From the NCBI RefSeq assembly GCF_000317555.1, contig NC_019745.1, positions 310,001-374,000 of the forward strand: 64,000 nucleotides of DNA, in the 5' to 3' direction. Numbering within the stretch: the stretch's first letter is position 1; every line of letters starts with the position of its first letter. Source of the stretch: Gloeocapsa sp. PCC 7428. GTDB taxonomy: Bacteria; Cyanobacteriota; Cyanobacteriia; Cyanobacteriales; Chroococcidiopsidaceae. The notes below the pieces were generated by a model. That model saw only the letters and a program-made list of their open reading frames with translations, was not told the DNA's origin and did no database searches. Position numbers and translations under genes: made by a program. This document shows positions 1-64,000 of the stretch, piece by piece.

Positions 1-319
1 AATGATGTTGCCAACAAGAAAACTTATGAACAATCATACCTAACTAAAGACACTTGACACACAACACTAAACTACTAATATTCACTCCACATCTTTGCTC
101 AATCTGTTCTAAAAACACAATCGCTCTGTAAGCCAATACATGTCAGATGGAACACATTCAAAATCAAAACTAAATCAACATTGCTCATTATGAAGGATTT
201 ATCGGCAGAAGAACATATCACGATTAGCACTCTTTTAGCCAAAAGTAGCGATCGCCGAGAGTGCCGCACAGCAGTTACGATAAAACAGCTATTGTGCTTA
301 AGCTTAGTGACGCAAGATC
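1..319. other. Intergenic stretch at window edge, no gene seen
   Basis: AT-rich leader before the first gene. It holds one HIP1 octamer near 248. A 46-codon frame opening at 190 shows no recognisable protein features and no convincing ribosome binding site. Any promoter of the following pentapeptide gene should lie here, but none could be assigned with confidence. Confidence 0.5.
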
Positions 320-1660
320 ATGTCGCTTGAACCAGATTCCCCCCAGCCCAATTCAGTTTCGCCTCCTCCAGCCGTTGAGCCGCAGCCCGACGAATTGTCC
401 GATCGCGCTCAAAATATTGAACTTGCGCCCAAAGGTTCACTCTCACAACAGGCATTAGCAGCACTTGCCTCAATGCAATCATCGCAGCAGCAAGCAACTA
501 TCAACCGTTTGACAACCGCACAGCAGGGAAACCGCATTCCTGATCTCAAAGCAGCTGGGATTACGCTCATTGCGATCGCCATTACTATGATTGGGCTAGC
601 GTTGGGTAACGAATTAGTTGCTTGGTTTGGAGTTGTGCTTAGCCTTCTCCTGTCGATAGCAGTACTACTACCCTCGTTACAAGCTGCGATCCGCGAGTTG
701 TTCTCCACGCAAGAGCGATCGCTATTTGTTGCCATAGCAGGGATTATTGCCGCCTTATTCGGCATTGTCGAACTCACTGGTATCCATCGCCGTTTGCTCA
801 TTTGGGGTAGCCAGATTAACTGGGAAGCTTTTGGCACGCTTGCGGAATGGGTTGGGGCGTTAGGACAAATTTTAATTGCGGTGCTTGCAGTTTTTGTCGC
901 GTGGCGACAATACGTTATTTCTAAAGATTTAACAATTCAACAGAACTTGCTTACTGTTCAGCAAAACTTGATCACGCAGCAGCAAACAATTGATAGCTAC
1001 TTTCAGGGAATTTCTGACCTCGTATTAGATGATGAAGGATTGTTAGAAGATTGGCCGCAAGAACGAGCCTTAGCCGAAGGTCGAACAGCAGCAATTTTAA
1101 GTAGTGTCGATCGCGATGGTAAAGCTAAAATTTTGCGGTTTCTTTCTAGTTCCAGGTTACTCACCCCGCTCAAGCGCGACTCGCGTTTAGGTAGAGCAAT
1201 TCTCAATGGTGACGGTGGCTATGCCGAAGACCGTGTTTTTGGAGTGCGCGTTATCGACTTAGGAGTCATGCTTGCTGGTGCGGATCTATCCGGTACCGAT
1301 TTACGGTGGACAGACTTAAGCGATGCGAATCTCATTCGCGTGAACCTAAGTCGCTGTGACTTAGTCCGTGCCAACTTCGCCCGCACAATTCTAGCAGATG
1401 CTAAGTTCAATGGTGCAGATTTCAAGGGAACTCGTCTGTTCTACGGTGCTGCTGAAACCGCTAGCCCGCGCAGCCGCACGGAACCACCAAATTACAAAAC
1501 AGGGGAATACACCGGCGCTGTCATTGAAGGTGCGGATTTCACAAACGTGCAGCGAATGTCCGAATCAACGCGCTATTATTGCTGTGCTTGGGGTGGAGAA
1601 AAAACCAGAGCAACAGTTCCTGGTGGTTGTAGTGGAATTCCGAATAAGCTGGGGCGGTGA
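320..1660 (+). CDS. Pentapeptide-repeat membrane protein
   Basis: 446 aa. The N-terminal ~70 residues are polar and Q/P rich. About four hydrophobic segments follow (near 75-97, 100-122, 132-155 and 172-196), then a soluble linker. A short pentapeptide-repeat block at roughly 310-385 shows the A(D/N)LXX pattern (ADLSG, TDLRW, SDANL, NADF). The C-terminus has a Cys-containing tail (YCCAWGGEKT, then PGGC) that resembles the ends of other cyanobacterial pentapeptide proteins. The predicted place is the cytoplasmic or thylakoid membrane with a right-handed beta-helix on one side. No catalytic residues are visible and the function is unknown. The ATG at 320 lacks a clear Shine-Dalgarno. Confidence 0.85.
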   Translation: MSLEPDSPQPNSVSPPPAVEPQPDELSDRAQNIELAPKGSLSQQALAALASMQSSQQQATINRLTTAQQGNRIPDLKAAGITLIAIAITMIGLALGNELVAWFGVVLSLLLSIAVLLPSLQAAIRELFSTQERSLFVAIAGIIAALFGIVELTGIHRRLLIWGSQINWEAFGTLAEWVGALGQILIAVLAVFVAWRQYVISKDLTIQQNLLTVQQNLITQQQTIDSYFQGISDLVLDDEGLLEDWPQERALAEGRTAAILSSVDRDGKAKILRFLSSSRLLTPLKRDSRLGRAILNGDGGYAEDRVFGVRVIDLGVMLAGADLSGTDLRWTDLSDANLIRVNLSRCDLVRANFARTILADAKFNGADFKGTRLFYGAAETASPRSRTEPPNYKTGEYTGAVIEGADFTNVQRMSESTRYYCCAWGGEKTRATVPGGCSGIPNKLGR

Positions 1661-1700
1661 AAGAAGAAGTCAGGGATATTATTTTCTTGGTCTACGCAAG

Positions 1701-1739
1701 GTGGACTTTGTGTTTAAAGCCCCGACTTTAGTCGCTAGG
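1701..1739 (+). repeat. Dispersed palindromic repeat, family A, copy 1
   Basis: Contains GGACTTTGTGTTTAAAGC followed by a small hairpin CGACTTTAGTCG. Related copies lie at 7412-7450, 33393-33444 and, inverted, 39842-39876. The shared core is an ACTT(T/C)GTTTA block, a TAGCC-like spacer and a GACTT(C/T)nGTC hairpin. It sits about 40 bp after the stop of the pentapeptide gene. Confidence 0.7.
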
Positions 1740-1853
1740 CTCCAGAAAATAAATCAAAAAACCCCCACCATAAAGAAAACTATATCAGAAAATTGCGTTG
1801 ATTTTTTGTGAGAGACTTTACAATATTCATTCAACGCTCACAAATTTAGAAAG

Positions 1854-2846
1854 TTGCCTAAGTATTCAATAGTCGTTCCCATTTTCAACGAAGAAAAAAC
1901 GATTCCAGCGCTGTATCAACGCCTTTATAAAGTGATGGAGCGGCTTGATGGGGACGTCGAACTAATCTTAGTCAATGATGGTAGTCGCGATCGCTCACTG
2001 CAACTTTTGCGCGAACTCCACGATAAAGACTCGCGCGTTTGTTACCTGAGTCTCGCGCGGAACTTTGGTCATCAAATTGCGGTGACAGCAGGTTTAAACT
2101 TTGTACGCGGACAAGTGGCGATCGTACTCGATGGAGATTTACAAGATCCGCCCGAATTAATTCCTGACATGATCGAGAAGTGGCGACAAGGATATCAAGT
2201 TGTTTACGCCCAACGCACGCAACGCCGTCAAGAAGGTTGGTTCAAAAGGTTTACAGCTTATTTCTTTTATCGTCTCCTCAAACGCTTAGCCGATGTGGAT
2301 ATTCCCACCGATACAGGTGATTTTTGTTTGATGGATCGCCAGGTGGTAGATGTTCTCAATGCTATGCCTGAGCGAAATCGCTACATTCGTGGACTGCGAT
2401 CGTGGGTAGGTTTTCATCAAACAGCGATTCGCTTTGAACGCGATCCGCGCTTTGCGGGAGAAGTGAAATACACATTCACCAAATCATTAGCGTTAGCGGT
2501 CAACGGCTTAGTATCTTTTTCTAAAGTACCGCTGCGACTATCGACTTATGTCGGATTACTGGCGGCGATCGTCGCAATTTTGATGGCACTTTTAGTACTC
2601 TATTGGCGAATTTTTGTGCCAAGTTCGCGTTTAGAAGGATTTGCGATTATTCTAGTAGCCATCTTCTTTATCGGCGCTGTTCAACTTGTGAGTATCGGCA
2701 TTTTGGGCGAGTACGTCGGACGTATTTACGAAGAAGTCAAAGGAAGACCACTTTACACTTTGGCAGAAGTCGGCGGATTGAACAACAAAGAAATGGCAAC
2801 TCCAGACAATCATACTAAGGCTCAATCACGTTCTGAAAATAGGTAA
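1854..2846 (+). CDS. Family 2 glycosyltransferase, polyprenyl-phosphate type
   Basis: 330 aa, TTG start at 1854. The N-terminal GT-A domain opens with [11 protein letters not shown]. It holds the nucleotide-sugar signature [11 protein letters not shown] near residue 90 and the acceptor-loop motif [10 protein letters not shown] near 150. Two C-terminal membrane helices (about 225-250 and 260-285) match the GtrB/DPM1-like group that transfers a sugar from a nucleotide donor to a lipid-phosphate carrier on the inner membrane. The likely role is supplying lipid-linked sugar for envelope glycans; the exact sugar cannot be read from sequence. The gene is convergent with desC and ends before a shared hairpin. 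Confidence 0.9.
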
Positions 2847-2996
2847 TTGGTAATTGGTAATTGAATTTATTTACTAGGATTTAGGTTGATATAACTATTA
2901 GGACTATATTTGTAGCTCTTTTTTAAGGAATTGGCATAACTTTAATTGCTAGGCTGATCCAAAACTTGATTTGAGAAGTCATCTAGCACAAAAAAC

Positions 2997-3041
2997 AATG
3001 CCCTAACTTCAATTCTTGGCTATCAAGCTAGGGCATTTTAG
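2997..3041 (-). terminator. Intrinsic terminator of desC, possibly bidirectional
   Basis: A perfect inverted repeat, AATGCCCTA (2997-3005) and TAGGGCATT (3029-3037), lies between two convergent genes. On the minus strand the stem is followed by TGTTTTTTG, which suits desC termination. On the plus strand it is followed by TTAGG, a weaker tract. Confidence 0.75.
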
Positions 3042-3044
3042 GCT

Positions 3045-3887
3045 TTAAGCTTTAGTTACTGGCATAACAACTTTTTTAGCTAAACCAGCAGTTTGTAAAA
3101 GTTTTATTGCCCACCAAGTCATATCAACTTCCCACCAGCGCTGTCCCGCTTTTGCCACATTGGGGTAAGCGTGATGATTATTGTGCCAACCTTCGCCGTA
3201 GGTTAAAATTGCTGCCCACCAAAGATTTCGCGAGTTATCATCGACTGGGAAGTTTTGATAACCACGTAAGTGCGTTGCAGAGTTAATTAACCAAGTTGTG
3301 TGCCACAAGATCACTGAACGAACGAAAATTCCGTAGATGACAAACGACCACCCGCCGCAAAGATATAACACGATACCAAGCGGAATTTGTAAGAGGAGAA
3401 AATTGCGGTCTAACCAATTGTAGTAAGGATCGCGGGCAAGATCGGGAGCAAATCGTTTGTAGTTGCCAAACTCAAAAAACTCTCGGCGGGGATAGAAGAT
3501 CCACAGCATATGACTCCACCAAAAGCCACGCCTTGAAGAGTAAGGATCTTTGTCGTTATCTTCAGTGTGCGCATGATGCAGTCGGTGACTTGCTACCCAA
3601 AAAATTGGTCCTCCTTGAATAGCTAACGCGCCGCAAGTTGCGATCGCGTATTCCACCCACTTAGGCGATACCTGCAAGCTGCGGTGGCTTAAAAGCCTGT
3701 GGTAGCCTAAACAGATACCAATACTGCCAAATAACCAATGGAGGAATAGCGTCACTCCTAATGCAGACCACGAAAAATTCCAAAATGCGGCGATCGCCAC
3801 CGCATGAACTGTACCAAAAAATGCCACGTTAATCCAACTAAGAGCAAGTGGCTGCTTACTCTCAGCATTGACAGCTGATGTTGTCAT
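3045..3887 (-). CDS. desC: Acyl-lipid delta-9 desaturase
   Basis: 280 aa membrane di-iron desaturase. The three histidine boxes are visible: HRLLSH (HxxxxH), HRLHH (HxxHH) and HNNHH (HxxHH), with hydrophobic segments between them. In cyanobacteria this family introduces the first double bond (delta-9) into membrane lipid fatty acids, using ferredoxin as electron donor, and helps cold acclimation. The gene is divergent from a TetR regulator. Two near-identical palindromes in the shared intergenic region make direct control by that regulator likely (inference). A terminator follows immediately. Confidence 0.95.
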   Translation of the reverse strand: MTTSAVNAESKQPLALSWINVAFFGTVHAVAIAAFWNFSWSALGVTLFLHWLFGSIGICLGYHRLLSHRSLQVSPKWVEYAIATCGALAIQGGPIFWVASHRLHHAHTEDNDKDPYSSRRGFWWSHMLWIFYPRREFFEFGNYKRFAPDLARDPYYNWLDRNFLLLQIPLGIVLYLCGGWSFVIYGIFVRSVILWHTTWLINSATHLRGYQNFPVDDNSRNLWWAAILTYGEGWHNNHHAYPNVAKAGQRWWEVDMTWWAIKLLQTAGLAKKVVMPVTKA

Positions 3888-3976
3888 GAATGTTACCTTT
3901 AAATTTTTGTTAGTCCAGTGCCGACAACACTGGTTGTGGTTTGTAACGAGCGATCGCTCATTACCATAGAAGAAGA

Positions 3977-3993
3977 TGCAAGTGTTACTTACA
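3977..3993. promoter_or_regulatory. Operator site 1, imperfect palindrome
   Basis: TGCAAGTGTTACTTACA has 7-bp arms around GTT with a single mismatch. It lies 89 bp upstream of the desC start and repeats the site at 4023-4039, with centres 46 bp apart. It is probably bound by the adjacent TetR protein. Confidence 0.7.
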
Positions 3994-4021
3994 TTCCTAC
4001 TTTAACAATAATGCTGTAAAA

Positions 4022-4040
4022 ATGCAAGTGTTACTTGCAT
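4022..4040. promoter_or_regulatory. Operator site 2, perfect palindrome
   Basis: ATGCAAGTGTTACTTGCAT has perfect 8-bp arms around GTT. It lies 45 bp before the preferred tetR start at 4085. The symmetry and the placement in a divergent promoter are typical of TetR-family operators that control both the regulator and its neighbour. Confidence 0.8.
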
Positions 4041-4084
4041 AGTTATAACTAATGCAGTATTCCCGCTTATTGACACTAGCCCGT

Positions 4085-5287
4085 ATGCCCACTCAAAATA
4101 CTTCGACTCGACAACGATTGATTAATGCAGCGATTGAGTTGTTTGCGACTCAGGGAGTTATTGACACGACAACAAAAGCCGTTGCTGAGTTAGCCCAAGT
4201 TAATGAGGTGACGCTATTTCGGCATTTTGGGAATAAGCATGGTTTACTGCTTGCAGTTATTTCCGAGTCAGCGGTGTTTCAAGAGTTGGGGGAAACATTG
4301 CGCAAACAAGCCCAACAAACGCATAGTCTTTCAGAAGCGATTAAATGGTACGCAGGCGATCGCTTAACGGCGATCGCGCAATTTCCTGAATTAGTGCTGT
4401 CTATTTTAGGAGAAGCACGGCAATACCCAGTAGAAAATCGCCGCATCATTGGCAAATACATTAATCAAATCAGTCACGATGTTGCCGAATATCTAGCAAC
4501 CGTGATGCAACGCGAACAGTTACGCAGCCAATTACCTGTTGAAAAACTTGCAAGCTTACTTAACTATTTTTTATTAGGCTACGCGATTATTGAATTGGCA
4601 ACTGAATCTGACGAAGAACATGACAGAGAAGCGTTTTTGAATGACTTGGTTCAACTATTTTTAGGAGAAAACATAGTATCTACAAGTTTAGAAGCAATTA
4701 CTTCAACTGAAAATGTGGCAGATCTACCAGCAAATTTAGTGCATGCAATTCTGCAACAAGCTAAAAAATCGGGTTTACGCGATTATGCACTCGTTTATGT
4801 TTTATTTGCAGCGGGTTTATCTCCAATAGATATTACTCATTTAGAGCGAAGTCATCAAATCAGCGATCCTCATCAACACTTATTACAAATTAATCAAGGT
4901 TCAGTCAGACAAGTTCCTGTTAATCAATGGATTATGGGTAAGCGCTACGGTTCCTATACTCGCAATCCACTGACACAATGGCTCAAAAGCCGCAAAGATG
5001 ATTGTTCTGCCTTGTTTCTTAATGATGCCGGAATGCCAATTACTGAGCAAGAAATAAAAGATCGTTGGCAAGTAATAACAGAGAAATTACTCACACCAGA
5101 AGGAAAAGAACCAGCAATTGAACAAGCACAGCAAACTTGGTGTGTTGAGATGTTAGTTAAGGGAATCAGTATTGAGGATTTGAGTATTTTAACAGGATGG
5201 AGTTTAACAAAATTACAACCTTATGCTCAAAGAGCGAAACAAAAATTAGCTTTAGAGCAAGCCCTGCGTCTCGATCAAAAATCGTAG
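4085..5287 (+). CDS. TetR regulator fused to a recombinase-like domain
   Basis: 400 aa from the ATG at 4085; an upstream in-frame ATG at 4052 would add 11 residues and crowd the operator. The N-terminus is a clear TetR DNA-binding domain (RLINAAIELFATQG, then FRHFGNKHGLL). The helical ligand domain runs to about residue 200. Most TetR proteins end there, near 190-220 aa. The extra ~185 residues resemble the catalytic half of tyrosine recombinases: FAAGLSPIDITHLE near box I, and MLVKGISIEDLSILTGWS then LQPYAQRAKQ near box II. The box I Arg is Ser here, no HxxR is evident, the box II GH is GW, and a Tyr is kept. The tail is therefore probably non-catalytic. The likely target is desC. Confidence 0.85.
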   Translation: MPTQNTSTRQRLINAAIELFATQGVIDTTTKAVAELAQVNEVTLFRHFGNKHGLLLAVISESAVFQELGETLRKQAQQTHSLSEAIKWYAGDRLTAIAQFPELVLSILGEARQYPVENRRIIGKYINQISHDVAEYLATVMQREQLRSQLPVEKLASLLNYFLLGYAIIELATESDEEHDREAFLNDLVQLFLGENIVSTSLEAITSTENVADLPANLVHAILQQAKKSGLRDYALVYVLFAAGLSPIDITHLERSHQISDPHQHLLQINQGSVRQVPVNQWIMGKRYGSYTRNPLTQWLKSRKDDCSALFLNDAGMPITEQEIKDRWQVITEKLLTPEGKEPAIEQAQQTWCVEMLVKGISIEDLSILTGWSLTKLQPYAQRAKQKLALEQALRLDQKS

Positions 5288-5317
5288 TCACTGTTAATAA
5301 CAATAGCTTAAGCATCT

Positions 5318-5455
5318 TTAGTCTTTTGAGCCTTTATTGTTTGATTTCCACTCATCAATCAAATAGCGAAACAGATCGTCAAGTAGCAGATTGGCAGCCA
5401 CTGGAGTCTCTCCAGCAATCCAGATACCGCTATCTACCTCATAGTCCCAAGCGAT
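5318..5455 (-). pseudogene. C-terminal remnant of an unidentified gene
   Basis: Just beyond the truncation of the TonB receptor, a different reading frame on the same strand stays open for 45 codons. It reads WDYEVDSGIWIAGETP, then LLLDDLFRYLIDEW, and stops at 5318. The composition looks protein-like, but I do not recognise the family. It may be the tail of another gene joined to the receptor by deletion. Confidence is low because the stretch is short. Confidence 0.3.
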
Positions 5456-7226
5456 CAATCATTTGGGAATATGGTGGGTTTCCACCCTGAATTTCACCAA
5501 TTGTCTGAGCGCCATAAACTGGATTAAATAAATCTATTGGCGCGATATCTACATCGCCAAAATTAACTTCAAAAAAATCGGTGGATAAATCAAATCCGAA
5601 CAATAACTGATGCGCAATACTGCCTGTCTCAAAGTTACCAACAATATTTGTGTCTAGTAAATAAACATTGCGATAAGCATCGTTGAAACTGGCGCTTCTA
5701 ATTAAGGTGCGATTGTCTTCTAAAAGTTCTACTCCAGAAACAACGTCTTCTTCGAACTGTTGCAACGAGGCACGAAAAGCATGACGCAACTGCCAGTTAG
5801 CGCTGAAACGATGTTCAAACTCGTAACCGCCGCGCCAGACTTGACGATCGTTTTGGTCAAACGACGGTTCGCCAAGGTAGCGATCGCGTGGAATATCTCC
5901 CTTTGGATTCTCAAAAATCGTGCCATTGGCGGGTAGCCCAAAACCATCAGGACTCCAGCCAGAGAAATACTCGCCTGCAAACGTCACAGATGTGCGATCG
6001 CCGATTAACCAAGTCAGCGCAGGTGCAACAAAATATCGTTCCGATGCTGGGGCGACACCCTCGTTTCCCAATTGCGAGGCGGATGCTGTCAGGCGATACA
6101 GCAACGTTGCATCAGAGGTGAGTGAACCTGTTAAATCAATCGCGCCTTCATAAGTATCAAAGCTACCGACGCTGCCTTCAATCTTGTAAAAAGGACGACT
6201 TTGAGGACGTTTGGTTACAATATTAACCGTTCCGCCTGGTGCTCCTGCGCCAAATAGTGCGCCTGCGGGACCTCGGAGAACTTCAATTTGTTCAATATTT
6301 GCTAAAGCCGAGCCGGTTGTACCAATTGTGGTATCTCGTAATCCATTTATGGTTGTGTCACCTTCAAAACCGCGAATGATAAAAAACTCTTCGGAGACAA
6401 ACTGAGGAGGGTTCACAATAACGGTTCCTGGAACATTGCGGATCGCATCGGTGACGCTGCGTGACTGTTGATCCTGCAAGACTTGCTCAGGAAGTACCTG
6501 AACCGAAAAGGGAATATCTCGTAGTGGTGTATCGGTTCGCGTTGCGGTTGAAGCATTTGGCACACTGTACCCTGCTTCTTGTTCGCCTGTGACGACAATT
6601 TCAATCTGTTCATCATTCGTAGCTGTTTGTTCTGGCGTTACGCCAAATATCAAGCCCGTATCACTATCGAATAACTCTACTACTGGTACGCCAAATTCTC
6701 CCGTGACTGTGACTTGGATTGTACTTGCATCCTGATTCGTGACTGTGATCGCGGTAATGCCTGCTACTGGATTATCTGCTCTAAATTCGCTGCTTTCAGG
6801 TAGCACTAACACTGCGTTAGGGATGTCCGCGATGAGCGTATTATCCTGCTGCGTTATGACAGGCTGAAGCCGTTCTCCCTGCGGTGTTTCTAAAATGACC
6901 TCAACTCCAGCAGCAGTATTGTTTAGCTTTACCCCTGTAACCTGTACCGGAATTTGAGCATTAGGCAGTGATGTTTGAGCGAGCAGTTGTGTAACATTTT
7001 TTGTAAAAGACTTGACATTCTTACAGGGGGGTTGACTAAGAACTTTCACACAGTCACTTGCTATTGCTATGGACGTCACTTGTCCCAATTTAGTCTCCTT
7101 AGCCCAAACAGGTAGACTCACCGAAGCGACGATTGCAACTCCACACCCCACAGAACTAAGTCGATTAACCCAGCGCATCCTTTCACTCTCCACCCGCTGC
7201 CGCATCTCATTGCGAAAATCTAGCAA
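5439..7226 (-). pseudogene. TonB-dependent siderophore receptor, C-terminally truncated
   Basis: 595 aa. A signal peptide is followed by an AMIN domain (about 85-185), then the plug domain (TDTPLRDIPFSVQVLPEQVL, VEVLRGPAGALFGAGAPGG) and only the first half of the 22-strand barrel. The intact paralogue at 23599-26088 has ~830 residues and the same domain order. Alignment to it ends at DRLGL, where the paralogue reads DNLGLYVQDQ. About 250 barrel residues and the C-terminal strand needed for outer-membrane assembly are missing. It is therefore probably non-functional. The adjacent AraC gene at 7423-8463 is in the same orientation upstream. Confidence 0.85.
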
Positions 7227-7339
7227 CTATCTTTTTAAAAGAGATTAAGCAATTGCAAATAAATAAGTCTAGTCCGTACAGGAGAAATTTCGATCCCAAG
7301 AAGAGAATGCGATCGCTTTAGGCGTTGCTAGATAAACCC

Positions 7340-7356
7340 TATCCGCGGAGATGGAC
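7340..7356 (-). promoter_or_regulatory. Possible AraC-type half-site upstream of the broken receptor
   Basis: On the minus strand the region reads CCATCTCCGCGGATAGG. Its CGGATAG core matches the second half-site found upstream of the intact receptor (23505-23517). Only one half-site is clear here, so the assignment is tentative. Confidence 0.3.
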
Positions 7357-7411
7357 TACAAGTAATGCATATCTAACCCCCGCAAAACCTGATTTTTGAG
7401 TGTGCTGCCGC

Positions 7412-7450
7412 GTACACTTCGTTTACATAGCCTCAGACTTCGGTCTGTAG
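7412..7450 (+). repeat. Dispersed palindromic repeat, family A, copy 2
   Basis: Contains ACACTTCGTTTACATAGCC followed by the hairpin CAGAC-TTCG-GTCTG. It overlaps the 3' end of the AraC gene, whose last codons (YRPKSEAM, stop) are read from the repeat on the opposite strand. Confidence 0.7.
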
Positions 7451-8463
7451 AAAGGAGTTTTTTGTCGCCGACATTCTCCAGGTGTAATGCCAAATTTTTG
7501 CTGGAAAGCACTAGAAAAATGACCGACATGAGAATAGCCGATCGCATTTGCTACGGCTGCAACACTAAGTTTGCCATCTAATAATAAAAGTCGGGCTTGT
7601 TCCATGCGATAGTCTCGTAAGTAGCCAAAGGGAGTTGTACCAAATATTTGACGAAACCCCCGCTTCAATTTCATATGCTCTAATCCAACTTGTTGCGCCA
7701 AGCCCATTACTGATGGTGGGTTAGCCGCATTCTGCTGCAAAATATGCCGCGCTTGATGAATGCGGTCAATATCTGCGGGGTGGAGGTTTATACTTGGTTG
7801 GTGATTTTGGCTTTCAATGAGTTGTGATAGTTGCAGCGCGAGTAATTCTAGTGTTTTAGCTTCTAAGAAGATTCGTCCGATCATTCCTTGATAAGGCGTG
7901 TGCCACATTTGCTGAATCACTATGCCCATTGCCGGAGTAATTGAACCTACTGTGTGATGAAATCGTGGTGCAGCACCGCGATCAACCAGAGGATGTAGAA
8001 TTTTGGGGATGAAGTCTAACTGTGTTACGAACACTCTCAAAAAGTTGAGATCGACTTCAATGCGAACACGCTGGAGGCGATCGCCTGCAAATCCTTGTTC
8101 AACTTCTTCTATATTTGGTAAATAGAATAGATAGTTTTGCCCTCCTTGTTCGACATAATCAGTTTCTACACCTTCAATTCCAGGAGGAGATACAACCCTG
8201 TGCAATCCTGAAAGATAAAATTTTGATGTCAGCATTTCTGACGCATCATGTTCATGCTTAGAGGCAATATCTTGATTAAATACTGCATCGCTCAGATATA
8301 AACTTAATCCCTGCTGAAGCTCTACTCCTCTGTAACGATTATCCGTCCAATAGGTCAGGCATCTTCCCATCTCATCAAATCCTTTGATGTCTGAGAAGTT
8401 TTCATCCTGCTTTAATCCTGCTTCCCACAGATAATCGTATTCTGCCGCAGTTAGCATTTTCAT
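7423..8463 (-). CDS. AraC-family regulator, PchR-like
   Basis: 346 aa. The C-terminal ~100 residues carry the two-helix AraC DNA-binding domain (ANPPSVMGLAQQVGLEHMKL; then FGTTPFGYLRDYRMEQA; then IGYSHVGHFSSAFQQKFG). The N-terminal ~230 residues form a divergent sensor domain shared with the protein at 21718-22716. The family member PchR controls siderophore receptor genes. Here the gene lies just upstream of a TonB siderophore receptor in the same direction, so iron or siderophore control is likely. The final eight residues come from a dispersed repeat. The target receptor is broken, so the regulator may now be an orphan. Confidence 0.9.
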   Translation of the reverse strand: MKMLTAAEYDYLWEAGLKQDENFSDIKGFDEMGRCLTYWTDNRYRGVELQQGLSLYLSDAVFNQDIASKHEHDASEMLTSKFYLSGLHRVVSPPGIEGVETDYVEQGGQNYLFYLPNIEEVEQGFAGDRLQRVRIEVDLNFLRVFVTQLDFIPKILHPLVDRGAAPRFHHTVGSITPAMGIVIQQMWHTPYQGMIGRIFLEAKTLELLALQLSQLIESQNHQPSINLHPADIDRIHQARHILQQNAANPPSVMGLAQQVGLEHMKLKRGFRQIFGTTPFGYLRDYRMEQARLLLLDGKLSVAAVANAIGYSHVGHFSSAFQQKFGITPGECRRQKTPFYRPKSEAM

Positions 8464-8584
8464 TAGAAGAGTTATTAACTTCGCTACTTAATAAAAAATG
8501 TTCTCATAAACTAGCAAAAATTAGCGTTGGATACGATCGAAGCGATCGCCTCAGTAAATCGATGTAGAAAATAGTTTTACTCAC

Positions 8585-9571
8585 TTAAAGAACTACTGTT
8601 TCCCCTGTTAGTGCCGATCGCCTTGCTGCATCTGCTACTTTCAATGCGTACAAACTCGCCGTTGGAGTTACGTACATATCAGTACCTGTCAGCACGTGAT
8701 TTAACACCATCTCAGTATCTTTGGCAAATAAACCACGACGCGAACCTAATTCAATCGGTGTTGTTTGTTCTGCTTGTACCAACTTACCCGCATCACCATC
8801 AAAAACTAATCCGCCTTTCTCACCATGAATTTCAAACTTGCGTTCGTCTTGCCACAGTGTTTCACCTTTACCATAGGTTACATCCGCAATGACACCACTC
8901 GTAAACTGAAGTTGAGCCGTACACAAACAAGCTTGATAAAACTCACCTTCACCCCAATAACGATTTTGACAACGAACTGATGCGACTTCACCAAATAAAT
9001 CTGTCAGGCGATGTAAGCGCGAAAGTGCTGCAATAAGGGGAAAACCAAATAAGTCTTTGTGATACGTCCACTTGTGTGGCGCAGGATGTTGAGGTGTCAC
9101 TGTCGCGTAGCGGGCATAAAAAACTTCACCAATCGTCGGTAAATTCTGCTTTAGCGCTTGGTGTAAGCCACCGAGTAGTTCGATGTGCTCGACGTGGAGC
9201 ATTTTATCTCGATCGCGCGCCAAGGTAACAATATTTTCAGCTTCAGTGACATCGAGCGCTAGCGGATATTCGACAACGACGTGTTTATTATTTTGTAATG
9301 CTGCTGTTGCGATCGCACCGTGTTCTTTATTAACATTTGATATAACAACTAAATCTACGTCAGCTTGTACTAAGTCCACCCAAGACGTTAACGCCTCGGC
9401 TTGATAGGTTTGAGCAAACTCTTGCGTTTTTTCTGGTGTATTACCAACAATGGCAACGACTTGCGATCGCGCATCTTTCTGAAACGTTTCCGCCCTCAAT
9501 TTCGCCGCATACCCAGTACCAACAATCCCTACACGTACCAAACGCTCTTCAGAATAACCAAACCCACGCAT
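8585..9571 (-). CDS. bvdR: Biliverdin reductase
   Basis: 328 aa with the Gfo/Idh/MocA fold. The N-terminal Rossmann motif reads VRVGIVGTGYAAKLRAE. Then come HGAIATAALQNNKHVVVEYP, the family stretch VEHIELLGGLHQALKQNL and GEVFYARY. These segments match the cyanobacterial BvdR enzyme as I remember it from Synechocystis, including overall length, more closely than generic oxidoreductases. It reduces biliverdin IX-alpha to bilirubin with NAD(P)H and is linked to phycobiliprotein and tetrapyrrole metabolism. The first 8 residues (MRGFGYSE) may be untranslated; other starts are possible. A divergent ferredoxin gene follows. Confidence 0.88.
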   Translation of the reverse strand: MRGFGYSEERLVRVGIVGTGYAAKLRAETFQKDARSQVVAIVGNTPEKTQEFAQTYQAEALTSWVDLVQADVDLVVISNVNKEHGAIATAALQNNKHVVVEYPLALDVTEAENIVTLARDRDKMLHVEHIELLGGLHQALKQNLPTIGEVFYARYATVTPQHPAPHKWTYHKDLFGFPLIAALSRLHRLTDLFGEVASVRCQNRYWGEGEFYQACLCTAQLQFTSGVIADVTYGKGETLWQDERKFEIHGEKGGLVFDGDAGKLVQAEQTTPIELGSRRGLFAKDTEMVLNHVLTGTDMYVTPTASLYALKVADAARRSALTGETVVL

Positions 9572-9768
9572 CTTAGTTCTTCCCCTTCACTATTCTCTAA
9601 CCACTAGCCACTCGTCATTAACCACTCACCTGTTTCATAAGAATAACTAATTAGGATTAAATAACTAAATTTCATTACTAATCGCCTGCAAAATCGGGGG
9701 GAATGGGGGGTTACAAGCTATGGTTTTTCTCGTAGTATCAGAGATGAAGTGAACACAAATATACCGGA

Positions 9769-9786
9769 CTTTGCGGATAAGCAAAG
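9769..9786 (+). promoter_or_regulatory. Hairpin in the petF upstream region
   Basis: A perfect inverted repeat CTTTGC-GGATAA-GCAAAG lies 58 bp before the petF start. A possible -10 element TATACT is at 9811-9816, so the hairpin would be a DNA element upstream of that start site, or part of the leader if transcription begins further upstream. Confidence 0.45.
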
Positions 9787-9843
9787 CCCCAAGTTTGCTT
9801 TAGTTTATCTTATACTGCCGTTGCAAATAGAGAGGACTGTTGA

Positions 9844-10143
9844 ATGGCAACTTACAAGGTCACTTTAATCAATGACTCTGAAGGACTGAATCAAACGATT
9901 GAAGTTGACGATGATACATATATTCTAGACGCTGCTGAAGAAGCAGGGTTAGACCTACCTTATTCTTGCCGTGCGGGTGCTTGCTCAACCTGTGCAGGTA
10001 AACTGGTGTCAGGTTCAATCGATCAATCTGACCAGTCTTTCTTAGACGATGACCAAATCGAAGCAGGCTATGTCTTAACCTGTGTAGCTTACCCCACTTC
10101 TGATTGCACCATCGAAACCCATAAAGAGGAAGACCTCTACTAA
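9844..10143 (+). CDS. petF: [2Fe-2S] plant-type ferredoxin
   Basis: 99 aa. The cluster ligands are visible as CRAGACSTC (Cys 42, 47 and 50) plus the distal Cys in VLTCVAYP. Length, acidity and the C-terminal EEDLY are typical of cyanobacterial ferredoxin I. It takes electrons from photosystem I and passes them to FNR, nitrite reductase, desaturases, heme oxygenase and bilin reductases. The gene appears monocistronic: its own upstream region on one side and a strong hairpin terminator on the other. It is divergent from bvdR. Confidence 0.97.
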
Positions 10144-10184
10144 TCGATGTAATGCCGATCAGTTGATCAATGTAGCAGATTTGT

Positions 10185-10235
10185 AAAGCAGGAACGAGAT
10201 TAAATCGCCAAACGTTCCTGCTTTATTTATTTTGT
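10185..10235 (+). terminator. Intrinsic terminator of petF
   Basis: A 12-bp inverted repeat AAAGCAGGAACG (10185-10196) pairs with CGTTCCTGCTTT (10213-10224) and is followed by the T-rich tract ATTTATTTTGTTTTG. It overlaps the 3' end of the convergent SpoIID gene by a few bases. Confidence 0.85.
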
Positions 10236-11993
10236 TTTGTTAGCTGCTGAAAAAGCTTCATCCGAGTAGAAGGTGATGCGATCGCTCAAAGTTTCAATTT
10301 GCGTGCCAGGATAATAAAAATTCAAAATGCGCGCACTTGACCAACCTAACCTTGCTAAACGCTGCGAACCGGTTTGACTTAAACCGACGCCGTGTCCAAA
10401 TCCGCCACCCACAAAAGCGTAACCCCACAGTGAGTTTGTGCCTTTATTGAGTGGTTGCAGATAAAATAGCGTACTGCGCGGTGCAGTAAACGCGCTACGC
10501 ACTTCATCTTTTTCTAAAACAACTGTTCCTATATCCGTTTGTACTGCGAGTTTCAGAATGCGTCCGCTAGGCGATCGCTCAGTGACTTGCATCTGATAGA
10601 TCCGTTTCAAATTTGCCCAGGGGCTATTATTTGCCTTGAAAAAGCGCTGCAAATCTTGCGTAATCTGGACTAAGCTGCTTTCTTTGCGCCAACGAAACAT
10701 ACTCCAGCCAGCTTCGTTAAATCCTTGCTGTAAACCAATAAAGCGCTGAAAATTCTTTTCTTCGGCTAAGCTTTGTCCCGCCAAGTTCCAAACACTACCA
10801 GCCGCATCGACAACAGGTTGTAGGTAAGGACGATCTGTTCCCTGCCAAACATCGCTAAACGCCGCCGTAACGCCGCCTGTAGTTGAAGAATACAACGCAT
10901 CTACAAGTTGATTGTTATACGTTAGGACTTTTCCTTTTGTAGAGGCGATCGCGCGATCGGCTAGCGGAACCGTACCACTTAAACCTCTGTAAACTTGACA
11001 CTGCGTATCTGCACACAGTTCGTAGTTATCAATCGTAAACCGACGTAAGTTGCGCAAGGCATACGTCCGTGCAATAATTGCCTGCGCTTCTACCGCCGAG
11101 TAAGGCACATTCGCTCCAATTTCGTGCGGGACAACACCCCGCAGATAAGTCTCTAGCGGAACTTCGTTGACTAATGTATAAGTACCATAAGCATTTGGTT
11201 GTAGCCGCATTTTACCTGCATACAGCCGCAAATCGCGCTGTTTGCCCTCGCTGACTTGAATTAAGTTTTTGTTCGTTGTAATGTCGATTTCTTGATAGGT
11301 GTAGCGCTGACCATCAACGACTAAATTGACTTGCGGTACTTGTTGCAATACTTGAGTATCGAGGTAAGCATTTTTGTTGCCCTTCACCTGTAAACTCAAC
11401 AATAAGAAACGTCGCAGCAGCGGTGAATTGTAAACATCGCGCTTCGCCCAAACTTGCCACCGTTCTGGTTGCGCAATTTCGACTTCAATACCCATTTGTC
11501 GCCATTGTCTAGCATTATGTTCCGCCGTTTCAAAACTCCGGTGCGTACTCAGCACGACTCGCTCGGCTAAAGTTGCTTTAGGCAGCGGTTGCATGACGGT
11601 TTCTAGCTTGACGTTGGTTGCTTGTAGCGTTTTTTCCTTTTCTTGTGATTTGGCTTGAATTGTCAAGCGATCGCCCGCAGTTGCTTGTAAACTCAAAACA
11701 TCAGTCGGTTTAGCACCAAATCTTTGTACGACGCCAATTTTGAGTTCTGGCTCAGATGCTGGTGTTGCTATAGCCCCAGTTGCTGTACCGCACAAAACAA
11801 CAACCGTTGTCACGCATAAAGAGACGCGCGCGCGTACTTCACTTTGATTTCGCTTCCACAACGCGAGAAAAGCTAACACGTGCGAATTGTAGGAAACACA
11901 ACCGAATGCAAGTTGACGATTTGATAAGTTGACACAGCAGGCATCCTCAACTTTCGCGTGCTTTGCATTTTTCTGTATGTGCGTCTCCATCAC
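10227..11993 (-). CDS. SpoIID/LytB domain protein, exported
   Basis: Up to 588 aa. The first ~38 residues look untranslated; a GTG at 11879 would start a protein whose first residues form a signal peptide (VSLCVTTVVVLCGTATGAIA). A middle region lies near 100-220. The SpoIID core follows (EVPLETYLRGVVPHEIGAN, AQAIIARTYAL, YSSTTGGVTA) and ends with GGGFGHGVGLSQTGSQRLA. SpoIID is a lytic transglycosylase acting on denuded peptidoglycan. Cyanobacteria do not sporulate, so the likely role is septal or cell-wall remodelling, possibly filament or aggregate related (inference). It is convergent with petF. Confidence 0.88.
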   Translation of the reverse strand: MMETHIQKNAKHAKVEDACCVNLSNRQLAFGCVSYNSHVLAFLALWKRNQSEVRARVSLCVTTVVVLCGTATGAIATPASEPELKIGVVQRFGAKPTDVLSLQATAGDRLTIQAKSQEKEKTLQATNVKLETVMQPLPKATLAERVVLSTHRSFETAEHNARQWRQMGIEVEIAQPERWQVWAKRDVYNSPLLRRFLLLSLQVKGNKNAYLDTQVLQQVPQVNLVVDGQRYTYQEIDITTNKNLIQVSEGKQRDLRLYAGKMRLQPNAYGTYTLVNEVPLETYLRGVVPHEIGANVPYSAVEAQAIIARTYALRNLRRFTIDNYELCADTQCQVYRGLSGTVPLADRAIASTKGKVLTYNNQLVDALYSSTTGGVTAAFSDVWQGTDRPYLQPVVDAAGSVWNLAGQSLAEEKNFQRFIGLQQGFNEAGWSMFRWRKESSLVQITQDLQRFFKANNSPWANLKRIYQMQVTERSPSGRILKLAVQTDIGTVVLEKDEVRSAFTAPRSTLFYLQPLNKGTNSLWGYAFVGGGFGHGVGLSQTGSQRLARLGWSSARILNFYYPGTQIETLSDRITFYSDEAFSAANKTK

Positions 11994-12102
11994 TGCTTCC
12001 TCGCATGGTCATTTTAGTAGCGTAATTTTTCTCAGAATAGCTTTATTTCCGAGGACTGTGGAGGCTTATTTTAGTTCCTTTTTGAGTATTTTTCAAAAAA
12101 AC

Positions 12103-12131
12103 TTGCAACTTAAAGTCATAACGAGTATGAT
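12103..12131 (+). promoter_or_regulatory. Sigma-70-type promoter of the srxA-dps pair
   Basis: A -35 element TTGCAA (12103-12108) and a -10 element TATGAT (12126-12131) are separated by an ideal 17 bp. A Shine-Dalgarno GAGGAGG follows near 12148-12153, about 11 bp before the srxA ATG. Confidence 0.65.
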
Positions 12132-12164
12132 TTATATATAGGCAATGAGGAGGTAGCAAGGCTG

Positions 12165-12428
12165 ATGGTGAAGGTACAAGAAATTCCGCTCAATCAAATC
12201 AAACGTCCACTGCCACGCGAGAACGATCCGAACAAGGTAGCTGCTTTAATGGAATCAATTCGAGAAATTGGACAACAAGAACCGATTGATGTCCTCGAAG
12301 TTGATGGGCAGTACTATGGTTTTTCAGGGTGTCACCGCTACGAAGCGTGTCAGCGGTTGGGGAAAGAGACGGTTTTAGCTAGAGTCCGTAAAGCCCCTCG
12401 TGCTGTACTAAAAATGCACTTAGCCTAA
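12165..12428 (+). CDS. srxA: Sulfiredoxin
   Basis: 87 aa ParB-like fold protein with the sulfiredoxin active-site signature FSGCHRYEA; the Cys reduces cysteine sulfinic acid on hyperoxidised 2-Cys peroxiredoxins in an ATP-dependent reaction. The N-terminal IPLNQIKRPLPR matches the family. The start is set by a strong GAGGAGG site and a consensus-like promoter. A Dps gene follows after 23 bp, so the two are probably co-transcribed as a peroxide-defence unit. Confidence 0.95.
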   Translation: MVKVQEIPLNQIKRPLPRENDPNKVAALMESIREIGQQEPIDVLEVDGQYYGFSGCHRYEACQRLGKETVLARVRKAPRAVLKMHLA

Positions 12429-12451
12429 AAATATTCATTCAGGAGAATTGT

Positions 12452-12943
12452 ATGCAAACTCAAAGCAAAGTCATGCCAGTAAACATCGGCATTAACGAAG
12501 AAGACCGCCAAGAAATTGCGCAAGGGCTTTCACGTTTACTTGCAGACAGCTACTCACTTTATCTCAAAACGCATAATTTTCATTGGAACGTCACAGGTCC
12601 AATGTTCCAAACATTGCACGTACTATTTGAAGAAGAATACACCGAGTTAGCAACTGCGGTAGATGAAATTGCTGAAAGAATTCGCGCATTAGGCTATCCA
12701 GCACCTGGAACTTATAGCGAATTTGCCGAACTAAGCTCGATTCCAGAGACGAAGGGTGTTCCCAAAGCTGAAGACATGATTCGGCTATTAGTAGAAGGTC
12801 AAGAAGCAGTCGTCCGCACCGCACGTTCGATTTTCCCTGTTGTTGAGCGCGTTAACGACGAGCCGACGGCGGATCTTTTAACGCAGCGGATGCAGGTTCA
12901 CGAAAAGAATGCTTGGATGCTTCGCAGCTTGTTAGAGCAGTAA
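12452..12943 (+). CDS. Dps-family ferritin-like protein
   Basis: 163 aa four-helix bundle. The Dps signature appears as LADSYSLYLKTHNFHWNVTG, then LFEEEYTELATAVDEIAER with the acidic ferroxidase-site residues. Dps dodecamers oxidise Fe(II) with H2O2, store iron and protect DNA. An AGGAG Shine-Dalgarno lies before the ATG. It is 23 bp downstream of sulfiredoxin. A second, diverged Dps is encoded about 0.9 kb downstream (13883-14425). Confidence 0.95.
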   Translation: MQTQSKVMPVNIGINEEDRQEIAQGLSRLLADSYSLYLKTHNFHWNVTGPMFQTLHVLFEEEYTELATAVDEIAERIRALGYPAPGTYSEFAELSSIPETKGVPKAEDMIRLLVEGQEAVVRTARSIFPVVERVNDEPTADLLTQRMQVHEKNAWMLRSLLEQ

Positions 12944-12986
12944 GAAGGTTCAGAGGTCTGAGCTTAGATTGTAGTTAAGGTGATTT

Positions 12987-13024
12987 CGCCCCCTTAATCC
13001 CCCACTTGTGGGGGACTTTGAGGA
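12987..13024. repeat. Dispersed C/G-tract repeat, family C
   Basis: GCCCCCTTAATCCCCC followed by a short spacer and GGGGGACTTTGAGG forms a small stem. A related copy lies at 26137-26169, and a diverged one around 9688-9712. It lies in the gap after dps and could act as a weak terminator. Confidence 0.6.
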
Positions 13025-13115
13025 GATCTTTGCGCGAAATGATTTGTTGTAAAGATTAAGGTTGTTTTCTCATCCGTGTTTTTTGATATAGCTTTATTGT
13101 TGCGACAATTAAGCT

Positions 13116-13796
13116 ATGAACGCACAAGACAAATCCTCAAGTAGGAATCCAGAATTAACTTCCGATCAGCTTACCGCTGCGTTACAAGCACAAATGCAGC
13201 AGGTAGGCTTATCGAGTTTCAAAGCGTTGGCTGATGCAGCGAAAGTTTCGCCGCAACAGATTCGCAAGTTACGTCGTGGCGAAGTTGGGCAAATGCGTGT
13301 GGCAACTCTGCTGAAGCTTTCGCAAGTGCTACAAGTATCATTAGATGAGTTAGTAAATACTTTTTCTGGTGCAAGTACTCAGGCAACGCTACAGCAGCCA
13401 GATACATTAAAACAAGAGTACCAAAGATTGCAGCAGTTACTTGAACAGCAGCGCGAAAACTTATGGCAGGAGTTTCAGCAGTCAAGTTTACAACAGCTTG
13501 AGTCATGGCTAGTACAATGGCCAACAGCAGCGCAAAAAGCGCAAGAAAATCCACAATTACCCGCTGTGCGGTTATTACCTTTAGTGCGACCGGTAGAACA
13601 GTTATTGCAACAATGGGGAGTCGAAGCGATCGCACCTGTCGGAGCCGAATTACCATACGATCCACGACTGCATCAACTCTTAGAAGGTACTGCACAGCCA
13701 GGCGATCGCGTTACGGTGCGCTACACAGGATACTGTCATGGTGACAAGTTACTTAAGCGCGCGCAAGTAAGTCCTGTCGCTCTGTCGAGTGCTTGA
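13116..13796 (+). CDS. HTH protein with a GrpE-like C-terminal domain
   Basis: 226 aa. Residues ~25-85 form a Cro/CI-like helix-turn-helix (SSFKALADAAKVSPQQIRKL, then LLKLSQVLQVSLDEL). A Q-rich coiled coil runs over about 95-140. The last ~60 residues match the beta-domain of the nucleotide exchange factor GrpE (GVEAIAPVG, YDPRLHQLL, PGDRVTVRYTGY, LLKRAQVSPV). GrpE's dimer coiled coil and beta-wing act on DnaK, so this may be a regulator that talks to a DnaK chaperone. The function is inference. It lies between two Dps genes, which suggests a stress role. The start is set by the HTH and lacks a strong ribosome site. Confidence 0.8.
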   Translation: MNAQDKSSSRNPELTSDQLTAALQAQMQQVGLSSFKALADAAKVSPQQIRKLRRGEVGQMRVATLLKLSQVLQVSLDELVNTFSGASTQATLQQPDTLKQEYQRLQQLLEQQRENLWQEFQQSSLQQLESWLVQWPTAAQKAQENPQLPAVRLLPLVRPVEQLLQQWGVEAIAPVGAELPYDPRLHQLLEGTAQPGDRVTVRYTGYCHGDKLLKRAQVSPVALSSA

Positions 13797-13882
13797 AACA
13801 ATCTCCCCTTTGGCTGATGTTCTTCTCTGCTGAGATTTGTTCCACTATGTATGGACGAACAAGAAGAGTAAAACAAGGAATT

Positions 13883-14425
13883 ATGCGTAAAATCAATATT
13901 GGTTTATCTGACGAACAACGCGCAGGTGTAGTTGAATTACTCAACCGCGACTTATCTGACGCGTATTTAGTTCTCATCAAAACTAAAAAGTTTCATTGGG
14001 ATGTTATCGGACCACAATTTCGCTCACTCCACGAGATTTGGGAAGAACAGTACACTGCTTTAACCGAAAATATTGATGCAATTGCTGAGCGTGTGCGTGC
14101 ATTAGGTGGTTTTCCTGTCGGTACCGCAAAAGGTTTTCTAGAAAATTCTACTATCAAAGAGCAAGAAGACAATATTCCGCTAGCAACTGAAATGGTTGCT
14201 CAGCTAGTAGACGACCACGAGCAAATTATCCGCAATCTACGCGATCACGTCGATCAGTGTTCTGAAGAATTTCATGATGAAGGTACATCTGACTTTCTTA
14301 CTGGTTTAATGGAGCAGCATGAAGAAATGGCATGGATGTTACGCTCCTTTATCGAAGGCGAATCTTTAAAAGCAGATGGTTCTAAGCCTGAGGCTGAAAT
14401 GAAAGTTCCGGCTCAAGTAAAATAA
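13883..14425 (+). CDS. Dps-family ferritin-like protein, second copy
   Basis: 180 aa from the ATG at 13883, which has AAGGAA just upstream. A longer in-frame version from 13793 would add 30 non-Dps residues and overlap the previous gene. Dps helices are clear: LSDAYLVLIKTKKFHWDVIG, then EEQYTALTENIDAIAERVRA. The C-terminus has an acidic and lysine tail beyond the usual fold (after FIEGESL). It diverges from the Dps at 12452-12943, so the two are paralogues, not a recent duplication. Two hairpins follow. Confidence 0.93.
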   Translation: MRKINIGLSDEQRAGVVELLNRDLSDAYLVLIKTKKFHWDVIGPQFRSLHEIWEEQYTALTENIDAIAERVRALGGFPVGTAKGFLENSTIKEQEDNIPLATEMVAQLVDDHEQIIRNLRDHVDQCSEEFHDEGTSDFLTGLMEQHEEMAWMLRSFIEGESLKADGSKPEAEMKVPAQVK

Positions 14426-14443
14426 TTGCTACAACAAACAAAG

Positions 14444-14470
14444 ATCAGGTACAAACAGCCTGATTTTTGT
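14444..14470 (+). terminator. Intrinsic terminator of the second dps gene
   Basis: ATCAGG (14444-14449) pairs with CCTGAT (14459-14464) and runs into TTTTT. The stem is short but well placed 19 bp after the stop codon. Confidence 0.65.
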
Positions 14471-14474
14471 GCAA

Positions 14475-14510
14475 GTAAGCGCCTCTATTACTAGTAGTAG
14501 AGGCGCTTAC
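14475..14510. terminator. Long perfect hairpin between convergent genes
   Basis: GTAAGCGCCTCTA (14475-14487) and TAGAGGCGCTTAC (14498-14510) form a perfect 13-bp stem with a 10-nt loop. It separates the second dps from the convergent universal stress gene. There is no long T tract on either side, so it could also be a processing or 3'-end stabilising element. Confidence 0.65.
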
Positions 14511-14529
14511 CGTATATAGACTGAATTAT

Positions 14530-15198
14530 TTAGTGAACGCAAGCAAGTGTTTTTCCTGTGGCAAAGTCCATACCTAGAACAGCGCACGGAAAATCAGTAC
14601 CAAGTTGCTGAACAATCGGGTGATTTGCCGAGTTGCAGCCTAAAAATAGTAAAGCTGCATCTTCTGACTCGACAACGGCTCTAAGTTCTTGAGCAATGTC
14701 ACCAAATCGTAGATGAGTCACAAGCGAACCCCGCCATTCTGCTGCAAGGCTTTTTGCTTGCCATAAAATCAGGTCAGCTTGTTCAAATAAATCGGGAGAT
14801 GTAATGCGCGGCTGTATTGCTATTTCCCAAGGTGATGAACTTGCTACCGATTGAAATGCTATTTGGGCTGATTGCTGCAAAGGCTTCTCGTTGTAAAATC
14901 CGCTGATATCGAATACAGGAGAAGTTGGACAATGATGCCGCTGAGCGTGTTCTTCGGCAACATAGACTACATGAACAGTCACTTGCTTTTGAGTCGCTAA
15001 GCGAGTTTGATGCGCAATCCACAGCGTCAAATCCAAAGCTGTCTGACTGTGGGGAGAACTGTTATAACCAACAACGAGGTTAACAGATGCAGCGATCGCA
15101 TTTTGACGATGCGATGCTGGTGGTAGCAACATCATTCTTTCTATGGCATTTGTACCCATTGCGCTTTGTAGACGCGCGAGCATTGGCTTGATATTCAT
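14530..15198 (-). CDS. Universal stress protein-like, riboswitch controlled
   Basis: 222 aa from the ATG at 15198 (MNIKPMLARL). A longer frame exists up to 15276, but its first 26 codons overlap the riboswitch terminator, so that start is rejected. A UspA-like alpha/beta fold is suggested by VNLVVGYNSSPHSQTALDLT near the N-terminus (strand then nucleotide-site-like loop), VTVHVVYVAEEHA in the middle and AALLFLGCNSANHPIVQQLG near the end. The C-terminal G-2x-G-9x-G(S/T) ATP motif is not clear. Control by c-di-AMP would link it to osmotic or potassium stress (inference). Confidence 0.75.
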   Translation of the reverse strand: MNIKPMLARLQSAMGTNAIERMMLLPPASHRQNAIAASVNLVVGYNSSPHSQTALDLTLWIAHQTRLATQKQVTVHVVYVAEEHAQRHHCPTSPVFDISGFYNEKPLQQSAQIAFQSVASSSPWEIAIQPRITSPDLFEQADLILWQAKSLAAEWRGSLVTHLRFGDIAQELRAVVESEDAALLFLGCNSANHPIVQQLGTDFPCAVLGMDFATGKTLACVH

Positions 15199-15231
15199 GC
15201 GTTTAGATAACCTTATGTCAAAAGCAGGTAC

Positions 15232-15258
15232 AAAAAAACTGAGCAGTACGAGCCTCAG
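15232..15258 (-). terminator. Riboswitch expression-platform terminator
   Basis: On the minus strand CTGAG (15258-15254) pairs with CTCAG (15243-15239), followed directly by seven T residues (15238-15232). It lies between the c-di-AMP aptamer and the ATG at 15198, as expected for ligand-controlled termination. Confidence 0.7.
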
Positions 15259-15295
15259 ACACTGAATGAGATACAAGACATTGTGACAATGCTTA

Positions 15296-15503
15296 CTCTT
15301 CAGTCTCCTCTCGATGCCTACGAAGTTAGCTGACGGGCTAGGACTGAGAGATGTCCTTCTACTTTCTACCTTAATTTTCGGGCTGAATAGGATAATTAAG
15401 GCTCAAGAGATACGCCCCACAATTCGGTTCCTCCGCTCTAGCTTTCTTCTAACCGATTAAAATGACTACTTTGAAAGAAATTACTAGATTAGGCTGACTT
15501 ACT
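15296..15503 (-). promoter_or_regulatory. c-di-AMP riboswitch (ydaO-yuaA class), copy 1
   Basis: The minus strand carries the conserved blocks of the ydaO aptamer in order: GAGCGGAGGAACC, GGGGCGTATC, then CTAGCCCGTCAGCTAAC, TTCGTAGGC and GAGAGGAGA. A variable stem CCTTAATT/AATTAAGG is inserted between the second and third blocks. The class senses cyclic di-AMP and usually turns expression off when ligand is bound. A downstream terminator hairpin and the universal stress gene follow. The second copy at 46300-46475 aligns over the whole core. Confidence 0.9.
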
Positions 15504-15639
15504 CAAATCTCGTAGATCCTATCATTAATCATGACATCAAGCAATATCAATCGCGATCGCGCTTCAGTTGATTGCACAAGCTCTAAAATTATTGGTAGAA
15601 ATCTAAAATGAAAAGATAACGCTTCAGGCATTAAATGCG

Positions 15640-16335
15640 ATGAACCATAAGTTCAAAGTAGTTGCATGGATTAAACCTTTTGGGTACTTAGCACTCGGTT
15701 ATTTAACAGCTATGAGTCCATTTCCGCCGGTGCTGGCTAAAACGCCCACAACAAATCACAATCACAGCAACATAATGACACGCCAAACCGCATTGCCAAC
15801 TCAGCCAGAATTTCAGCTAGCGCAGATGGGCGAAAACCGAGATGAAGAGCGAACTCGATTCATTCAAGCTGCTGATGCTTTATCCAGCCAGGAAAAATTT
15901 ACCGAAGCTGAGGAAATTCTACGTAAATTAATTGAAAGATATCCAAAGTATGCTGTCGCGCACTACAAACTAGGAAATGTACTGTTTCGTCAAGAAAAAG
16001 CCGAAGAAGCGATCGCTGCCTATCAACAAGCAATTGAACACAATTCGCGGTATGCCCTAGCTTATAATGCGATCGGCATGGTTCGGGCGCGTCAAGGTCG
16101 ATGGCAAGAAGCGATAACTGAGTATCAAAAAGCACTAGAAATCAATCCTGAATATGGTGAAGCTTTAACGCATTTAGGACAAGCATTTTGGCAACAAGGG
16201 AGACGCGATGAAGCTTTAGCATCGCTAGAAAAAGCTTTGAGTATCTTTAGATCCCAAAATCGCCGCGATCAAGCTTATCGGCTCGAACAACTGTTAAGAG
16301 AACTTAAATCCGATGATGACCCTTCCGTAGCATAA
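15640..16335 (+). CDS. Exported TPR-repeat protein
   Basis: 231 aa. An N-terminal signal-like segment (FGYLALGYLTAMSPFPPVLA) is followed by a polar linker and about four tetratricopeptide repeats from residue ~75 (KLGNVLFRQEKAEEAIAAYQ, AIGMVRARQGRWQEAITEYQ, LGQAFWQQGRRDEALASLEK). TPRs bind protein partners; no enzymatic domain is present. It is probably periplasmic or thylakoid-lumenal. It is divergent from the riboswitch leader, and its promoter must lie in 15504-15639. Confidence 0.88.
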   Translation: MNHKFKVVAWIKPFGYLALGYLTAMSPFPPVLAKTPTTNHNHSNIMTRQTALPTQPEFQLAQMGENRDEERTRFIQAADALSSQEKFTEAEEILRKLIERYPKYAVAHYKLGNVLFRQEKAEEAIAAYQQAIEHNSRYALAYNAIGMVRARQGRWQEAITEYQKALEINPEYGEALTHLGQAFWQQGRRDEALASLEKALSIFRSQNRRDQAYRLEQLLRELKSDDDPSVA

Positions 16336-16486
16336 AACAGATTATTCTCAGGTTAGATGCTAGTCGGTATAAAAGACTTGTATTCTGTAAAATAACAATA
16401 ATTCTGTTTATATTTATACCTCAAGCCTTGGCGATCGCGCTTTTTAGATTGCTTATAGGGTAATTACCTATAGCGAGATTTATTGA

Positions 16487-18112
16487 ATGGTAGATGCACA
16501 AACAACAGATAACCAAAAATTTCTTGGCGCGGGTAGATCTGGACAAGTTTTCTTAATTGAAAATCAGGGCGATCGCGTAGCAAGAAAAATATTTGCTGGT
16601 GACAAGCTTACTAAACTGGTTCACTACATTTTTTTAGGAGCGCCTAATCCTTATATTTGGAATGAAGATATCATCCAATGTGCTTACTACCGCCGCAAGA
16701 TTTTAGGTGATTTAGTTCAGTATTGGTTTGATGCGCAACTAAACGTTGCTGATGCGATCGCAACTGACTGGAATCAAGACCAAAAAGCTTATCAAATCGA
16801 TACAGAATTTGTTGATGGTAGAGGTGTTGCGCTATGTCAGCCATTTACTCGACTGCGAAAACGCGAACTACCTGATTTAGTTCATCAAATAATGCTACCA
16901 CTTCAACAAAAGCTCATTGAAGCGGGCTTTGATGGTTTAGTTTGGCAAGCAGGAAAAGGAAATCCAGTTGCATTAAATAACTTTCTGCTCACAGATGTAG
17001 AGCATAACGAAACAAACGGTAAATTCAACTATTACTATGCTTGGATTGATCTAGAATCAGGTGTTCCAGCACTTGCACCCTTAAATTTCCTGAAGCTTTT
17101 TTCTTACTATATTCCCATGTCCATCAAGCATGGGCAACCTTTATTTGATGATGTTGATACTGAAACTTTAAAAAGATATTTAGATAGGTATAATACAGAA
17201 ATAGCTGAAAAGTTAGGCGAAGAGAAAAGAGATGAAATTGCAGCAAATATTCAAGATTTAGAACACTATCAAAGTAGATGGAAATCGCTCAAGCGAGTTA
17301 AGCGGAGCATCCAGTATCAGCTTAAGAAAGGTAAAATTAGTCAGCGACAGGCTGAATGGTACTCTAATCACATTTTCCGCTGGTATGTACGCGAATTAGT
17401 AAGAGCTTGGCAAAAAATTTTACGCTTGCTTGTGAAACTACCAATTAAAATAATTGAGAAATTAAAGAAAATTCAATACCGAGATGTCTTTACACGAGTT
17501 TGGAAAGTACTGATTTCACAACGCTATCGCTTACAATTTACAAAAGATATAGTGAGCGATCGCATTGACGACTGGGAAGATCGAACGCAACTTATTCCTG
17601 AAGAAGCGGAATTTTTGCGATCGCGTTTAGATCGAGAACACGCGAGTGGGTACTTGGTTGACTTTAGTATTCATGTGGCGCTTAAAATAATTATTCAGTC
17701 ACTTGAGTTTATTGTACTTCCGCTACTTTTTGCGCTTGGCATCATCGATGAAATAGGTTTTGGAATTTTGTTTGTCGCTGATGGACCTATTTTTAGATCA
17801 GTTTACACAGGTTACAAGAGTATTCAAGCGCTGACTAAAGGTCAAGAAGTACCATGGATTGCTTTTGTTATTGGCTTAGTTCCCTTTGTCGGTACTGTTG
17901 CTTATCCGTGTCAACTTGCTTATTCTACGGCTGGCAAGCAGGGTAAGATAGCGAAATTTATTGTTTATGATACTCTTACTCAACTTGGTAAAAAAATTCC
18001 TATTTGGGGCGGTGAAGATACATTAACTGAACATTTTTTTAATCAGTTAGCATATAAACTGATTCGATTTTTGAATAATTATGTAGGTGAGCAACGGCAG
18101 GAAGTAGTTTAG
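16487..18112 (+). CDS. Kinase-like membrane protein of unknown function
   Basis: 541 aa. The N-terminus looks like a divergent protein-kinase-like fold: a glycine-rich loop GAGRSGQV (14-21) and a Lys in VARKIF (K34). A stretch VALNNFLL (near 161-168) could stand for the catalytic-loop Asn, and WIDLESG (near 186-192) for the DFG-type metal Asp. No classical HRD is visible. A basic helical region (about 240-340) follows. Hydrophobic segments near 394-430 and 455-475 suggest membrane anchoring. I do not recognise the full-length family. Candidate roles are a small-molecule or atypical protein kinase; this is inference. It stands alone with gaps of about 150-220 bp on both sides. Confidence 0.8.
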   Translation: MVDAQTTDNQKFLGAGRSGQVFLIENQGDRVARKIFAGDKLTKLVHYIFLGAPNPYIWNEDIIQCAYYRRKILGDLVQYWFDAQLNVADAIATDWNQDQKAYQIDTEFVDGRGVALCQPFTRLRKRELPDLVHQIMLPLQQKLIEAGFDGLVWQAGKGNPVALNNFLLTDVEHNETNGKFNYYYAWIDLESGVPALAPLNFLKLFSYYIPMSIKHGQPLFDDVDTETLKRYLDRYNTEIAEKLGEEKRDEIAANIQDLEHYQSRWKSLKRVKRSIQYQLKKGKISQRQAEWYSNHIFRWYVRELVRAWQKILRLLVKLPIKIIEKLKKIQYRDVFTRVWKVLISQRYRLQFTKDIVSDRIDDWEDRTQLIPEEAEFLRSRLDREHASGYLVDFSIHVALKIIIQSLEFIVLPLLFALGIIDEIGFGILFVADGPIFRSVYTGYKSIQALTKGQEVPWIAFVIGLVPFVGTVAYPCQLAYSTAGKQGKIAKFIVYDTLTQLGKKIPIWGGEDTLTEHFFNQLAYKLIRFLNNYVGEQRQEVV

Positions 18113-18328
18113 TGTAGCAATTCTATTTAAGTTGTCAGATTTTTTAGAAAAGCAACGAACCACATAGGCGTAGCCTTCTCGTAGAGTAGAACACAAAGTA
18201 CACAAACAGAAGAGAGATTATTATAAATTATTGAGGATTGCTGTAAATAATAAGATTAAGTTAACTGCTCTGACTAGAACGCAGAAAACATAGAAGAAAC
18301 GAGGGATACTATTATAAATTACTTGAGA

Positions 18329-18892
18329 TTATATTGCTACATCTTCATAGATAGCTGCTATGGGACAGTAAAAATCAACGCTGGCTAGGTGTATTTCTTG
18401 CTCTTGTTCATAAGGATAAAGTTCCCAACGTCCTTTTTCATTACGGCGAAAGCACTCTACATTCATTGTGTCTTGCGAAATTAATACATATTCTTGAAGT
18501 GTCTCTAGGTGGCGGTAGTCATTGAACTTTCTACCTCGATCAAAAGCCTCTGTACTCTCAGAAAGTACTTCTACAATTAAGCAAGGATACGACTTGAAAT
18601 AGTCCGATTCTCTATCTCGCAGATCGCAAGTTACGATAATATCGGGATAATAGTAGCGATTGATAGCTTCAATTTGTGCTTTCATATCTGCCATATAAAC
18701 GCGACATCCGCTACCGCGAAGATGGTTGCGTAACAAAACAAAGAGGTTTCCTGTTACAGTGACATGAGCGTCACTTGCTCCTGCCATTGCATAAACTTGT
18801 CCATCAATGTACTCATGTTTAACTTGACTGGTTTTTTCTGCTTCTAGATATTCTTCTGGAGACAGATAGTATTCGTACTGACTGGTAATCAT
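18329..18892 (-). CDS. Uma2 family protein (DUF820), copy 1
   Basis: 187 aa. The family pattern is visible: SPEEYLEAEKTSQVKHEYIDG at the N-terminus (E...EYIDG), then YYPDIIVTC (the PD of the restriction-like fold), LIVEVLSEST (the E) and FDRGRKFNDYR (the K region). Uma2 proteins have a PD-(D/E)XK nuclease-like fold and are strongly expanded in cyanobacteria; their biological role is unsettled. This is one of four in the window. It stands alone downstream of the S9 peptidase. Confidence 0.92.
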   Translation of the reverse strand: MITSQYEYYLSPEEYLEAEKTSQVKHEYIDGQVYAMAGASDAHVTVTGNLFVLLRNHLRGSGCRVYMADMKAQIEAINRYYYPDIIVTCDLRDRESDYFKSYPCLIVEVLSESTEAFDRGRKFNDYRHLETLQEYVLISQDTMNVECFRRNEKGRWELYPYEQEQEIHLASVDFYCPIAAIYEDVAI

Positions 18893-18960
18893 AAGTTCCT
18901 CACGAAATGATTCTCTATCTCAATCTAATTCTAAAGGCGGGCGAAAAGCCCACCCTACAA

Positions 18961-20859
18961 CTATTGAATCACGCCAGAATGACCAGGAATTTCTCCCATT
19001 GGCTCGTATCTTCCACCGAGGTACTTTGCTAAAAATTCCTCTGCCACAGCATAGAAGTGTAAGCGATTTTCAGGACGTGCAAAGCCGTGTCCTTCATCGG
19101 TGTAAAGTGCATATTCTACAGGCTTACCAGCTTTCTTGACAGCTTCGACAATTTGATCGCTTTCGGCTTGTTTAACGCGCGGATCGTTCGCACCTTGGGC
19201 AATGAGTAGCGGTTTTTCGATGCGGTCAGCGTAGAATAAAGGCGATCGCGACTTTAAAAATTCCTGTTCAGTTTCTAAATTACCAATACGATGCGCTTCC
19301 ATTGCTCTTAATGGTTCCCAGTACGGGGGAATACTTTCCATCATCGTAATTAAGTTACTAGGACCAACAATATCGACACCCGCAGCAAAGACTTCAGGGG
19401 TAAATGTTAACCCAACTAAGGTTGCATAGCCACCATACGAACCACCCATAATCGCGATTTTTTGCGGATCGGAAATTCCTTGTTCGACTAACCAATTCAC
19501 TGCATCAATCAAATCATCGTGCATTTTGGCACCCCATTCGCGATTACCCGCGTTGAGGAAGTTTTTACCGTAACCTGTAGAACCTCGGAAATTGACTTGC
19601 AACACCGCATAGCCACGATTTGCTAGCCATTGCACCTCAGGATCGTAACCCCAAGTATCTCGCGCCCAAGGTCCACCGTGAACTAACAGTACTGTTGGTA
19701 AATTCTTTGCTTCAATTCCTACAGGTGTTGTTAAGTAGCCATAAATTGTTAACCCGTCGCGTGCAGTATAGGAGATTGGTTGCATCGATGCGAGTTGCAA
19801 GCCTTCAAGTTTCGGCTGGTTGCTGAAGAGTAACGTGCTATTTTTTGATTCGCGATCGTAAGCGTAGTAATAAACGGGACCATCGTCAGTTAAGTAAGAC
19901 ACTAACCAAGTTTTATCTGCTAAGTCGCGGCTACCAATCCCAAATTCTCCGTGATGTACCTGCGCAATGGCTGCAAAATCAGGTGCGATACTTTGATCGA
20001 GAATTTGCCACTCTTCTTTATCTTTGTAGAAAGAAACAGCTTGAATTCGCCGCGAAAGCGGTTGCACAAGGATACCATCAACGTCATACTGCGGATCTTC
20101 AGCAATGACCGTTTCTTCACGAGTCGCTAAGTTTAAAGCAATCAGTCGCTGCGTATTTGCCTCGTGGCTAGCAATGAGATATAGTATTTGACCATCATTA
20201 GAAAATAATACTGGAGCGCCTTCGTCATCGGGTCCCCAGTGACGTAATAATTGCCATTCTTGATCTAGGGTTTCCCGATACAAAAGATCTGAACCACCAT
20301 CTGGGGTAGTTGCGATCGCCGCTTTGATTTGAAATTGTGCATCTGCTAGCCAGCCTACAATATTTCCTGGATTCTCGGTATCAAACTCGACTGCACCGTT
20401 TTTCAGGTTAACTCGATAGACATCGTGTTTGCGCAGATCTTGCAAGTTCAAACCAACTAAAATTTCATTGGGAAAATTTGGATCAAGTCCTACTGGTTGC
20501 GCTTGAATTCCTTGAAACGGTGTTAAATCGCGGACAATCTGCGTTGTGATATTAACTGAATACAAGTGCCAATTCTCATCACCATCGGTATCTTGGAGAT
20601 AAATTAACTGTTCGCCTTCATACGTCCAAAAGTAAACGCGGATACCGCGTTTTTTATCGTCGGTGAGTTGGCGATCGTCTTCTTGTCCTACTGTACGTAA
20701 CCATACTTGTAAAACATTCTTGTCATCGGGTGCAATATATGCTAAGTATTTTCCGTCAGGCGATAATTGCGGGCGCGCGCGTTCAGGATTGCCAAAAAGA
20801 ATGTCACGCGGAATCAGCGGTGGTAGCTTGGATGATTGAGCTTCTGTTACAGTTTGCAT
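18961..20859 (-). CDS. S9 family peptidase (prolyl oligopeptidase type)
   Basis: 632 aa. A seven-bladed propeller with WD40-like elements (ARPQLSPDGKYLAYIAPDDK and others) fills the first ~370 residues. The alpha/beta-hydrolase domain follows: VLLVHGGPWARDTWGYD, the nucleophile in GGSYGGYAT (Ser near 472), the acid in GANDPRV (near 557) and the His in DEGHGF (near 590). The set matches acylaminoacyl-peptidase/dipeptidyl-peptidase-like enzymes that cleave short peptides. No signal peptide is seen, so it is probably cytoplasmic. The ATG at 20859 is the first possible start. Confidence 0.94.
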   Translation of the reverse strand: MQTVTEAQSSKLPPLIPRDILFGNPERARPQLSPDGKYLAYIAPDDKNVLQVWLRTVGQEDDRQLTDDKKRGIRVYFWTYEGEQLIYLQDTDGDENWHLYSVNITTQIVRDLTPFQGIQAQPVGLDPNFPNEILVGLNLQDLRKHDVYRVNLKNGAVEFDTENPGNIVGWLADAQFQIKAAIATTPDGGSDLLYRETLDQEWQLLRHWGPDDEGAPVLFSNDGQILYLIASHEANTQRLIALNLATREETVIAEDPQYDVDGILVQPLSRRIQAVSFYKDKEEWQILDQSIAPDFAAIAQVHHGEFGIGSRDLADKTWLVSYLTDDGPVYYYAYDRESKNSTLLFSNQPKLEGLQLASMQPISYTARDGLTIYGYLTTPVGIEAKNLPTVLLVHGGPWARDTWGYDPEVQWLANRGYAVLQVNFRGSTGYGKNFLNAGNREWGAKMHDDLIDAVNWLVEQGISDPQKIAIMGGSYGGYATLVGLTFTPEVFAAGVDIVGPSNLITMMESIPPYWEPLRAMEAHRIGNLETEQEFLKSRSPLFYADRIEKPLLIAQGANDPRVKQAESDQIVEAVKKAGKPVEYALYTDEGHGFARPENRLHFYAVAEEFLAKYLGGRYEPMGEIPGHSGVIQ

Positions 20860-20901
20860 TGTTACTTAAGAGATACATTATTAAACTATTGAAGTAAGGA
20901 T

Positions 20902-21025
20902 CGGGTAATGAATAATAGGTAATGGGTAAATGTTGATAGAAGTCTTTGCAACAACCAATTACCAGTTACCAATGACCAATTACCAGCCCTTAAGTTACTT
21001 TCATTTTCACCTATCTACTTATATT
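20902..21025 (+). repeat. Heptamer-rich hairpin repeat, family B, copy 1
   Basis: GGGTAAT-type units on the left (20903-20930) are complementary to CAATTAC/CAGTTAC units on the right (20954-20985). A conserved tail CCCTTAAGTTACTTTCATT follows. Similar elements are at 21172-21236, 22749-22833, 30706-30779 and 63066-63160. It fills most of the gap upstream of the S9 peptidase. Confidence 0.7.
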
Positions 21026-21171
21026 GCTTTTCTTCTACAGTAGATGAAAGCTTCTCGTAGCTGCATTGTATTTGCTATACAAGTAACCCGATAACATCGT
21101 TCACGATCAGACTTTCCTATGTTAGAAGACAGTAGAACAGCGTGAATCGATGTTTTTTTGTACTTCTCACT

Positions 21172-21236
21172 CCCATTACCGATTACTAATTACCAATTAC
21201 CAGCCTTTACGTTAAATTTATTTTTACCTACTTACA
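21172..21236 (+). repeat. Heptamer-rich hairpin repeat, family B, copy 2 (partial)
   Basis: Has the right-hand heptamers (ATTACCGATTACTAATTACC) and the conserved tail CCTTTACGTTAAATTTATTT, but lacks the left arm. It ends about 28 bp before the pterin dehydratase start. No gene is seen in the 20860-21263 gap, which these two repeats largely occupy. Confidence 0.65.
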
Positions 21237-21263
21237 TCAGTTTATTTACAGCAAGAGGGAATT

Positions 21264-21611
21264 ATGGAAGCTTTAGTACAACAAAAGTGTACTGCGTGTC
21301 ATAAAGACGCACCCCGCGTTACAGATGCAGAAATTGCTGAACTCAAACCCCAAATTCCTGACTGGAATATTATAGAAGTAGACGGGGAACCGCGTTTAGA
21401 ACGTACTTACAAGTTTCCTGATTTTCAATCTGCGCTTGATTTTACTAACCGCGTTGGCGCAGCGGCGGAAGAAGAAGGACATCACCCTGCATTACTGACA
21501 GAGTGGGGCAAAGTTAAAGTCAGTTGGTGGACTCATGCCATTTCTGGCTTGCACCGAAATGATTTCATTATGGCAGCAAAAACAGATCAAATTGCTACCA
21601 AAGCATCGTAG
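21264..21611 (+). CDS. 4a-hydroxytetrahydrobiopterin dehydratase
   Basis: 115 aa. The PCD/DCoH signature is present: [16 protein letters not shown] with the paired His, then [19 protein letters not shown]. It dehydrates 4a-hydroxy-tetrahydropterin and so recycles pterin cofactor; in cyanobacteria, which often lack aromatic amino-acid hydroxylases, the physiological use is less clear. The N-terminus carries CTACH, seen in other cyanobacterial members as a Cys pair. An AAGAGGGA ribosome site lies before the ATG. Confidence 0.93.
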
Positions 21612-21717
21612 GAAAGTTTAGAGGATGAGTGGTAATTGGTAATAGTTCGTTATTGGTAGCAGCGATCGCCAAATTATTGATAATATTTTTCATTGAGCTA
21701 GCGACGTAGTACCGGCA

Positions 21718-22716
21718 ATGACTCTCATCCTTTCTCTAACTGAGTTGCTTGAATTGTATGAACAACACGCTCAAAATCAAACGCATAATGTCTTGATTGA
21801 TGAATTTGAGTCGTTCTCGAAATTACCTAAGTGCTTAGGTGAGGGGTATCAACGCGAAATTGATATTGCCCCTGGAGTTGGGTTAGTCATTTTCAACAAC
21901 AAATACGATCGTGACGTGGTGCTTAAAGTCCCCATACATGACCATTTAGTACAATTTTCTGTGCTGTCATCAGGGTTGATTCATCACGACGCAGTTTATC
22001 CGGTTCTAGGTGGAAAATGCACGTATTTATCTGGTAGTGGCGTATCACCTGCTTACGTTGCACGATATCAAAAGTCACAACATATTGTAGGTGTAAGTAT
22101 TGAGATTGAACCTCAGTTGCTACAACAATTTCTTGTAGGATCTGCGCATTCTCACTTAGAGTTATTTATCAAAGACAATGATTGGAAGGAATCATTTTTT
22201 CCAGAAGTGACACCAGCAATGCAAGTTGTGGTGCAGCAAATTCTTAATTGTCCGTATCAAAGAGTCACAAAGCGGTTGTATCTTCAAGGAAAAGTGTTTG
22301 AACTCCTGGCAATGCAGCTAAACCCAATTTTGGCAGAATGGAGTCAACTTCAGCCTTCACCTCGGCTAAAGCCGGACACTATCGAGAAATTATATCACGC
22401 AAGAGACATTTTGACAAGACAATTAGAGAATCCCCCGTCGTTGTTAGAACTAGCGCAACAAGTGGGAATAAGTGACCGCACTCTCCGCCGTGGCTTCCAA
22501 AAATTATTTGGGACAACGGTATTTGGCTATTTAACCTATCAGCGGATGAAAAGATCCGAACAGCTTTTACTGGATAGCGATCGCACAATTGCCGAGGTAG
22601 CGAACATGGTAGGTTATTGTCATTTGGGACATTTTGCCGCTGCTTTCAAGCGCCATTTTGGAATCACACCTAGTGAAGTAGGTAGACGGACAATTCGCGG
22701 CTTGTCAAGGGAATAA
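21718..22716 (+). CDS. AraC-family regulator, PchR-like
   Basis: 332 aa. A sensor domain fills residues ~1-230. The C-terminal AraC HTH pair follows (NPPSLLELAQQVGISDRTLR; FGTTVFGYLTYQRMKRSEQ; VGYCHLGHFAAAFKRHFG). It is a paralogue of the protein at 7423-8463, with the same domain order. Downstream in the same direction lie a Uma2 gene, a TonB receptor and a siderophore-binding lipoprotein. It is therefore the probable activator of that iron-uptake set, in the way PchR proteins use siderophore-iron as a co-inducer (inference). The start follows a gap with family B-like heptamers. Confidence 0.9.
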   Translation: MTLILSLTELLELYEQHAQNQTHNVLIDEFESFSKLPKCLGEGYQREIDIAPGVGLVIFNNKYDRDVVLKVPIHDHLVQFSVLSSGLIHHDAVYPVLGGKCTYLSGSGVSPAYVARYQKSQHIVGVSIEIEPQLLQQFLVGSAHSHLELFIKDNDWKESFFPEVTPAMQVVVQQILNCPYQRVTKRLYLQGKVFELLAMQLNPILAEWSQLQPSPRLKPDTIEKLYHARDILTRQLENPPSLLELAQQVGISDRTLRRGFQKLFGTTVFGYLTYQRMKRSEQLLLDSDRTIAEVANMVGYCHLGHFAAAFKRHFGITPSEVGRRTIRGLSRE

Positions 22717-22748
22717 AAGCGCTACAAGTAGATAAGCCTAATTTTAGG

Positions 22749-22833
22749 TTGGTAATGGGTAATAAGTATTCTGTGCAACCAATCACCAATTACCAGTCTT
22801 TATGTTACGTTTATTTTTATCCACGTACTTAGT
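22749..22833 (+). repeat. Heptamer-rich hairpin repeat, family B, copy 3
   Basis: GGTAATGGGTAATAAG faces CCAATCACCAATTACCAG, followed by the tail CTTTATGTTACGTTTATTT. It ends 11 bp before the next start codon, so it may supply the leader or promoter of that Uma2 gene. Confidence 0.7.
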
Positions 22834-22844
22834 ACAGGCGCAAA

Positions 22845-23450
22845 ATGGTTCAATCGACGCTAATTACTGTTGATGAGTTTATTTCGCAGTATTGTGATAG
22901 CGATCGCTATGAACTCATTGATGGAGAACTAGTTAAAATGGAGCCGACGGGACCACATGAACAAGTAGCAGCTTTTATTGGGCGAAAATTCAATGTGGCG
23001 ATCGATCGTCAGGATGTTAATTATTTTATCCCGCATCGATGTTTGATCAAACTTTTAGGAACAGAAACAGCGTTTCGTCCTGATGTCATTGTATTAGATA
23101 AAGCTCGACTAGCAAATGAACCCTTGTGGCAACAAGAGCCTGTTATTACATTAGGAACATCAATCAAACTTGTCGTTGAAGTCGTTAGCACCAACTGGCA
23201 GAATGATTATGCCCGAAAGGTAGAAGATTACGCAGTGTTGGGTGTACCTGAGTATTGGATTGTAGACTATCTAGGTGTTGGTGGAAGAGAATACATCGGT
23301 AAACCAAAGCAACCTACAATCACGATTTGTACTTTGAGTGCAGATGAATATCAAAAACAACTATTCAGAAGTCACGATTTGCTCGTTTCCTCCGTGTTTC
23401 CTGATTTACAGCTGATGGCACAAGACATTTTTGACGCAGCACAGCTATAA
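22845..23450 (+). CDS. Uma2 family protein (DUF820), copy 2
   Basis: 201 aa. Family elements are clear: FISQYCDSDRYELIDGELVK, then FRPDVIVLD (PD), KLVVEVVSTNWQNDYARKVE (E and K) and GVPEYWIVDY. This subtype has the CIKLL-like loop typical of the restriction-fold group. The gene interrupts the AraC-to-receptor gap and may be co-transcribed with either neighbour. Its start is directly behind a family B repeat. Function is unknown. Confidence 0.93.
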   Translation: MVQSTLITVDEFISQYCDSDRYELIDGELVKMEPTGPHEQVAAFIGRKFNVAIDRQDVNYFIPHRCLIKLLGTETAFRPDVIVLDKARLANEPLWQQEPVITLGTSIKLVVEVVSTNWQNDYARKVEDYAVLGVPEYWIVDYLGVGGREYIGKPKQPTITICTLSADEYQKQLFRSHDLLVSSVFPDLQLMAQDIFDAAQL

Positions 23451-23484
23451 GCGACATTACATCGCACATTTCCCATGCGCAAGT

Positions 23485-23517
23485 CCGTTTCGGGATATTG
23501 ATTGCCGTTTGCGGATA
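23485..23517 (+). promoter_or_regulatory. Tandem AraC-type binding repeats before the receptor
   Basis: CCGTTTCGGGATA (23485-23497) and CCGTTTGCGGATA (23505-23517) are direct repeats 20 bp apart on the same face of the helix. This is the arrangement that AraC-family activators bind. They lie ~80-115 bp before the receptor start and probably bind the regulator encoded at 21718-22716 (inference). Confidence 0.55.
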
Positions 23518-23598
23518 GACGCTTTCCTACACTGAGCTTTATTGTCTGTTAAGAATAGTTTTCAACTAAGCTCGTGGGTTGGTGTGGAAGGAGTTGTT

Positions 23599-26088
23599 AT
23601 GACTGGGCGTTTTCTGTGTAGCGTGCAACGAGTTGTTTTGTGGTCGATTGTGGTATCGAGTTGCATTCCCGATGTGCTAAATTTATCGCCAGCTTGGGCA
23701 GAACAATTAGAAACGACTCAAACCGAACAACCTGCAACCACGGTTGATGAATGGATGAGGCAGATTGCGCAAGTTATTGCCCAGATTAGTCAAGTCGAAG
23801 TCAGCGCTACAGAAACAGGCTTAGAAATTGTATTACAAACTGCAACAGGTCAAATTACAGTTCCGACAACAAGTATTGTAGGCAACGATCTGATCGCAGA
23901 TATTCCCAATGCCGTGTTAGCGTTGCCAGAGGGACAGTTTCAACAAGTCAATCCTAGCGAAGAAGTTGCCTTAGTCAGCGTTTTCAACTTACCAGATAAC
24001 CAGGTTCGTGTGGTGATTACAGGAATTAATGCACCGCCAAAAGTGGCGATCGCAACCGAACCACAAGGCTTAGTCATGAGTGTCACTCCAGAAGCCGAGG
24101 AAGACACGATAGAAATCGTTGTCACAGGCGAACAAAACGAAGGTTATAACCCCTCTAGTGCAGCTACCGCAACGCGCACTGATACACCGTTACGCGACGT
24201 TCCAGCCTCGATTCAAGTGATTCCGCAACAAGTTATCGAAGATCAAGGTAGGCTTCGCTTATCCGATGCGGTACGCAATAATGCGCCAGGCGTAACAACC
24301 TCAAATAGCTATGCAGGGACAGGACAAGGTGAATTTATTATTCGAGGGTTTAGACAAAATTACAATTTTAGAAATGGTTTCCGTGATGGTAAGTTTGGTT
24401 TTATCGCCGACTTGTCTAACGTTGAACAAATTGAAGTGTTACGAGGACCTGCTTCAGTATTATTTGGACAGGTGCAACCTGGTGGTATTGTTAACGTTGT
24501 AACCAAACAACCATTAAATGAACCGACTTACACGGTTAGTTTCACAGGTGGACAGTTCAGCTTTTATCGTCCAGAAATTGATTTTTCTGCACCATTAACC
24601 GACGATGGCAGTTTACGCTATCGCCTGAATGTAGCGTATCAAAATGCAGGCAGTTTTCGCGATTTTGTCAACGAAGAACGCTTATTCATCGCGCCCGTCT
24701 TGCAATGGGACATGAGCGAAAATACAACTTTAACACTCGATTTCTCCTACCTGTACAACGATCCCGTGTTTGATCGCGGTGTGGTTGCGCTTAGTGATGG
24801 TTCTTTGCCATTACCAATCGATCGCTTTTTAGGCTATCCGTCGCTAGATGATTATTATGAAACGCAATATCGCGCGGGATATCGACTGGAACATCGCTTC
24901 AACGAAAACTGGCAAATTCGCAATGCGTTTTTCTTTGCTTCAATTTTGCAGACAGGATTACATACCGATTTTGGTGGCGCGTTAGTTGACGATCGCTTTC
25001 TTCCCAGAGATTATCTAGATAGCGAATATCTTAACGAAAATTTTGGCTTGCAAACTGACTTAATTGGTCGTTTTACAACAGGTTCCATTGAACATCAACT
25101 CTTAATAGGTGTCGATCTCAACCGCATCACCGATCACTATCAAACTCGTTTTGCTACCTTACCACCAATTGATATTTTCAACCCAAACTATGACGTTGCA
25201 GTACCAGAAGTTCTTGAACCTGATTATTTTCAAACCATTTTTACCGATAATCTCGGACTTTATGTACAAGATCAAATTACCGTAATAGAAAATTTAAAAT
25301 TACTCGTAGGTGGAAGACTTGATTTTGCTTGGCAAGATCAAAATCTATTTGGTGAAGAATCAACGCAATCGGATACTGCATTTAGCCCGCGCGTGGGCGT
25401 TGTTTATCAACCGATTGAACCAATTTCGCTGTATGCTAGCTTCAACCAATCATTCTTTCCTGTAATTGGGCGATCGCGGACGAATACTGCATTTGAACCG
25501 GAACGCGGTACACAATATGAAATTGGGATTAAAGCAGATATCAACAATAATTTATCTGCCACACTCGCAGCTTTTGATATCACCAAACGCAACGTACTAA
25601 CAAGCGATCCTATTGATTCAAATTTCTCAATTCAAGTAGGCGAACAACGCAGTCAAGGCGTTGAATTCAATATCGCTGGTGAAATTTTGCCAGGATGGAA
25701 TCTTATCGCAGGTTATGCTTACACCGATGCGCGAGTTATCCAAGATAATCGCATTCCCGAAGGTGACTTTTTAAGCAATGTTCCCGAAAATGCCTTAAAT
25801 CTATGGACAACATACGAAATTCAAACCGGAAACTTGCAAGGATTAGGATTTGGATTGGGGTTATTTTTTGTAGGCGAACGTCAAGGACAACTTCCTAATA
25901 GCAATTTACAGCTACCGAGTTACGTTCGTGCTGATGCTGCACTATTTTACCGCCGTGAGAACTGGAGGGCGGCAATCAATATTCAAAATCTGTTTGACAT
26001 CGAATACTACGAAGTTGCTCAAAATAGAACCACAATTTATCCAGGCGCACCATTTAATATTCGGGCGACAGTCTCCTATGATTTTTAA
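23599..26088 (+). CDS. TonB-dependent siderophore receptor with AMIN domain
   Basis: 829 aa from the ATG at 23599, which has GGAAGGAG seven bases upstream; a TTG at 23542 would add 19 residues. A signal peptide is followed by an AMIN domain (about 65-165), the plug (TDTPLRDVPASIQVIPQQVI; VEVLRGPASVLFGQVQPGG) and a full 22-strand barrel. It ends in the aromatic outer-membrane signal FNIRATVSYDF. It imports ferric siderophores across the outer membrane with TonB energy. The AMIN domain in cyanobacterial receptors probably binds cell-wall or periplasmic glycan. The siderophore-binding lipoprotein gene follows after about 100 bp. Unlike the paralogue at 5439-7226, this one is intact. Confidence 0.95.
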   Translation: MTGRFLCSVQRVVLWSIVVSSCIPDVLNLSPAWAEQLETTQTEQPATTVDEWMRQIAQVIAQISQVEVSATETGLEIVLQTATGQITVPTTSIVGNDLIADIPNAVLALPEGQFQQVNPSEEVALVSVFNLPDNQVRVVITGINAPPKVAIATEPQGLVMSVTPEAEEDTIEIVVTGEQNEGYNPSSAATATRTDTPLRDVPASIQVIPQQVIEDQGRLRLSDAVRNNAPGVTTSNSYAGTGQGEFIIRGFRQNYNFRNGFRDGKFGFIADLSNVEQIEVLRGPASVLFGQVQPGGIVNVVTKQPLNEPTYTVSFTGGQFSFYRPEIDFSAPLTDDGSLRYRLNVAYQNAGSFRDFVNEERLFIAPVLQWDMSENTTLTLDFSYLYNDPVFDRGVVALSDGSLPLPIDRFLGYPSLDDYYETQYRAGYRLEHRFNENWQIRNAFFFASILQTGLHTDFGGALVDDRFLPRDYLDSEYLNENFGLQTDLIGRFTTGSIEHQLLIGVDLNRITDHYQTRFATLPPIDIFNPNYDVAVPEVLEPDYFQTIFTDNLGLYVQDQITVIENLKLLVGGRLDFAWQDQNLFGEESTQSDTAFSPRVGVVYQPIEPISLYASFNQSFFPVIGRSRTNTAFEPERGTQYEIGIKADINNNLSATLAAFDITKRNVLTSDPIDSNFSIQVGEQRSQGVEFNIAGEILPGWNLIAGYAYTDARVIQDNRIPEGDFLSNVPENALNLWTTYEIQTGNLQGLGFGLGLFFVGERQGQLPNSNLQLPSYVRADAALFYRRENWRAAINIQNLFDIEYYEVAQNRTTIYPGAPFNIRATVSYDF

Positions 26089-26150
26089 GTTGGTGGTAGC
26101 CCCTAAATTCTCCGTATGATTTTTAAGTTGGTAGTAGCCCCCTAAATCCC
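26077..26150 (+). repeat. Tandem 38-bp duplication at the receptor 3' end
   Basis: TATGATTTTTAAGTTGGT and the following ~17 bases occur at 26077 and again at 26115, with few differences. The first copy contains the receptor's last codons and stop (YDF, TAA). The second is non-coding and runs into a family C tract at 26137-26169. Confidence 0.75.
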
Positions 26151-26192
26151 CCATTCTGGGGACTTTGAATAGATAGCAGCTAAAGTGTACTC

Positions 26193-27218
26193 ATGCAACT
26201 TCAAAAATTTGGTGTTTGTTTAATTCCTATTCTGATTGCAGCGTGTCATCTCAATCAAGCCCCTACAACAAGCTATAATACAGCCTCAACTACACAATGC
26301 CGCAGCATTAACCACGAGTTTGGTAATACGCAAATTTGCAGACAGCCGCAACGCATTATCGCCTACGATCCTGGATCGCTTGATTTACTTCTGGCGCTAG
26401 GTGTTGAACCTGTAGGCTACACAGGTTTTTCTCAAGTTGTTCCTAATTCTCTCAAAGCCGGAGAAGCGATCAATGAATTTGGTTATTTAAGCGATCGCAT
26501 CACAACATCGCCAACTTACATCGGTAATTACAGCAGCCCTTCGCTAGAGACGATCCTCAAACTCAAACCTGATTTAATCTTAATCACTTATAGCTACGGC
26601 GATCGCACTCAATACGACCAATTTAGCAAACTTGCACCGACATTAGCATTATCTGGCGGTGATTTCCCTTGGCAACAACGCTTACTTACCCTCGCACAAG
26701 TGCTAAACCGCGAACCGCAAGCACAGCAGGTACTCGCACGATATCAACAAAAAGTTGCAGCAGCTAAAGCCAAGCTAGAACCCATCAGTCGCAATAACAA
26801 AGTACTGCTACTTTATTTCGCACGCCCCGATCACCTACCGATATCCACCGATAAAATCTTTGCAGGTGCATTACTTCAAGATTTAGGCTTTCAGCTTGTC
26901 ATTCCCCAACGCACAATTGATGTTGATGGCGTGATTCGCGGCGTTTCGTTAGAAGTCTTACCGCAACTTGAAGCAGATATTATTATTGTCATGGCAGGCG
27001 GTTCCGAAGGGATACGCAAAGTCAAGCAGCTATGGAACCAAAATCCGCTTTTGCAAGCTGTAAGTAACGATGTAAAGCTTTATTTCGTAGATGGCTATCT
27101 CTGGGCATTTTTAGATGGACCAATTGCTGCTGAACAAATTATTGATAATGTTCAAGAATTGCTATTGCCAACAGTGGATATTTCTATGTACTTACACCAA
27201 TTTAATGCATCAAGATAA
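26193..27218 (+). CDS. Iron-siderophore ABC transporter binding lipoprotein
   Basis: 341 aa. The signal peptide ends in a lipobox (LIPILIAAC, Cys 18). The FecB/BtuF-type fold follows: RIIAYDPGSLDLLLALGVEP, then LKPDLILITYSYG, with a long helix linker (QQRLLTLAQVLNREPQAQQV) and a C-terminal lobe. It captures ferric siderophore in the periplasm and hands it to a FecCD/FhuB permease, which is not in the window. It lies directly downstream of the TonB receptor in the same direction, so it is part of the same uptake route. Confidence 0.93.
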   Translation: MQLQKFGVCLIPILIAACHLNQAPTTSYNTASTTQCRSINHEFGNTQICRQPQRIIAYDPGSLDLLLALGVEPVGYTGFSQVVPNSLKAGEAINEFGYLSDRITTSPTYIGNYSSPSLETILKLKPDLILITYSYGDRTQYDQFSKLAPTLALSGGDFPWQQRLLTLAQVLNREPQAQQVLARYQQKVAAAKAKLEPISRNNKVLLLYFARPDHLPISTDKIFAGALLQDLGFQLVIPQRTIDVDGVIRGVSLEVLPQLEADIIIVMAGGSEGIRKVKQLWNQNPLLQAVSNDVKLYFVDGYLWAFLDGPIAAEQIIDNVQELLLPTVDISMYLHQFNASR

Positions 27219-27258
27219 AACTATCTGCTACCCAAGCGACAATCTTTTTAGCTACTCT

Positions 27259-27921
27259 TTACAACGCAGCTTTCCTTTGAAATCCGAACTTGATGTGACT
27301 AATTTCCAGTCTTTTCACGTAGTTTTGAATTAAGTGAATCAGTTTTTGCCGTTGCAGCTTCAATGTCGATGTCTTATGTGATTTTAGCGCTAACTGTGTA
27401 GGATAATGCTCAAATATGATATCGAGTTGACTTTTTCCTTCAGAATTCCATAATTGTTCTATCGGCTTAAATTCTTCTGAATTAGGAAAGAGTGGATTGT
27501 TACTGGATATCACCTTTGCGTATTTTGTTAAAGGCTGAAAGTGAATTGAATATTCTAATTTCGCATCTAAAGTTTCTCTTAACTCAAAGCAAGGAAAAAA
27601 TTCAGGAAAGCGTTGTCTAGATTCTCGAAACCGATTGTAAATTTCTTGCTGCCAACGTCTGCGACAGAGGCTAACAAAAGCGTTGTTGATATTTTGTATT
27701 TGTTTAGCTTTTAACAATTCATCAGCCGACAATGGTTGTTGAGCATATAAAGAAAACTTTGGCAATGGCTCGGAAGAAGGAGAAAATAGGGTGTTTTGAT
27801 ACAGTTGATTACCTTGCGCAAAAATATGTGGTAACGGCATATTGCTCAGTCTTGAATCATCAGTTAATATGCTTTTTTTTATGAGTAATGCTGTTTTTCT
27901 TGGTTTAGTTAATGCTTGCAT
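27259..27921 (-). CDS. Protein of unknown function
   Basis: 220 aa, no family recognised. The N-terminal ~70 residues are basic and polar. A helical segment with many basic and aromatic residues follows (NNAFVSLCRRRWQQEIYNRF), then a region rich in LKSHKTSTLKLQRQKLIHLI near the C-terminus. There is no signal peptide or membrane helix. The long clean frame with low overlap to its neighbours supports it being real. It is convergent with the siderophore-binding lipoprotein gene and upstream of a long gene-free gap. Confidence 0.6.
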   Translation of the reverse strand: MQALTKPRKTALLIKKSILTDDSRLSNMPLPHIFAQGNQLYQNTLFSPSSEPLPKFSLYAQQPLSADELLKAKQIQNINNAFVSLCRRRWQQEIYNRFRESRQRFPEFFPCFELRETLDAKLEYSIHFQPLTKYAKVISSNNPLFPNSEEFKPIEQLWNSEGKSQLDIIFEHYPTQLALKSHKTSTLKLQRQKLIHLIQNYVKRLEISHIKFGFQRKAAL

Positions 27922-28445
27922 AATCTCTTACTCGATTTGATGCACAAGAAAATTCAATGTAGTTCTCAGAATATTGGTCAAGTATGGCAACCGCATGACA
28001 AACGAGTGACAGTGATGTGGATTTTCAAAACTATTGTTCTGATTTAATCGCAGCAGGTACATTGAGTTACAGTTGCTCTATACATTAGGTAATTTAATAA
28101 ATATAGTGAGCGATCGCACCTTAAAGAAGATTACAGTAATACCACTTAATAATGAAGTCATATGATTGCATCAACTTCGCAGCGAACTATCTTGAAAAGA
28201 GTTGCAAAGCGTCATAATTATTTTTTATATAGCGCCTGCCATAACGCTTATCCTTTCTGCCAAGTTGAGTGAAGATGAAAAACTAAGAACAGCATTAATT
28301 ACTGGTCAGTTCGTCTGAAAGATTGCTACTTTGATTCTAGATTTAATAAGTAAGGAGATAAAAAGGCGATCGCATATCCTTTCCGCTAGCTTTACACTCT
28401 GTAATTTTTTCTAAACTGAGAAAGGACTATGTTAAATAAACACTT
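27922..28445. other. Gene-free 524-bp gap
   Basis: AT-rich with HIP1 octamers near 28111 and 28366. No open frame with coding character, no tRNA-like fold and no dispersed repeat of the families described here were seen. It should contain the promoters of both flanking divergent genes. Confidence 0.4.
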
Positions 28446-29090
28446 ATGGTACTGCGACCTAACCAAAGACAAAAATTAGACAGTTCCGACGATCAACAGT
28501 TTTATGCCTATCCTCGGTTTGTAACTCATGTTGATGACGGATTTATTCAACAGCTGACAGATTTGTATCGAGATCGTCTCAAACCGAACACCCGTATCTT
28601 TGACATGATGAGCAGTTGGGTTTCGCATCTACCAGAAGAAATAGAATTTGCTCATGTTGAAGGACACGGACTCAATGAAGAGGAATTAGCACGAAATTCA
28701 CGATTGAATCATTATTTTGTGCAAAATCTCAACGAAAATCCCAAGTTTCCGCTCAAAGACCAAGATTTTGATGCAGTACTTAACACAGTATCAGTACAAT
28801 ATCTACAATATCCCGAAGCCGTATTTTCTGAAATTCACCGCGTTCTCAAGCCTGGTGGAGTTGCGATTGTCAGCTTTTCCAACCGGATGTTTTTTCAAAA
28901 AGCGATCGAAGCATGGCGCGAAGGTTCAGAAGCTAGCCGCGTTGAGTTAGTCAAGCATTACTTTGAGTCAGTACCAGGATTTACGTCTCCCGAAGTGATT
29001 GCACGTCAATCAAATGTACCAAGTTTCTTGCAATGGTTAGGTGCTGGCGGGGGAGATCCCTTTTATGCTGTAATTGCTTACCGTGAATAA
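28446..29090 (+). CDS. Class I SAM-dependent methyltransferase
   Basis: 214 aa, Methyltransf_11 type. The post-motif segment is clear: FDAVLNTVSVQYLQYPEAVF, then EIHRVLKPGGVAIVSFSNRM. The glycine-rich motif I is less evident (RIFDMMSSWVSHLPEE, then VEGHGLNEEEL), which is typical of a diverged subgroup. The substrate is unknown. No operon partner is evident; a lipoprotein gene follows 129 bp downstream in the same direction. Confidence 0.88.
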   Translation: MVLRPNQRQKLDSSDDQQFYAYPRFVTHVDDGFIQQLTDLYRDRLKPNTRIFDMMSSWVSHLPEEIEFAHVEGHGLNEEELARNSRLNHYFVQNLNENPKFPLKDQDFDAVLNTVSVQYLQYPEAVFSEIHRVLKPGGVAIVSFSNRMFFQKAIEAWREGSEASRVELVKHYFESVPGFTSPEVIARQSNVPSFLQWLGAGGGDPFYAVIAYRE

Positions 29091-29190
29091 AAGCAGAGGT
29101 GCAGAGGTGCCAAGGAGATAATACTACTATGAACTTCCCTTTCACTCTTCCACTAGTCACTGATCACTAGCCACTCATCACCACCTCAAC
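29090..29190 (+). repeat. Short tandem heptamer-like runs
   Basis: GCAGAGGTGCAGAGGTGC at 29094 and then CCACTAGTCACTGATCACTA and CCACTCATCACC near 29149-29182 are degenerate 7-8 base units. Similar runs are near 9600-9630, 34410-34440, 39225-39255 and 56115-56150. Confidence 0.55.
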
Positions 29191-29219
29191 TTCTATTAAT
29201 CACTTCCAAGGAGACACGA

Positions 29220-29732
29220 ATGATATTTCCAAATGTGCGTAGGGTTTTGGCGGCTTTTTTACTCTCAATGTTATTGTTTGTTACAGCTTGTCAAACTCAA
29301 GCTTCCTCGCGTTTTGACGAGGTACAAGCGATCAGTAGCCAGCAAAAAAGTGGTCAAGCTGTAGCTAAAGACGCAACTCAAGGTGGTAGTTTTAATCAAT
29401 TCTTTCCTAAAGCCGGTCGCGGTTACGAACGAGTTTACACGCAGGAGAAAAAAGGTTTTGCTGAAGCTAAGTTGAAAAAAGACGGTAAGGATGTAGCGTT
29501 GATGGCGATTTCTGATACGCGCAGCCTTCCAACTGCTGCGGCAAAATTTAAGAATGCGACAAAACAAATCGCAGGTTATCCCGCATTGGAAATTGGGAAT
29601 ACACAAACAGCAGTGCTAGTTGCCGATCGCTATCAAGTAAAAGTATTATCCCGCGATGCATCGTTTACCGCAAGCGATCGCGAAGCTTTGTTAAAACAAT
29701 TCGATTATCAAGGTCTTGCCAAGTTGCAGTAA
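29220..29732 (+). CDS. Small secreted lipoprotein, unknown function
   Basis: 170 aa. A signal peptide ends in a lipobox (LLFVTACQTQA). The mature protein is ~145 residues, mixed alpha/beta, with no recognised family; it has NQFFPKAGRGYERVYTQEK and LVADRYQVKVLSRDASF. It is probably anchored to the outer leaflet of the cytoplasmic membrane or the periplasmic face. The AAGGAG before the ATG supports the start. It is followed 43 bp later by an unknown gene in the same direction, possibly co-transcribed. Confidence 0.85.
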   Translation: MIFPNVRRVLAAFLLSMLLFVTACQTQASSRFDEVQAISSQQKSGQAVAKDATQGGSFNQFFPKAGRGYERVYTQEKKGFAEAKLKKDGKDVALMAISDTRSLPTAAAKFKNATKQIAGYPALEIGNTQTAVLVADRYQVKVLSRDASFTASDREALLKQFDYQGLAKLQ

Positions 29733-29775
29733 TCATATCTCAGACTGAAACAAATTTTGAATACAGGAGTTTGAC

Positions 29776-30663
29776 GTGAGCAAACCTATCCAAAAGTTGG
29801 TTGACGATCTACCAACTAATAACTTAACCGTCTCAATGCTGCGATCGCTTGATTTTGTGATTCCAGGTCAGTGGCAAAATGTGACAGGATTTGAAAATAC
29901 AATTCGTGTTGTTACAGGCGAAACTGACGAATCTCTCATTCAACAAATTGGCGAACGCGCAATCTATCTCTACAACGATCGCTCACAAGGCTACCAACGC
30001 GCCATGTGGTTGTATCAAACTGTAGACAGTACGGATGTTGCACTTGGTACGGCTGCATTAGCAAACAAAGTAGGAGAAAGAATTCCACTACTAGGTTTCT
30101 TAAACCGCCTCACTCCCAAAGCTGATAAAGCACAAACGATCGATTTAAGCCTTAAATTAGTTGCAGAATTAGTTGCATTTTGCTACATCAACGGCATTCC
30201 AGGAGACAGCATTGGTGATTTTGTTGCATCTTTAGCCGACTATAGCGGCGAGTCATTAATGCGAATGGTGGCTTTAGTTTGTGTAGATGGTTTAATTCCC
30301 TTAGGACCAGATTTCATCCTCAAAGCACAATCAGTTCTGAATAACACAAGTCCTAACGAGTTAGAAAAAAATGCAACGTTCCAACGGATAAGTGATGCAA
30401 TTCCAGGCGTGACTTCTCTAAATAAATTGCTTTTTATTGGTGAAAGCTTTGACTCGGTTAAAGGTTGGATGAGTGGGCTTGTTTCTTCACGAAATTTAAC
30501 GCCCCAAAAAGTCGTTAATAATCTCCAACAAGCGATCGAAGTTGCTGACGATAAACTCGACTATCTTGCAGCATTTCTCGATGTCGCAACAAACTACTAC
30601 GAACACACAGGTACCCAAACATTAGCACGTCGCCTAATTGAACGCGCTGTAGCTGAAATTTAG
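29776..30663 (+). CDS. Cyanobacterial protein of unknown function
   Basis: 295 aa with a GTG start preceded by AGGAG. Mostly alpha-helical with several amphipathic or mildly hydrophobic segments (LSLKLVAELVAFCYINGIPG, MVALVCVDGLIPLGPDF, KLDYLAAFLDVATNYYEH). No signal peptide or catalytic motif is seen. It is preceded 43 bp upstream by a secreted lipoprotein gene in the same direction and may be co-expressed. I do not recognise the family with certainty. Confidence 0.8.
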   Translation: MSKPIQKLVDDLPTNNLTVSMLRSLDFVIPGQWQNVTGFENTIRVVTGETDESLIQQIGERAIYLYNDRSQGYQRAMWLYQTVDSTDVALGTAALANKVGERIPLLGFLNRLTPKADKAQTIDLSLKLVAELVAFCYINGIPGDSIGDFVASLADYSGESLMRMVALVCVDGLIPLGPDFILKAQSVLNNTSPNELEKNATFQRISDAIPGVTSLNKLLFIGESFDSVKGWMSGLVSSRNLTPQKVVNNLQQAIEVADDKLDYLAAFLDVATNYYEHTGTQTLARRLIERAVAEI

Positions 30664-30705
30664 AATTATAGGTGGACAAAATTAGTAGAGTATACTTGTT
30701 TAGAT

Positions 30706-30779
30706 TAGGTAATAAGTAATAGGTAATGAGTGATATAGTTGTTGCCAATTACCAGTTACCAATTACCAGTTTTATTCAC
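30706..30779 (+). repeat. Heptamer-rich hairpin repeat, family B, copy 4
   Basis: AGGTAATAAGTAATAGGTAA on the left faces CCAATTACCAGTTACCAATT on the right; the tail here is diverged (ACCAGTTTTATTCACCTAAA). It abuts the 3' end of the minus-strand Uma2 gene and may act as its terminator stem. Confidence 0.65.
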
Positions 30780-31570
30780 CTAAATTGCTCTACTTGTACC
30801 TGCGATAAACCTGTTAGTCTGGCTACTTGTTCTATCGTTATGCCTTCTTGTAAAAGGTTCCGAATAGTCTGTTGTAATAAAGACTCCGCTTGTTCAGCGC
30901 GTTGGCGTTCTTGTTCAGCGCGTTGATGTTCTTGTTCAGCGCGTTGACGTTCTTGTTCTTCAAAAGTGGGTAACAATTCTCCCTCTAAAGTTGCCCAGCG
31001 TAACCAAGTTGCTTCTACACCTTCGTATGTACCATGCCAATGTTGCAGTGCTAAACCCAGAGACTGGCTGACTAATTGGTTTTGAGCATTAAATGTTATC
31101 GGCTGATAAACTCCATGCTGTAAGTAGAATCCTGCCCAGTCATCAGGGTTGAATGGATCAAACCAAAAATATTCTGGTACGCGTAGTTGGTTTTGATAGA
31201 TGAGCTTCTTTTCATTTTTATCTGCTTGTGCAGTACTCTCAGAAAGCAATTCAATCACGACATCTGGTGCTTTTCCTTCTTCCCACACTACCCAACTTTT
31301 GCGTTCCTTTTTCGGTACTCCTAACACCGCAAAAAAGTCTGGTCCTCTAAAGTCTTGATTGCGTACTTGCGCCAGACTAAAATAGACAAACATATTGCCA
31401 CTTGCGTATCCATCCGATCGCTTGTCTAGCCAAGGCAATAAGCTATTAATGAGTAAATTCATTTGAACTTTATGCCGTTGGGTTTCCATCGGAATACCGT
31501 CATCGCAAGGCAATTCGTCTTGAGTAGGGGGCAATACCACACCTAATTCTTTAAGGGTAATTTCTGACAT
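30776..31570 (-). CDS. Uma2 family protein (DUF820) with coiled-coil tail
   Basis: 264 aa. The Uma2 core is present (FRGPDFFAVLG with the PD, VVIELLSESTAQADKNEKKL with the E and K, RVPEYFWFDP). After residue ~205 comes a heptad coiled coil built from three near-identical units of RAEQE(H/R)Q, visible in DNA as a 21-bp tandem array at about 30895-30960. The last ~35 residues (IRNLLQEGITIEQVARLTGL) resemble the short helix-turn-helix seen in some Rpn/Uma2 tails. The tail may allow oligomerisation. Third Uma2 gene in the window. Confidence 0.92.
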   Translation of the reverse strand: MSEITLKELGVVLPPTQDELPCDDGIPMETQRHKVQMNLLINSLLPWLDKRSDGYASGNMFVYFSLAQVRNQDFRGPDFFAVLGVPKKERKSWVVWEEGKAPDVVIELLSESTAQADKNEKKLIYQNQLRVPEYFWFDPFNPDDWAGFYLQHGVYQPITFNAQNQLVSQSLGLALQHWHGTYEGVEATWLRWATLEGELLPTFEEQERQRAEQEHQRAEQERQRAEQAESLLQQTIRNLLQEGITIEQVARLTGLSQVQVEQFR

Positions 31571-31734
31571 GGCTATTTCAGAGGTATCTACCCAGTATTG
31601 GTACTTATATACTACTGGAAAATGAGCAAAGTTTTTTGCTCAAGCACTTTAGATACAATAATCGCCTCATACAACGGATCATTTGGTGGAATGAGTTATC
31701 AACTCAACTGCAACAACATGATCCGCGTGACTAA

Positions 31735-32592
31735 TTAACCGTCTATCTGCGCTAGAATTCTTTCGGCTTCTTGACACAGTTGCGCGTGACAATGACCGTT
31801 ACTTGCCATTAAACCACCCCACTGATTCACATCTCCGGTGTTGTATTGCAAAGGATCGCCGTTAAAGTGCGTAAATTGTCCGCCAGCTTCGGTGAGAATC
31901 AATTCTGGTGCAGCCATATCCCAATCTTTCGGTGCAGATTTTCCAGAAAGAGATATGTAGACATCTGCTTCTTGTTCAATAATTGTGGCAATTTTGCAGC
32001 CGACACTACCGACAAATTTTTGTTTCTTGCAGGGAAGATGTTCTAATAATTGATTGAAGCGCTGATCGCGGTGTGTGCGACTCACAACTAAAGTTAAATC
32101 TTCAGCTTGGTTGCGATCTGAAACTTTAATCGGCTTAACTCCACCATCACGCGTTTCGGCAAAAGTACCACCACCAAGTTTTGCATAGTAAAGTTTTTCT
32201 AACTCTGGACACGCAACAATTGCCAGCACAGGGCGTTTATCTTTAACTAAAGCAAGATGAATTGCATATTCGCCAGTTTTGTCAATAAAGTCTCGCGTTC
32301 CATCTAAAGGATCAATAATCCAAACCCAAGGTTTATTAAAATACTCAGGAGATAGCGCCTTATAAGTTTCTTCGCTCATGTAAGCAAAGTCTTCATCTCC
32401 TAAGCTACTCTTGAGTTTATCTAAAATATAGTGATTAACCGCAAGATCTGCTGAAGTTACAGGACCATCTTTTTTGTCTTTAATTTCCAGATTACCTTCA
32501 TTAATATCCGCTTGGTAATAAGAGCGTAACAAATACGATGCTCCCCAACCTACGGAACGCGCGATCGCTAAAATTTCCTCTAGATCCTTCAT
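31735..32592 (-). CDS. cysQ: 3'(2'),5'-bisphosphate nucleotidase, CysQ-like
   Basis: 285 aa inositol monophosphatase fold. Metal-site motifs are visible: GPVTSADLAVNHYI, MSEE, then DPLDGTRDFI near residue 97, and the C-terminal WDMAAPELILTEAGG. CysQ removes the 3'-phosphate from PAP formed in sulfate assimilation. An inositol-1-phosphatase function cannot be excluded from sequence alone. The ATG at 32592 has GGATCC-like spacing without a clear ribosome site. It is flanked by Uma2 genes in the same orientation but with gaps. Confidence 0.85.
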   Translation of the reverse strand: MKDLEEILAIARSVGWGASYLLRSYYQADINEGNLEIKDKKDGPVTSADLAVNHYILDKLKSSLGDEDFAYMSEETYKALSPEYFNKPWVWIIDPLDGTRDFIDKTGEYAIHLALVKDKRPVLAIVACPELEKLYYAKLGGGTFAETRDGGVKPIKVSDRNQAEDLTLVVSRTHRDQRFNQLLEHLPCKKQKFVGSVGCKIATIIEQEADVYISLSGKSAPKDWDMAAPELILTEAGGQFTHFNGDPLQYNTGDVNQWGGLMASNGHCHAQLCQEAERILAQIDG

Positions 32593-32670
32593 TATGCCAC
32601 CAGCGTCGATGAACCCCTAGATTTTAGCCCATTGCCTTCGTTTCGTTAGATATCTCAATCAATTAATTTG

Positions 32671-33252
32671 CTAAGCTAAAAGTTCCTGTACAGGAATACT
32701 AAAACCTGCCAACACAACTTGAGTGCTGACGACTTCATCGGCTGTAAACCACAAATGCTGATTTTGAGTCAAAGTTAATATCCATTGTGCTTCAGGAAAT
32801 ACTAACCATACTTCTGCACAACCTGACGCTAAATATTCTTTAGCTTTAGCAAATAACTCTTCCGCCAAATCTGTCGGCGAAGCAATTTCAGCAATTAAAG
32901 GAAAACTTTGCGAAAAAGTTGCAGGTTGACCAAATTGAGCGAGTAATTCAGGAGTAATATAAGCTACATCAGGACGACGGACTTGCTTGGTAGTGCGACA
33001 CGGTGCTTCTGTACAAGGTTCCCCACCTAGTCCATTGGACATCACGTAACTTCTCCAGTAGTAAGATAGTCTTCCTTGAATTACGCCGTGTTTAACCGTC
33101 ATTCCTGTTTTTTCTATTACCCGCCCATCTACCCATTCTGCATTATCTACAGGACAAGTTATGAACTCTTCCAATGAATTAATTGAAACACCGACTTCTT
33201 GTGATGTATCAGTAATATCTCTAGTAGGGTATTGTGGTGTAGCGAGTGTCAT
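32671..33252 (-). CDS. Uma2 family protein (DUF820), copy 4
   Basis: 193 aa from the ATG at 33252; a GTG at 33285 would add 11 residues. Family motifs: NSLEEFITCPVDNAEWVDGR, RRPDVAYITPELL (PD), FPLIAEIASPTDLAEELFAK (E and K), GCAEVWLVFPE. It belongs to a subgroup different from the other three copies, so these are not recent local duplicates. Function is unknown, with a PD-(D/E)XK nuclease-like fold. Confidence 0.9.
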   Translation of the reverse strand: MTLATPQYPTRDITDTSQEVGVSINSLEEFITCPVDNAEWVDGRVIEKTGMTVKHGVIQGRLSYYWRSYVMSNGLGGEPCTEAPCRTTKQVRRPDVAYITPELLAQFGQPATFSQSFPLIAEIASPTDLAEELFAKAKEYLASGCAEVWLVFPEAQWILTLTQNQHLWFTADEVVSTQVVLAGFSIPVQELLA

Positions 33253-33392
33253 AGTTAAGCTACCTATCGGGGTGCTGCTTACCACGATTATGACTTAAAC
33301 AGATTAATGATTTATAAGCTTGGCGAATGAATTCGCTGCTAGACCAACCCTGTCTACCTCCGTGGAGTTACTCAATAATAAAACTCTTGCTG

Positions 33393-33444
33393 GAAGTGCG
33401 CGCAGGCACACTTTGTTTAAGTAGCCTCGACTTCAGTCGAAGCG
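33393..33444 (+). repeat. Dispersed palindromic repeat, family A, copy 3
   Basis: The fullest copy: AAGTGCGCGCAGGCACACTT forms a first stem, then TGTTTAAGTAGCCTCGACTTCAGTCGAAGC with a CGACTTCAGTCG-type hairpin. It ends 4 bp before the sugar-kinase stop codon. Confidence 0.75.
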
Positions 33445-33448
33445 TATT

Positions 33449-34312
33449 TTATTGTTGCATCCATCTTCGCGTACCAAAAAATTCGCAAGAAGAAGCAGCA
33501 ATACGCGCAGCAGCGGCTAAAGCGTCAGGAAAGCTAGCTTGCAGAATATAATGACAAAAAGCACCGTGAAAAATATCACCAGCCCCTAGGGTGTCAACAG
33601 CTTTGACTTCAGGAACTGCGATGCTATTATACTTACCATTCACGTGGTATTGAATTGGGTTTTCTCCTTGAGTGATGGCAATGTGGGGAATACCAATATC
33701 GGTAAGATATGCAAATACTTCTGTTGTGTTTTTGCAGCCTGGTGGATGAAAATTTGCCGAACACACCGCATAATCTACAAACGGTAAGACGGTTTCAAAT
33801 CCAGGTTTCCAACTTCCACCATCGATGACAACAGGAATATGATTTGCTTTAGCTTGTTGGGCGATCGCACTTCCAACTGCCATTTGATGTCCGTCAATTA
33901 AAACAATATCGACTCCTTGTAAAATATCTTCAGGAATGCGATCGCGAGTCACTTGAGTTTTTACCGCGTTTATTGAAACAACTGCTCGTTCTCCTGTTGT
34001 TTCTGTAACAATAATCGAGGATACTGGTGGCGGTTCTAGTTGTGTAGGATTTAAATCTTCTATTATGACTTGATAAGTTTCTAAATCTGCGACGATCAAG
34101 TTTCGGAGTGAATGCGAACCTATTACACCTGTTAGTTTTGCGCGATTCCAATAACTAAACGCGACCGCAGCATTTGTCGCAGGACCACCAGCAGCTACAG
34201 CATAATCAGTTGCTACTATTTTTTGATTACTACGGGGAACAGATTTTGCTTGATAAATGAAATCTATCGTGATTAATCCAATAAATAGCCCTAAGATAGA
34301 TTTCTGACGCAT
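33449..34312 (-). CDS. PfkB-family sugar kinase
   Basis: 287 aa. Substrate-binding GG motif near the N-terminus (AVAAGGPATNAAVAFSYW) and the ATP/anion-hole signature with the catalytic Asp (VDTLGAGDIFHGAF) near residue 245. This is the ribokinase/fructokinase group that phosphorylates a sugar or nucleoside; the exact substrate cannot be read. The length is slightly short but both signatures are intact. The final codons end just before a family A repeat. Confidence 0.92.
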   Translation of the reverse strand: MRQKSILGLFIGLITIDFIYQAKSVPRSNQKIVATDYAVAAGGPATNAAVAFSYWNRAKLTGVIGSHSLRNLIVADLETYQVIIEDLNPTQLEPPPVSSIIVTETTGERAVVSINAVKTQVTRDRIPEDILQGVDIVLIDGHQMAVGSAIAQQAKANHIPVVIDGGSWKPGFETVLPFVDYAVCSANFHPPGCKNTTEVFAYLTDIGIPHIAITQGENPIQYHVNGKYNSIAVPEVKAVDTLGAGDIFHGAFCHYILQASFPDALAAAARIAASSCEFFGTRRWMQQ

Positions 34313-34325
34313 ATTTGAACCACAT

Positions 34326-34370
34326 TAGCGTAGCGTTCCCGTAGGGTAGGCGCGAAGCACACAAAGGAAT
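34326..34370. repeat. Dispersed GTAGCGTTCCCGTAGGGTA repeat
   Basis: GCGTAGCGTTCCCGTAGGG then CGCGAAGCACACAAAGG. A related copy is at 18168-18205 (GCGTAGCCTTCTCGTAGAG, then ACACAAAGTACACAAA), and its right-hand half resembles 44838-44865 (CCACAAAGCACTCAAAGTAC). Confidence 0.6.
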
Positions 34371-34447
34371 TTTAATATTAAATTTGGTTATTTACTGATA
34401 AGTGAAAGTGACTAACTACTCATCACTAGCCCTTATTATACTGTGGT

Positions 34448-35185
34448 TTAGTACGGAAACTGAGCCGTTAATGGAATTGGATTATTCACTATATACTGCT
34501 GCGGAATGACAGACGCTTCGCTAGGAGTTGCTAAAGCTTGACACAAGAATGCTGCTACTTCTGCGCGTGTTGCTTGCTTATTAGGATGTAGAAACCTCAC
34601 ATCAGGGTAATTAACAACAATACTTCTTTCGGTTGCTGCTGCTATTTTGCTTTGGGCGTACCGAGGAATTTTGTTAGCATCGGCAAAATTTGTTTTCAAT
34701 GTAGAGGCAACATTTCTGCTAGGAACATAATTCAATCCACTCGCTAAAGCAACTAAAACTTGAGAACGAGTGATTCGTTGATTTGGTTTGAATACTCTTC
34801 CTGGATAACCTGATAAAAAGTTTCTTTGATACGCTTCGGCAATATGATGATGTGCCCAGTCATATACGTGAACATCTCTAAATTCTACTCGCCTGCGTGT
34901 CCGAGGAATTTGAGGAAAAGCTTTGCCTACTATTGCTGCAAATTCAGCACGATTAATATACATCATTGGGCGAAAGCTACCATCAGGATAACCATTTATA
35001 ATTCCTTGATTGGCTAATTTGACGATACAAGAATTCGCCCAATTTCCTTGGAGATCGTAAAATAAAGTAGATTGATAAGGATATTGAGCTACAGCAGGTT
35101 TTGGCGATGTCAGTGTGAATCCACTTGTTATTACTCCTAGCCCAACCACTAAGCTGGACAAGGATCTACGCTTGAAACTAAACAT
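34448..35185 (-). CDS. SLH-domain secreted protein
   Basis: 245 aa. A signal peptide (SLVVGLGVITSGFTLTSPKPAVA) is followed by three S-layer homology repeats: WANSCIVKLANQGIINGYPD, WAHHHIAEAYQRNFLSGYPG and YAQSKIAAATERSIVVNYPD. SLH domains bind secondary cell-wall polymers or peptidoglycan and in cyanobacteria often occur in outer-membrane proteins; here there is no porin barrel, only SLH. The C-terminus is a short proline-rich tail. The gene is alone before a 429-bp AT-rich gap. Confidence 0.92.
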   Translation of the reverse strand: MFSFKRRSLSSLVVGLGVITSGFTLTSPKPAVAQYPYQSTLFYDLQGNWANSCIVKLANQGIINGYPDGSFRPMMYINRAEFAAIVGKAFPQIPRTRRRVEFRDVHVYDWAHHHIAEAYQRNFLSGYPGRVFKPNQRITRSQVLVALASGLNYVPSRNVASTLKTNFADANKIPRYAQSKIAAATERSIVVNYPDVRFLHPNKQATRAEVAAFLCQALATPSEASVIPQQYIVNNPIPLTAQFPY

Positions 35186-35614
35186 TTGAATGCTTTTACC
35201 CTTTATCTATAAATTTCTTGATTTATGTATGAATAATTGAGTTCCTGGTATTGAGATAAAACAATTTTCTTTATAATAAATTTATATAAACTGATAACCA
35301 GGATAAACTAAATTTACATTAGTATTCTTCAACTTGAAATACTATCATGCATCACTCAATCTTTTAAATCAATTTTCAATATTTTTTATTAATCTACTTG
35401 AGATAGACGCAATAATTATACCAAAAGATATTTAGTTAGAGTAAAAGTCATACGCCGACTGTGAGTTTATTACTCATAGTTGTCACCCTCCTAGCGAGAT
35501 TTCACTGAAAAAAATGTTTAAGCCGTAACTATTGCTCAACAATATCGGTAGATCCACTATATACAAGTTACTCTGACTATTCTAATAGGTACTATCCTTA
35601 ACCCCAGAAACACG
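35186..35614. other. AT-rich 429-bp divergent intergenic region
   Basis: Separates the SLH gene (minus) from rsmI (plus). It is notably AT-rich with long A/T runs around 35255-35410. No frame, repeat family or RNA motif could be supported. It presumably contains both promoters. Confidence 0.4.
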
Positions 35615-36487
35615 ATGCAGGCAGCAGAAACCGGAATACTTTATGTAGTAGGGACACCTATCGGTAACTTGGAGGATATCACCTTCCGCGCAGTGCGGAT
35701 TTTGCAATCTGTAGACTTAATTGCAGCAGAAGACACAAGACATACAGGAAAGTTGTTACAACATTTTCAAATTGCGACACCGCAGCTAAGTTATCACGAA
35801 CACAATCGTCACAGTCGCGTTCCTGAATTGGTGCAGAAGTTGAGTGAAGGAAAAGCGATCGCACTTGTTACAGATGCGGGAATGCCTGGAATTTCCGATC
35901 CTGGTTATGAACTTGTGAAAGCGTGTATTGCTGCAAATATTTCCATTGTCCCTATTCCTGGTGCGAGTGCAGTGATTACCGCATTGTGTGCAGCAGGATT
36001 ACCGACAGATCGATTTGTGTTTGAAGGTTTTTTACCTGCTAAAGGAAAAGAACGGCAGCAGCGCCAAGCAGCTTTAGAAACCGAATCGCGGACAATGATT
36101 TTTTATGAATCGCCGCATCGCTTGCGACAGACGCTGCAAGATTTCGCGAACTGTTTTGGACAAGATCGGCAAATTGTCTTAGCGCGCGAGTTAACTAAAT
36201 TATACGAAGAATTTTGGCGCGGAAGTATTGCGGATGCGATCGCGCACTACAACCAACGCGAACCGCAAGGCGAATACACGCTTGTTGTTGCGGGAGTTCC
36301 ACCGAGTAAACTCCATTTAACTGAAGCAGAAATTAAAGCGGAGTTACAAAAAATCATGGCGCAGGGGATATCGCGATCGCAAGCGAGTCGTCAGTTAGCA
36401 AAAGAAATTTCGCTTTCGCGCAGTCAAATTTACCAAATCGCTTTGGCGCTACCAAATTTATCTCCTTCGGCAGATGACAGCGATTAA
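35615..36487 (+). CDS. rsmI: 16S rRNA (cytidine-1402-2'-O)-methyltransferase
   Basis: 290 aa. The tetrapyrrole-methylase fold carries the RsmI signatures: LYVVGTPIGNLEDITFRA, LIAAEDTRHTGKLLQHF, LVTDAGMPGISDPGYELV and YESPHRLRQTL. It methylates the ribose of C1402 in 16S rRNA, tuning decoding. The C-terminal ~45 residues (SRSQASRQLAKEISLSRSQI) look like a small helix-turn-helix often found in this family. The stop codon overlaps the convergent PD-(D/E)XK gene by 4 bp. Confidence 0.96.
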   Translation: MQAAETGILYVVGTPIGNLEDITFRAVRILQSVDLIAAEDTRHTGKLLQHFQIATPQLSYHEHNRHSRVPELVQKLSEGKAIALVTDAGMPGISDPGYELVKACIAANISIVPIPGASAVITALCAAGLPTDRFVFEGFLPAKGKERQQRQAALETESRTMIFYESPHRLRQTLQDFANCFGQDRQIVLARELTKLYEEFWRGSIADAIAHYNQREPQGEYTLVVAGVPPSKLHLTEAEIKAELQKIMAQGISRSQASRQLAKEISLSRSQIYQIALALPNLSPSADDSD

Positions 36488-37338
36488 GATTTAGAGTGCT
36501 TGGCGTCGGAAAATTCACAAATACTACTAAATGGACAATAACGGCAGTGATTGCCAGGGTTAGGCGGAAAAATTTTACTGAAATTGTGAGGATTTTGCTG
36601 ATAATGGTACATATCTTGCTGATGCTTGAGCGCCACTTGTGCTAGTTGATCTTCTACAGCGTCGAGTTGTTTAGAAGTCACGCTGATTAGCTCAGAGTTT
36701 TTACACCGTTCTAAGTTGTAGAATGAAGCAACAGCTTGATAATCAGGATACAGATAGCGCGCTGCGAGTAAGTACACAAGCGCCTGACGCTCGTCAAAAG
36801 CCGATCTACCCGTTTTAAAATCGAGAATGTGCAAAATTTTATCAGCTTCGATAAACACACAATCCATCGTGGCATACAGCCGAAATTGATAATTTTTTTG
36901 ATGAATCACAATTGGCTGCGGAAATCCTTCATCACCGCTGGTGAGTTGAATAATATGTTTTCCAAGTAAAACTGGACGATGATAGTAGTTTTTGAGAATT
37001 TGAATAACGCGTTGCTGAATCTCAATACTTGATTTACTCAGTTTTAGCAGTTGGGCAACTTGTTCGACACCATCAGGCTGAGTTAACCATTGACGATGAT
37101 GATGAAATTCGTAAACGCCCTTTTGGGCAAGTAACCCAATTCGTTGTGGTGGACTAACTTTAGCTAGGAGTGATTTGATTAACGGTTCTTTTTGCCGCGC
37201 TTTGATGAAACCCCGCTTCATTTGACAATGCCATCTTTCTTGCCCTGTCGCTGGGGCAAATAAAGACCAAAGGTGGTAGCTGGCAAAGGGTCGCCCAGAG
37301 TTTAGCATTGTCTGGCGGTTCAGTAAGGGAAGCAACAA
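36484..37338 (-). CDS. PD-(D/E)XK nuclease family protein
   Basis: 284 aa with a TTG start at 37338, or 274 aa from the ATG at 37308. The nuclease core is visible as LYATMDCVFIE then ILHILDFKTGRSAF (D...DxK), followed by QALVYLLAARYL. A C-terminal three-Cys cluster (NHCRYCPFSSICEF) matches the Cas4/AddB-like Fe-S nucleases. The N-terminal ligand, usually CPR in L..CPRxFxxxYL, reads SGRPFASYHLW here, so the first Cys appears lost. It may therefore lack a complete cluster. It overlaps rsmI by 4 bp at the 3' end. Confidence 0.82.
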   Translation of the reverse strand: MLLPLLNRQTMLNSGRPFASYHLWSLFAPATGQERWHCQMKRGFIKARQKEPLIKSLLAKVSPPQRIGLLAQKGVYEFHHHRQWLTQPDGVEQVAQLLKLSKSSIEIQQRVIQILKNYYHRPVLLGKHIIQLTSGDEGFPQPIVIHQKNYQFRLYATMDCVFIEADKILHILDFKTGRSAFDERQALVYLLAARYLYPDYQAVASFYNLERCKNSELISVTSKQLDAVEDQLAQVALKHQQDMYHYQQNPHNFSKIFPPNPGNHCRYCPFSSICEFSDAKHSKS

Positions 37339-37410
37339 AAGTTACTGTGACACGTGAGAAACAATAAGCTTCTTGTACTATTAATGATGAACGACAGGGA
37401 GTGGCAAAAA

Positions 37411-38850
37411 ATGAGCGCTAGTAACAATTCCAGCAAGATCAAGTTTGGCACCGATGGATGGAGAGGTATTATTGCTGATGACTTTACCTTCCCCAACGTA
37501 CGGAAAGTAACGCGGGCGATCGCCAGATACCTGGAAACCGCCTACAACAAAAACCAACCGGTTCTTATTGCCTACGATACTCGCTTTCTCGCTGACCAGT
37601 TTGCGCACACTGCTGCTGAGGTTTTAGCAGCAGAGGGTTGGAGTGTGAAAATTACGGATCGGGATTGTCCCACCCCAGTAATTGCTTACAACGCCCGTCA
37701 CTTAAATAGTGCTGGTGCATTGATGTTCACTGCCAGTCATAATCCGGCACCCTATTGTGGGATTAAGTATATTCCTGATTACGCTGGTCCTGCCACTCCT
37801 GAGATTACTGATACTATTGTGGCAAATATCTCCGGTGCAGACGATGCACCTGTCAGTGGCAATTGGAAAGATAAAATTTCAACTTTCGATCCCAAACCCG
37901 AATATCTTAAGTTTCTTTACACGCTCATCGATGTTGAGAAGATTCGTAACGCTAAGTTAAAAGTCAAATACGATGCGCTGTATTCGACATCGCGCGGTTA
38001 TTTAGACACCGTGTTAGAACACTGCGGTTGTGAGTTAGAAACTTTTCATGCACAGCGTGATGTACTTTTCGGCGGCGGAATGCCTGAACCGAAAGGCGAA
38101 CAATTGATTGAATTAGTCGAAGCCGTGAAAAAAGACAAAGCCGATTTAGGTTTAGCAACCGATGGTGACAGCGATCGCTTTGGAATTGTAGACGAACAAG
38201 GAAACGTTCTCACCCCAAACACTGTTTTACTCTTACTTGCGCGTCATTTAGTCAAAAATCGCGGTAAATCAGGCGCGATCGTGCGTACTGTTGCGACAAC
38301 GCATTTACTTGATAACTTAGCCGCAAGTTACGGCTTAGAAATTTATGAAACTCCCGTAGGCTTCAAATACATCGGGGAAAAAATGCGCGAAACTACCGTG
38401 TTGATTGGTGGCGAAGAATCAGGCGGTTTAAGCGTAATTGGACATATTCCCGAAAAAGACGGAATTTTAGCCGATATGTTAGTTGCAGAAGCGATCGCCT
38501 ACGAAGGAAAACCTTTAAGTCAGTTAGTCGAAGAAGCAATTAGTGAGGCTAATGGACCATTATCAAACAAGCGCTTAGATTTACATCTCAACGACGCGCA
38601 CAAAGCTGCTGTCATCGATTCGTTTACGAACAACCCACCCGCAAACGTTGCTGGAATTAAAGTTAAAGAAGTTGGTCGCAAAGATGGCGTTAAGCTTTAC
38701 CTCGAAGAGGGTAGCTGGATACTATTGCGTCCATCGGGTACTGAACCACTGATGCGCGTTTACATCGAAGCAACTTCAGCAGATAAACTCAATCAAATCG
38801 CAACTCAAATGGAACAAACAATTAATCACCTCGAACCTGTAACAGTCTAG
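37411..38850 (+). CDS. Phosphoglucomutase/phosphomannomutase
   Basis: 479 aa from the ATG at 37411 with AGGGAG upstream; an earlier frame start at 37354 adds 19 residues without family match. Alpha-D-phosphohexomutase signatures are all present: IKFGTDGWRGIIADDF, the phosphoserine loop TASHNPAPYCGIKY, the metal loop DGDSDRFG and the C-terminal RPSGTEPLMRVYIEA. It interconverts hexose-1-phosphate and hexose-6-phosphate, feeding glycogen and nucleotide-sugar synthesis. It is divergent from the PD-(D/E)XK gene, and a LapA-domain gene follows. Confidence 0.95.
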   Translation: MSASNNSSKIKFGTDGWRGIIADDFTFPNVRKVTRAIARYLETAYNKNQPVLIAYDTRFLADQFAHTAAEVLAAEGWSVKITDRDCPTPVIAYNARHLNSAGALMFTASHNPAPYCGIKYIPDYAGPATPEITDTIVANISGADDAPVSGNWKDKISTFDPKPEYLKFLYTLIDVEKIRNAKLKVKYDALYSTSRGYLDTVLEHCGCELETFHAQRDVLFGGGMPEPKGEQLIELVEAVKKDKADLGLATDGDSDRFGIVDEQGNVLTPNTVLLLLARHLVKNRGKSGAIVRTVATTHLLDNLAASYGLEIYETPVGFKYIGEKMRETTVLIGGEESGGLSVIGHIPEKDGILADMLVAEAIAYEGKPLSQLVEEAISEANGPLSNKRLDLHLNDAHKAAVIDSFTNNPPANVAGIKVKEVGRKDGVKLYLEEGSWILLRPSGTEPLMRVYIEATSADKLNQIATQMEQTINHLEPVTV

Positions 38851-38902
38851 ACCTGGCGATTAACGATAAACTAGAAAGGATTCCTCATAGCTAATTGCTT
38901 CT

Positions 38903-39163
38903 ATGAGAACTCTTGCTAATCTGCTCACGATTGTAATTCTCGCAGGCTGGGTAGTGGCGATCGCAATTATTTCCGTACAAAACGCCACCCCAGTTTCTTT
39001 GCGATTTGTGACATTTCAATCAATTCAACTTCCGGTAGGGTTGGTACTAGCGTTTAGTGCCGCTTTGGGTATGCTGGCTATGGCATTGACTCAACCAATC
39101 TGGATCGCTGGTTCGAGAAGAAATAGTCTTGAATCAGATAATGAGTTTTTCGTCGATGAGTGA
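38903..39163 (+). CDS. LapA-domain (DUF1049) membrane protein
   Basis: 86 aa with two membrane helices (LLTIVILAGWVVAIAIISV; VGLVLAFSAALGMLAMALT) around the family spacer QNATPVSLRFVTF. LapA-domain proteins are small inner-membrane proteins; in E. coli LapA helps lipopolysaccharide assembly control, but the cyanobacterial role is unknown. It lies 52 bp after the phosphohexomutase and is probably co-transcribed. Confidence 0.88.
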   Translation: MRTLANLLTIVILAGWVVAIAIISVQNATPVSLRFVTFQSIQLPVGLVLAFSAALGMLAMALTQPIWIAGSRRNSLESDNEFFVDE

Positions 39164-39244
39164 ACAGGTGCAAAAGCGTAGTAGGGTATGAGGGAAAAAT
39201 AGCATTTTAGTCTCTACTACACTCCCCACACCTCCCACTAGCCA

Positions 39245-39739
39245 CTAACCACTAGATTTATTCTCCCCTTGATAGTGTTTGACGTATCGCTGTTCAGGGT
39301 CAATACCTTCAAAAGTTGGTGGAATCCAAACTCGTACGATTAACAACGCAGCTAAAACAAGTAAAAAAGCACACGCTGCAAGCATTTGATTCCAAGGAAC
39401 TTCCAAAACTCCCCGCACAATCACTTCACGCAGTACTGAGACAATCGATACTTCTACAGCAACGCCAATCGATACACGCTGTTCTTGCAAATAAATAATC
39501 AAGAGGCGAAACAACTCCACCATAATCAGCAAAAACAAAATATCTGCGGTGACTTCGTGGAAGTTGAGCGGTGGCAACATTAAATAAAATATGCCCCTAA
39601 GCTGAATCATCATCACGCAGAATAAACCAATGCATAGCGAAACGACAATCAAGTCTTGAATTGTTTCTAAGCTACGCAAAAGCAGATTACGATTCAACGC
39701 TTCGTACCAATTTAACGGGGACTTCAACGGCTGCTGCAT
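39245..39739 (-). CDS. PsiE-domain membrane protein
   Basis: 164 aa. Four membrane segments are predicted (IVVSLCIGLFCVMMIQL; TADILFLLIMVELFRLLIIY; a third near RGVLEVPWNQM; LAACAFLLVLAALLIV). The FHEVTADILFLLIMVELFRL block and the following Q-R pair match the phosphate-starvation-inducible E family. The biochemical function is unknown. The gene is preceded by a gap with a family A repeat. Confidence 0.85.
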   Translation of the reverse strand: MQQPLKSPLNWYEALNRNLLLRSLETIQDLIVVSLCIGLFCVMMIQLRGIFYLMLPPLNFHEVTADILFLLIMVELFRLLIIYLQEQRVSIGVAVEVSIVSVLREVIVRGVLEVPWNQMLAACAFLLVLAALLIVRVWIPPTFEGIDPEQRYVKHYQGENKSSG

Positions 39740-39841
39740 CTAAGCTTCCTCCTGCGTGTGGTGTTGATGAGCGATTATGCTTAGATTAACTTATAGATTT
39801 GTGTTTTTGGTATTTGAATTATTTATTGATTGAATTAGCCT

Positions 39842-39876
39842 GGCGACTAAGGTCGCGGCTAGATAAACGAAGTCCA
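39842..39876 (-). repeat. Dispersed palindromic repeat, family A, copy 4 (inverted)
   Basis: Read on the minus strand: CTGGACTTCGTTTATCTAGC then CGCGACCTTAGTCGCC. It lies in the 325-bp gap between the PsiE and AbrB/MazE-like genes; the rest of that gap shows no gene I can support. Confidence 0.7.
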
Positions 39877-40064
39877 GATGGTGCGTGGATTAACAGAAAA
39901 ATGAGGGTTGTCAATTGTCTGTGTAGCTGCGGTTTTAACGGCAAAGCTTAGTCGAATGAAATGACGCGCTGTGGAATGTATAGCCATGGTCAATAGAGTT
40001 AGGACATTATCAAAGCTCATAGTGATTTCCCTAAGGGGAATTTAACTCTGACCTCTGCTATGAT

Positions 40065-40304
40065 CTACCACACCTCATTTTCTTCTAGTTTACCCCAACT
40101 AACTTCCTCACTCTGTTCGATAATTTGAGCTAGCAATTCGTCTAGCGTATAGTCTTTTTGCTTCGAGACTGGCTTGATAACAATCTTGCCATTTTCAACA
40201 CGACAATTAACTTCATCGTTTGACTCTGACGACAATTCCTCTACGATGTGCTTAGGAATCTGCCAAGCCAGCGACTTTCTCCATCGTTTAATGCGTGACT
40301 TCAT
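40065..40304 (-). CDS. AbrB/MazE-like antitoxin-type protein, orphan
   Basis: 79 aa from the internal ATG at 40304; the first ten codons of the longer frame do not fit. The swapped-hairpin AbrB fold is visible: MKSRIKRWRKSLAWQIPKHI, then EVNCRVENGKIVIKPV and an acidic C-terminus (LDELLAQIIEQSEEVSWGKL) like MazE. MazE antitoxins are normally followed by mazF. Downstream (minus strand, below 40064) no MazF-type frame is present, so the toxin seems lost or was never here. It may now act only as a DNA-binding protein. Confidence 0.82.
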   Translation of the reverse strand: MKSRIKRWRKSLAWQIPKHIVEELSSESNDEVNCRVENGKIVIKPVSKQKDYTLDELLAQIIEQSEEVSWGKLEENEVW

Positions 40305-40368
40305 AACTTCTTTGATACACTTTACTACAATCAAATAGACATACTAAACTTATGAATCAGGCGCGTGA

Positions 40369-43311
40369 CTACTTAACTTCCATCCAGTTTTCACCCGCAC
40401 GCACTTCGACAAGTAACGGTACACTTAACGACACCGCAGATTCCATTGTTGAGCGAATTTTTGGCTGTAATTCTTCCCACTCGTCTTGCGGAACTTCAAA
40501 CACCAATTCATCATGAACTTGCAGTAGCAATCGCGCTTGGTAATTTTGCAATAGTTCGTGCAGTTGCGCCATCGCAATTTTAATAATATCCGCACTCGAA
40601 CCTTGAATCGGTGCATTAGCCGCCGCGCGGAGTAGCCCAGCATCATTTGCAGTTAAACCGCGAATTTCATCAAGGTTAATATCTTCAGGTTTGAGGTTGC
40701 GTAACTTGCGTAAGCGATCGCTTGTGAAATTAAAATACCGCCGTCGTCCTAAAATTGTCTGTACATAACCATAGGCTATGGCTTCTTGTTCCATCCGCCG
40801 CAAGTATTCAAAGACTAACGGATATTGCTGGTTAAACCTTTCAATAAACACCTTACCATCCGCAGCTTTCATCTTTGTTTCTCTAGCAAATCGCTGCGCC
40901 CCCATACCATAAATGACACCGAAGTTAATTGTTTTAGCTAAGCGGCGTTCTTCAGAAGTTACCGCATCTTTTTCAAACAATAATCGCGCGGTTACAGTAT
41001 GAATATCTTCATTGTTTTGATACGCTTTTACTAAGATAGGTTCTTGCGACAAATGCGCGAGAATTCGTAACTCAATTTGCGAATAATCCGCTGCTACTAA
41101 TATCCACCCAGATTCAGGAATAAACGCTTTGCGGATTTGCCGACTAAAGGCTGTACGAATCGGGATATTTTGTAAGTTTGGGTTAGAAGAAGATAATCGC
41201 CCTGTTGAAGTTGCAGTTTGATTGAAACTTGTATGCACTCGCTGCGTATCTGGGCGCACTAATGCAGGTAGCGCATCGACATACGTTGACTTTAATTTAG
41301 ATAAAGTGCGATACTCTAAAATCGCTTCTACTATCGGATGATCGTCGCGCAACTTTTCTAATGTTGCTGCATCAGTTGAATAACCTGTTTGAATTTTTCG
41401 TGACTTTCTCCGGTCTAAATTCAACTTATCAAATAACAGTTCACCTAACTTTTTTGGCGAACCTAAGTTAAACTTCTCTTCTGCAACTGCATAAATTTGT
41501 TCTTCAATTGCTGCTAAGTCTTTTTCAAGTTGTTTAGAAAAATCTTGCAGATACGCCGTATTGATGTGAATTCCTGTATATTCCATCTCGGCTAAAACAG
41601 GTTCAAGCGGCTGTTCGACTTCGAGTAATAACTTGTGTAATACTGGAATTTTATCTAGTTCTGCGCGTAGCTTGGTTACTAATCCATAAGTTGCATAAAC
41701 ATCCATACCGCAGTAGTCTGCAACAGTAGGAATGTCTAAATCTGCAATATTTTTTCCTTTCGGTACTAACTCAGCATAGCTTTTTGATGTCAAACCCAAA
41801 TAGCGCTGCGCTAGATCGCTCAAATTATGACTCGTATCAGGATCTAAAACATAGCTTGCTAGCATCGGATCGAACACGACACCTCTAAGATGAATTCCCT
41901 GACACCGCAATACTAGCCTGTCAAATTTAGCGTTTTGCAACGCTTTCGGATATTCTGCGCTTTCTAAAATCGGGCGTAATGCCGATAATACCGTTGCAGT
42001 ATCTAAATTATCTCCTGCTGTGTGACCCAGGGGAATATATGCGATCGCATCGAGTTCGCTTCCCCAGCAGCAACCAATTCCTACAAGTTGCGCATCGCGT
42101 GGTTCAAGATCTGTTGTTTCTGTATCCCAAGCAACAGGTGTTTTTGTGTTGGTATGTTTTTGTAATTGTTTTACTAATTTCGTTAATTTTGCAGGCGTAT
42201 CAATGATTTGCGGAGCGATTTTGGCAAGCGGTTGTTCTTGTTCTTGACTTGCTTCAGTATCTTCCGCGCTAAAAAACCACAAATCGTCACTCTCAAATGT
42301 TGGTACTGCAATGAAGTTTGAGTCGGGTGTATCTTCTGATTCGTCTTCTGGAATTGTCCCACCAAACTGTTGCTGGAGTTCGTTAACTTTACCTAGAAAA
42401 GATTTAAATTCTAATTTTTCTAAGATAGGTTTAAGAGTTGTTGTATCAAAACCTGTTAACTTTGCTGCTTCTAAATCAATATCTAGCGGTACATCAACAA
42501 CAATTGTTGCTAAGTAGCGAGATTTTTCTGCGTCTTGTTTCCCTGCTTCTAGTTTCTTTTGCGTTGCGCCTTTGATTTCGCCCAAAGAAGCATAAATTTG
42601 CTCGAGCGATGTGTATTGATTGAGTAGCTGAATTGCAGTTTTTTCACCAATACCCTTAACGCCAGGAATGTTATCAGATTTATCGCCACAAAGTGCTTTA
42701 AAATCGACAATTTGTGATGGTAATACTCCCATCTTTTCTTTAACTTGTTCGGTTCTAAACTCATTAATTCCTGTAGAAGAACGCTTCAATGCTTCGGAAC
42801 TAAGATAGAGAACGCTAATATCTTTTTGCGGATCGACAAGTTGAAATAAATCGCGATCGCCTGTCAAAATCTTCACTCGATACCCCGCTGTGCTTGCTTT
42901 TTGCGCGAGTGTTCCTAGCACATCATCGGCTTCGTAGCCTGGTGCAGTGATAATGGGTAAGTTCAAGCCATCGAGTAATTCGTGGAGATTCTTGAGATCG
43001 GGAACAAAGTCTTCTGGCGTCCCTGGGCGATCTGCTTTATATGTATCGTCGGCTTCGTGACGAAAAGTTGGTAATCCGAGATCGAATGCGATCGCCATTG
43101 CTTCCGGCTTTTCCGCCGCCATGACTTCTAGTAACGCCTTGAGAAAGCCAAAACACACGCTTGTCGGAATTCCCGTTGTTGTGCGCAAACCACCATCACG
43201 CCCTTTAGCAAATGCAAAATAAGAACGAAAAGCTAGCGAATGCCCATCTACAAGGATAAATGTTGGGCGTGTAGAAGATGAAGCCACAGTAGAGGTAAAA
43301 GCTTGAGACAT
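40369..43311 (-). CDS. polA: DNA polymerase I
   Basis: 980 aa with three domains. The 5' nuclease occupies about 1-300 (FILVDGHSLAFRSYFA; APGYEADDVLG; CGDKSDNIPGVKGIGEKTA). The 3'-5' exonuclease (about 385-570) keeps the metal-binding VAWDTETTDLE, so proofreading is probably active. The polymerase domain holds TGRLSSSNPNLQNIPIRT, DYSQIELRILAHLS and VHDELVFEVP. It performs Okazaki-fragment maturation and repair synthesis. An acidic insert near 320-360 separates the first two domains. The start ATG at 43311 is well supported by the MSQAF...FILVDGHS opening. Confidence 0.97.
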   Translation of the reverse strand: MSQAFTSTVASSSTRPTFILVDGHSLAFRSYFAFAKGRDGGLRTTTGIPTSVCFGFLKALLEVMAAEKPEAMAIAFDLGLPTFRHEADDTYKADRPGTPEDFVPDLKNLHELLDGLNLPIITAPGYEADDVLGTLAQKASTAGYRVKILTGDRDLFQLVDPQKDISVLYLSSEALKRSSTGINEFRTEQVKEKMGVLPSQIVDFKALCGDKSDNIPGVKGIGEKTAIQLLNQYTSLEQIYASLGEIKGATQKKLEAGKQDAEKSRYLATIVVDVPLDIDLEAAKLTGFDTTTLKPILEKLEFKSFLGKVNELQQQFGGTIPEDESEDTPDSNFIAVPTFESDDLWFFSAEDTEASQEQEQPLAKIAPQIIDTPAKLTKLVKQLQKHTNTKTPVAWDTETTDLEPRDAQLVGIGCCWGSELDAIAYIPLGHTAGDNLDTATVLSALRPILESAEYPKALQNAKFDRLVLRCQGIHLRGVVFDPMLASYVLDPDTSHNLSDLAQRYLGLTSKSYAELVPKGKNIADLDIPTVADYCGMDVYATYGLVTKLRAELDKIPVLHKLLLEVEQPLEPVLAEMEYTGIHINTAYLQDFSKQLEKDLAAIEEQIYAVAEEKFNLGSPKKLGELLFDKLNLDRRKSRKIQTGYSTDAATLEKLRDDHPIVEAILEYRTLSKLKSTYVDALPALVRPDTQRVHTSFNQTATSTGRLSSSNPNLQNIPIRTAFSRQIRKAFIPESGWILVAADYSQIELRILAHLSQEPILVKAYQNNEDIHTVTARLLFEKDAVTSEERRLAKTINFGVIYGMGAQRFARETKMKAADGKVFIERFNQQYPLVFEYLRRMEQEAIAYGYVQTILGRRRYFNFTSDRLRKLRNLKPEDINLDEIRGLTANDAGLLRAAANAPIQGSSADIIKIAMAQLHELLQNYQARLLLQVHDELVFEVPQDEWEELQPKIRSTMESAVSLSVPLLVEVRAGENWMEVK

Positions 43312-43357
43312 ACTACCATTCTAGCTTTTCAAGCTTATTGTATGCAGCGTAGGTAAC

Positions 43358-44701
43358 TTATCCAAAAATCAAAAAGCGAATCGAAATAAATAATGCAGCC
43401 GCGATCAACTGCACAATCATCACTGGAATACCATAATGCAAAAAAGTATGAAATGAAATGCGTCGCCCATGCTGTTCCGCAATCCCTGCTGCAACGATAT
43501 TAGAAGAAGCCCCAACTAACGTCCCATTTCCACCAAGCGTCGCACCAAACATCATCGCATAAAATAATGGCAAAACTTCGGGCGGTAACTCACCATGAAA
43601 GCCTGGCTGTAATATTTCTGGTGTTGCTAATCCTACATTAACGACATATTCTTTAAGCAATGGCACCATTGCAACAACCAGCGGAATATTTGGGACTACA
43701 CTCGATAAAATTCCTACTAAAAATAATAGAACCAGTGAGCCCAAAGCAATGTTTCTACCCAAAATAAATGCTAAAACTCCAGATATACTACTAACGACCC
43801 CTGTTTTTTCTAAGCCTCCAATTATGACAAATATACACATGAAAAATATTAAAGTACTCCAATCTACGTCCCTTAAAATATGATTAACTGTCTCAATTTT
43901 GCTATGATGTGAAAGGAGTAAAGCTAACGCGGCTCCCAATAATGCTACTGCCGCAGGCGAAATTGGAATTGGGAGCATTTCTCCGATAGCAAAGAATAGT
44001 AGTACAAAGGCTATAAGAACAATTCCTAAAGTTAAAACGCGGGGATGATTAATCTGAGGATGCGGTAACTGCTCTAAGCTATCCAACTTTTTCCGCCAAA
44101 TTTTAGGAAATAAATAAGGTAGCATAAATACGATTGCTCCTACTGCAATAATTCCTCCTAAGCTCAAGCGTCCTAAGTAATCTATAAAGCTAATATTCAC
44201 CGCATCGCCAACAATAAATGTTGCTGGATCTCCTACCAACGTTAATAAACCCGCACTATTCGCAACAAATACCATCAAAATCAACAAAGGAACAAAATTA
44301 ACTCCTACATCCTCAGCAATTGGAGGAATCAGCGGTGCTAGTAGCATCACCGTCGTAGCATTCGGTAATACTGCACAAATAGGAGTTGTAATTGCAACGA
44401 TTCCGAGTAGAAGACGTTTACCTTGTCCTTTAGCTAAGATAACTATTTGAGTAGCGAGATAGTCAAATACTTTTGTTGGTTCAAAAGCTCTGACTAATAC
44501 CATTACTCCAAAAAATAATGCTAGTGTTGAGTAGCTTCTGGCAATATAAGTAACAGCTTCTGCCAATGTCATGATGTTGGCAAAAACTAGCAGCAATGCA
44601 CCTAAAAACGCTGCAATAGTTAGGTGCATTTTTTCTGTCATAATTAAGACAATTACACTAATAAATATTATTGAGCTAAATATTGCTTGCCAGCTTGCCA
44701 T
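43358..44701 (-). CDS. ArsB/NhaD-type ion transporter
   Basis: 447 aa polytopic protein of the ion-transporter superfamily. About 11-12 hydrophobic helices are visible with the paired family loops TPICAVLPNATTVMLLAPLI and GNGTLVGASSNIVAAGIA, which form the two re-entrant substrate sites. Members are Na+/H+ antiporters, arsenite exporters or dicarboxylate/citrate carriers; sequence alone does not decide. The neighbouring remnants carry a c-di-AMP riboswitch, so an osmotic or ion role fits but is inference. The gene stands alone upstream of polA. Confidence 0.88.
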   Translation of the reverse strand: MASWQAIFSSIIFISVIVLIMTEKMHLTIAAFLGALLLVFANIMTLAEAVTYIARSYSTLALFFGVMVLVRAFEPTKVFDYLATQIVILAKGQGKRLLLGIVAITTPICAVLPNATTVMLLAPLIPPIAEDVGVNFVPLLILMVFVANSAGLLTLVGDPATFIVGDAVNISFIDYLGRLSLGGIIAVGAIVFMLPYLFPKIWRKKLDSLEQLPHPQINHPRVLTLGIVLIAFVLLFFAIGEMLPIPISPAAVALLGAALALLLSHHSKIETVNHILRDVDWSTLIFFMCIFVIIGGLEKTGVVSSISGVLAFILGRNIALGSLVLLFLVGILSSVVPNIPLVVAMVPLLKEYVVNVGLATPEILQPGFHGELPPEVLPLFYAMMFGATLGGNGTLVGASSNIVAAGIAEQHGRRISFHTFLHYGIPVMIVQLIAAALFISIRFLIFG

Positions 44702-44898
44702 TGCATTGTCTCAGGTAAATTAACTATAACAGAAGTGTTAGGATAAACTAAATTCAAGTATCGTCTAAATAGGGTGTAGCTGCTTATATGTTGTATCAAC
44801 TTATCATGATTTTCGGATAGATTTTTTGGAAAACAAACCACAAAGCACTCAAAGTACACAAAGAAAAGAGAATTTATAATCTATTTAAGAGTGCTATC

Positions 44899-45236
44899 TT
44901 ATTCGTCTTGGGAAAAATAGCGTTCTAGGAAGTTGAGTGCATGGTTGCGAATTTAGCACCAGGTTTACGTATTTCTCTGCCATCAAGACGTACAGAGCCA
45001 TAAGTCGGTTTTTCTAATCCAGCAACGATTTTTAAAAGTGTTGATTTACCACAACCAGAGTGACCGATGACTGAAATAAATTCATCTTCATTGATTGTTA
45101 GATTAATACCGTCAAGAACAACAAATTCACCTCCATCAGATGTAGGATAAGACTTCACTAAGTTTTCAACTTCCAAAAATCCATTACGATTGAAAATTTG
45201 TTCGTAATGCTGAGTTTGATAAGAAGTGGATTTCAT
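44899..45236 (-). pseudogene. NrtC/NrtD-like ABC ATPase, internally deleted
   Basis: The open N-terminal part (45236-44925) has FLEVENLVKSYPTSDGGEFV and an intact Walker A (IGHSGCGKSTLLK), then stops at KPGAKFATMHSTS. In another frame the next bases read RNHALNFLERYFSQDE and stop at 44899, a likely native C-terminus. The Q-loop, signature, Walker B and H-loop, about 150 residues, are missing. The gene is thus disrupted by an internal deletion. It is the last member of the decayed operon on the minus strand. Confidence 0.8.
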
Positions 45237-45291
45237 CTATAAAGCCTCTAAAACTAATGTGTCACTTAGTTAACTAGGAACTTATTGCTCG

Positions 45292-45795
45292 TTAAGTTAG
45301 GAAAAAAGAGTGAGGACGATTAGCACGAATTTCAAAACTATTGAGATAACCTACCGGATCGCTAGGATCAAAAGGTTTGTTATCAATGAAAGCGGTAGCA
45401 GGTACAATTTTGAAATCATCTTTGGGACATTCAATTCCCATTTCATCTGCAATTTCTCGGTAGAGATCGGTTCTCCATGCTTTTCGAGCGAGTTCTTCAG
45501 CGTTTTTAGGAATTGATTTGATTTGTCCCCAGCGCGCTGATTGTGTCATTAACCAAATACTTTCTGATTGCCACATAAATGTTGAGTGATCGTGAGGAAT
45601 TTGAGCAAGATTAGCTGGTAAATCAAAGAAAATACTTGTATCAGCCGATCGCACTATTCTTTTTTGGTTATCAAAACTGCCGTAATTGTATTCGCCGACA
45701 ATTGCTGCGCGAGTCAAATTCAGCTTGGCACCAGTAAAAGACTTATTTGTAATAATTTCGGCAACTTCTTCTCGATTGTTGGGATTGCTGCAATA
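45292..45795 (-). pseudogene. NrtA/NrtC-like substrate-binding domain, C-terminal fragment
   Basis: The frame reads YCSNPNNREEVAEIITNK from about 45795, then AAIVGEYNYGSFDNQK and SESIWLMTQSARWGQIK. These match the C-terminal half of nitrate/bicarbonate-type binding proteins or the binding-protein-like domain fused to NrtC. The N-terminal part and the ATPase half (if NrtC) are absent. It joins the truncated permease frame out of phase at about 45800-45815, so a deletion fused the two genes. No start codon or signal peptide of its own remains. Confidence 0.75.
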
Positions 45796-46213
45796 ACGAA
45801 ATAGGCAGCCCTAGTAGCGATACAGGTTTGAAAATTTGAATCAAAGGATTGAGTGCGAGTGAGGCTTGCTTGGACATCCCTATGAGAAAACCAATCGGAA
45901 TCGCGACTAAAGCACCCAGTCCAAAACCAATCAGTACTCTTCTCAGGCTTGCAAGTAATAACCAGCCAAGCCCTAAATTTCCTGGTCCCTGTCGGTAGAA
46001 GGGGTTTATAATGTAGTCCAAATTAGCAACAAGTGCCTCAAATGGAGTAGGCATCAAATTTGTTAAGAAAGTGGCAACAAACCACCACAAGATGATGATG
46101 CCTAGAAAACCAGCCGCAGGAAGTAAGACAACATCCTGCAAGACCACTGGTCGTATTTTTTTCCAGCTACTCTGTCCTGCAACCGCTAAGACAGCAAGAT
46201 TCAGATTAAACAT
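45743..46213 (-). pseudogene. NrtB/CmpB-like ABC permease, truncated
   Basis: 156 aa. The N-terminal half of a NitT/TauT-type permease is present: GFLGIIILWWFVATFLT, MPTPFEAL, then RRVLIGFGLGALVAIPIGFL and ALNPLIQIFKPVS. The EAA loop and the last three helices are missing; after KPVS the frame runs into unrelated residues (LLGLPISLLQQSQQSRRS). It is the first gene after the c-di-AMP riboswitch. Related operons import nitrate, bicarbonate, cyanate or taurine; this copy cannot work. Confidence 0.8.
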
Positions 46214-46299
46214 TATTATGAAACTCCCTCAGAGCCAGAAGCAGGCACAATAAGATTAAGCAGTACCAGCCAGGAATACTGACGAGAGCAAATAGCTTA

Positions 46300-46475
46300 A
46301 ATGCTCACTCTTCAGTCTCCTCTCAACGCCTACGAAGTTAGCTGACGGGCTAGGATAGAGAGTTATCCTTCTGTAATTTACAGATACGCCCCTAGGGTTT
46401 GGTTCCTCCGCTCCAGACTCATTTCAGACCAAATGCTGCAAGTGAGCTACTGAATTAGGCTGACTTACTCTTAAT
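46300..46475 (-). promoter_or_regulatory. c-di-AMP riboswitch (ydaO-yuaA class), copy 2
   Basis: On the minus strand the aptamer blocks read GAGCGGAGGAACC, GGGGCGTATC, CTAGCCCGTCAGCTAAC, TTCGTAGGC and GAGAGGAGACTGAAGAG. The core is almost base-for-base the same as copy 1 at 15296-15503, including the flanking GTAAGTCAGCCTAAT start. The downstream region also aligns with copy 1, but its terminator is eroded: TACTGCTTAATCTTATTG replaces TACTGCTCAGTTTTTTTG. It precedes the pseudogenised transporter operon. The 46214-46687 gap holds this element and no gene. Confidence 0.9.
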
Positions 46476-46687
46476 AAGTTTTATGAATTTTAGCATAGAT
46501 ATACAAAATTATCAAGCTTAGTGAAAGCGAAATATGTTTTGGTAGTAAATCCATAAAGTAAAGTTGCGATCGCTGCTCATCTAAGCTAGGGTACTTACCT
46601 GAAAAAATGGTGGGCGATTGTCGTGTGATTGCACTAAGTTAAGACAAGTATACCTTGCTTCATTGCGCTGTTCTAGATGCTGCCAAA

Positions 46688-47911
46688 ATGTTTGATTTTA
46701 GCCAGATATTGCTTGATAAAAGTGACACAATTATCGAAAACTGGGTAGAAGTTGTACGCCGAGATCGGCAGATTGAAAGTACTGAAGGTATGTGCTACAC
46801 AGCAATACGCAATCACGTACCTTATGTCCTCAAAGCTATGGCGACAGTGCTATCAAAAACGACAGAGGATGATCTTCAAACCCTGATTGAGGCAAGTTTA
46901 GTACACGGCATTCACCGTGCGGAAGAAGGTTTTGACCCACTGGAAATTGCCCGCGAGTATCGTTTACTAAGACGAGCAATATTCTTAGCCTTAGAACCAG
47001 AATTACAGCAAGTCTCGTCAACAGAAGTGATTCGAGTTTTTCGCCTTGTCGATGCAGTCGTTGATGATGCGATCGCGCGTTGTTTTCAAAGTTATGTAGA
47101 TGAGCGCCTACGCGAATTACAGCAACTTCAATCGCAGTTAACACTACACAATCAAGAACTGACACGCTTAATTCGGGCAAATCAAGAAAATCTCTCACAC
47201 CTTGCGCATGAACTCAAAAATCCTTTAACTTCAATTATTGGTTATTCCGACTTATTTATCCGCCTACAAAACAAAACCGAAGTCAAAGACAACTTCAAAA
47301 ATATCGAACATATCGAGCGCGTATTGCGTAACGGTAGACATTTGCTGCGCCTAATTAATGATGCGCTAGAAATATCGCGGTATGAAGCAGGGAAAATGAC
47401 GCTGCATCCTGCACCTACTGACGCGTGCGTTATTATCAAAGACGTGCTAGATATGCTACAACCGATGGCGCAAGAAAAAAACTTGCAGATCGCTGTAGAC
47501 TTAGCAAACGCTCCGAAACAAGTCATCACAGACGCGTTACGTTTTCAGCAAATTGTCACAAATCTAGTGAGTAATGCAATTCGTTACACTTTCGCAGGCA
47601 GCATAACGGTAAAATGTTATGCATTAGAAGACAAATGGGCGATCGCTGTCACTGATACCGGAATTGGTATCGCCCCCGAAGATCAACCAAGAATTTTTGA
47701 CCCCTACTACCGCGTTGGCGACATTCCAAAATCGCACCTCCCAGACAGCACTGGGTTAGGACTCGCAATCGTTACTCGCTTAGTTAAACTTTTGCAAGGT
47801 GAAATCAAACTTGTTTCCCAACTTGGAATCGGTTCAACATTCACGGTAATCTTACCAATGGAAGTTAATGAGGGGTCAGAAGTCGGGGATCAGAGATCAG
47901 CGTCAAAATAG
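46688..47911 (+). CDS. Sensor histidine kinase, RsbRD-like N-terminus
   Basis: 407 aa from the ATG at 46688; a TTG at 46655 adds 11 residues. The N-terminal ~150 residues form a helical sensor like the RsbRD N-terminal domain (LLDKSDTIIENWVEVVRRD). A coiled coil leads to the HisKA domain with LSHLAHELKNPLTSIIGY (phospho-His near 173). The ATPase follows: N-box IVTNLVSNAIRYTF, G1 DTGIGI, G2 GLGLAIVTRL. No membrane helix is seen, so it is cytoplasmic. The last ~13 residues (EGSEVGDQRSASK) are encoded by a heptamer repeat. No response regulator is adjacent, and its partner is unknown. Confidence 0.93.
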   Translation: MFDFSQILLDKSDTIIENWVEVVRRDRQIESTEGMCYTAIRNHVPYVLKAMATVLSKTTEDDLQTLIEASLVHGIHRAEEGFDPLEIAREYRLLRRAIFLALEPELQQVSSTEVIRVFRLVDAVVDDAIARCFQSYVDERLRELQQLQSQLTLHNQELTRLIRANQENLSHLAHELKNPLTSIIGYSDLFIRLQNKTEVKDNFKNIEHIERVLRNGRHLLRLINDALEISRYEAGKMTLHPAPTDACVIIKDVLDMLQPMAQEKNLQIAVDLANAPKQVITDALRFQQIVTNLVSNAIRYTFAGSITVKCYALEDKWAIAVTDTGIGIAPEDQPRIFDPYYRVGDIPKSHLPDSTGLGLAIVTRLVKLLQGEIKLVSQLGIGSTFTVILPMEVNEGSEVGDQRSASK

Positions 47912-48008
47912 TACTGTTGAATGTTTTAATCTGCGCAAAGATATGCAAGATACAATCATTCCCCTATTATAAAATACCCCTGACCTCTGACCTCTAACCT
48001 CCGAATCC
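47867..48008. repeat. Paired heptamer runs around the kinase end
   Basis: GAGGGGTCAGAAGTCGGGGA with TCAGAGATCAG (47869-47900) is partly complementary to CCCCTGACCTCTGACCTCTA and AACCTCCG (47975-48003). The two runs could form an imperfect stem in the kinase 3' region, upstream of chlD. Confidence 0.5.
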
Positions 48009-48024
48009 CTCTTTAGTAAAAACA

Positions 48025-50037
48025 ATGCCTGTACTCAACACCTCCTCAACCGTGACAGCATTTCCCTTAACCGCTGTTGTTGGTCAAGAAGCCATAAAAT
48101 TAGCACTGCTACTCGCAGCCGTCGATCCAGGATTGGGAGGAGTCGCGATCGCAGGTCGTCGCGGTACGGCAAAATCAGTGATGGCACGCGCCCTGCACGC
48201 ACTATTACCCCCAATTGAAATCGTCAAAAGTTCGATGTGTAACTGCGATCCTAACCGCCCCGAAGAATGGGACGATCAGTTAAGAGACATCTGCGATCGC
48301 ACGCAAATGGAAACCGAAGTTATTCCCGCGCCGTTTATCCAAATTCCTTTAGGCGTCACCGAAGACAGGCTATTAGGCTCAGTTGATGTTGAACAGTCAG
48401 TCAAACAAGGAGAAACCGTTTTTCAACCAGGATTACTTGCCCAAGCGCATCGTGGCGTTCTCTACGTCGATGAAATTAATTTGCTCGATGACAACATCAG
48501 CAACCAGCTACTAACCGTTTTAACCGAAGGACGCAACCAAATCGAACGCGAAGGCATTAGTTTTCAGCATCCTTGTCAACCACTCTTTATTGCTACCTAC
48601 AACCCCGAAGAAGGCGCACTCCGCGAACACCTCCTCGATCGCATTGCGATCGCACTTTCAGCAGATGAAGTCCTAGGAATCGACGAACGCGTTCAAGCCG
48701 TCGAACAAGCGATTTCTTATGCGCGATCGCCTCAAGAATTTCTCCAGCAATACAGCGAAGACATCGACAGCCTCAAAACGCAAATTATCCTAGCGCGAGA
48801 ATGGTTAAAAGATGTTCGCATCAGCCACGAGCAAATCGCCTATCTCGTCGATGAAGCCATCCGCGCCGGAGTGCAAGGACATCGCGCAGAATTATTTGCT
48901 CTCCGCGTCGCCAAAGCCGCAGCCGCACTCGATGGACGCACCGCAGTCAGCGCCGAAGATTTACGTCGGGCGGTGGAATTGGTTATCGTTCCCCGCGCAA
49001 CGATAATACAAATGCCTCCCGAAGAGGAAACACCACCCCCACCACCCCCACCACCGCAAGATCAATCCGAACAACCACAAGACGAACAAGACGAACAAGA
49101 AGAACAAGAAGAGGAACAAGAACAAACACCACCGAGTATTCCTGAAGAATTTGTGTTCGATCCGGAAGGCGTGATTCTCGATCCCAGTGTTCTCTATTTT
49201 GCGCAAATGGCTAAACGCCAGGGTAAAGCCGGTAGCCGCAGCGTCATTTTTTCAGAAGATCGCGGGCGGTATGTTAAGCCAATGTTACCTAAAGGTAAAG
49301 TGCGCCGTATTGCCGTTGATGCGACACTCCGCGCCGCCGCCCCCTATCAAAAAGCGCGTCACGATCGCCAACCCAACCGCAAAGTCATTGTCGAACAAGG
49401 CGATATTCGCGCCAAGCGGTTAGTGCGCAAAGCTGGGGCGTTAGTTGTGTTTGTCGTTGATGCTTCTGGTTCAATGGCACTCAACCGGATGCAAGCCGCA
49501 AAAGGTGCGGTGATGCGCTTACTCACCGAGGCGTATGAAAATCGCGATCAAGTTGCTTTGATTCCCTTCCGAGGCGAACAAGCCGAAGTACTACTACCAC
49601 CAACGCGTTCGATCGCCGCAGCCCGAAGAAGACTCGAAAGATTGCCGTGTGGAGGTGGTTCGCCGCTAGCGCATGGTTTAACACAAGCTGTCCGCGCCGG
49701 AACAAATGCCCAAATGTCTGGCGATATCGGTCAAGTTGTCATTGTCGCGATTACTGATGGACGCGCTAATATTCCTTTGTCGCGATCGCTGGGTGAACCC
49801 CAGATCGAAGGCGAAAAACCTGATATCAAAGGCGAATTGCTAGATATTGCTGCGCGGATTCGCGCCTTAGGAATGCAGCTTCTTGTGATTGATACCGAAA
49901 GTAAGTTTATTTCGACAGGATTTGCCAAAGAACTGGCGCAAAAAGCCGGAGGAAAGTACTATCACTTACCAAAAGCAACCGATCAAGCGATCGCCGCCAT
50001 GACGAAGAATGCAATATCAAGTTTGAAGTCTCGCTGA
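48025..50037 (+). CDS. chlD: Magnesium chelatase subunit D
   Basis: 670 aa. The N-terminal AAA+ domain opens with [20 protein letters not shown] and has [16 protein letters not shown] (Walker A-like) and [17 protein letters not shown] proline run and an acidic glutamate/glutamine-rich linker (about 330-370) separate it from the VWA domain. The MIDAS is [16 protein letters not shown], followed by [10 protein letters not shown] and [11 protein letters not shown]. With ChlI and ChlH it inserts Mg2+ into protoporphyrin IX, the first committed step of chlorophyll synthesis. A GNAT gene follows after about 60 bp and may be co-transcribed. Confidence 0.97.
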
Positions 50038-50098
50038 CATGAGACAATAGGAGCAAACCAAGAGCGGTAAGGCATTCCTTACCCATATTAGTAGTTGA

Positions 50099-50593
50099 TT
50101 GACAGTGCAACAGGAATTGCCACCAGGATGTTCGATACGCCCAGCCGCTAGAAATGACCTATGGACGATTCGGAAATTGGTGCTAAGCGCTAAACTCGAT
50201 CCAACTCAATTAAATTGGTCGCAGTTTTGGGTAATTGAGTGTCATCAAAAAATTGTCGCTTGCGGACAGTTACGCAACTTCAATACAGTACAAGAACTGG
50301 GTAGTTTAGTCGTCTCACCCGCTTGGCGCGATCGCGGTTTAGGAAGTTATTTAGTTAAGCATTTGATTGCGCAAGCAACGCAGCCGCTTTACTTAGAATG
50401 TGTTGGTAACAGATTAGCTCTGTACTATACTCGCTTTGGTTTTGTGCCAATCTCCTGGCAAGCCTTACCCCAAAGCCTTAAACTCAAGTTTGGGATTTCG
50501 CAGTTAGCCGCAGTCCTGATTCCTTTTTTAACAGTGACGATTATGCAGTATCAGGGAAATACTCGCGAGCAAGCGGCGATCGCTACTCAGTAA
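50099..50593 (+). CDS. GNAT-family N-acetyltransferase
   Basis: 164 aa, TTG start at 50099 (a GTG at 50105 is an alternative). Motif B/A region is visible: SLVVSPAWRDRGLGSYLVKH with the Q/RxxGxG/A acetyl-CoA loop, then LYLECVGNRLALYYTRFGF. The substrate is unknown. A C-terminal hydrophobic stretch (LAAVLIPFLTVTIM) is unusual for a soluble GNAT enzyme. It lies 61 bp after chlD in the same direction. Confidence 0.88.
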   Translation: MTVQQELPPGCSIRPAARNDLWTIRKLVLSAKLDPTQLNWSQFWVIECHQKIVACGQLRNFNTVQELGSLVVSPAWRDRGLGSYLVKHLIAQATQPLYLECVGNRLALYYTRFGFVPISWQALPQSLKLKFGISQLAAVLIPFLTVTIMQYQGNTREQAAIATQ

Positions 50594-50783
50594 AATAGGT
50601 AAAAATCAACTTAACTTAATGGCTGGTAACTAGTCAATAGTAATTAGCGATTAGAAAGAATAATAAGCAACATCCCGATTACCTAACAATAGTTGATAGT
50701 TGACAAAGTCTTCCCACACTTTCTTCGCTGTCAACTGTCGCATAAATGACGGGGGTTTTTCGCATCACGTCGCATAATTATCT

Positions 50784-52334
50784 TTATTCGTGTATACTGC
50801 CATCGGGCATCGTAGCGCCACTTAGCCTCGCAGATTCTAGATTTGCTCCACTCAAGTTTGCACCTGCAAGATTTGCTCTTTCTAAGTTGGTATTCCTTAA
50901 ATCTGCGCCACGCAAATCTACTGATACTAAATTCACTGCACTTAAATTAGCTTGACTCAGGTTTGCACCACATAGGTTAGCTTCACTCAAGTCGGCTCCG
51001 CTAAGATTTCCTTGAAACACAATCCCAACTAAATTAGCTTGTATCAAAGTAGCACCGCTCAAGTTTATCTTGTTGAGATACGTGTTTTGCAAATTCGCAT
51101 GACTTAAGTTAGCTGCTGTAAGATTTGCTCCCTCCAAACTTGCTCTACTTAAGTTTGCCTCAGTGAGATTCGCTGCAATTAAATTTGCGTATTTCAGGTT
51201 AGCTTCACTCAAATTAGCGGCACGAAAGCTTGTTTGCAGCATAATTGCACCATTGAGATTCGCGGCACTGAAGTTTGCTCGATCGCAGTTGGCTTCACTG
51301 AGGTTTGCTCCAGTCAAATTCGTCGTATAAAAGTTTGTTTCTCGTAAATCTGCCTTAGTTAAACTAACCTCTTTGAGGTCGTAGCCTGCTAAATTAGCCT
51401 TTGATAAAACAGTACTAGGAGCAATCAGATAAGCTTCTGCTGCTGTTAAGTCAAAATCTTCAGGAAATATTGTAGACAAGTCATAAACTGCTTGTTGTAG
51501 GTTCGCATCTTGAAGATTGGCTTCAGTAAAATCAGTAGCTAATAAATTAGCACGACTTAAATTCGCTTCGCGCAAATTAACTTTATAAAAGTTGGCTTTC
51601 TGTAAATTTCCTTTACTAAGATTTGCTCTACTGAAGTTAGTTTCTTCAAGTTCTACCTGAAAAGATAAGTTGACTCCACTTAAATTAGCACCGCTTAAAT
51701 TAGCTCGCCCTAACTTGGTTTTAGAGAAAATAGCTTGCCTTAAATCTGTATTTTCTAAGTTTGCTTCAGTCAAATTTGTCTGTTCTAATACTGCTTCACA
51801 AAGTTGAGCATCTTTTAGATTGGAATGACTTAAATTTACTAAACTAAGATTGGCTTTGCTTAAGTTTGCCTGTACCAAGTTAGCGTGAGTAAAATTACAG
51901 ACACTCGCGTTTAAAGATTCTCCACTTAAATTAATTTGTGCAAGATTACAACCGGAAAAATTACGCTGTCCATTATTATATCGCTGCCAAAATTCTTCAG
52001 TGGTGATATTTAGTTCAGTATCTTCATCGGTGCGATCGTCTGTATCTAAGTCGTCACGAATAAATTGGTTATTGAGATCTGAGGCTAAGCTAAAAGTGTT
52101 AGATTGGGTTAAGTTGAGTTCTTGCAGTCTAGCTAATGCATCTTGCAGTTTAGTAATCTGCTGTAGCTCTGGTCGATTGTCAAACTGCTCACTCAGGCTA
52201 TCTAAGCGCCGTTTTAATTCTGTTAAATACTTAACAAGCACATTTTGCTGTTGTTGTAACTGTTCGACTTGAGAAACTAGCAGACGGTAATCGTCTGGTG
52301 TTTCCCGTACAGGATCTAATTCTGAGTTAGACAT
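50784..52334 (-). CDS. Large pentapeptide-repeat protein with coiled-coil start
   Basis: 516 aa. The N-terminal ~80 residues form a coiled coil (VSQVEQLQQQQNVLVKYLTE). From about 120 to 510 there is a nearly unbroken pentapeptide array (ANLSKANLSL, ANLSGANLSG, DLRGADLRNT), interrupted once near 285-310 by YDLSTIFPEDFDLTAAEAYL. This predicts a long right-handed beta-helix rod. No signal peptide is seen. Some family members mimic DNA and bind gyrase, but most cyanobacterial ones have no known role. It is next to a NACHT-family remnant; such proteins are sometimes fused to pentapeptide arrays. Confidence 0.93.
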   Translation of the reverse strand: MSNSELDPVRETPDDYRLLVSQVEQLQQQQNVLVKYLTELKRRLDSLSEQFDNRPELQQITKLQDALARLQELNLTQSNTFSLASDLNNQFIRDDLDTDDRTDEDTELNITTEEFWQRYNNGQRNFSGCNLAQINLSGESLNASVCNFTHANLVQANLSKANLSLVNLSHSNLKDAQLCEAVLEQTNLTEANLENTDLRQAIFSKTKLGRANLSGANLSGVNLSFQVELEETNFSRANLSKGNLQKANFYKVNLREANLSRANLLATDFTEANLQDANLQQAVYDLSTIFPEDFDLTAAEAYLIAPSTVLSKANLAGYDLKEVSLTKADLRETNFYTTNLTGANLSEANCDRANFSAANLNGAIMLQTSFRAANLSEANLKYANLIAANLTEANLSRASLEGANLTAANLSHANLQNTYLNKINLSGATLIQANLVGIVFQGNLSGADLSEANLCGANLSQANLSAVNLVSVDLRGADLRNTNLERANLAGANLSGANLESARLSGATMPDGSIHE

Positions 52335-52369
52335 AACAAGGCTGAAAAACAGTTAGGCAACTTAATCTA

Positions 52370-53515
52370 TTATGCGATCGCCTCCAGTAATGGGGTATTT
52401 TTCGCGAATGAAAATAAGTTTTGCTCTAACTCTTCTCGAATACTACAGGTGACACATCCAGCATCTATACTATCAAATAAAACTTTGGACATATCATAAT
52501 ATTGCTGTAACGCCTGCTTCTGGCGATCGCTAAAACGACATCTTTGTAGTTTGTGAGCCGCAGAATTTAACTTTGGTGAATCAGCTTCTAGATCGCGTGA
52601 TAACTTGCTATCTAAAGCACCAGAAATCTCAAAATCAATACCAAGAATACACTCGATATAAAACGCACGAACTGCTGCGGGTTTGTAATCACAATTTATC
52701 TTCAGTGATTGATATTTTAACCAAGTTAGAAAAGGTTGCAAAGTTACTTGTGATTCAATTAAAGTATCAATTTTAGACTTCATTAGTAGCAAGAGATAGT
52801 CTGTATTCGGTAACATACTTGCTACTAGAGTGCAAATTTGATGCCAGCGATTTTCCGTTAATTGCTCAACAAGCTGTTTGAGCGCTTGCTCTAATCCCTG
52901 TACAGTATAACCTTCTACAATTGCTTTTGCAGCTAAATATTCATGAAAAGAAAGAACTGAAAAAGCATAAATACCAGGCGTCCATTCGGTAAAGAGTTCG
53001 TAATGAGCTTGAATAGATTGTAGAACTTGCTTGGCTTGCGCACGTGTTTCTAGCTCAATTTGGGTTTTGAATATTTTTTGTAGATAGTCACTGATATACT
53101 GCTCTAGCTGCTGTTGCTCAAAAAAGTATTCTCCTTGTGCAAAAGTCATCCAAGCAACATAAGTTAGCAAATCTTCTTTTTGTTTCAACGACAAGCTTGT
53201 GAAAATTTTGTCTTTTGCACCTTCAGTGCTACCCCACTGCTTTAAGAGAATTTGTAATCCTGCATGATAAAGCTGCGCGCGCTGTAGTGGAATTTCGCCT
53301 GTTTCTTCAAAAACTATACGTAATAAAGTTAATAATAAAGGGTGACTAAGTATCTGTTTAACAGTTTCATGCTCTTGGATTTTTACAGGTAATTGCGGCT
53401 TTTGAGTTTTAAGCCATATTTTTTTATACTTTACTTGCTTTTGCTCATCGAGCTTAATATTTTGTTCTATAGATAAAAATTTTCTATTTTGTGACTCTAC
53501 AGTTACGTTGAGCAT
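52370..53515 (-). pseudogene. NACHT-family NTPase remnant (C-terminal part)
   Basis: 381 aa. From about residue 45 it matches the region after the NACHT ATPase: ILSHPLLLTLLRIVFEETGE, AQLYHAGLQILLKQWG, LSLKQKEDLLTYVAWMTFAQ and GIYAFSVLSFHEYLAAKAIV, then a C-terminal helical domain. The P-loop and Walker B that should come before it are absent. The first ~45 residues (LNVTVESQNRKFLSIEQNI) do not fit the family. It is probably a truncated gene; a functional domain-only protein is possible. Full-length members can act in phage defence, but nothing here shows that. Confidence 0.65.
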
Positions 53516-53602
53516 GAGAATTGGATAGTGGTAATGATATAATTTTGTAATAAGCTGCTTACTTGTAGCGTTGCTTTTATGAATAAATTAACAAAGTAAG
53601 TA

Positions 53603-54388
53603 TTAAGCTCCTGCTGCTAAGGCTGGTGCTTGTAATAAATTAACTAACTGTACTTTACCTCTTTGAAGGTAGCGGGTAACTGTCATTGGGCTAGTGCCAA
53701 TGTGTTGTGCTGCTTCTTTACGCGAAAGCTCTTTTAAGAAAACTAATTCAACTGCAATTCTTGTCTTTTCCTCCATTTGACTCATTGCGCCTTGTAGTTG
53801 CTGGCGATCCTCTTCTTGTTGCTGTAAGCTCGTAGAACGAGGATCAGCAAGTGCTTCTCCTAATGTAATTGGGCAATCGACATGATGAACAACAGTCGTA
53901 TCTAGACTTAAAGTAATTCGGTTTTGAATTGCTAATTTGCAATCGAGCCACTCTTGTATAGAAACTTGTAAGCAGCAAGCGATTTCGATATCTGTTGGAC
54001 AGCGCCCTAATGAAGAAGTTAGTTTTTTACGAACTTTTTGTCCCTGGTTATAAATTTCTTGCCAACGTCGAGGAATTTTAATAGCACACGAGCGATCGCG
54101 TAAAAAATGAAGAATTTCCCCACGAATATAAGGCACAGCAAAAGAACTAAAAGCATAGCCTTGACTCGGATCAAATCGTTCAATTGCTCGAATCAAACCC
54201 AAGTAGCCAATTTGTTCTAAATCTTCGTATGGCTCAGTACATTGATGACTGAATTGATGTGCCATTTTCCTGACTAAACCACTGTGCAATTTAACCAGTT
54301 TATTTCGTAATTTAATCGAAGGTTTTTGATGATATGAAACAAGTAAGTTCCGTGCTTCTGAATAGTCAGCGTATTGAGTTTTCGGCAT
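53603..54388 (-). CDS. sigF: Group 3 RNA polymerase sigma factor, SigF type
   Basis: 261 aa from the ATG at 54388; a longer frame to 54535 adds 49 residues unlike the family and is rejected. Region 2 is clear: LVRKMAHQFSHQ, EDLEQIGYLGLIRAIERFDP, FSSFAVPYIRGEILHFLRD. Region 3 has WQEIYNQGQKVRKKL and region 4 ELSRKEAAQHIGTSPMTVTR. SigF-type factors in cyanobacteria govern pilus and motility genes and stress responses. No anti-sigma gene is adjacent. It is divergent from prfB across a 527-bp gap. Confidence 0.93.
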   Translation of the reverse strand: MPKTQYADYSEARNLLVSYHQKPSIKLRNKLVKLHSGLVRKMAHQFSHQCTEPYEDLEQIGYLGLIRAIERFDPSQGYAFSSFAVPYIRGEILHFLRDRSCAIKIPRRWQEIYNQGQKVRKKLTSSLGRCPTDIEIACCLQVSIQEWLDCKLAIQNRITLSLDTTVVHHVDCPITLGEALADPRSTSLQQQEEDRQQLQGAMSQMEEKTRIAVELVFLKELSRKEAAQHIGTSPMTVTRYLQRGKVQLVNLLQAPALAAGA

Positions 54389-54751
54389 AAAAACTCCGAT
54401 AATAATTAAAGAGATTTTTAGATATTTGTGTAAAAAAATGACTAAGCTTGAATCCAAGCTGCAATTATTGTCGGTAGAGAAAGCATAAGAAACCATCGTC
54501 ATTCCACTGAATTTATCAAGGTTGCCCTTTGACAAATCGGGATTTTTACGTATATTCTCTGAGTAAGTAGCATCGCTTCATTGTCTTCATAGCTAGACAG
54601 ATCGCTCTGAGAATCATCGGGTGCCGATATGAATCGTCGAGTAGTTATTCATTGGAAGTCTTCAGTAGCATTCAGTAACGACCGATTAAGACGAAAAAGG
54701 CTTGGCAAATTCACACATCTGAAAGAGAGATAACGACAAAAAATTCAGTAG

Positions 54752-54831
54752 CTTGAGTAGGGATTGACCTCAAGTGAGTTCTACTGTCTTCAGTAGCGCG
54801 TGGAAGAACTAAAAGTCTTATCCAAAGACTT
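54752..54831 (+). other. Three consecutive stem-loops upstream of prfB
   Basis: Perfect inverted repeats occur in a row: CTTGAG/CTCAAG (54752-54757, 54769-54774), CTACTG/CAGTAG (54781-54786, 54791-54796) and AAGTCTT/AAGACTT (54813-54819, 54825-54831). They lie 85-165 bases before the prfB ATG. They could be a structured leader or a small RNA. The rest of the 54389-54915 gap shows no gene. Confidence 0.4.
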
Positions 54832-54915
54832 GGATTGAGAAGTTGTCGATAATCGTTAAAATCAAAATACAGTTCAACGCACGATCGCAAAAAAAATACT
54901 GTCTACTTAGAGGAT

Positions 54916-56038
54916 ATGGAAGTCTTAGAAATCAAACGCGAAGTCGAAAGGTTATCTCAGCGCCTGGGTAAAACCCAGGACTATCTTTGACGTACCAGCA
55001 TTAACCGCCAAAATTCAGGATCTTGAGCAAATCGCAGCGCAACCAGAATTTTGGGAAGATCAAACAAGTGCGCAACAAACGCTGCAAGAAATGAACGATC
55101 TCAAAGCGCATTTGCAGCAACACGCACAATGGCAAGCGAGTTTAGAAGATACCAAAGCTGTGCTGGAACTTTTAGAGTTAGAAGCTGACGAAGCCCTGCT
55201 AAACGAAGCCGCTGTGAACGTGACGCAGTTGAATCGAGAACTCGATCAGTGGGAGCTACAGCAGTTACTCGCTGGTCCTTATGATGAAAAAGGCGCAGTT
55301 CTCACGATCAATGCGGGTGCAGGAGGAACTGACGCTCAAGATTGGGCAGAGATGCTGCTCCGGATGTACACGCGTTGGGCAGAAAATCAAGGATATAAAG
55401 TCAATCTTGCTGAACTTTCTGAAGGCGATGAAGCGGGAGTTAAGTCAGCTACGCTAGAAATTTCTGGTCGTTATGCTTATGGGTACTTGCAAGGCGAGAA
55501 GGGAACGCATCGCCTAGTACGCATTTCCCCTTTCAACGCCAACGGTAAGCGACAAACAAGCTTTGCTGGTGTGGAAGTCATGCCACAAATCGATAATTCT
55601 GTGCAGTTGGACATACCAGAAAAAGACTTAGAAATTACAACATCAAGGGCTGGTGGTAAAGGCGGGCAAAACGTTAATAAAGTAGAAACCGCAGTCCGCA
55701 TCGTCCACATTCCTACTGGTATTGCAGTGCGCTGTACTCAAGAGCGCAGTCAGTTGCAAAATAAGGAAAAAGCACTGGCGATCCTCAAAGCAAAGCTGCT
55801 GATCGTTGCGCAAGAACAACGCGCGCAAGAAATCGCCCAAATTCGTGGCGATATGGTAGAAGCTGCTTGGGGAAACCAAATTCGCAACTACGTCTTTCAC
55901 CCCTATCAGTTAGTGAAGGACTTGCGGACTAATGTGGAAACAACAGCGATCGCCGACGTTATGAATGGCGAAATCGATTTGTTTATTCAAGCCTACCTCC
56001 GTCAAGAAAATCAACTTGTAGAGAGTAACATCGCCTAG
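54916..56038 (+). CDS. prfB: Peptide chain release factor 2 (programmed +1 frameshift)
   Basis: 373 aa when read as 24 codons from ATG 54916 plus 349 codons in the +1 frame from 54989. The first frame ends [10 protein letters not shown]...GKTQDYL with UGA as codon 25 (54988-54990). The second frame continues [16 protein letters not shown]. Family signatures follow: [39 protein letters not shown] and the GGQ loop [21 protein letters not shown]2 recognises UGA and UAA. Low RF2 leads to pausing at the in-frame UGA and shift to full-length RF2, a classic autoregulation. An AGAGGA ribosome site precedes the ATG. Confidence 0.95.
54974..54990 (+). promoter_or_regulatory. prfB +1 frameshift site
   Basis: The slippery sequence CTT TGA C at 54985-54991 follows a Shine-Dalgarno-like CCAGGA seven bases upstream. 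Ribosomes shift from CTT onto TTT/GAC, skipping T54988. The layout matches the recoding signal of bacterial prfB genes. Confidence 0.9.
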
Positions 56039-56229
56039 TTGAGGAGAAATAGGGGAAGCAGAGGGTAGGCGGGTAGTTGGGTTATTGAGTATTAAAGAGC
56101 AATAATCATCAAATTTCTCCCACACTTCCCACACTTCCCACTAGCCTCTAGCTGCTGCTTTAACAAACTGTTACATTAAGGGAAGAATATTTATAGCCGT
56201 ATATCGCGTGCAAGCGACAATACTTAATT

Positions 56230-56430
56230 ATGAGCAATTCGTCCTTACCAGAGCAAACTGTAAGCCATCCGACGCAATCACCTGCAACCACCACCGAACC
56301 GCGACCAAGTTATGTTAAGCTTGCCATGCGTAATATGGTGCGTAAGCGAGCTACTTCGCTGCAACATTTTATTTTAACAACTGTTGGACTTTTAGCCGTT
56401 CTGGTGGGACTTGCTTATCTAACTCGATGA
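56230..56430 (+). CDS. DUF3285 small membrane protein
   Basis: 66 aa. A polar, proline-rich N-terminus, then YVKLAMRNMVRKRATSLQHF (the family core) and one membrane helix (ILTTVGLLAVLVGLAYLT). The family is confined to cyanobacteria as far as I know, with no known function. Its stop overlaps the ybeY start (ATGA), so the two are translationally coupled. Confidence 0.85.
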   Translation: MSNSSLPEQTVSHPTQSPATTTEPRPSYVKLAMRNMVRKRATSLQHFILTTVGLLAVLVGLAYLTR

Positions 56431-56966
56431 CAAAACAACTGCAAGTTGAAATCAACGTTGAAAACTGTTTTTTAGATTCCTCAATAGCAAAAGATTTATT
56501 AGTAAATCAACAAGTTAATTCCAACTTCATCGCCATAGAGACGTGGGAAGCGTGGTTTGCGTGTTGGATTGCAAGCTTGCAAGAGTATCTTCCTCCAGCA
56601 CTGGGATACGAACTGAGCCTGCGCTTAACTGACGATGCAGAAATTCAAGTGTTAAATGCGCAGTATCGACAGCAAAACAAGCCTACCGATGTACTAGCAT
56701 TCGCAGCATTAGAGACAAATTTCCCTCTGCCGAGTGAGATGCGATCGCGTCTTCCTTTATATCTTGGTGATATAGTAATCTCGGTTGATACAGCCGCACG
56801 GCAAGCAAATCAGCAGAATCACTCATTGAAAATTGAGCTAGCTTGGTTAGCAGCCCATGGTTTGCTTCATCTGTTGGGTTGGGATCATCCCGACGATGAC
56901 AGCCTCAACCAAATGCTCAACGAGCAAACTCACTTACTAGACAAAGTTAATCTTGTCGTGATGTAG
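56427..56966 (+). CDS. ybeY: rRNA maturation RNase YbeY
   Basis: 179 aa. The zinc-binding active site reads HGLLHLLGWDH (HGxLHLxGxDH) near residue 150, preceded by TDVLAFAALE and LGDIVISVDTAARQA. YbeY is a metallo-endoribonuclease acting in 16S rRNA 3'-end processing and ribosome quality control. An N-terminal extension of ~30 residues precedes the core. The start overlaps the DUF3285 stop. Confidence 0.95.
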   Translation: MTKQLQVEINVENCFLDSSIAKDLLVNQQVNSNFIAIETWEAWFACWIASLQEYLPPALGYELSLRLTDDAEIQVLNAQYRQQNKPTDVLAFAALETNFPLPSEMRSRLPLYLGDIVISVDTAARQANQQNHSLKIELAWLAAHGLLHLLGWDHPDDDSLNQMLNEQTHLLDKVNLVVM

Positions 56967-57069
56967 CTAATCAAATTTCTATTGCCAGTTGTTACTTTCC
57001 TGTGAGACGATGAATTACCGCTATTCAAGCAAGTTTCCTCAATAACTCCTGTGTTCTGGTTTCGTGTAT

Positions 57070-57519
57070 ATGTCCCAAGAAGTTTCTACATCACAGCCAA
57101 ACCGACCAGAAATAGCTTCGAGAAAGCGGGAGTTTTCTTGGCGAGTCGCTGCCAATTTATTAATTAGTTTTAAATATGCCTGGAATGGCGTAAGTTACAC
57201 TTTTGTTACCCAACGCAATTTTCGGATTCATTTATTAATTGGCGCTCTAGCAATCAGCTTGGGCGTTTTATTACATTTACAACCGATTGAGCTAGCCGTT
57301 ATTAGCATTACGATTGGATTAGTACTGGCATTAGAGGTCTTGAACACAGCAATCGAGTCGGTCGTCGATCTCACAGTCAAGCAAACTTATCACGAACTCG
57401 CTAAAATTGCTAAAGATTGCGCAGCAGGTGCTGTTCTTGTTACTGCGTTAGCCGCTGTATTTGTTGCCGGAATTCTCTTATTACCTCCCTTGCTCGTCTT
57501 ATTACGCGCCGCTTTATGA
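57070..57519 (+). CDS. dgkA: Diacylglycerol kinase family protein
   Basis: 149 aa from the ATG at 57070; a GTG at 57064 adds two residues. DgkA-type membrane fold: NLLISFKYAWNGVSYTFVTQRNFRIH, then VLALEVLNTAIESVVDL with the catalytic Glu and metal-site Asn. Three hydrophobic helices follow. It phosphorylates a lipid such as diacylglycerol or undecaprenol on the inner membrane. The long N-terminus of ~25 polar residues is common in cyanobacteria. It follows ybeY by about 100 bp in the same direction. Confidence 0.92.
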   Translation: MSQEVSTSQPNRPEIASRKREFSWRVAANLLISFKYAWNGVSYTFVTQRNFRIHLLIGALAISLGVLLHLQPIELAVISITIGLVLALEVLNTAIESVVDLTVKQTYHELAKIAKDCAAGAVLVTALAAVFVAGILLLPPLLVLLRAAL

Positions 57520-57550
57520 TAGAGAAGAGTAAGAATGAGGATAAATAACC

Positions 57551-58147
57551 TTGCTCATAGTTATCGATAACTACGACAGCTTCACCTACAATTTGGTTCA
57601 GTATCTCGGAGAACTCGCAGCCGATTTTCCTGTAGCGGCAGAAATCCAAGTTTACCGTAACGACCAAATTACCTTAGAGCAAATTCGCCAGTTGCAACCA
57701 GCAGGTATTGTCATCTCTCCAGGACCTGGACGCCCCGACGATGCTGGAATTTCTCTAGATATCATTCGTCACCTAGGACCAGATTTACCAATTCTCGGTG
57801 TGTGCTTGGGGCATCAAAGCATTGGTCAAGTTTTCGGCGGCAAAATTGTTTCTGCGCCAGAACTCATGCATGGTAAAACATCTGACGTTTCACATACAGG
57901 TATTGGTGTTTTTAAAGGATTAGAAAATCCTTTGACCGCAACTCGGTATCATAGTTTAGCGATCGATGCGCAAACCTGCCCAGACGTACTAGAAATTACG
58001 GCTTGGGTAGACGATGGCACAATTATGGGTGTAAGACACCGAAACTATCCGCACATTGAAGGCGTCCAATTTCACCCAGAGAGTGTGCTGACAAATTCAG
58101 GAAAGCAGCTACTACGAAATTTCCTGGAACAACTGGAGAAAAGATGA
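57551..58147 (+). CDS. trpG: Anthranilate/aminodeoxychorismate synthase component II
   Basis: 198 aa with a TTG start. Class I glutamine amidotransferase: LIVIDNYDSFTYNLVQYL, ISPGPGRPDDAG, the nucleophile loop LGVCLGHQSIGQVFG (Cys near 79), and the catalytic dyad in VQFHPESVLT. It delivers ammonia to TrpE (tryptophan) or PabB (folate); the gene could serve both as in many bacteria. Its stop overlaps the start of the MBL gene (ATGA), so the two are coupled. Confidence 0.93.
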   Translation: MLIVIDNYDSFTYNLVQYLGELAADFPVAAEIQVYRNDQITLEQIRQLQPAGIVISPGPGRPDDAGISLDIIRHLGPDLPILGVCLGHQSIGQVFGGKIVSAPELMHGKTSDVSHTGIGVFKGLENPLTATRYHSLAIDAQTCPDVLEITAWVDDGTIMGVRHRNYPHIEGVQFHPESVLTNSGKQLLRNFLEQLEKR

Positions 58148-58914
58148 AACGGCGACAATTAATGCAATATGCTGGGGCGGGGTTGCTGACAACCGTGGCG
58201 ACGACCCTAGGCAAATTTCAACCTGCTGTCGCACAAGCAGGTTCGTTATCAGTTCAATGGTTAGGTCATACGTGTTTTCTGTTTAATGGAGGCGGAACCC
58301 GCGTTTTAGTTAATCCTTTTCGGACATTGGGTTGCACCGCAGGCTATCGCCCTCCAAACGTTGCGGCAGATCTAGTACTGATTAGTAGTCAGTTACTCGA
58401 TGAAGGTGCTGTAGAATCCGTGCCAGGAAATCCCCGCTTGGTTTTTGAACCAGGCGTTTATGATTTTAATAATATCCAGTTTCAAGGAATCGCCACCGAC
58501 CACGATCGCGTCGGCGGAAAACGTTTTGGTACAAATGTCGCGTGGCGCTGGACACAAGCAGGCATCAACATTCTGCACTTGGGAGGCGCAGCGGCACCAA
58601 TTACGACTGAGCAAAAAATCTTGATGGGTACTCCTGATGTCGTTTTTGTTCCTGTGGGAGGCGGTCCTAAAGCTTACAATCCCCAGGAAGCAAGAGCAGC
58701 AGTGCAAACACTGAATGCAAAACTTGTTATTCCGACGCACTATCGTACCCAAGCCGCAGACGAAGCTAGCTGCGATATCGTTGCGCTTGACGAATTTCTG
58801 GCAGTCATGGACGGAATGCCTGTACGCCGCGCAAATTCTGACACAATTAGCTTGAGCGCAGCAGATTTACCACAAAATGGTTCGGCAATTCAAGTCTTAA
58901 GTTATCGATTTTAG
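58144..58914 (+). CDS. MBL-fold metal-dependent hydrolase, Tat exported
   Basis: 256 aa. The N-terminus has a twin-arginine-like signal (MKRRQLMQYAGAGLLTTVA). The metallo-beta-lactamase fold resembles the UlaG/L-ascorbate-lactonase group: WLGHTCFLFNGGGTRVLVNP, then IATDHDRVGGKR, ILHLGGAAAP and VFVPVGGG, and the late VIPTHYR. The canonical HxHxDH cluster is incomplete: ISSQLLDEGA stands where SHxHxDH should be, so activity is uncertain. It overlaps trpG by 4 bp. Confidence 0.85.
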   Translation: MKRRQLMQYAGAGLLTTVATTLGKFQPAVAQAGSLSVQWLGHTCFLFNGGGTRVLVNPFRTLGCTAGYRPPNVAADLVLISSQLLDEGAVESVPGNPRLVFEPGVYDFNNIQFQGIATDHDRVGGKRFGTNVAWRWTQAGINILHLGGAAAPITTEQKILMGTPDVVFVPVGGGPKAYNPQEARAAVQTLNAKLVIPTHYRTQAADEASCDIVALDEFLAVMDGMPVRRANSDTISLSAADLPQNGSAIQVLSYRF

Positions 58915-58930
58915 CGATCGCCTAACACAC

Positions 58931-58957
58931 CCACCTTGGCAGCCTTGTTCAAGGTGG
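58931..58957 (+). terminator. Hairpin after the MBL gene
   Basis: CCACCTTG (58931-58938) and CAAGGTGG (58950-58957) form a perfect 8-bp stem with an 11-nt loop. No T run follows, so it is a terminator-like or processing hairpin between two transcription units. Confidence 0.5.
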
Positions 58958-58999
58958 TTCGACTACAATTAAGCATAAAGAGCAACTTTAAAAGCAGCA

Positions 59000-60307
59000 A
59001 TGCAAGCAGAATATCGCCAGCGTCGCGAACAGCTGATGACAAAAATCGGTAGTGGAACTGCAATTTTTCGCAGTGCGCCGACGGCAGTTATGCACAACGA
59101 CGTGGAATATACTTACCGTCAGGATAGCGACTTTTTTTATCTAACAGGATTTAATGAACCTGAAGCCGTCGCAGTTTTAGCGCCGCATCACCCAGAACAT
59201 CGCTTTATCTTGTTTGTCCAGCCCAAAGAACGAGAAAAAGAAGTTTGGACGGGCTACCGCTGTGGCGTGGAAGGGGCAAAAGAACGCTATGGCGCAGACG
59301 AAGCGTATCCGATCGCCGAACTTGATGAAAAATTACCGCAGTATCTCGAAAAAGCCGACCGCATTTATTACCGCTTAGGACGCGATCGCGCATTTAATGA
59401 CAAAATTCTCAAACACTGGCAACGCCTACTCGCAACTTATCCCAAACGCGGCACAGGACCAATCGCCTTAGAAGACGTTGGCATATTGCTACACGCGATG
59501 CGACTGACAAAAAGTCCAGCCGAATTAGAATTAATGCGCAAAGCAGCAGAAATTTCCGTCGAAGCCCACAATCGGGCAATGGCGATCGCGCACCCAGGGC
59601 GTTACGAGTACGAAATCCAAGCCGAAATTGAACACGTTTTTCGCCGACGCGGTGGTATGGGACCGGCGTACCCCTCAATAGTTGCTTCTGGTGCAAATGC
59701 GTGCGTGTTGCACTACATCGAGAACAACTGCCAAATGCAGGATAATCAACTGCTACTCATCGACGCCGGATGTGCTTACGAGTACTACAACGGAGATATC
59801 ACGCGGACTTTCCCTGTCGGCGGTAAGTTTACACCGGAACAAAAAATACTGTATGAAATTGTCTTAGAAGCACAACAGCAAGCGATCGCCCAAGTAAAAC
59901 CAGGAAATCCTTACAATGCCTTTCACGATACCGCCGTGCGCGTCCTCACCGAAGGTTTAGTCGAACTTGGTATCCTCAAAGGTGAAATCGACAAACTCAT
60001 CGAGGAAGAAAAATACAAACCCTTCTATATGCACCGCACAGGACACTGGCTAGGTTTAGATGTTCACGATGTTGGCGTTTATCAACACGGTGACAATCCT
60101 CAAATTTTACAACCTGGGCAAGTTCTCACCGTCGAACCAGGGCTTTACATCGTCCCCGACACCAAACCCGCCGAAGACCAACCCGAAATTGATCCCCGCT
60201 GGAGTGGAATTGGTATCCGGATTGAAGACGACGTGTTAGTCACAGAAACTGGCAACGAAGTTTTAACCGCAGGTGTTCCTAAAGCAATTTCAGAATTAGA
60301 AAGGTAA
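59000..60307 (+). CDS. pepP: Xaa-Pro aminopeptidase
   Basis: 435 aa. An N-terminal creatinase/prolidase-like domain (EYRQRREQLMTKIGSGTAIF) is followed by the pita-bread metallopeptidase domain. Metal ligands are visible in LLIDAGCAYEYYNGDITRTF (two Asp), MHRTGHWLGLDVHDVG (His), LTVEPGLYI (Glu) and IGIRIEDDVLVT (Glu). It removes N-terminal residues before proline. No signal peptide. It stands as its own unit after a hairpin; a pentapeptide gene follows 36 bp downstream. Confidence 0.95.
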   Translation: MQAEYRQRREQLMTKIGSGTAIFRSAPTAVMHNDVEYTYRQDSDFFYLTGFNEPEAVAVLAPHHPEHRFILFVQPKEREKEVWTGYRCGVEGAKERYGADEAYPIAELDEKLPQYLEKADRIYYRLGRDRAFNDKILKHWQRLLATYPKRGTGPIALEDVGILLHAMRLTKSPAELELMRKAAEISVEAHNRAMAIAHPGRYEYEIQAEIEHVFRRRGGMGPAYPSIVASGANACVLHYIENNCQMQDNQLLLIDAGCAYEYYNGDITRTFPVGGKFTPEQKILYEIVLEAQQQAIAQVKPGNPYNAFHDTAVRVLTEGLVELGILKGEIDKLIEEEKYKPFYMHRTGHWLGLDVHDVGVYQHGDNPQILQPGQVLTVEPGLYIVPDTKPAEDQPEIDPRWSGIGIRIEDDVLVTETGNEVLTAGVPKAISELER

Positions 60308-60343
60308 AGATACCAATAAGTCCAAATTACTGAGCATCTCAAA

Positions 60344-61027
60344 ATGGTACTACTTCCACGACGGCTACTTCGTGCTGATTGGTTTTCACCACCAAAGCAA
60401 AACATTCTTTTAGTCGATACACCATCTGCGGCTAGCGAGATAGCCTTTATGCTAGGCGGCGAGTGGGACGGATGCAACAGCGTTGTGTTAGATAAATGTG
60501 ACGAGGTAGCTGTCAATACTGCTGCTAGCCTCATCCAAGCACAATGGTGTTATGCAGGGGCAGAAGTGACATATCTTGCCCGATTAACTGCTAACGAGTT
60601 GCTACGACGCTATCAAGCAGGCGAGAGAAATTTCACCAATGCTAACTTAAGAGGAATCTCGCTCGATTCTGACAACTTAAATGCCATCAATCTTAGTTGG
60701 GCAAAGCTTACAGGGGCTACACTTCAACAAACAAACTTAACTTATGCTGATTTAACCGCAGCCGACTTAACCGCGACTAATTTAAGTTTGGCAAACTTAA
60801 GTAGAACAACGCTAGCAATGGGCAACTTAGCGCGGGCGAACTTATCACAAGCCAACCTCACCGGCGCAAATTTATATCGCGCTTGCCTCAGAAATGCCGA
60901 CCTCACACAAGCAGATCTAACCGGCGCAAACTTAACCTTAGCTGACCTCACTGGCGCAAATCTCAATGAAGCTAAACTAACTCACGCCAATTTAACAGGG
61001 ACAAAGATACAGCTTTTAGATGAATAG
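60344..61027 (+). CDS. Pentapeptide-repeat protein
   Basis: 227 aa. The first ~80 residues are not repetitive. From about 90 to 220 there is a regular pentapeptide array (NFTNANLRGISL, ADLTAADLTATNLS, ANLTGANLYR, ADLTGANLNEAKL). This is a compact beta-helix with no signal peptide. The region around 85-92 (RLTANELLRRYQAGERNF) resembles the lead-in found in other cyanobacterial pentapeptide proteins, including 50784-52334 (FWQRYNNGQRNF). Function is unknown. Confidence 0.92.
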   Translation: MVLLPRRLLRADWFSPPKQNILLVDTPSAASEIAFMLGGEWDGCNSVVLDKCDEVAVNTAASLIQAQWCYAGAEVTYLARLTANELLRRYQAGERNFTNANLRGISLDSDNLNAINLSWAKLTGATLQQTNLTYADLTAADLTATNLSLANLSRTTLAMGNLARANLSQANLTGANLYRACLRNADLTQADLTGANLTLADLTGANLNEAKLTHANLTGTKIQLLDE

Positions 61028-61085
61028 TAGAGGTCAGGGTGAGAGTACGGGCACAAGCGAGACTTTGTATTCTTTGTGGTTCTTT

Positions 61086-62729
61086 TTAACACCGCACCAA
61101 CTGCGACTCCTTACCAACTTTATCCATCTCAGCTTCAGCGGCCGCTAAATGCTTCAATAAAGTCGCCTGCGCAAGTGGTCCTTGAATGTGACTCCAAGGC
61201 AAAACCCGATCGCGCGACCAATCGCTATACACGTAAAAATCTAAATCAGGAATCTGCCCGCGTAACGCTTTAAACGCCCGTCGGTAACTTCCCAACGAGT
61301 CACCGTAATGCCGCGTTAACTCTAATAACTGTGATAAACGGCGATCGCCCCGCGACAACAATGCCTGAATCACTGACCAATTGTAACTTTCTGGACGGAA
61401 ATCAATACCTTGGGGTTTAAGCTGCTTCTGCAAAAACTGCAATCGCTTCTCAGCTTGGTGGTTGACTCCATACCACTGAAACGGCGTATGCGCTTTCGGA
61501 ACAAACGTACTGCATCCCAACGTTAACCGTAATCCTGGGGCAGCTTTTTTCAGCGATTTCATCATCGCGACAGTTTGTTCGAGATCTGCCATGTCTTCTC
61601 CAGGAACTCCCACCATCCCGTAGAGTTTTAAACTGCTTAATCCTCCAGCTTTGGCATTAACCGCAGCTTGAATAATGGCATCATTATCGAGTTTTTTATT
61701 AATGATCCGCCGCAAGCGTTCTGAACCACTTTCGACGGCAATTGTCAGCGATCGCGTGTCACGTTTTGCTAACAATCGCGCGAGTTTTTCTGTTACGGTA
61801 TTTGTGCGTACCGAGGCAATACTTAAACGGATATGGTCGTACTCTGGCTTACTCAAGTACTCTAACAAAGCATCAAACTCAGGATGCTGAGTCACCGACG
61901 CGCCTAATAAACCAATGCGATCTGTTACAGCTAATCCACGTTCAATCGCTGGAATGAGTGAACCCTCAAAACTTGCTGTCCGAAACGGAAGTGTTAAGTA
62001 ACTTGCCAAGCAAAAGCGGCACATTTCAGGACAACTACGTACCACTTCCACCATGTAAATATTTTCCCACGCAGCTTTTTCGGTGACTACGGTAGAAGCA
62101 GATAATGTGTTACCGCGATAAGTTTGCTTTTCTACAACGTTGGGAACTGCTGCGAGAGGTTCAATTGACTTAATCGTACCTGTAGGATCGTGATACGTAA
62201 CTTCGTACAAACTGGGGATATAAACTCCTGGAACTTGTGCCAAATGTTGCAACTGAGTTGGGCGATCGCTATTGCGAACTTCTTTGTAAGCAGCAATAAA
62301 ATCTCCTAGTAAATTTTCCCCATCGCCTAGCAAAATAACGTCAAAAAAATCCGCAAACGGTTCTGGGTTTGCTGTTAATACTGGACCTCCACCAAAAACG
62401 AGGGGATCGCTGCTACTGCGCGCCTTTGCCCGAATCGGAATTTCTAAAGACTCAAGTAAATTGAGAATATTAACGTAATCGAGTTCCCACGACACAGAAA
62501 AACCGAGTAACTCAGGATCGCGTGGTAATTGTTCGTGAATATCAGTAAATAAGCGGCTTACTTGCACATCTGACCGCATTGCTAAAGTTGCCCACACGAC
62601 TTGATAACCCAGGCTAGTGATTCCCACGCTGTATTCATTGGGAAAGGCAAAAATCGTACGAATCGCATCGCTATCTGGAGTTGCTGGGTTAAATAAAAGG
62701 CGTTCGTTGGCAAAAACGGAGGCAGTCAC
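61086..62729 (-). CDS. B12-binding domain radical SAM protein
   Basis: 547 aa, resembling the TIGR03960 group. The N-terminal ~190 residues look like a cobalamin-binding-type domain (LGFSVSWELDYVNILNLLES; VFGGGPVLTANPEPFADF; LLGDGENLLGDF). The radical SAM centre is CPEMCRFCLASY (C-x3-C-x2-C) near 235. The TIM-barrel continues with GLLGASVTQHPEFDALLEYL and VESGSERLRRIINKKL. The substrate is unknown. It is shorter than the longest family members, which carry an extra C-terminal domain; that part is absent but the core is complete. Confidence 0.9.
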   Translation of the reverse strand: MTASVFANERLLFNPATPDSDAIRTIFAFPNEYSVGITSLGYQVVWATLAMRSDVQVSRLFTDIHEQLPRDPELLGFSVSWELDYVNILNLLESLEIPIRAKARSSSDPLVFGGGPVLTANPEPFADFFDVILLGDGENLLGDFIAAYKEVRNSDRPTQLQHLAQVPGVYIPSLYEVTYHDPTGTIKSIEPLAAVPNVVEKQTYRGNTLSASTVVTEKAAWENIYMVEVVRSCPEMCRFCLASYLTLPFRTASFEGSLIPAIERGLAVTDRIGLLGASVTQHPEFDALLEYLSKPEYDHIRLSIASVRTNTVTEKLARLLAKRDTRSLTIAVESGSERLRRIINKKLDNDAIIQAAVNAKAGGLSSLKLYGMVGVPGEDMADLEQTVAMMKSLKKAAPGLRLTLGCSTFVPKAHTPFQWYGVNHQAEKRLQFLQKQLKPQGIDFRPESYNWSVIQALLSRGDRRLSQLLELTRHYGDSLGSYRRAFKALRGQIPDLDFYVYSDWSRDRVLPWSHIQGPLAQATLLKHLAAAEAEMDKVGKESQLVRC

Positions 62730-62760
62730 TGGCGTTAATTAGCTTCATTTAGCTATTGAG

Positions 62761-63015
62761 TCATCTATATCTTATTTTAAGCCCTAAAATTATTAAGTTG
62801 AAAATGAGTGTAATTAAGTTAGCAAGAATAATAGGTAATGCTTGTAGATAAATTCCATAAATTAACCACAAAAATACACCAGTTGAAAATATCATTAGCA
62901 TCCCTAAAGAAACATCTTTAGCTGATTTAGATTGCCAGGTTTTAAATAATTGTGGGAGAAAAGCAATTGTGGTTAATGTTCCGGCTATTAGCCCTAAGAT
63001 TGAGACGAAATCCAT
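62761..63015 (-). CDS. SemiSWEET-type sugar transporter
   Basis: 84 aa with three membrane helices (ILGLIAGTLTTIAFLPQLFK, GMLMIFSTGVFLWLIYGIYL and IILANLITLIFNLIILGLK). The PQ motif FLPQLFKTWQSKSAKDVS is the hallmark of bacterial SemiSWEET proteins, which dimerise to move small sugars. It is preceded by a family B repeat on the upstream side. Length is typical of the family. Confidence 0.93.
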   Translation of the reverse strand: MDFVSILGLIAGTLTTIAFLPQLFKTWQSKSAKDVSLGMLMIFSTGVFLWLIYGIYLQALPIILANLITLIFNLIILGLKIRYR

Positions 63016-63065
63016 TTAATTTAGTAAGTAGGTAGGCATAATTAAATATCACATACAACATTTAT

Positions 63066-63160
63066 CGGGTAATAGTTAATAGGTAATGGGTAATAGCTCC
63101 TGCTTAACCAATGACCAGTTACCAGCCCTTAAGTTACGTTTATTTTTACTCATTTACTTA
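63066..63160 (+). repeat. Heptamer-rich hairpin repeat, family B, copy 5
   Basis: GGGTAATAGTTAATAGGTAA with GGGTAAT on the left faces CCAATGACCAGTTACCAG on the right, then the tail CCCTTAAGTTACGTTTATTT. It is the closest match to copy 1 (20902-21025). Confidence 0.7.
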
Positions 63161-63218
63161 GATAATATAAGCAAACACTTCAGGAAAAGAGAAAGCAGAG
63201 GCAGAAGTAAGCTGTTAG

Positions 63219-64000
63219 CTAAGATATGTTTTCAGTGAATTCTCTTTCTATTTCTTGAAGCGTTTGTTGCAAGTTTTCTGAGTGCAACCAACCAACAAAG
63301 CCACTGTAGAGACATTTACCTTCGGGACAACTGACGAAAACGTGATCTATTCCTAATAAATTTTTCCAAGTACAAATAGAAATCCCATTTTCTAAAGTAA
63401 AGCAAACTTGGGCTTTGCTAAAGTCTCGATGATGCGCGTCTGTGATACCAGAAACGAGTTGCAAACGCTGAATGAGTAAGTCAGTTAATTCAGGTTCGGA
63501 AATGTCGCTTAGTGTTTTTTCGCTAGTCCAAAAATCTTGAATGACAGTTGTAACATCCGAGTGATGGCGCATAATTGCGTGCGATAAGCCAGGAAGTAAA
63601 ACAAACTGGGCATTGCGAAACTTAGTTGAACCTATCGGAATTGTGCCATCGCTACCGTTGTCAAAATCTCCGGCAATGATTAACGTGGGGATCGCTTTGG
63701 CGATCGCTTCGGCAATTTCTCGGCGATTTTTGCCTAAGTCGCGTGCAATACCTACTCCCAAACTTAGGGGATCAAGTAATCTTGCTAAGTCTGCCCCTCC
63801 GATAGGTGATGCGATTAGCACTAATGATTCTACTCTTGACCACCATTCGGGATGACGATTGAGGACTTCAAGCCAAATTAATCCTCCCATCGAATGACCA
63901 ATAATCCGGATAGGCGTGTTTGGATATCGCGAATTGGTTTCAATCGCAATTTTTTCGACCGCCGCGATTAAAGGTTCAATGCGCAACCAAGTATTGATAA
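63219..64000 (-). CDS. Alpha/beta hydrolase, partial (5' end outside window)
   Basis: At least 260 aa. The frame continues without a stop to the window edge (INTWLRIEPLIAAVEK), so the start lies beyond 64000. A lipase-type nucleophile elbow is visible (RIIGHSMGGLIWLEVLNRHP), with the oxyanion region upstream missing. An acid (IIAGDFDNGSDGTIPIGS) and a late His (LPGLSHAIMRHHSD) complete a triad. The C-terminal ~80 residues are an extra domain of unknown fold. The substrate is unknown; a lipase or thioesterase-like activity is possible. Confidence 0.85.
   Translation of the reverse strand, partial: INTWLRIEPLIAAVEKIAIETNSRYPNTPIRIIGHSMGGLIWLEVLNRHPEWWSRVESLVLIASPIGGADLARLLDPLSLGVGIARDLGKNRREIAEAIAKAIPTLIIAGDFDNGSDGTIPIGSTKFRNAQFVLLPGLSHAIMRHHSDVTTVIQDFWTSEKTLSDISEPELTDLLIQRLQLVSGITDAHHRDFSKAQVCFTLENGISICTWKNLLGIDHVFVSCPEGKCLYSGFVGWLHSENLQQTLQEIEREFTENIS

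Follow-up and report, generated by a model that had tools for sequence, protein, structure and literature searches.

A ydaO-class c-di-AMP riboswitch (Rfam RF00379) was found at 15 kb of the window, the 64,000-nucleotide stretch of Gloeocapsa sp. PCC 7428 (NC_019745.1, positions 310,001 to 374,000) that was analysed. It precedes a gene coding for a universal stress protein (USP), and it is proposed, with a probability of roughly 0.7, to control a TeaD-like USP belonging to a c-di-AMP-governed regulon, whose other members are an NrtBCD-like ABC transporter and an ArsB-type transporter. c-di-AMP is important in cyanobacteria, and few of its targets are known there. The proposed regulon, which would comprise an uncharacterised NrtBCD-like transporter, the ArsB-type transporter and a dedicated USP, is conserved in Nostoc and its relatives and is testable. 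It also offers a concrete functional context for a USP family, something that is usually missing for USPs.

The aptamer and its boundaries

Searching the whole window with cmscan yielded a significant RF00379 match on the minus strand at 15453-15300, with a score of 54.5 bits (gathering score 38 bits) and an E-value of 6.9e-10. The conserved core blocks GCGGAGGAACC, GGGGCGUAUC, AGAAGGAC...GUCC and UAGCCCGUCAGCUAACUUCGUAGGC follow each other in this order. The initial annotation, made from the letters alone, had claimed the full ordered set of ydaO blocks on this strand, and the covariance model agrees with it. The element is a real RF00379 c-di-AMP riboswitch, well above chance.

The 5' boundary of the Rfam match was rejected. 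A block reading AGUC-A-GCCUAAUC (15499-15487), with which the aptamer starts, lies 41 nt upstream of where the Rfam match begins, and the bases between the two fold as a long P2 hairpin. Judged by this block and hairpin, the aptamer begins approximately 45 nt earlier than 15453, and the upper limit originally proposed, 15503, was better than that of Rfam. Loss of P2, suspected from the Rfam alignment, was ruled out by the same two features. A closing helix at the P2 position was present in 55/57 anchored leaders.

Comparison of leaders showed that pairing in P1 and in the pseudoknot is kept by compensatory change. All 56 leaders that were scored had 3/3 pairs in P1: GCC/GGC in 48 of them, GCU/AGC in 6 and GCU/GGC in 2. 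The pseudoknot, formed by the P6 loop with the 3' tail, had 5-6 of 6 pairs in every leader where it was located, and its pair sets alternate between CUCUCA/UGAGAG and CUUCCA/UGGAAG forms. P0 was mostly GUC/GAC or GGU/ACC. The genome contains a single diadenylate cyclase gene (DAC domain, E 4.4e-39), which provides for synthesis of c-di-AMP, the ligand that the aptamer would bind.

Table 1. Features of the window discussed in the text
Feature	Position	Strand	Remarks
USP gene P0001, 222 aa	14530..15198	-	PF00582 and USP fold of model
c-di-AMP aptamer (ydaO, RF00379), 5' end corrected	15300..15500	-	Rfam match, 5' block, P1/pseudoknot and P2
P0	15499-15496 / 15305-15302	-	
P1, GCC/GGC	15494-15492 / 15318-15316	-	
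P2, long hairpin	15488-15437	-	
Pseudoknot, loop/3' tail	15351-15346 / 15312-15307	-	
Anti-aptamer hairpin, GGA 15308-15306 and ACUGA 15304-15300 with UCAGU 15265-15261 and UCU 15259-15257	15257..15308	-	
Putative intrinsic terminator, CTGAG 15258-15254, CTCAG 15243-15239, T7 15238-15232	15232..15258	-	Present, weak
GUAC/GUAC hairpin, loop holds T run	15228..15249	-	85.6% of cells paired, 25 leaders
Second c-di-AMP riboswitch	46312..46460	-	Rfam match; true 5' end ~10 nt upstream according to 5' block
Remnants of NrtB-like permease, SBP and NrtCD-like ATPase, three truncated frames	44925..46213	-	tblastn pieces
Intact ArsB/CitMHS-type transporter	43358..44701	-	PF03600, E 6.7e-62

The target gene

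The protein encoded behind the riboswitch contains a Usp domain (PF00582, 30.4 bits against a cut-off of 24, E 6.5e-7). Its AlphaFold model has a mean pLDDT of 62.6 and is good in the core only; residues 85-133 form a disordered insert. Structures matching the model best were those of USPs, TeaD among them (Z up to 15.9), and TeaD, tied with another USP, was the nearest solved fold by Z (15.9, rmsd 2.1, 117 residues). Profile score and fold both place the protein in PF00582, which confirms the earlier description of the target as UspA-like. ATG 15198 is the conserved USP start. A TTG start at 15276 was discarded because orthologs begin at the ATG/GTG of M-N-I-K-P.

Searching PDB sequences with the USP profile gave no match. 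Two motifs described for USP domains (PMC8214093) were sought in 81 members of the family. The Walker A-like ATP-binding motif G-X2-G-X9-G-(S/T), as in UspFG and TeaD, occurred in 0/81, and so did the c-di-AMP motif (A/G/C)XSXSX2N, which was derived for Firmicutes KdpD. Since the latter is missing from all members scanned, binding of c-di-AMP by the USP via a KdpD-type motif was rejected.

Expression platform

Bacillus ydaO riboswitches characterised so far are transcriptional OFF switches. The initial annotation had placed a terminator directly before the ATG, and by analogy with Bacillus such a terminator would imply transcription attenuation, in which bound c-di-AMP lets the CTGAG/CTCAG stem and the seven T residues terminate transcription before the USP gene. 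Stem and T run are indeed there (Table 1), but the stem is weak and is not conserved. Its folding energy of -5.1 kcal/mol does not stand out from that of shuffled sequences (z -0.73), and in the sister genus, where CTCAG is replaced by CTCGT, only -1.9 kcal/mol remains. Across 25 related leaders 49.6% of the stem cells were paired, compared with a shuffle mean of 46.9%. What characterizes an intrinsic terminator, a stable and conserved GC-rich stem followed by a U run, was thus not found. The stem was not listed in a terminator scan of the minus strand either; its loop is 10 and the loop limit of the scan is 8.

All five distinct leaders found in the genus and its sister genus retain a run of 6-8 T, which speaks for attenuation. 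However, most related leaders do not have a T6 run (it was detected in 5/34 USP leaders and 4/20 permease leaders), and in the window the T run forms the loop of the GUAC...GUAC(C) hairpin. Two-sided covariation was not seen in this hairpin among the 25 leaders. The hairpin is incompatible with pairing of ACCU (15229-15226) to AGGU (15213-15210) over the ribosome-binding site; in the window both this pairing and the ribosome-binding site itself (AAGG, 12 nt before the ATG) are weak. On balance, attenuation appears unlikely, although a terminator special to the clade of the window is conceivable.

The alternative pairing of the aptamer is conserved. In RNAalifold analysis the 3' end of the aptamer (GGA.ACUGA) formed eight pairs with UCAGU.UCY in 24/24 type A leaders. 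Of the remaining 30 leaders, designated type B in what is a family-level comparison, most had an equivalent helix built from different bases (mostly AAGGAACCCC with GGGGUUUCCUU) together with a second hairpin, mostly CUUCUC/GAGAAG, directly upstream of the start codon. The anti-aptamer helices and the P0 and pseudoknot pairings are mutually exclusive. The conserved platform looks like a combination of anti-aptamer hairpin and start-site structures. Since these are conserved and the terminator stem is not, translational control is more likely than transcription termination.

Under translational control the switch could work as follows. At low c-di-AMP concentration the aptamer's 3' strand, GGAGACUGA, would pair with the downstream UCAGUGUCU, P0 and the pseudoknot would not form, and the USP would be made. 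At high c-di-AMP concentration the aptamer would close, the downstream strand would be freed and the start-site region would refold, so that USP synthesis would drop along with synthesis of the transporters. The USP would then probably tune or partner the transporters.

Gene context in related genomes

The first recognised gene was determined behind 69 riboswitches, i.e. the three of the window genome and those of its relatives. It coded for an NrtB-like permease in 29 cases, for an ArsB-type transporter in 15 and for the USP in 12; the remainder had another or an unrecognised downstream gene. The USP gene was present in 21/60 relatives. In 12 of these 21 it had its own RF00379 match within ~200 nt, and in the other nine it adjoined genes of the ABC cluster (in two of them, G019 and G022, an SBP gene on the same contig); for seven of the nine, the retrieved sequence showed a riboswitch upstream. 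These context counts are not independent, since the genomes are related to one another.

Similar results were obtained with wider samples. A phylum-wide sample had an RF00379 match upstream in 22/26 USP loci. Among named cyanobacterial genomes, 70/80 USP loci had a c-di-AMP riboswitch core no more than 700 nt ahead of the gene, and 59/80 displayed the full order riboswitch - NrtB-like permease - SBP - NrtCD-like ATPase - riboswitch - USP; these 80 loci came from a search of genome contigs seeded by the USP only, and they are closely related, many being from Nostoc. An ArsB-type gene follows the USP gene in 28 of the 59 full-order loci, and in one locus it stands before, with its own riboswitch. 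The permease and the ATPase of the cluster pass the NrtB and NrtCD NCBIfam cut-offs, and the structures most similar to the SBP are those of NrtC/CmpC and NrtA/CmpA. Co-occurrence was modest for USP and SBP (p 0.03) and stronger for USP and ArsB (p 0.002), both p values being optimistic as the genomes are related.

The initial annotation had regarded a USP target as a departure from the transport and osmotic theme of ydaO riboswitches. This is not supported, because relatives embed the USP gene in a riboswitch-controlled ABC/ArsB-type cluster, a typical setting for this riboswitch, where it is encoded with the transporter operon; in the window the cluster has come apart, and of its ABC genes only remnants are left. 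Gene order thus argues that the USP belongs permanently to a transporter regulon under c-di-AMP control.

Six genomes (G000, G003, G004, G008, G014 and G032) have kept the USP without the SBP gene. Five of them retain the ArsB-type gene, truncated in one, and G008 has neither. Since the USP outlasts the SBP, in five of six cases together with the ArsB-type gene, it may have the ArsB-type protein as its partner, or a different one. The USP cannot act solely through SBP and ArsB-type protein, as indicated by the gene content of G008.

Two different Dps-like ferritin genes (12452-12943 and 13793-14425, plus strand) flank a helix-turn-helix gene (13116-13796) near the USP gene. The earlier reading had pointed to these peroxide-defence genes as neighbours. 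On an explanation built on this co-location, the USP would serve in oxidative or nutritional stress generally, and c-di-AMP would tie osmotic signalling to peroxide defence. However, the Dps-like genes are on the strand opposite to the USP gene, and the recurrent neighbours of the USP gene in the named relatives are ABC and ArsB-type transporter genes. The proximity of the two ferritin genes speaks for this explanation, but it is very improbable. The USP most likely serves ion or osmotic balance rather than peroxide defence.

A disrupted cluster in the window

The search of the whole window gave a second RF00379 match at 46450-46312 (minus strand, 73.8 bits, E 3.1e-15), 30 kb from the USP gene and its own riboswitch. 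Behind it, tblastn detected pieces corresponding to residues 1-142 of 280 of the permease, 298-465 of 466 of the SBP and 3-96 of 279 of the ATPase. An intact SBP gene was not found in this genome at E 1e-120; two genomes of the same genus retain one. Past these remnants, the ArsB-type gene is the first to be intact; its product is 83% identical to the riboswitch-preceded transporter of relatives. The window holds a broken-up version of the riboswitch-ABC-riboswitch-USP cluster. In the sister-genus genome G004 all that follows the same riboswitch is a permease remnant of 48 residues and the ArsB-type gene. In both genomes (46460-43358 in the window) the riboswitch seems to have survived the loss of its operon and to have been handed to the next gene.

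Relation to known systems

The riboswitch shares with RF00379 ydaO/yuaA all aptamer blocks, P1, the pseudoknot and the core, and further copies exist in the genome and in most relatives. It differs in its P2 of ~50 nt, the long P4 loop, the lack of a convincing conserved terminator and the USP target. Reviews link cyanobacterial c-di-AMP riboswitches to osmoprotectant transport (PMC5986932, PMC4284465), and a c-di-AMP riboswitch has been described for Synechocystis slr0753, a putative chloride efflux gene (PMC10117731). Here, too, a cyanobacterial c-di-AMP riboswitch stands ahead of an ion transporter gene, and the ArsB-type gene of the USP regulon may be the counterpart of slr0753; the adjoining regulon, however, also includes the NrtBCD-like ABC transporter and the USP.

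TeaD, the USP of the TRAP transporter TeaABC of Halomonas elongata, modulates this osmoregulated ectoine transporter and binds ATP (PMC9006882). It has the same fold and is likewise encoded with an osmotically relevant transporter, whereas the USP family described here lacks the Walker A-like motif, carries a long insert and is located beside ABC/ArsB-type transporters. By analogy, TeaD would be its closest functional counterpart. The USP domain of KdpD with c-di-AMP (7ji4) also shares the fold (Z 12.6) and the absence of a Walker A-like motif, but its c-di-AMP motif is not found in the family, and the USP studied here is not fused to a kinase.

In the full-text literature searched for riboswitch, c-di-AMP, cyanobacteria and USP, the primary ydaO target surveys, Nelson 2013 and Block 2010, lying outside the search, this USP was not reported as target of a c-di-AMP riboswitch. 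The riboswitch class is known; the conserved USP target family and its transporter context are added here. A more far-reaching proposal, which we put forward tentatively as possible, is that this dedicated cyanobacterial USP family is the regulatory partner of the NrtBCD-like ABC transporter and of the ArsB-type, possibly chloride, transporter. With tandem riboswitches in one cluster (riboswitch-ABC-riboswitch-USP), c-di-AMP would then dose the transporter independently of its regulator; some genomes have a third riboswitch, ahead of the ArsB-type gene. Because of the tandem riboswitches, heterocystous cyanobacteria that are genetically tractable offer a direct test of this partnership.

Other c-di-AMP riboswitches

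The genome has three RF00379 matches in total, the third outside the window. The lowest score is that of the 15-kb aptamer (54.5 vs 73.8 and 77.8 bits), but the idea that it is a decaying copy without ligand binding, with low score and long loops reflecting relaxed constraint, has hardly any probability. Most of the shortfall in score can be put down to the mis-registered 5' end and to the length of the P2 and P4 loops. Moreover, the core blocks are intact, as are P1, P0 and the pseudoknot, and six genomes from two genera have retained the element.

The third riboswitch (L001 ~1778-1978; G000:C1 near 3569072) is followed by a conserved ORF of 66 aa (MNYYKQWILLAKQELNGIVVDYTDPEGNHYSEPFCFQTLDEAISYGQACIDRLIRLRSKSLMQAES), whose ATG has an ACCUC/GAGGU hairpin in front of it; this arrangement is conserved in six genomes. 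A DUF937-like gene was rejected as its target; it lies further downstream, and the small ORF in between was favoured. In G008 (C282) a small 2Fe-2S ferredoxin-like protein (CRVGACSCCAGQ) is encoded behind a riboswitch at 24305-24182. In G003 (L007) a riboswitch at 1501-1636 stands before a group 1 glycosyltransferase gene (PF00534, 1780-3042), and a gene 70% identical to it is likewise located behind a c-di-AMP riboswitch in G056.
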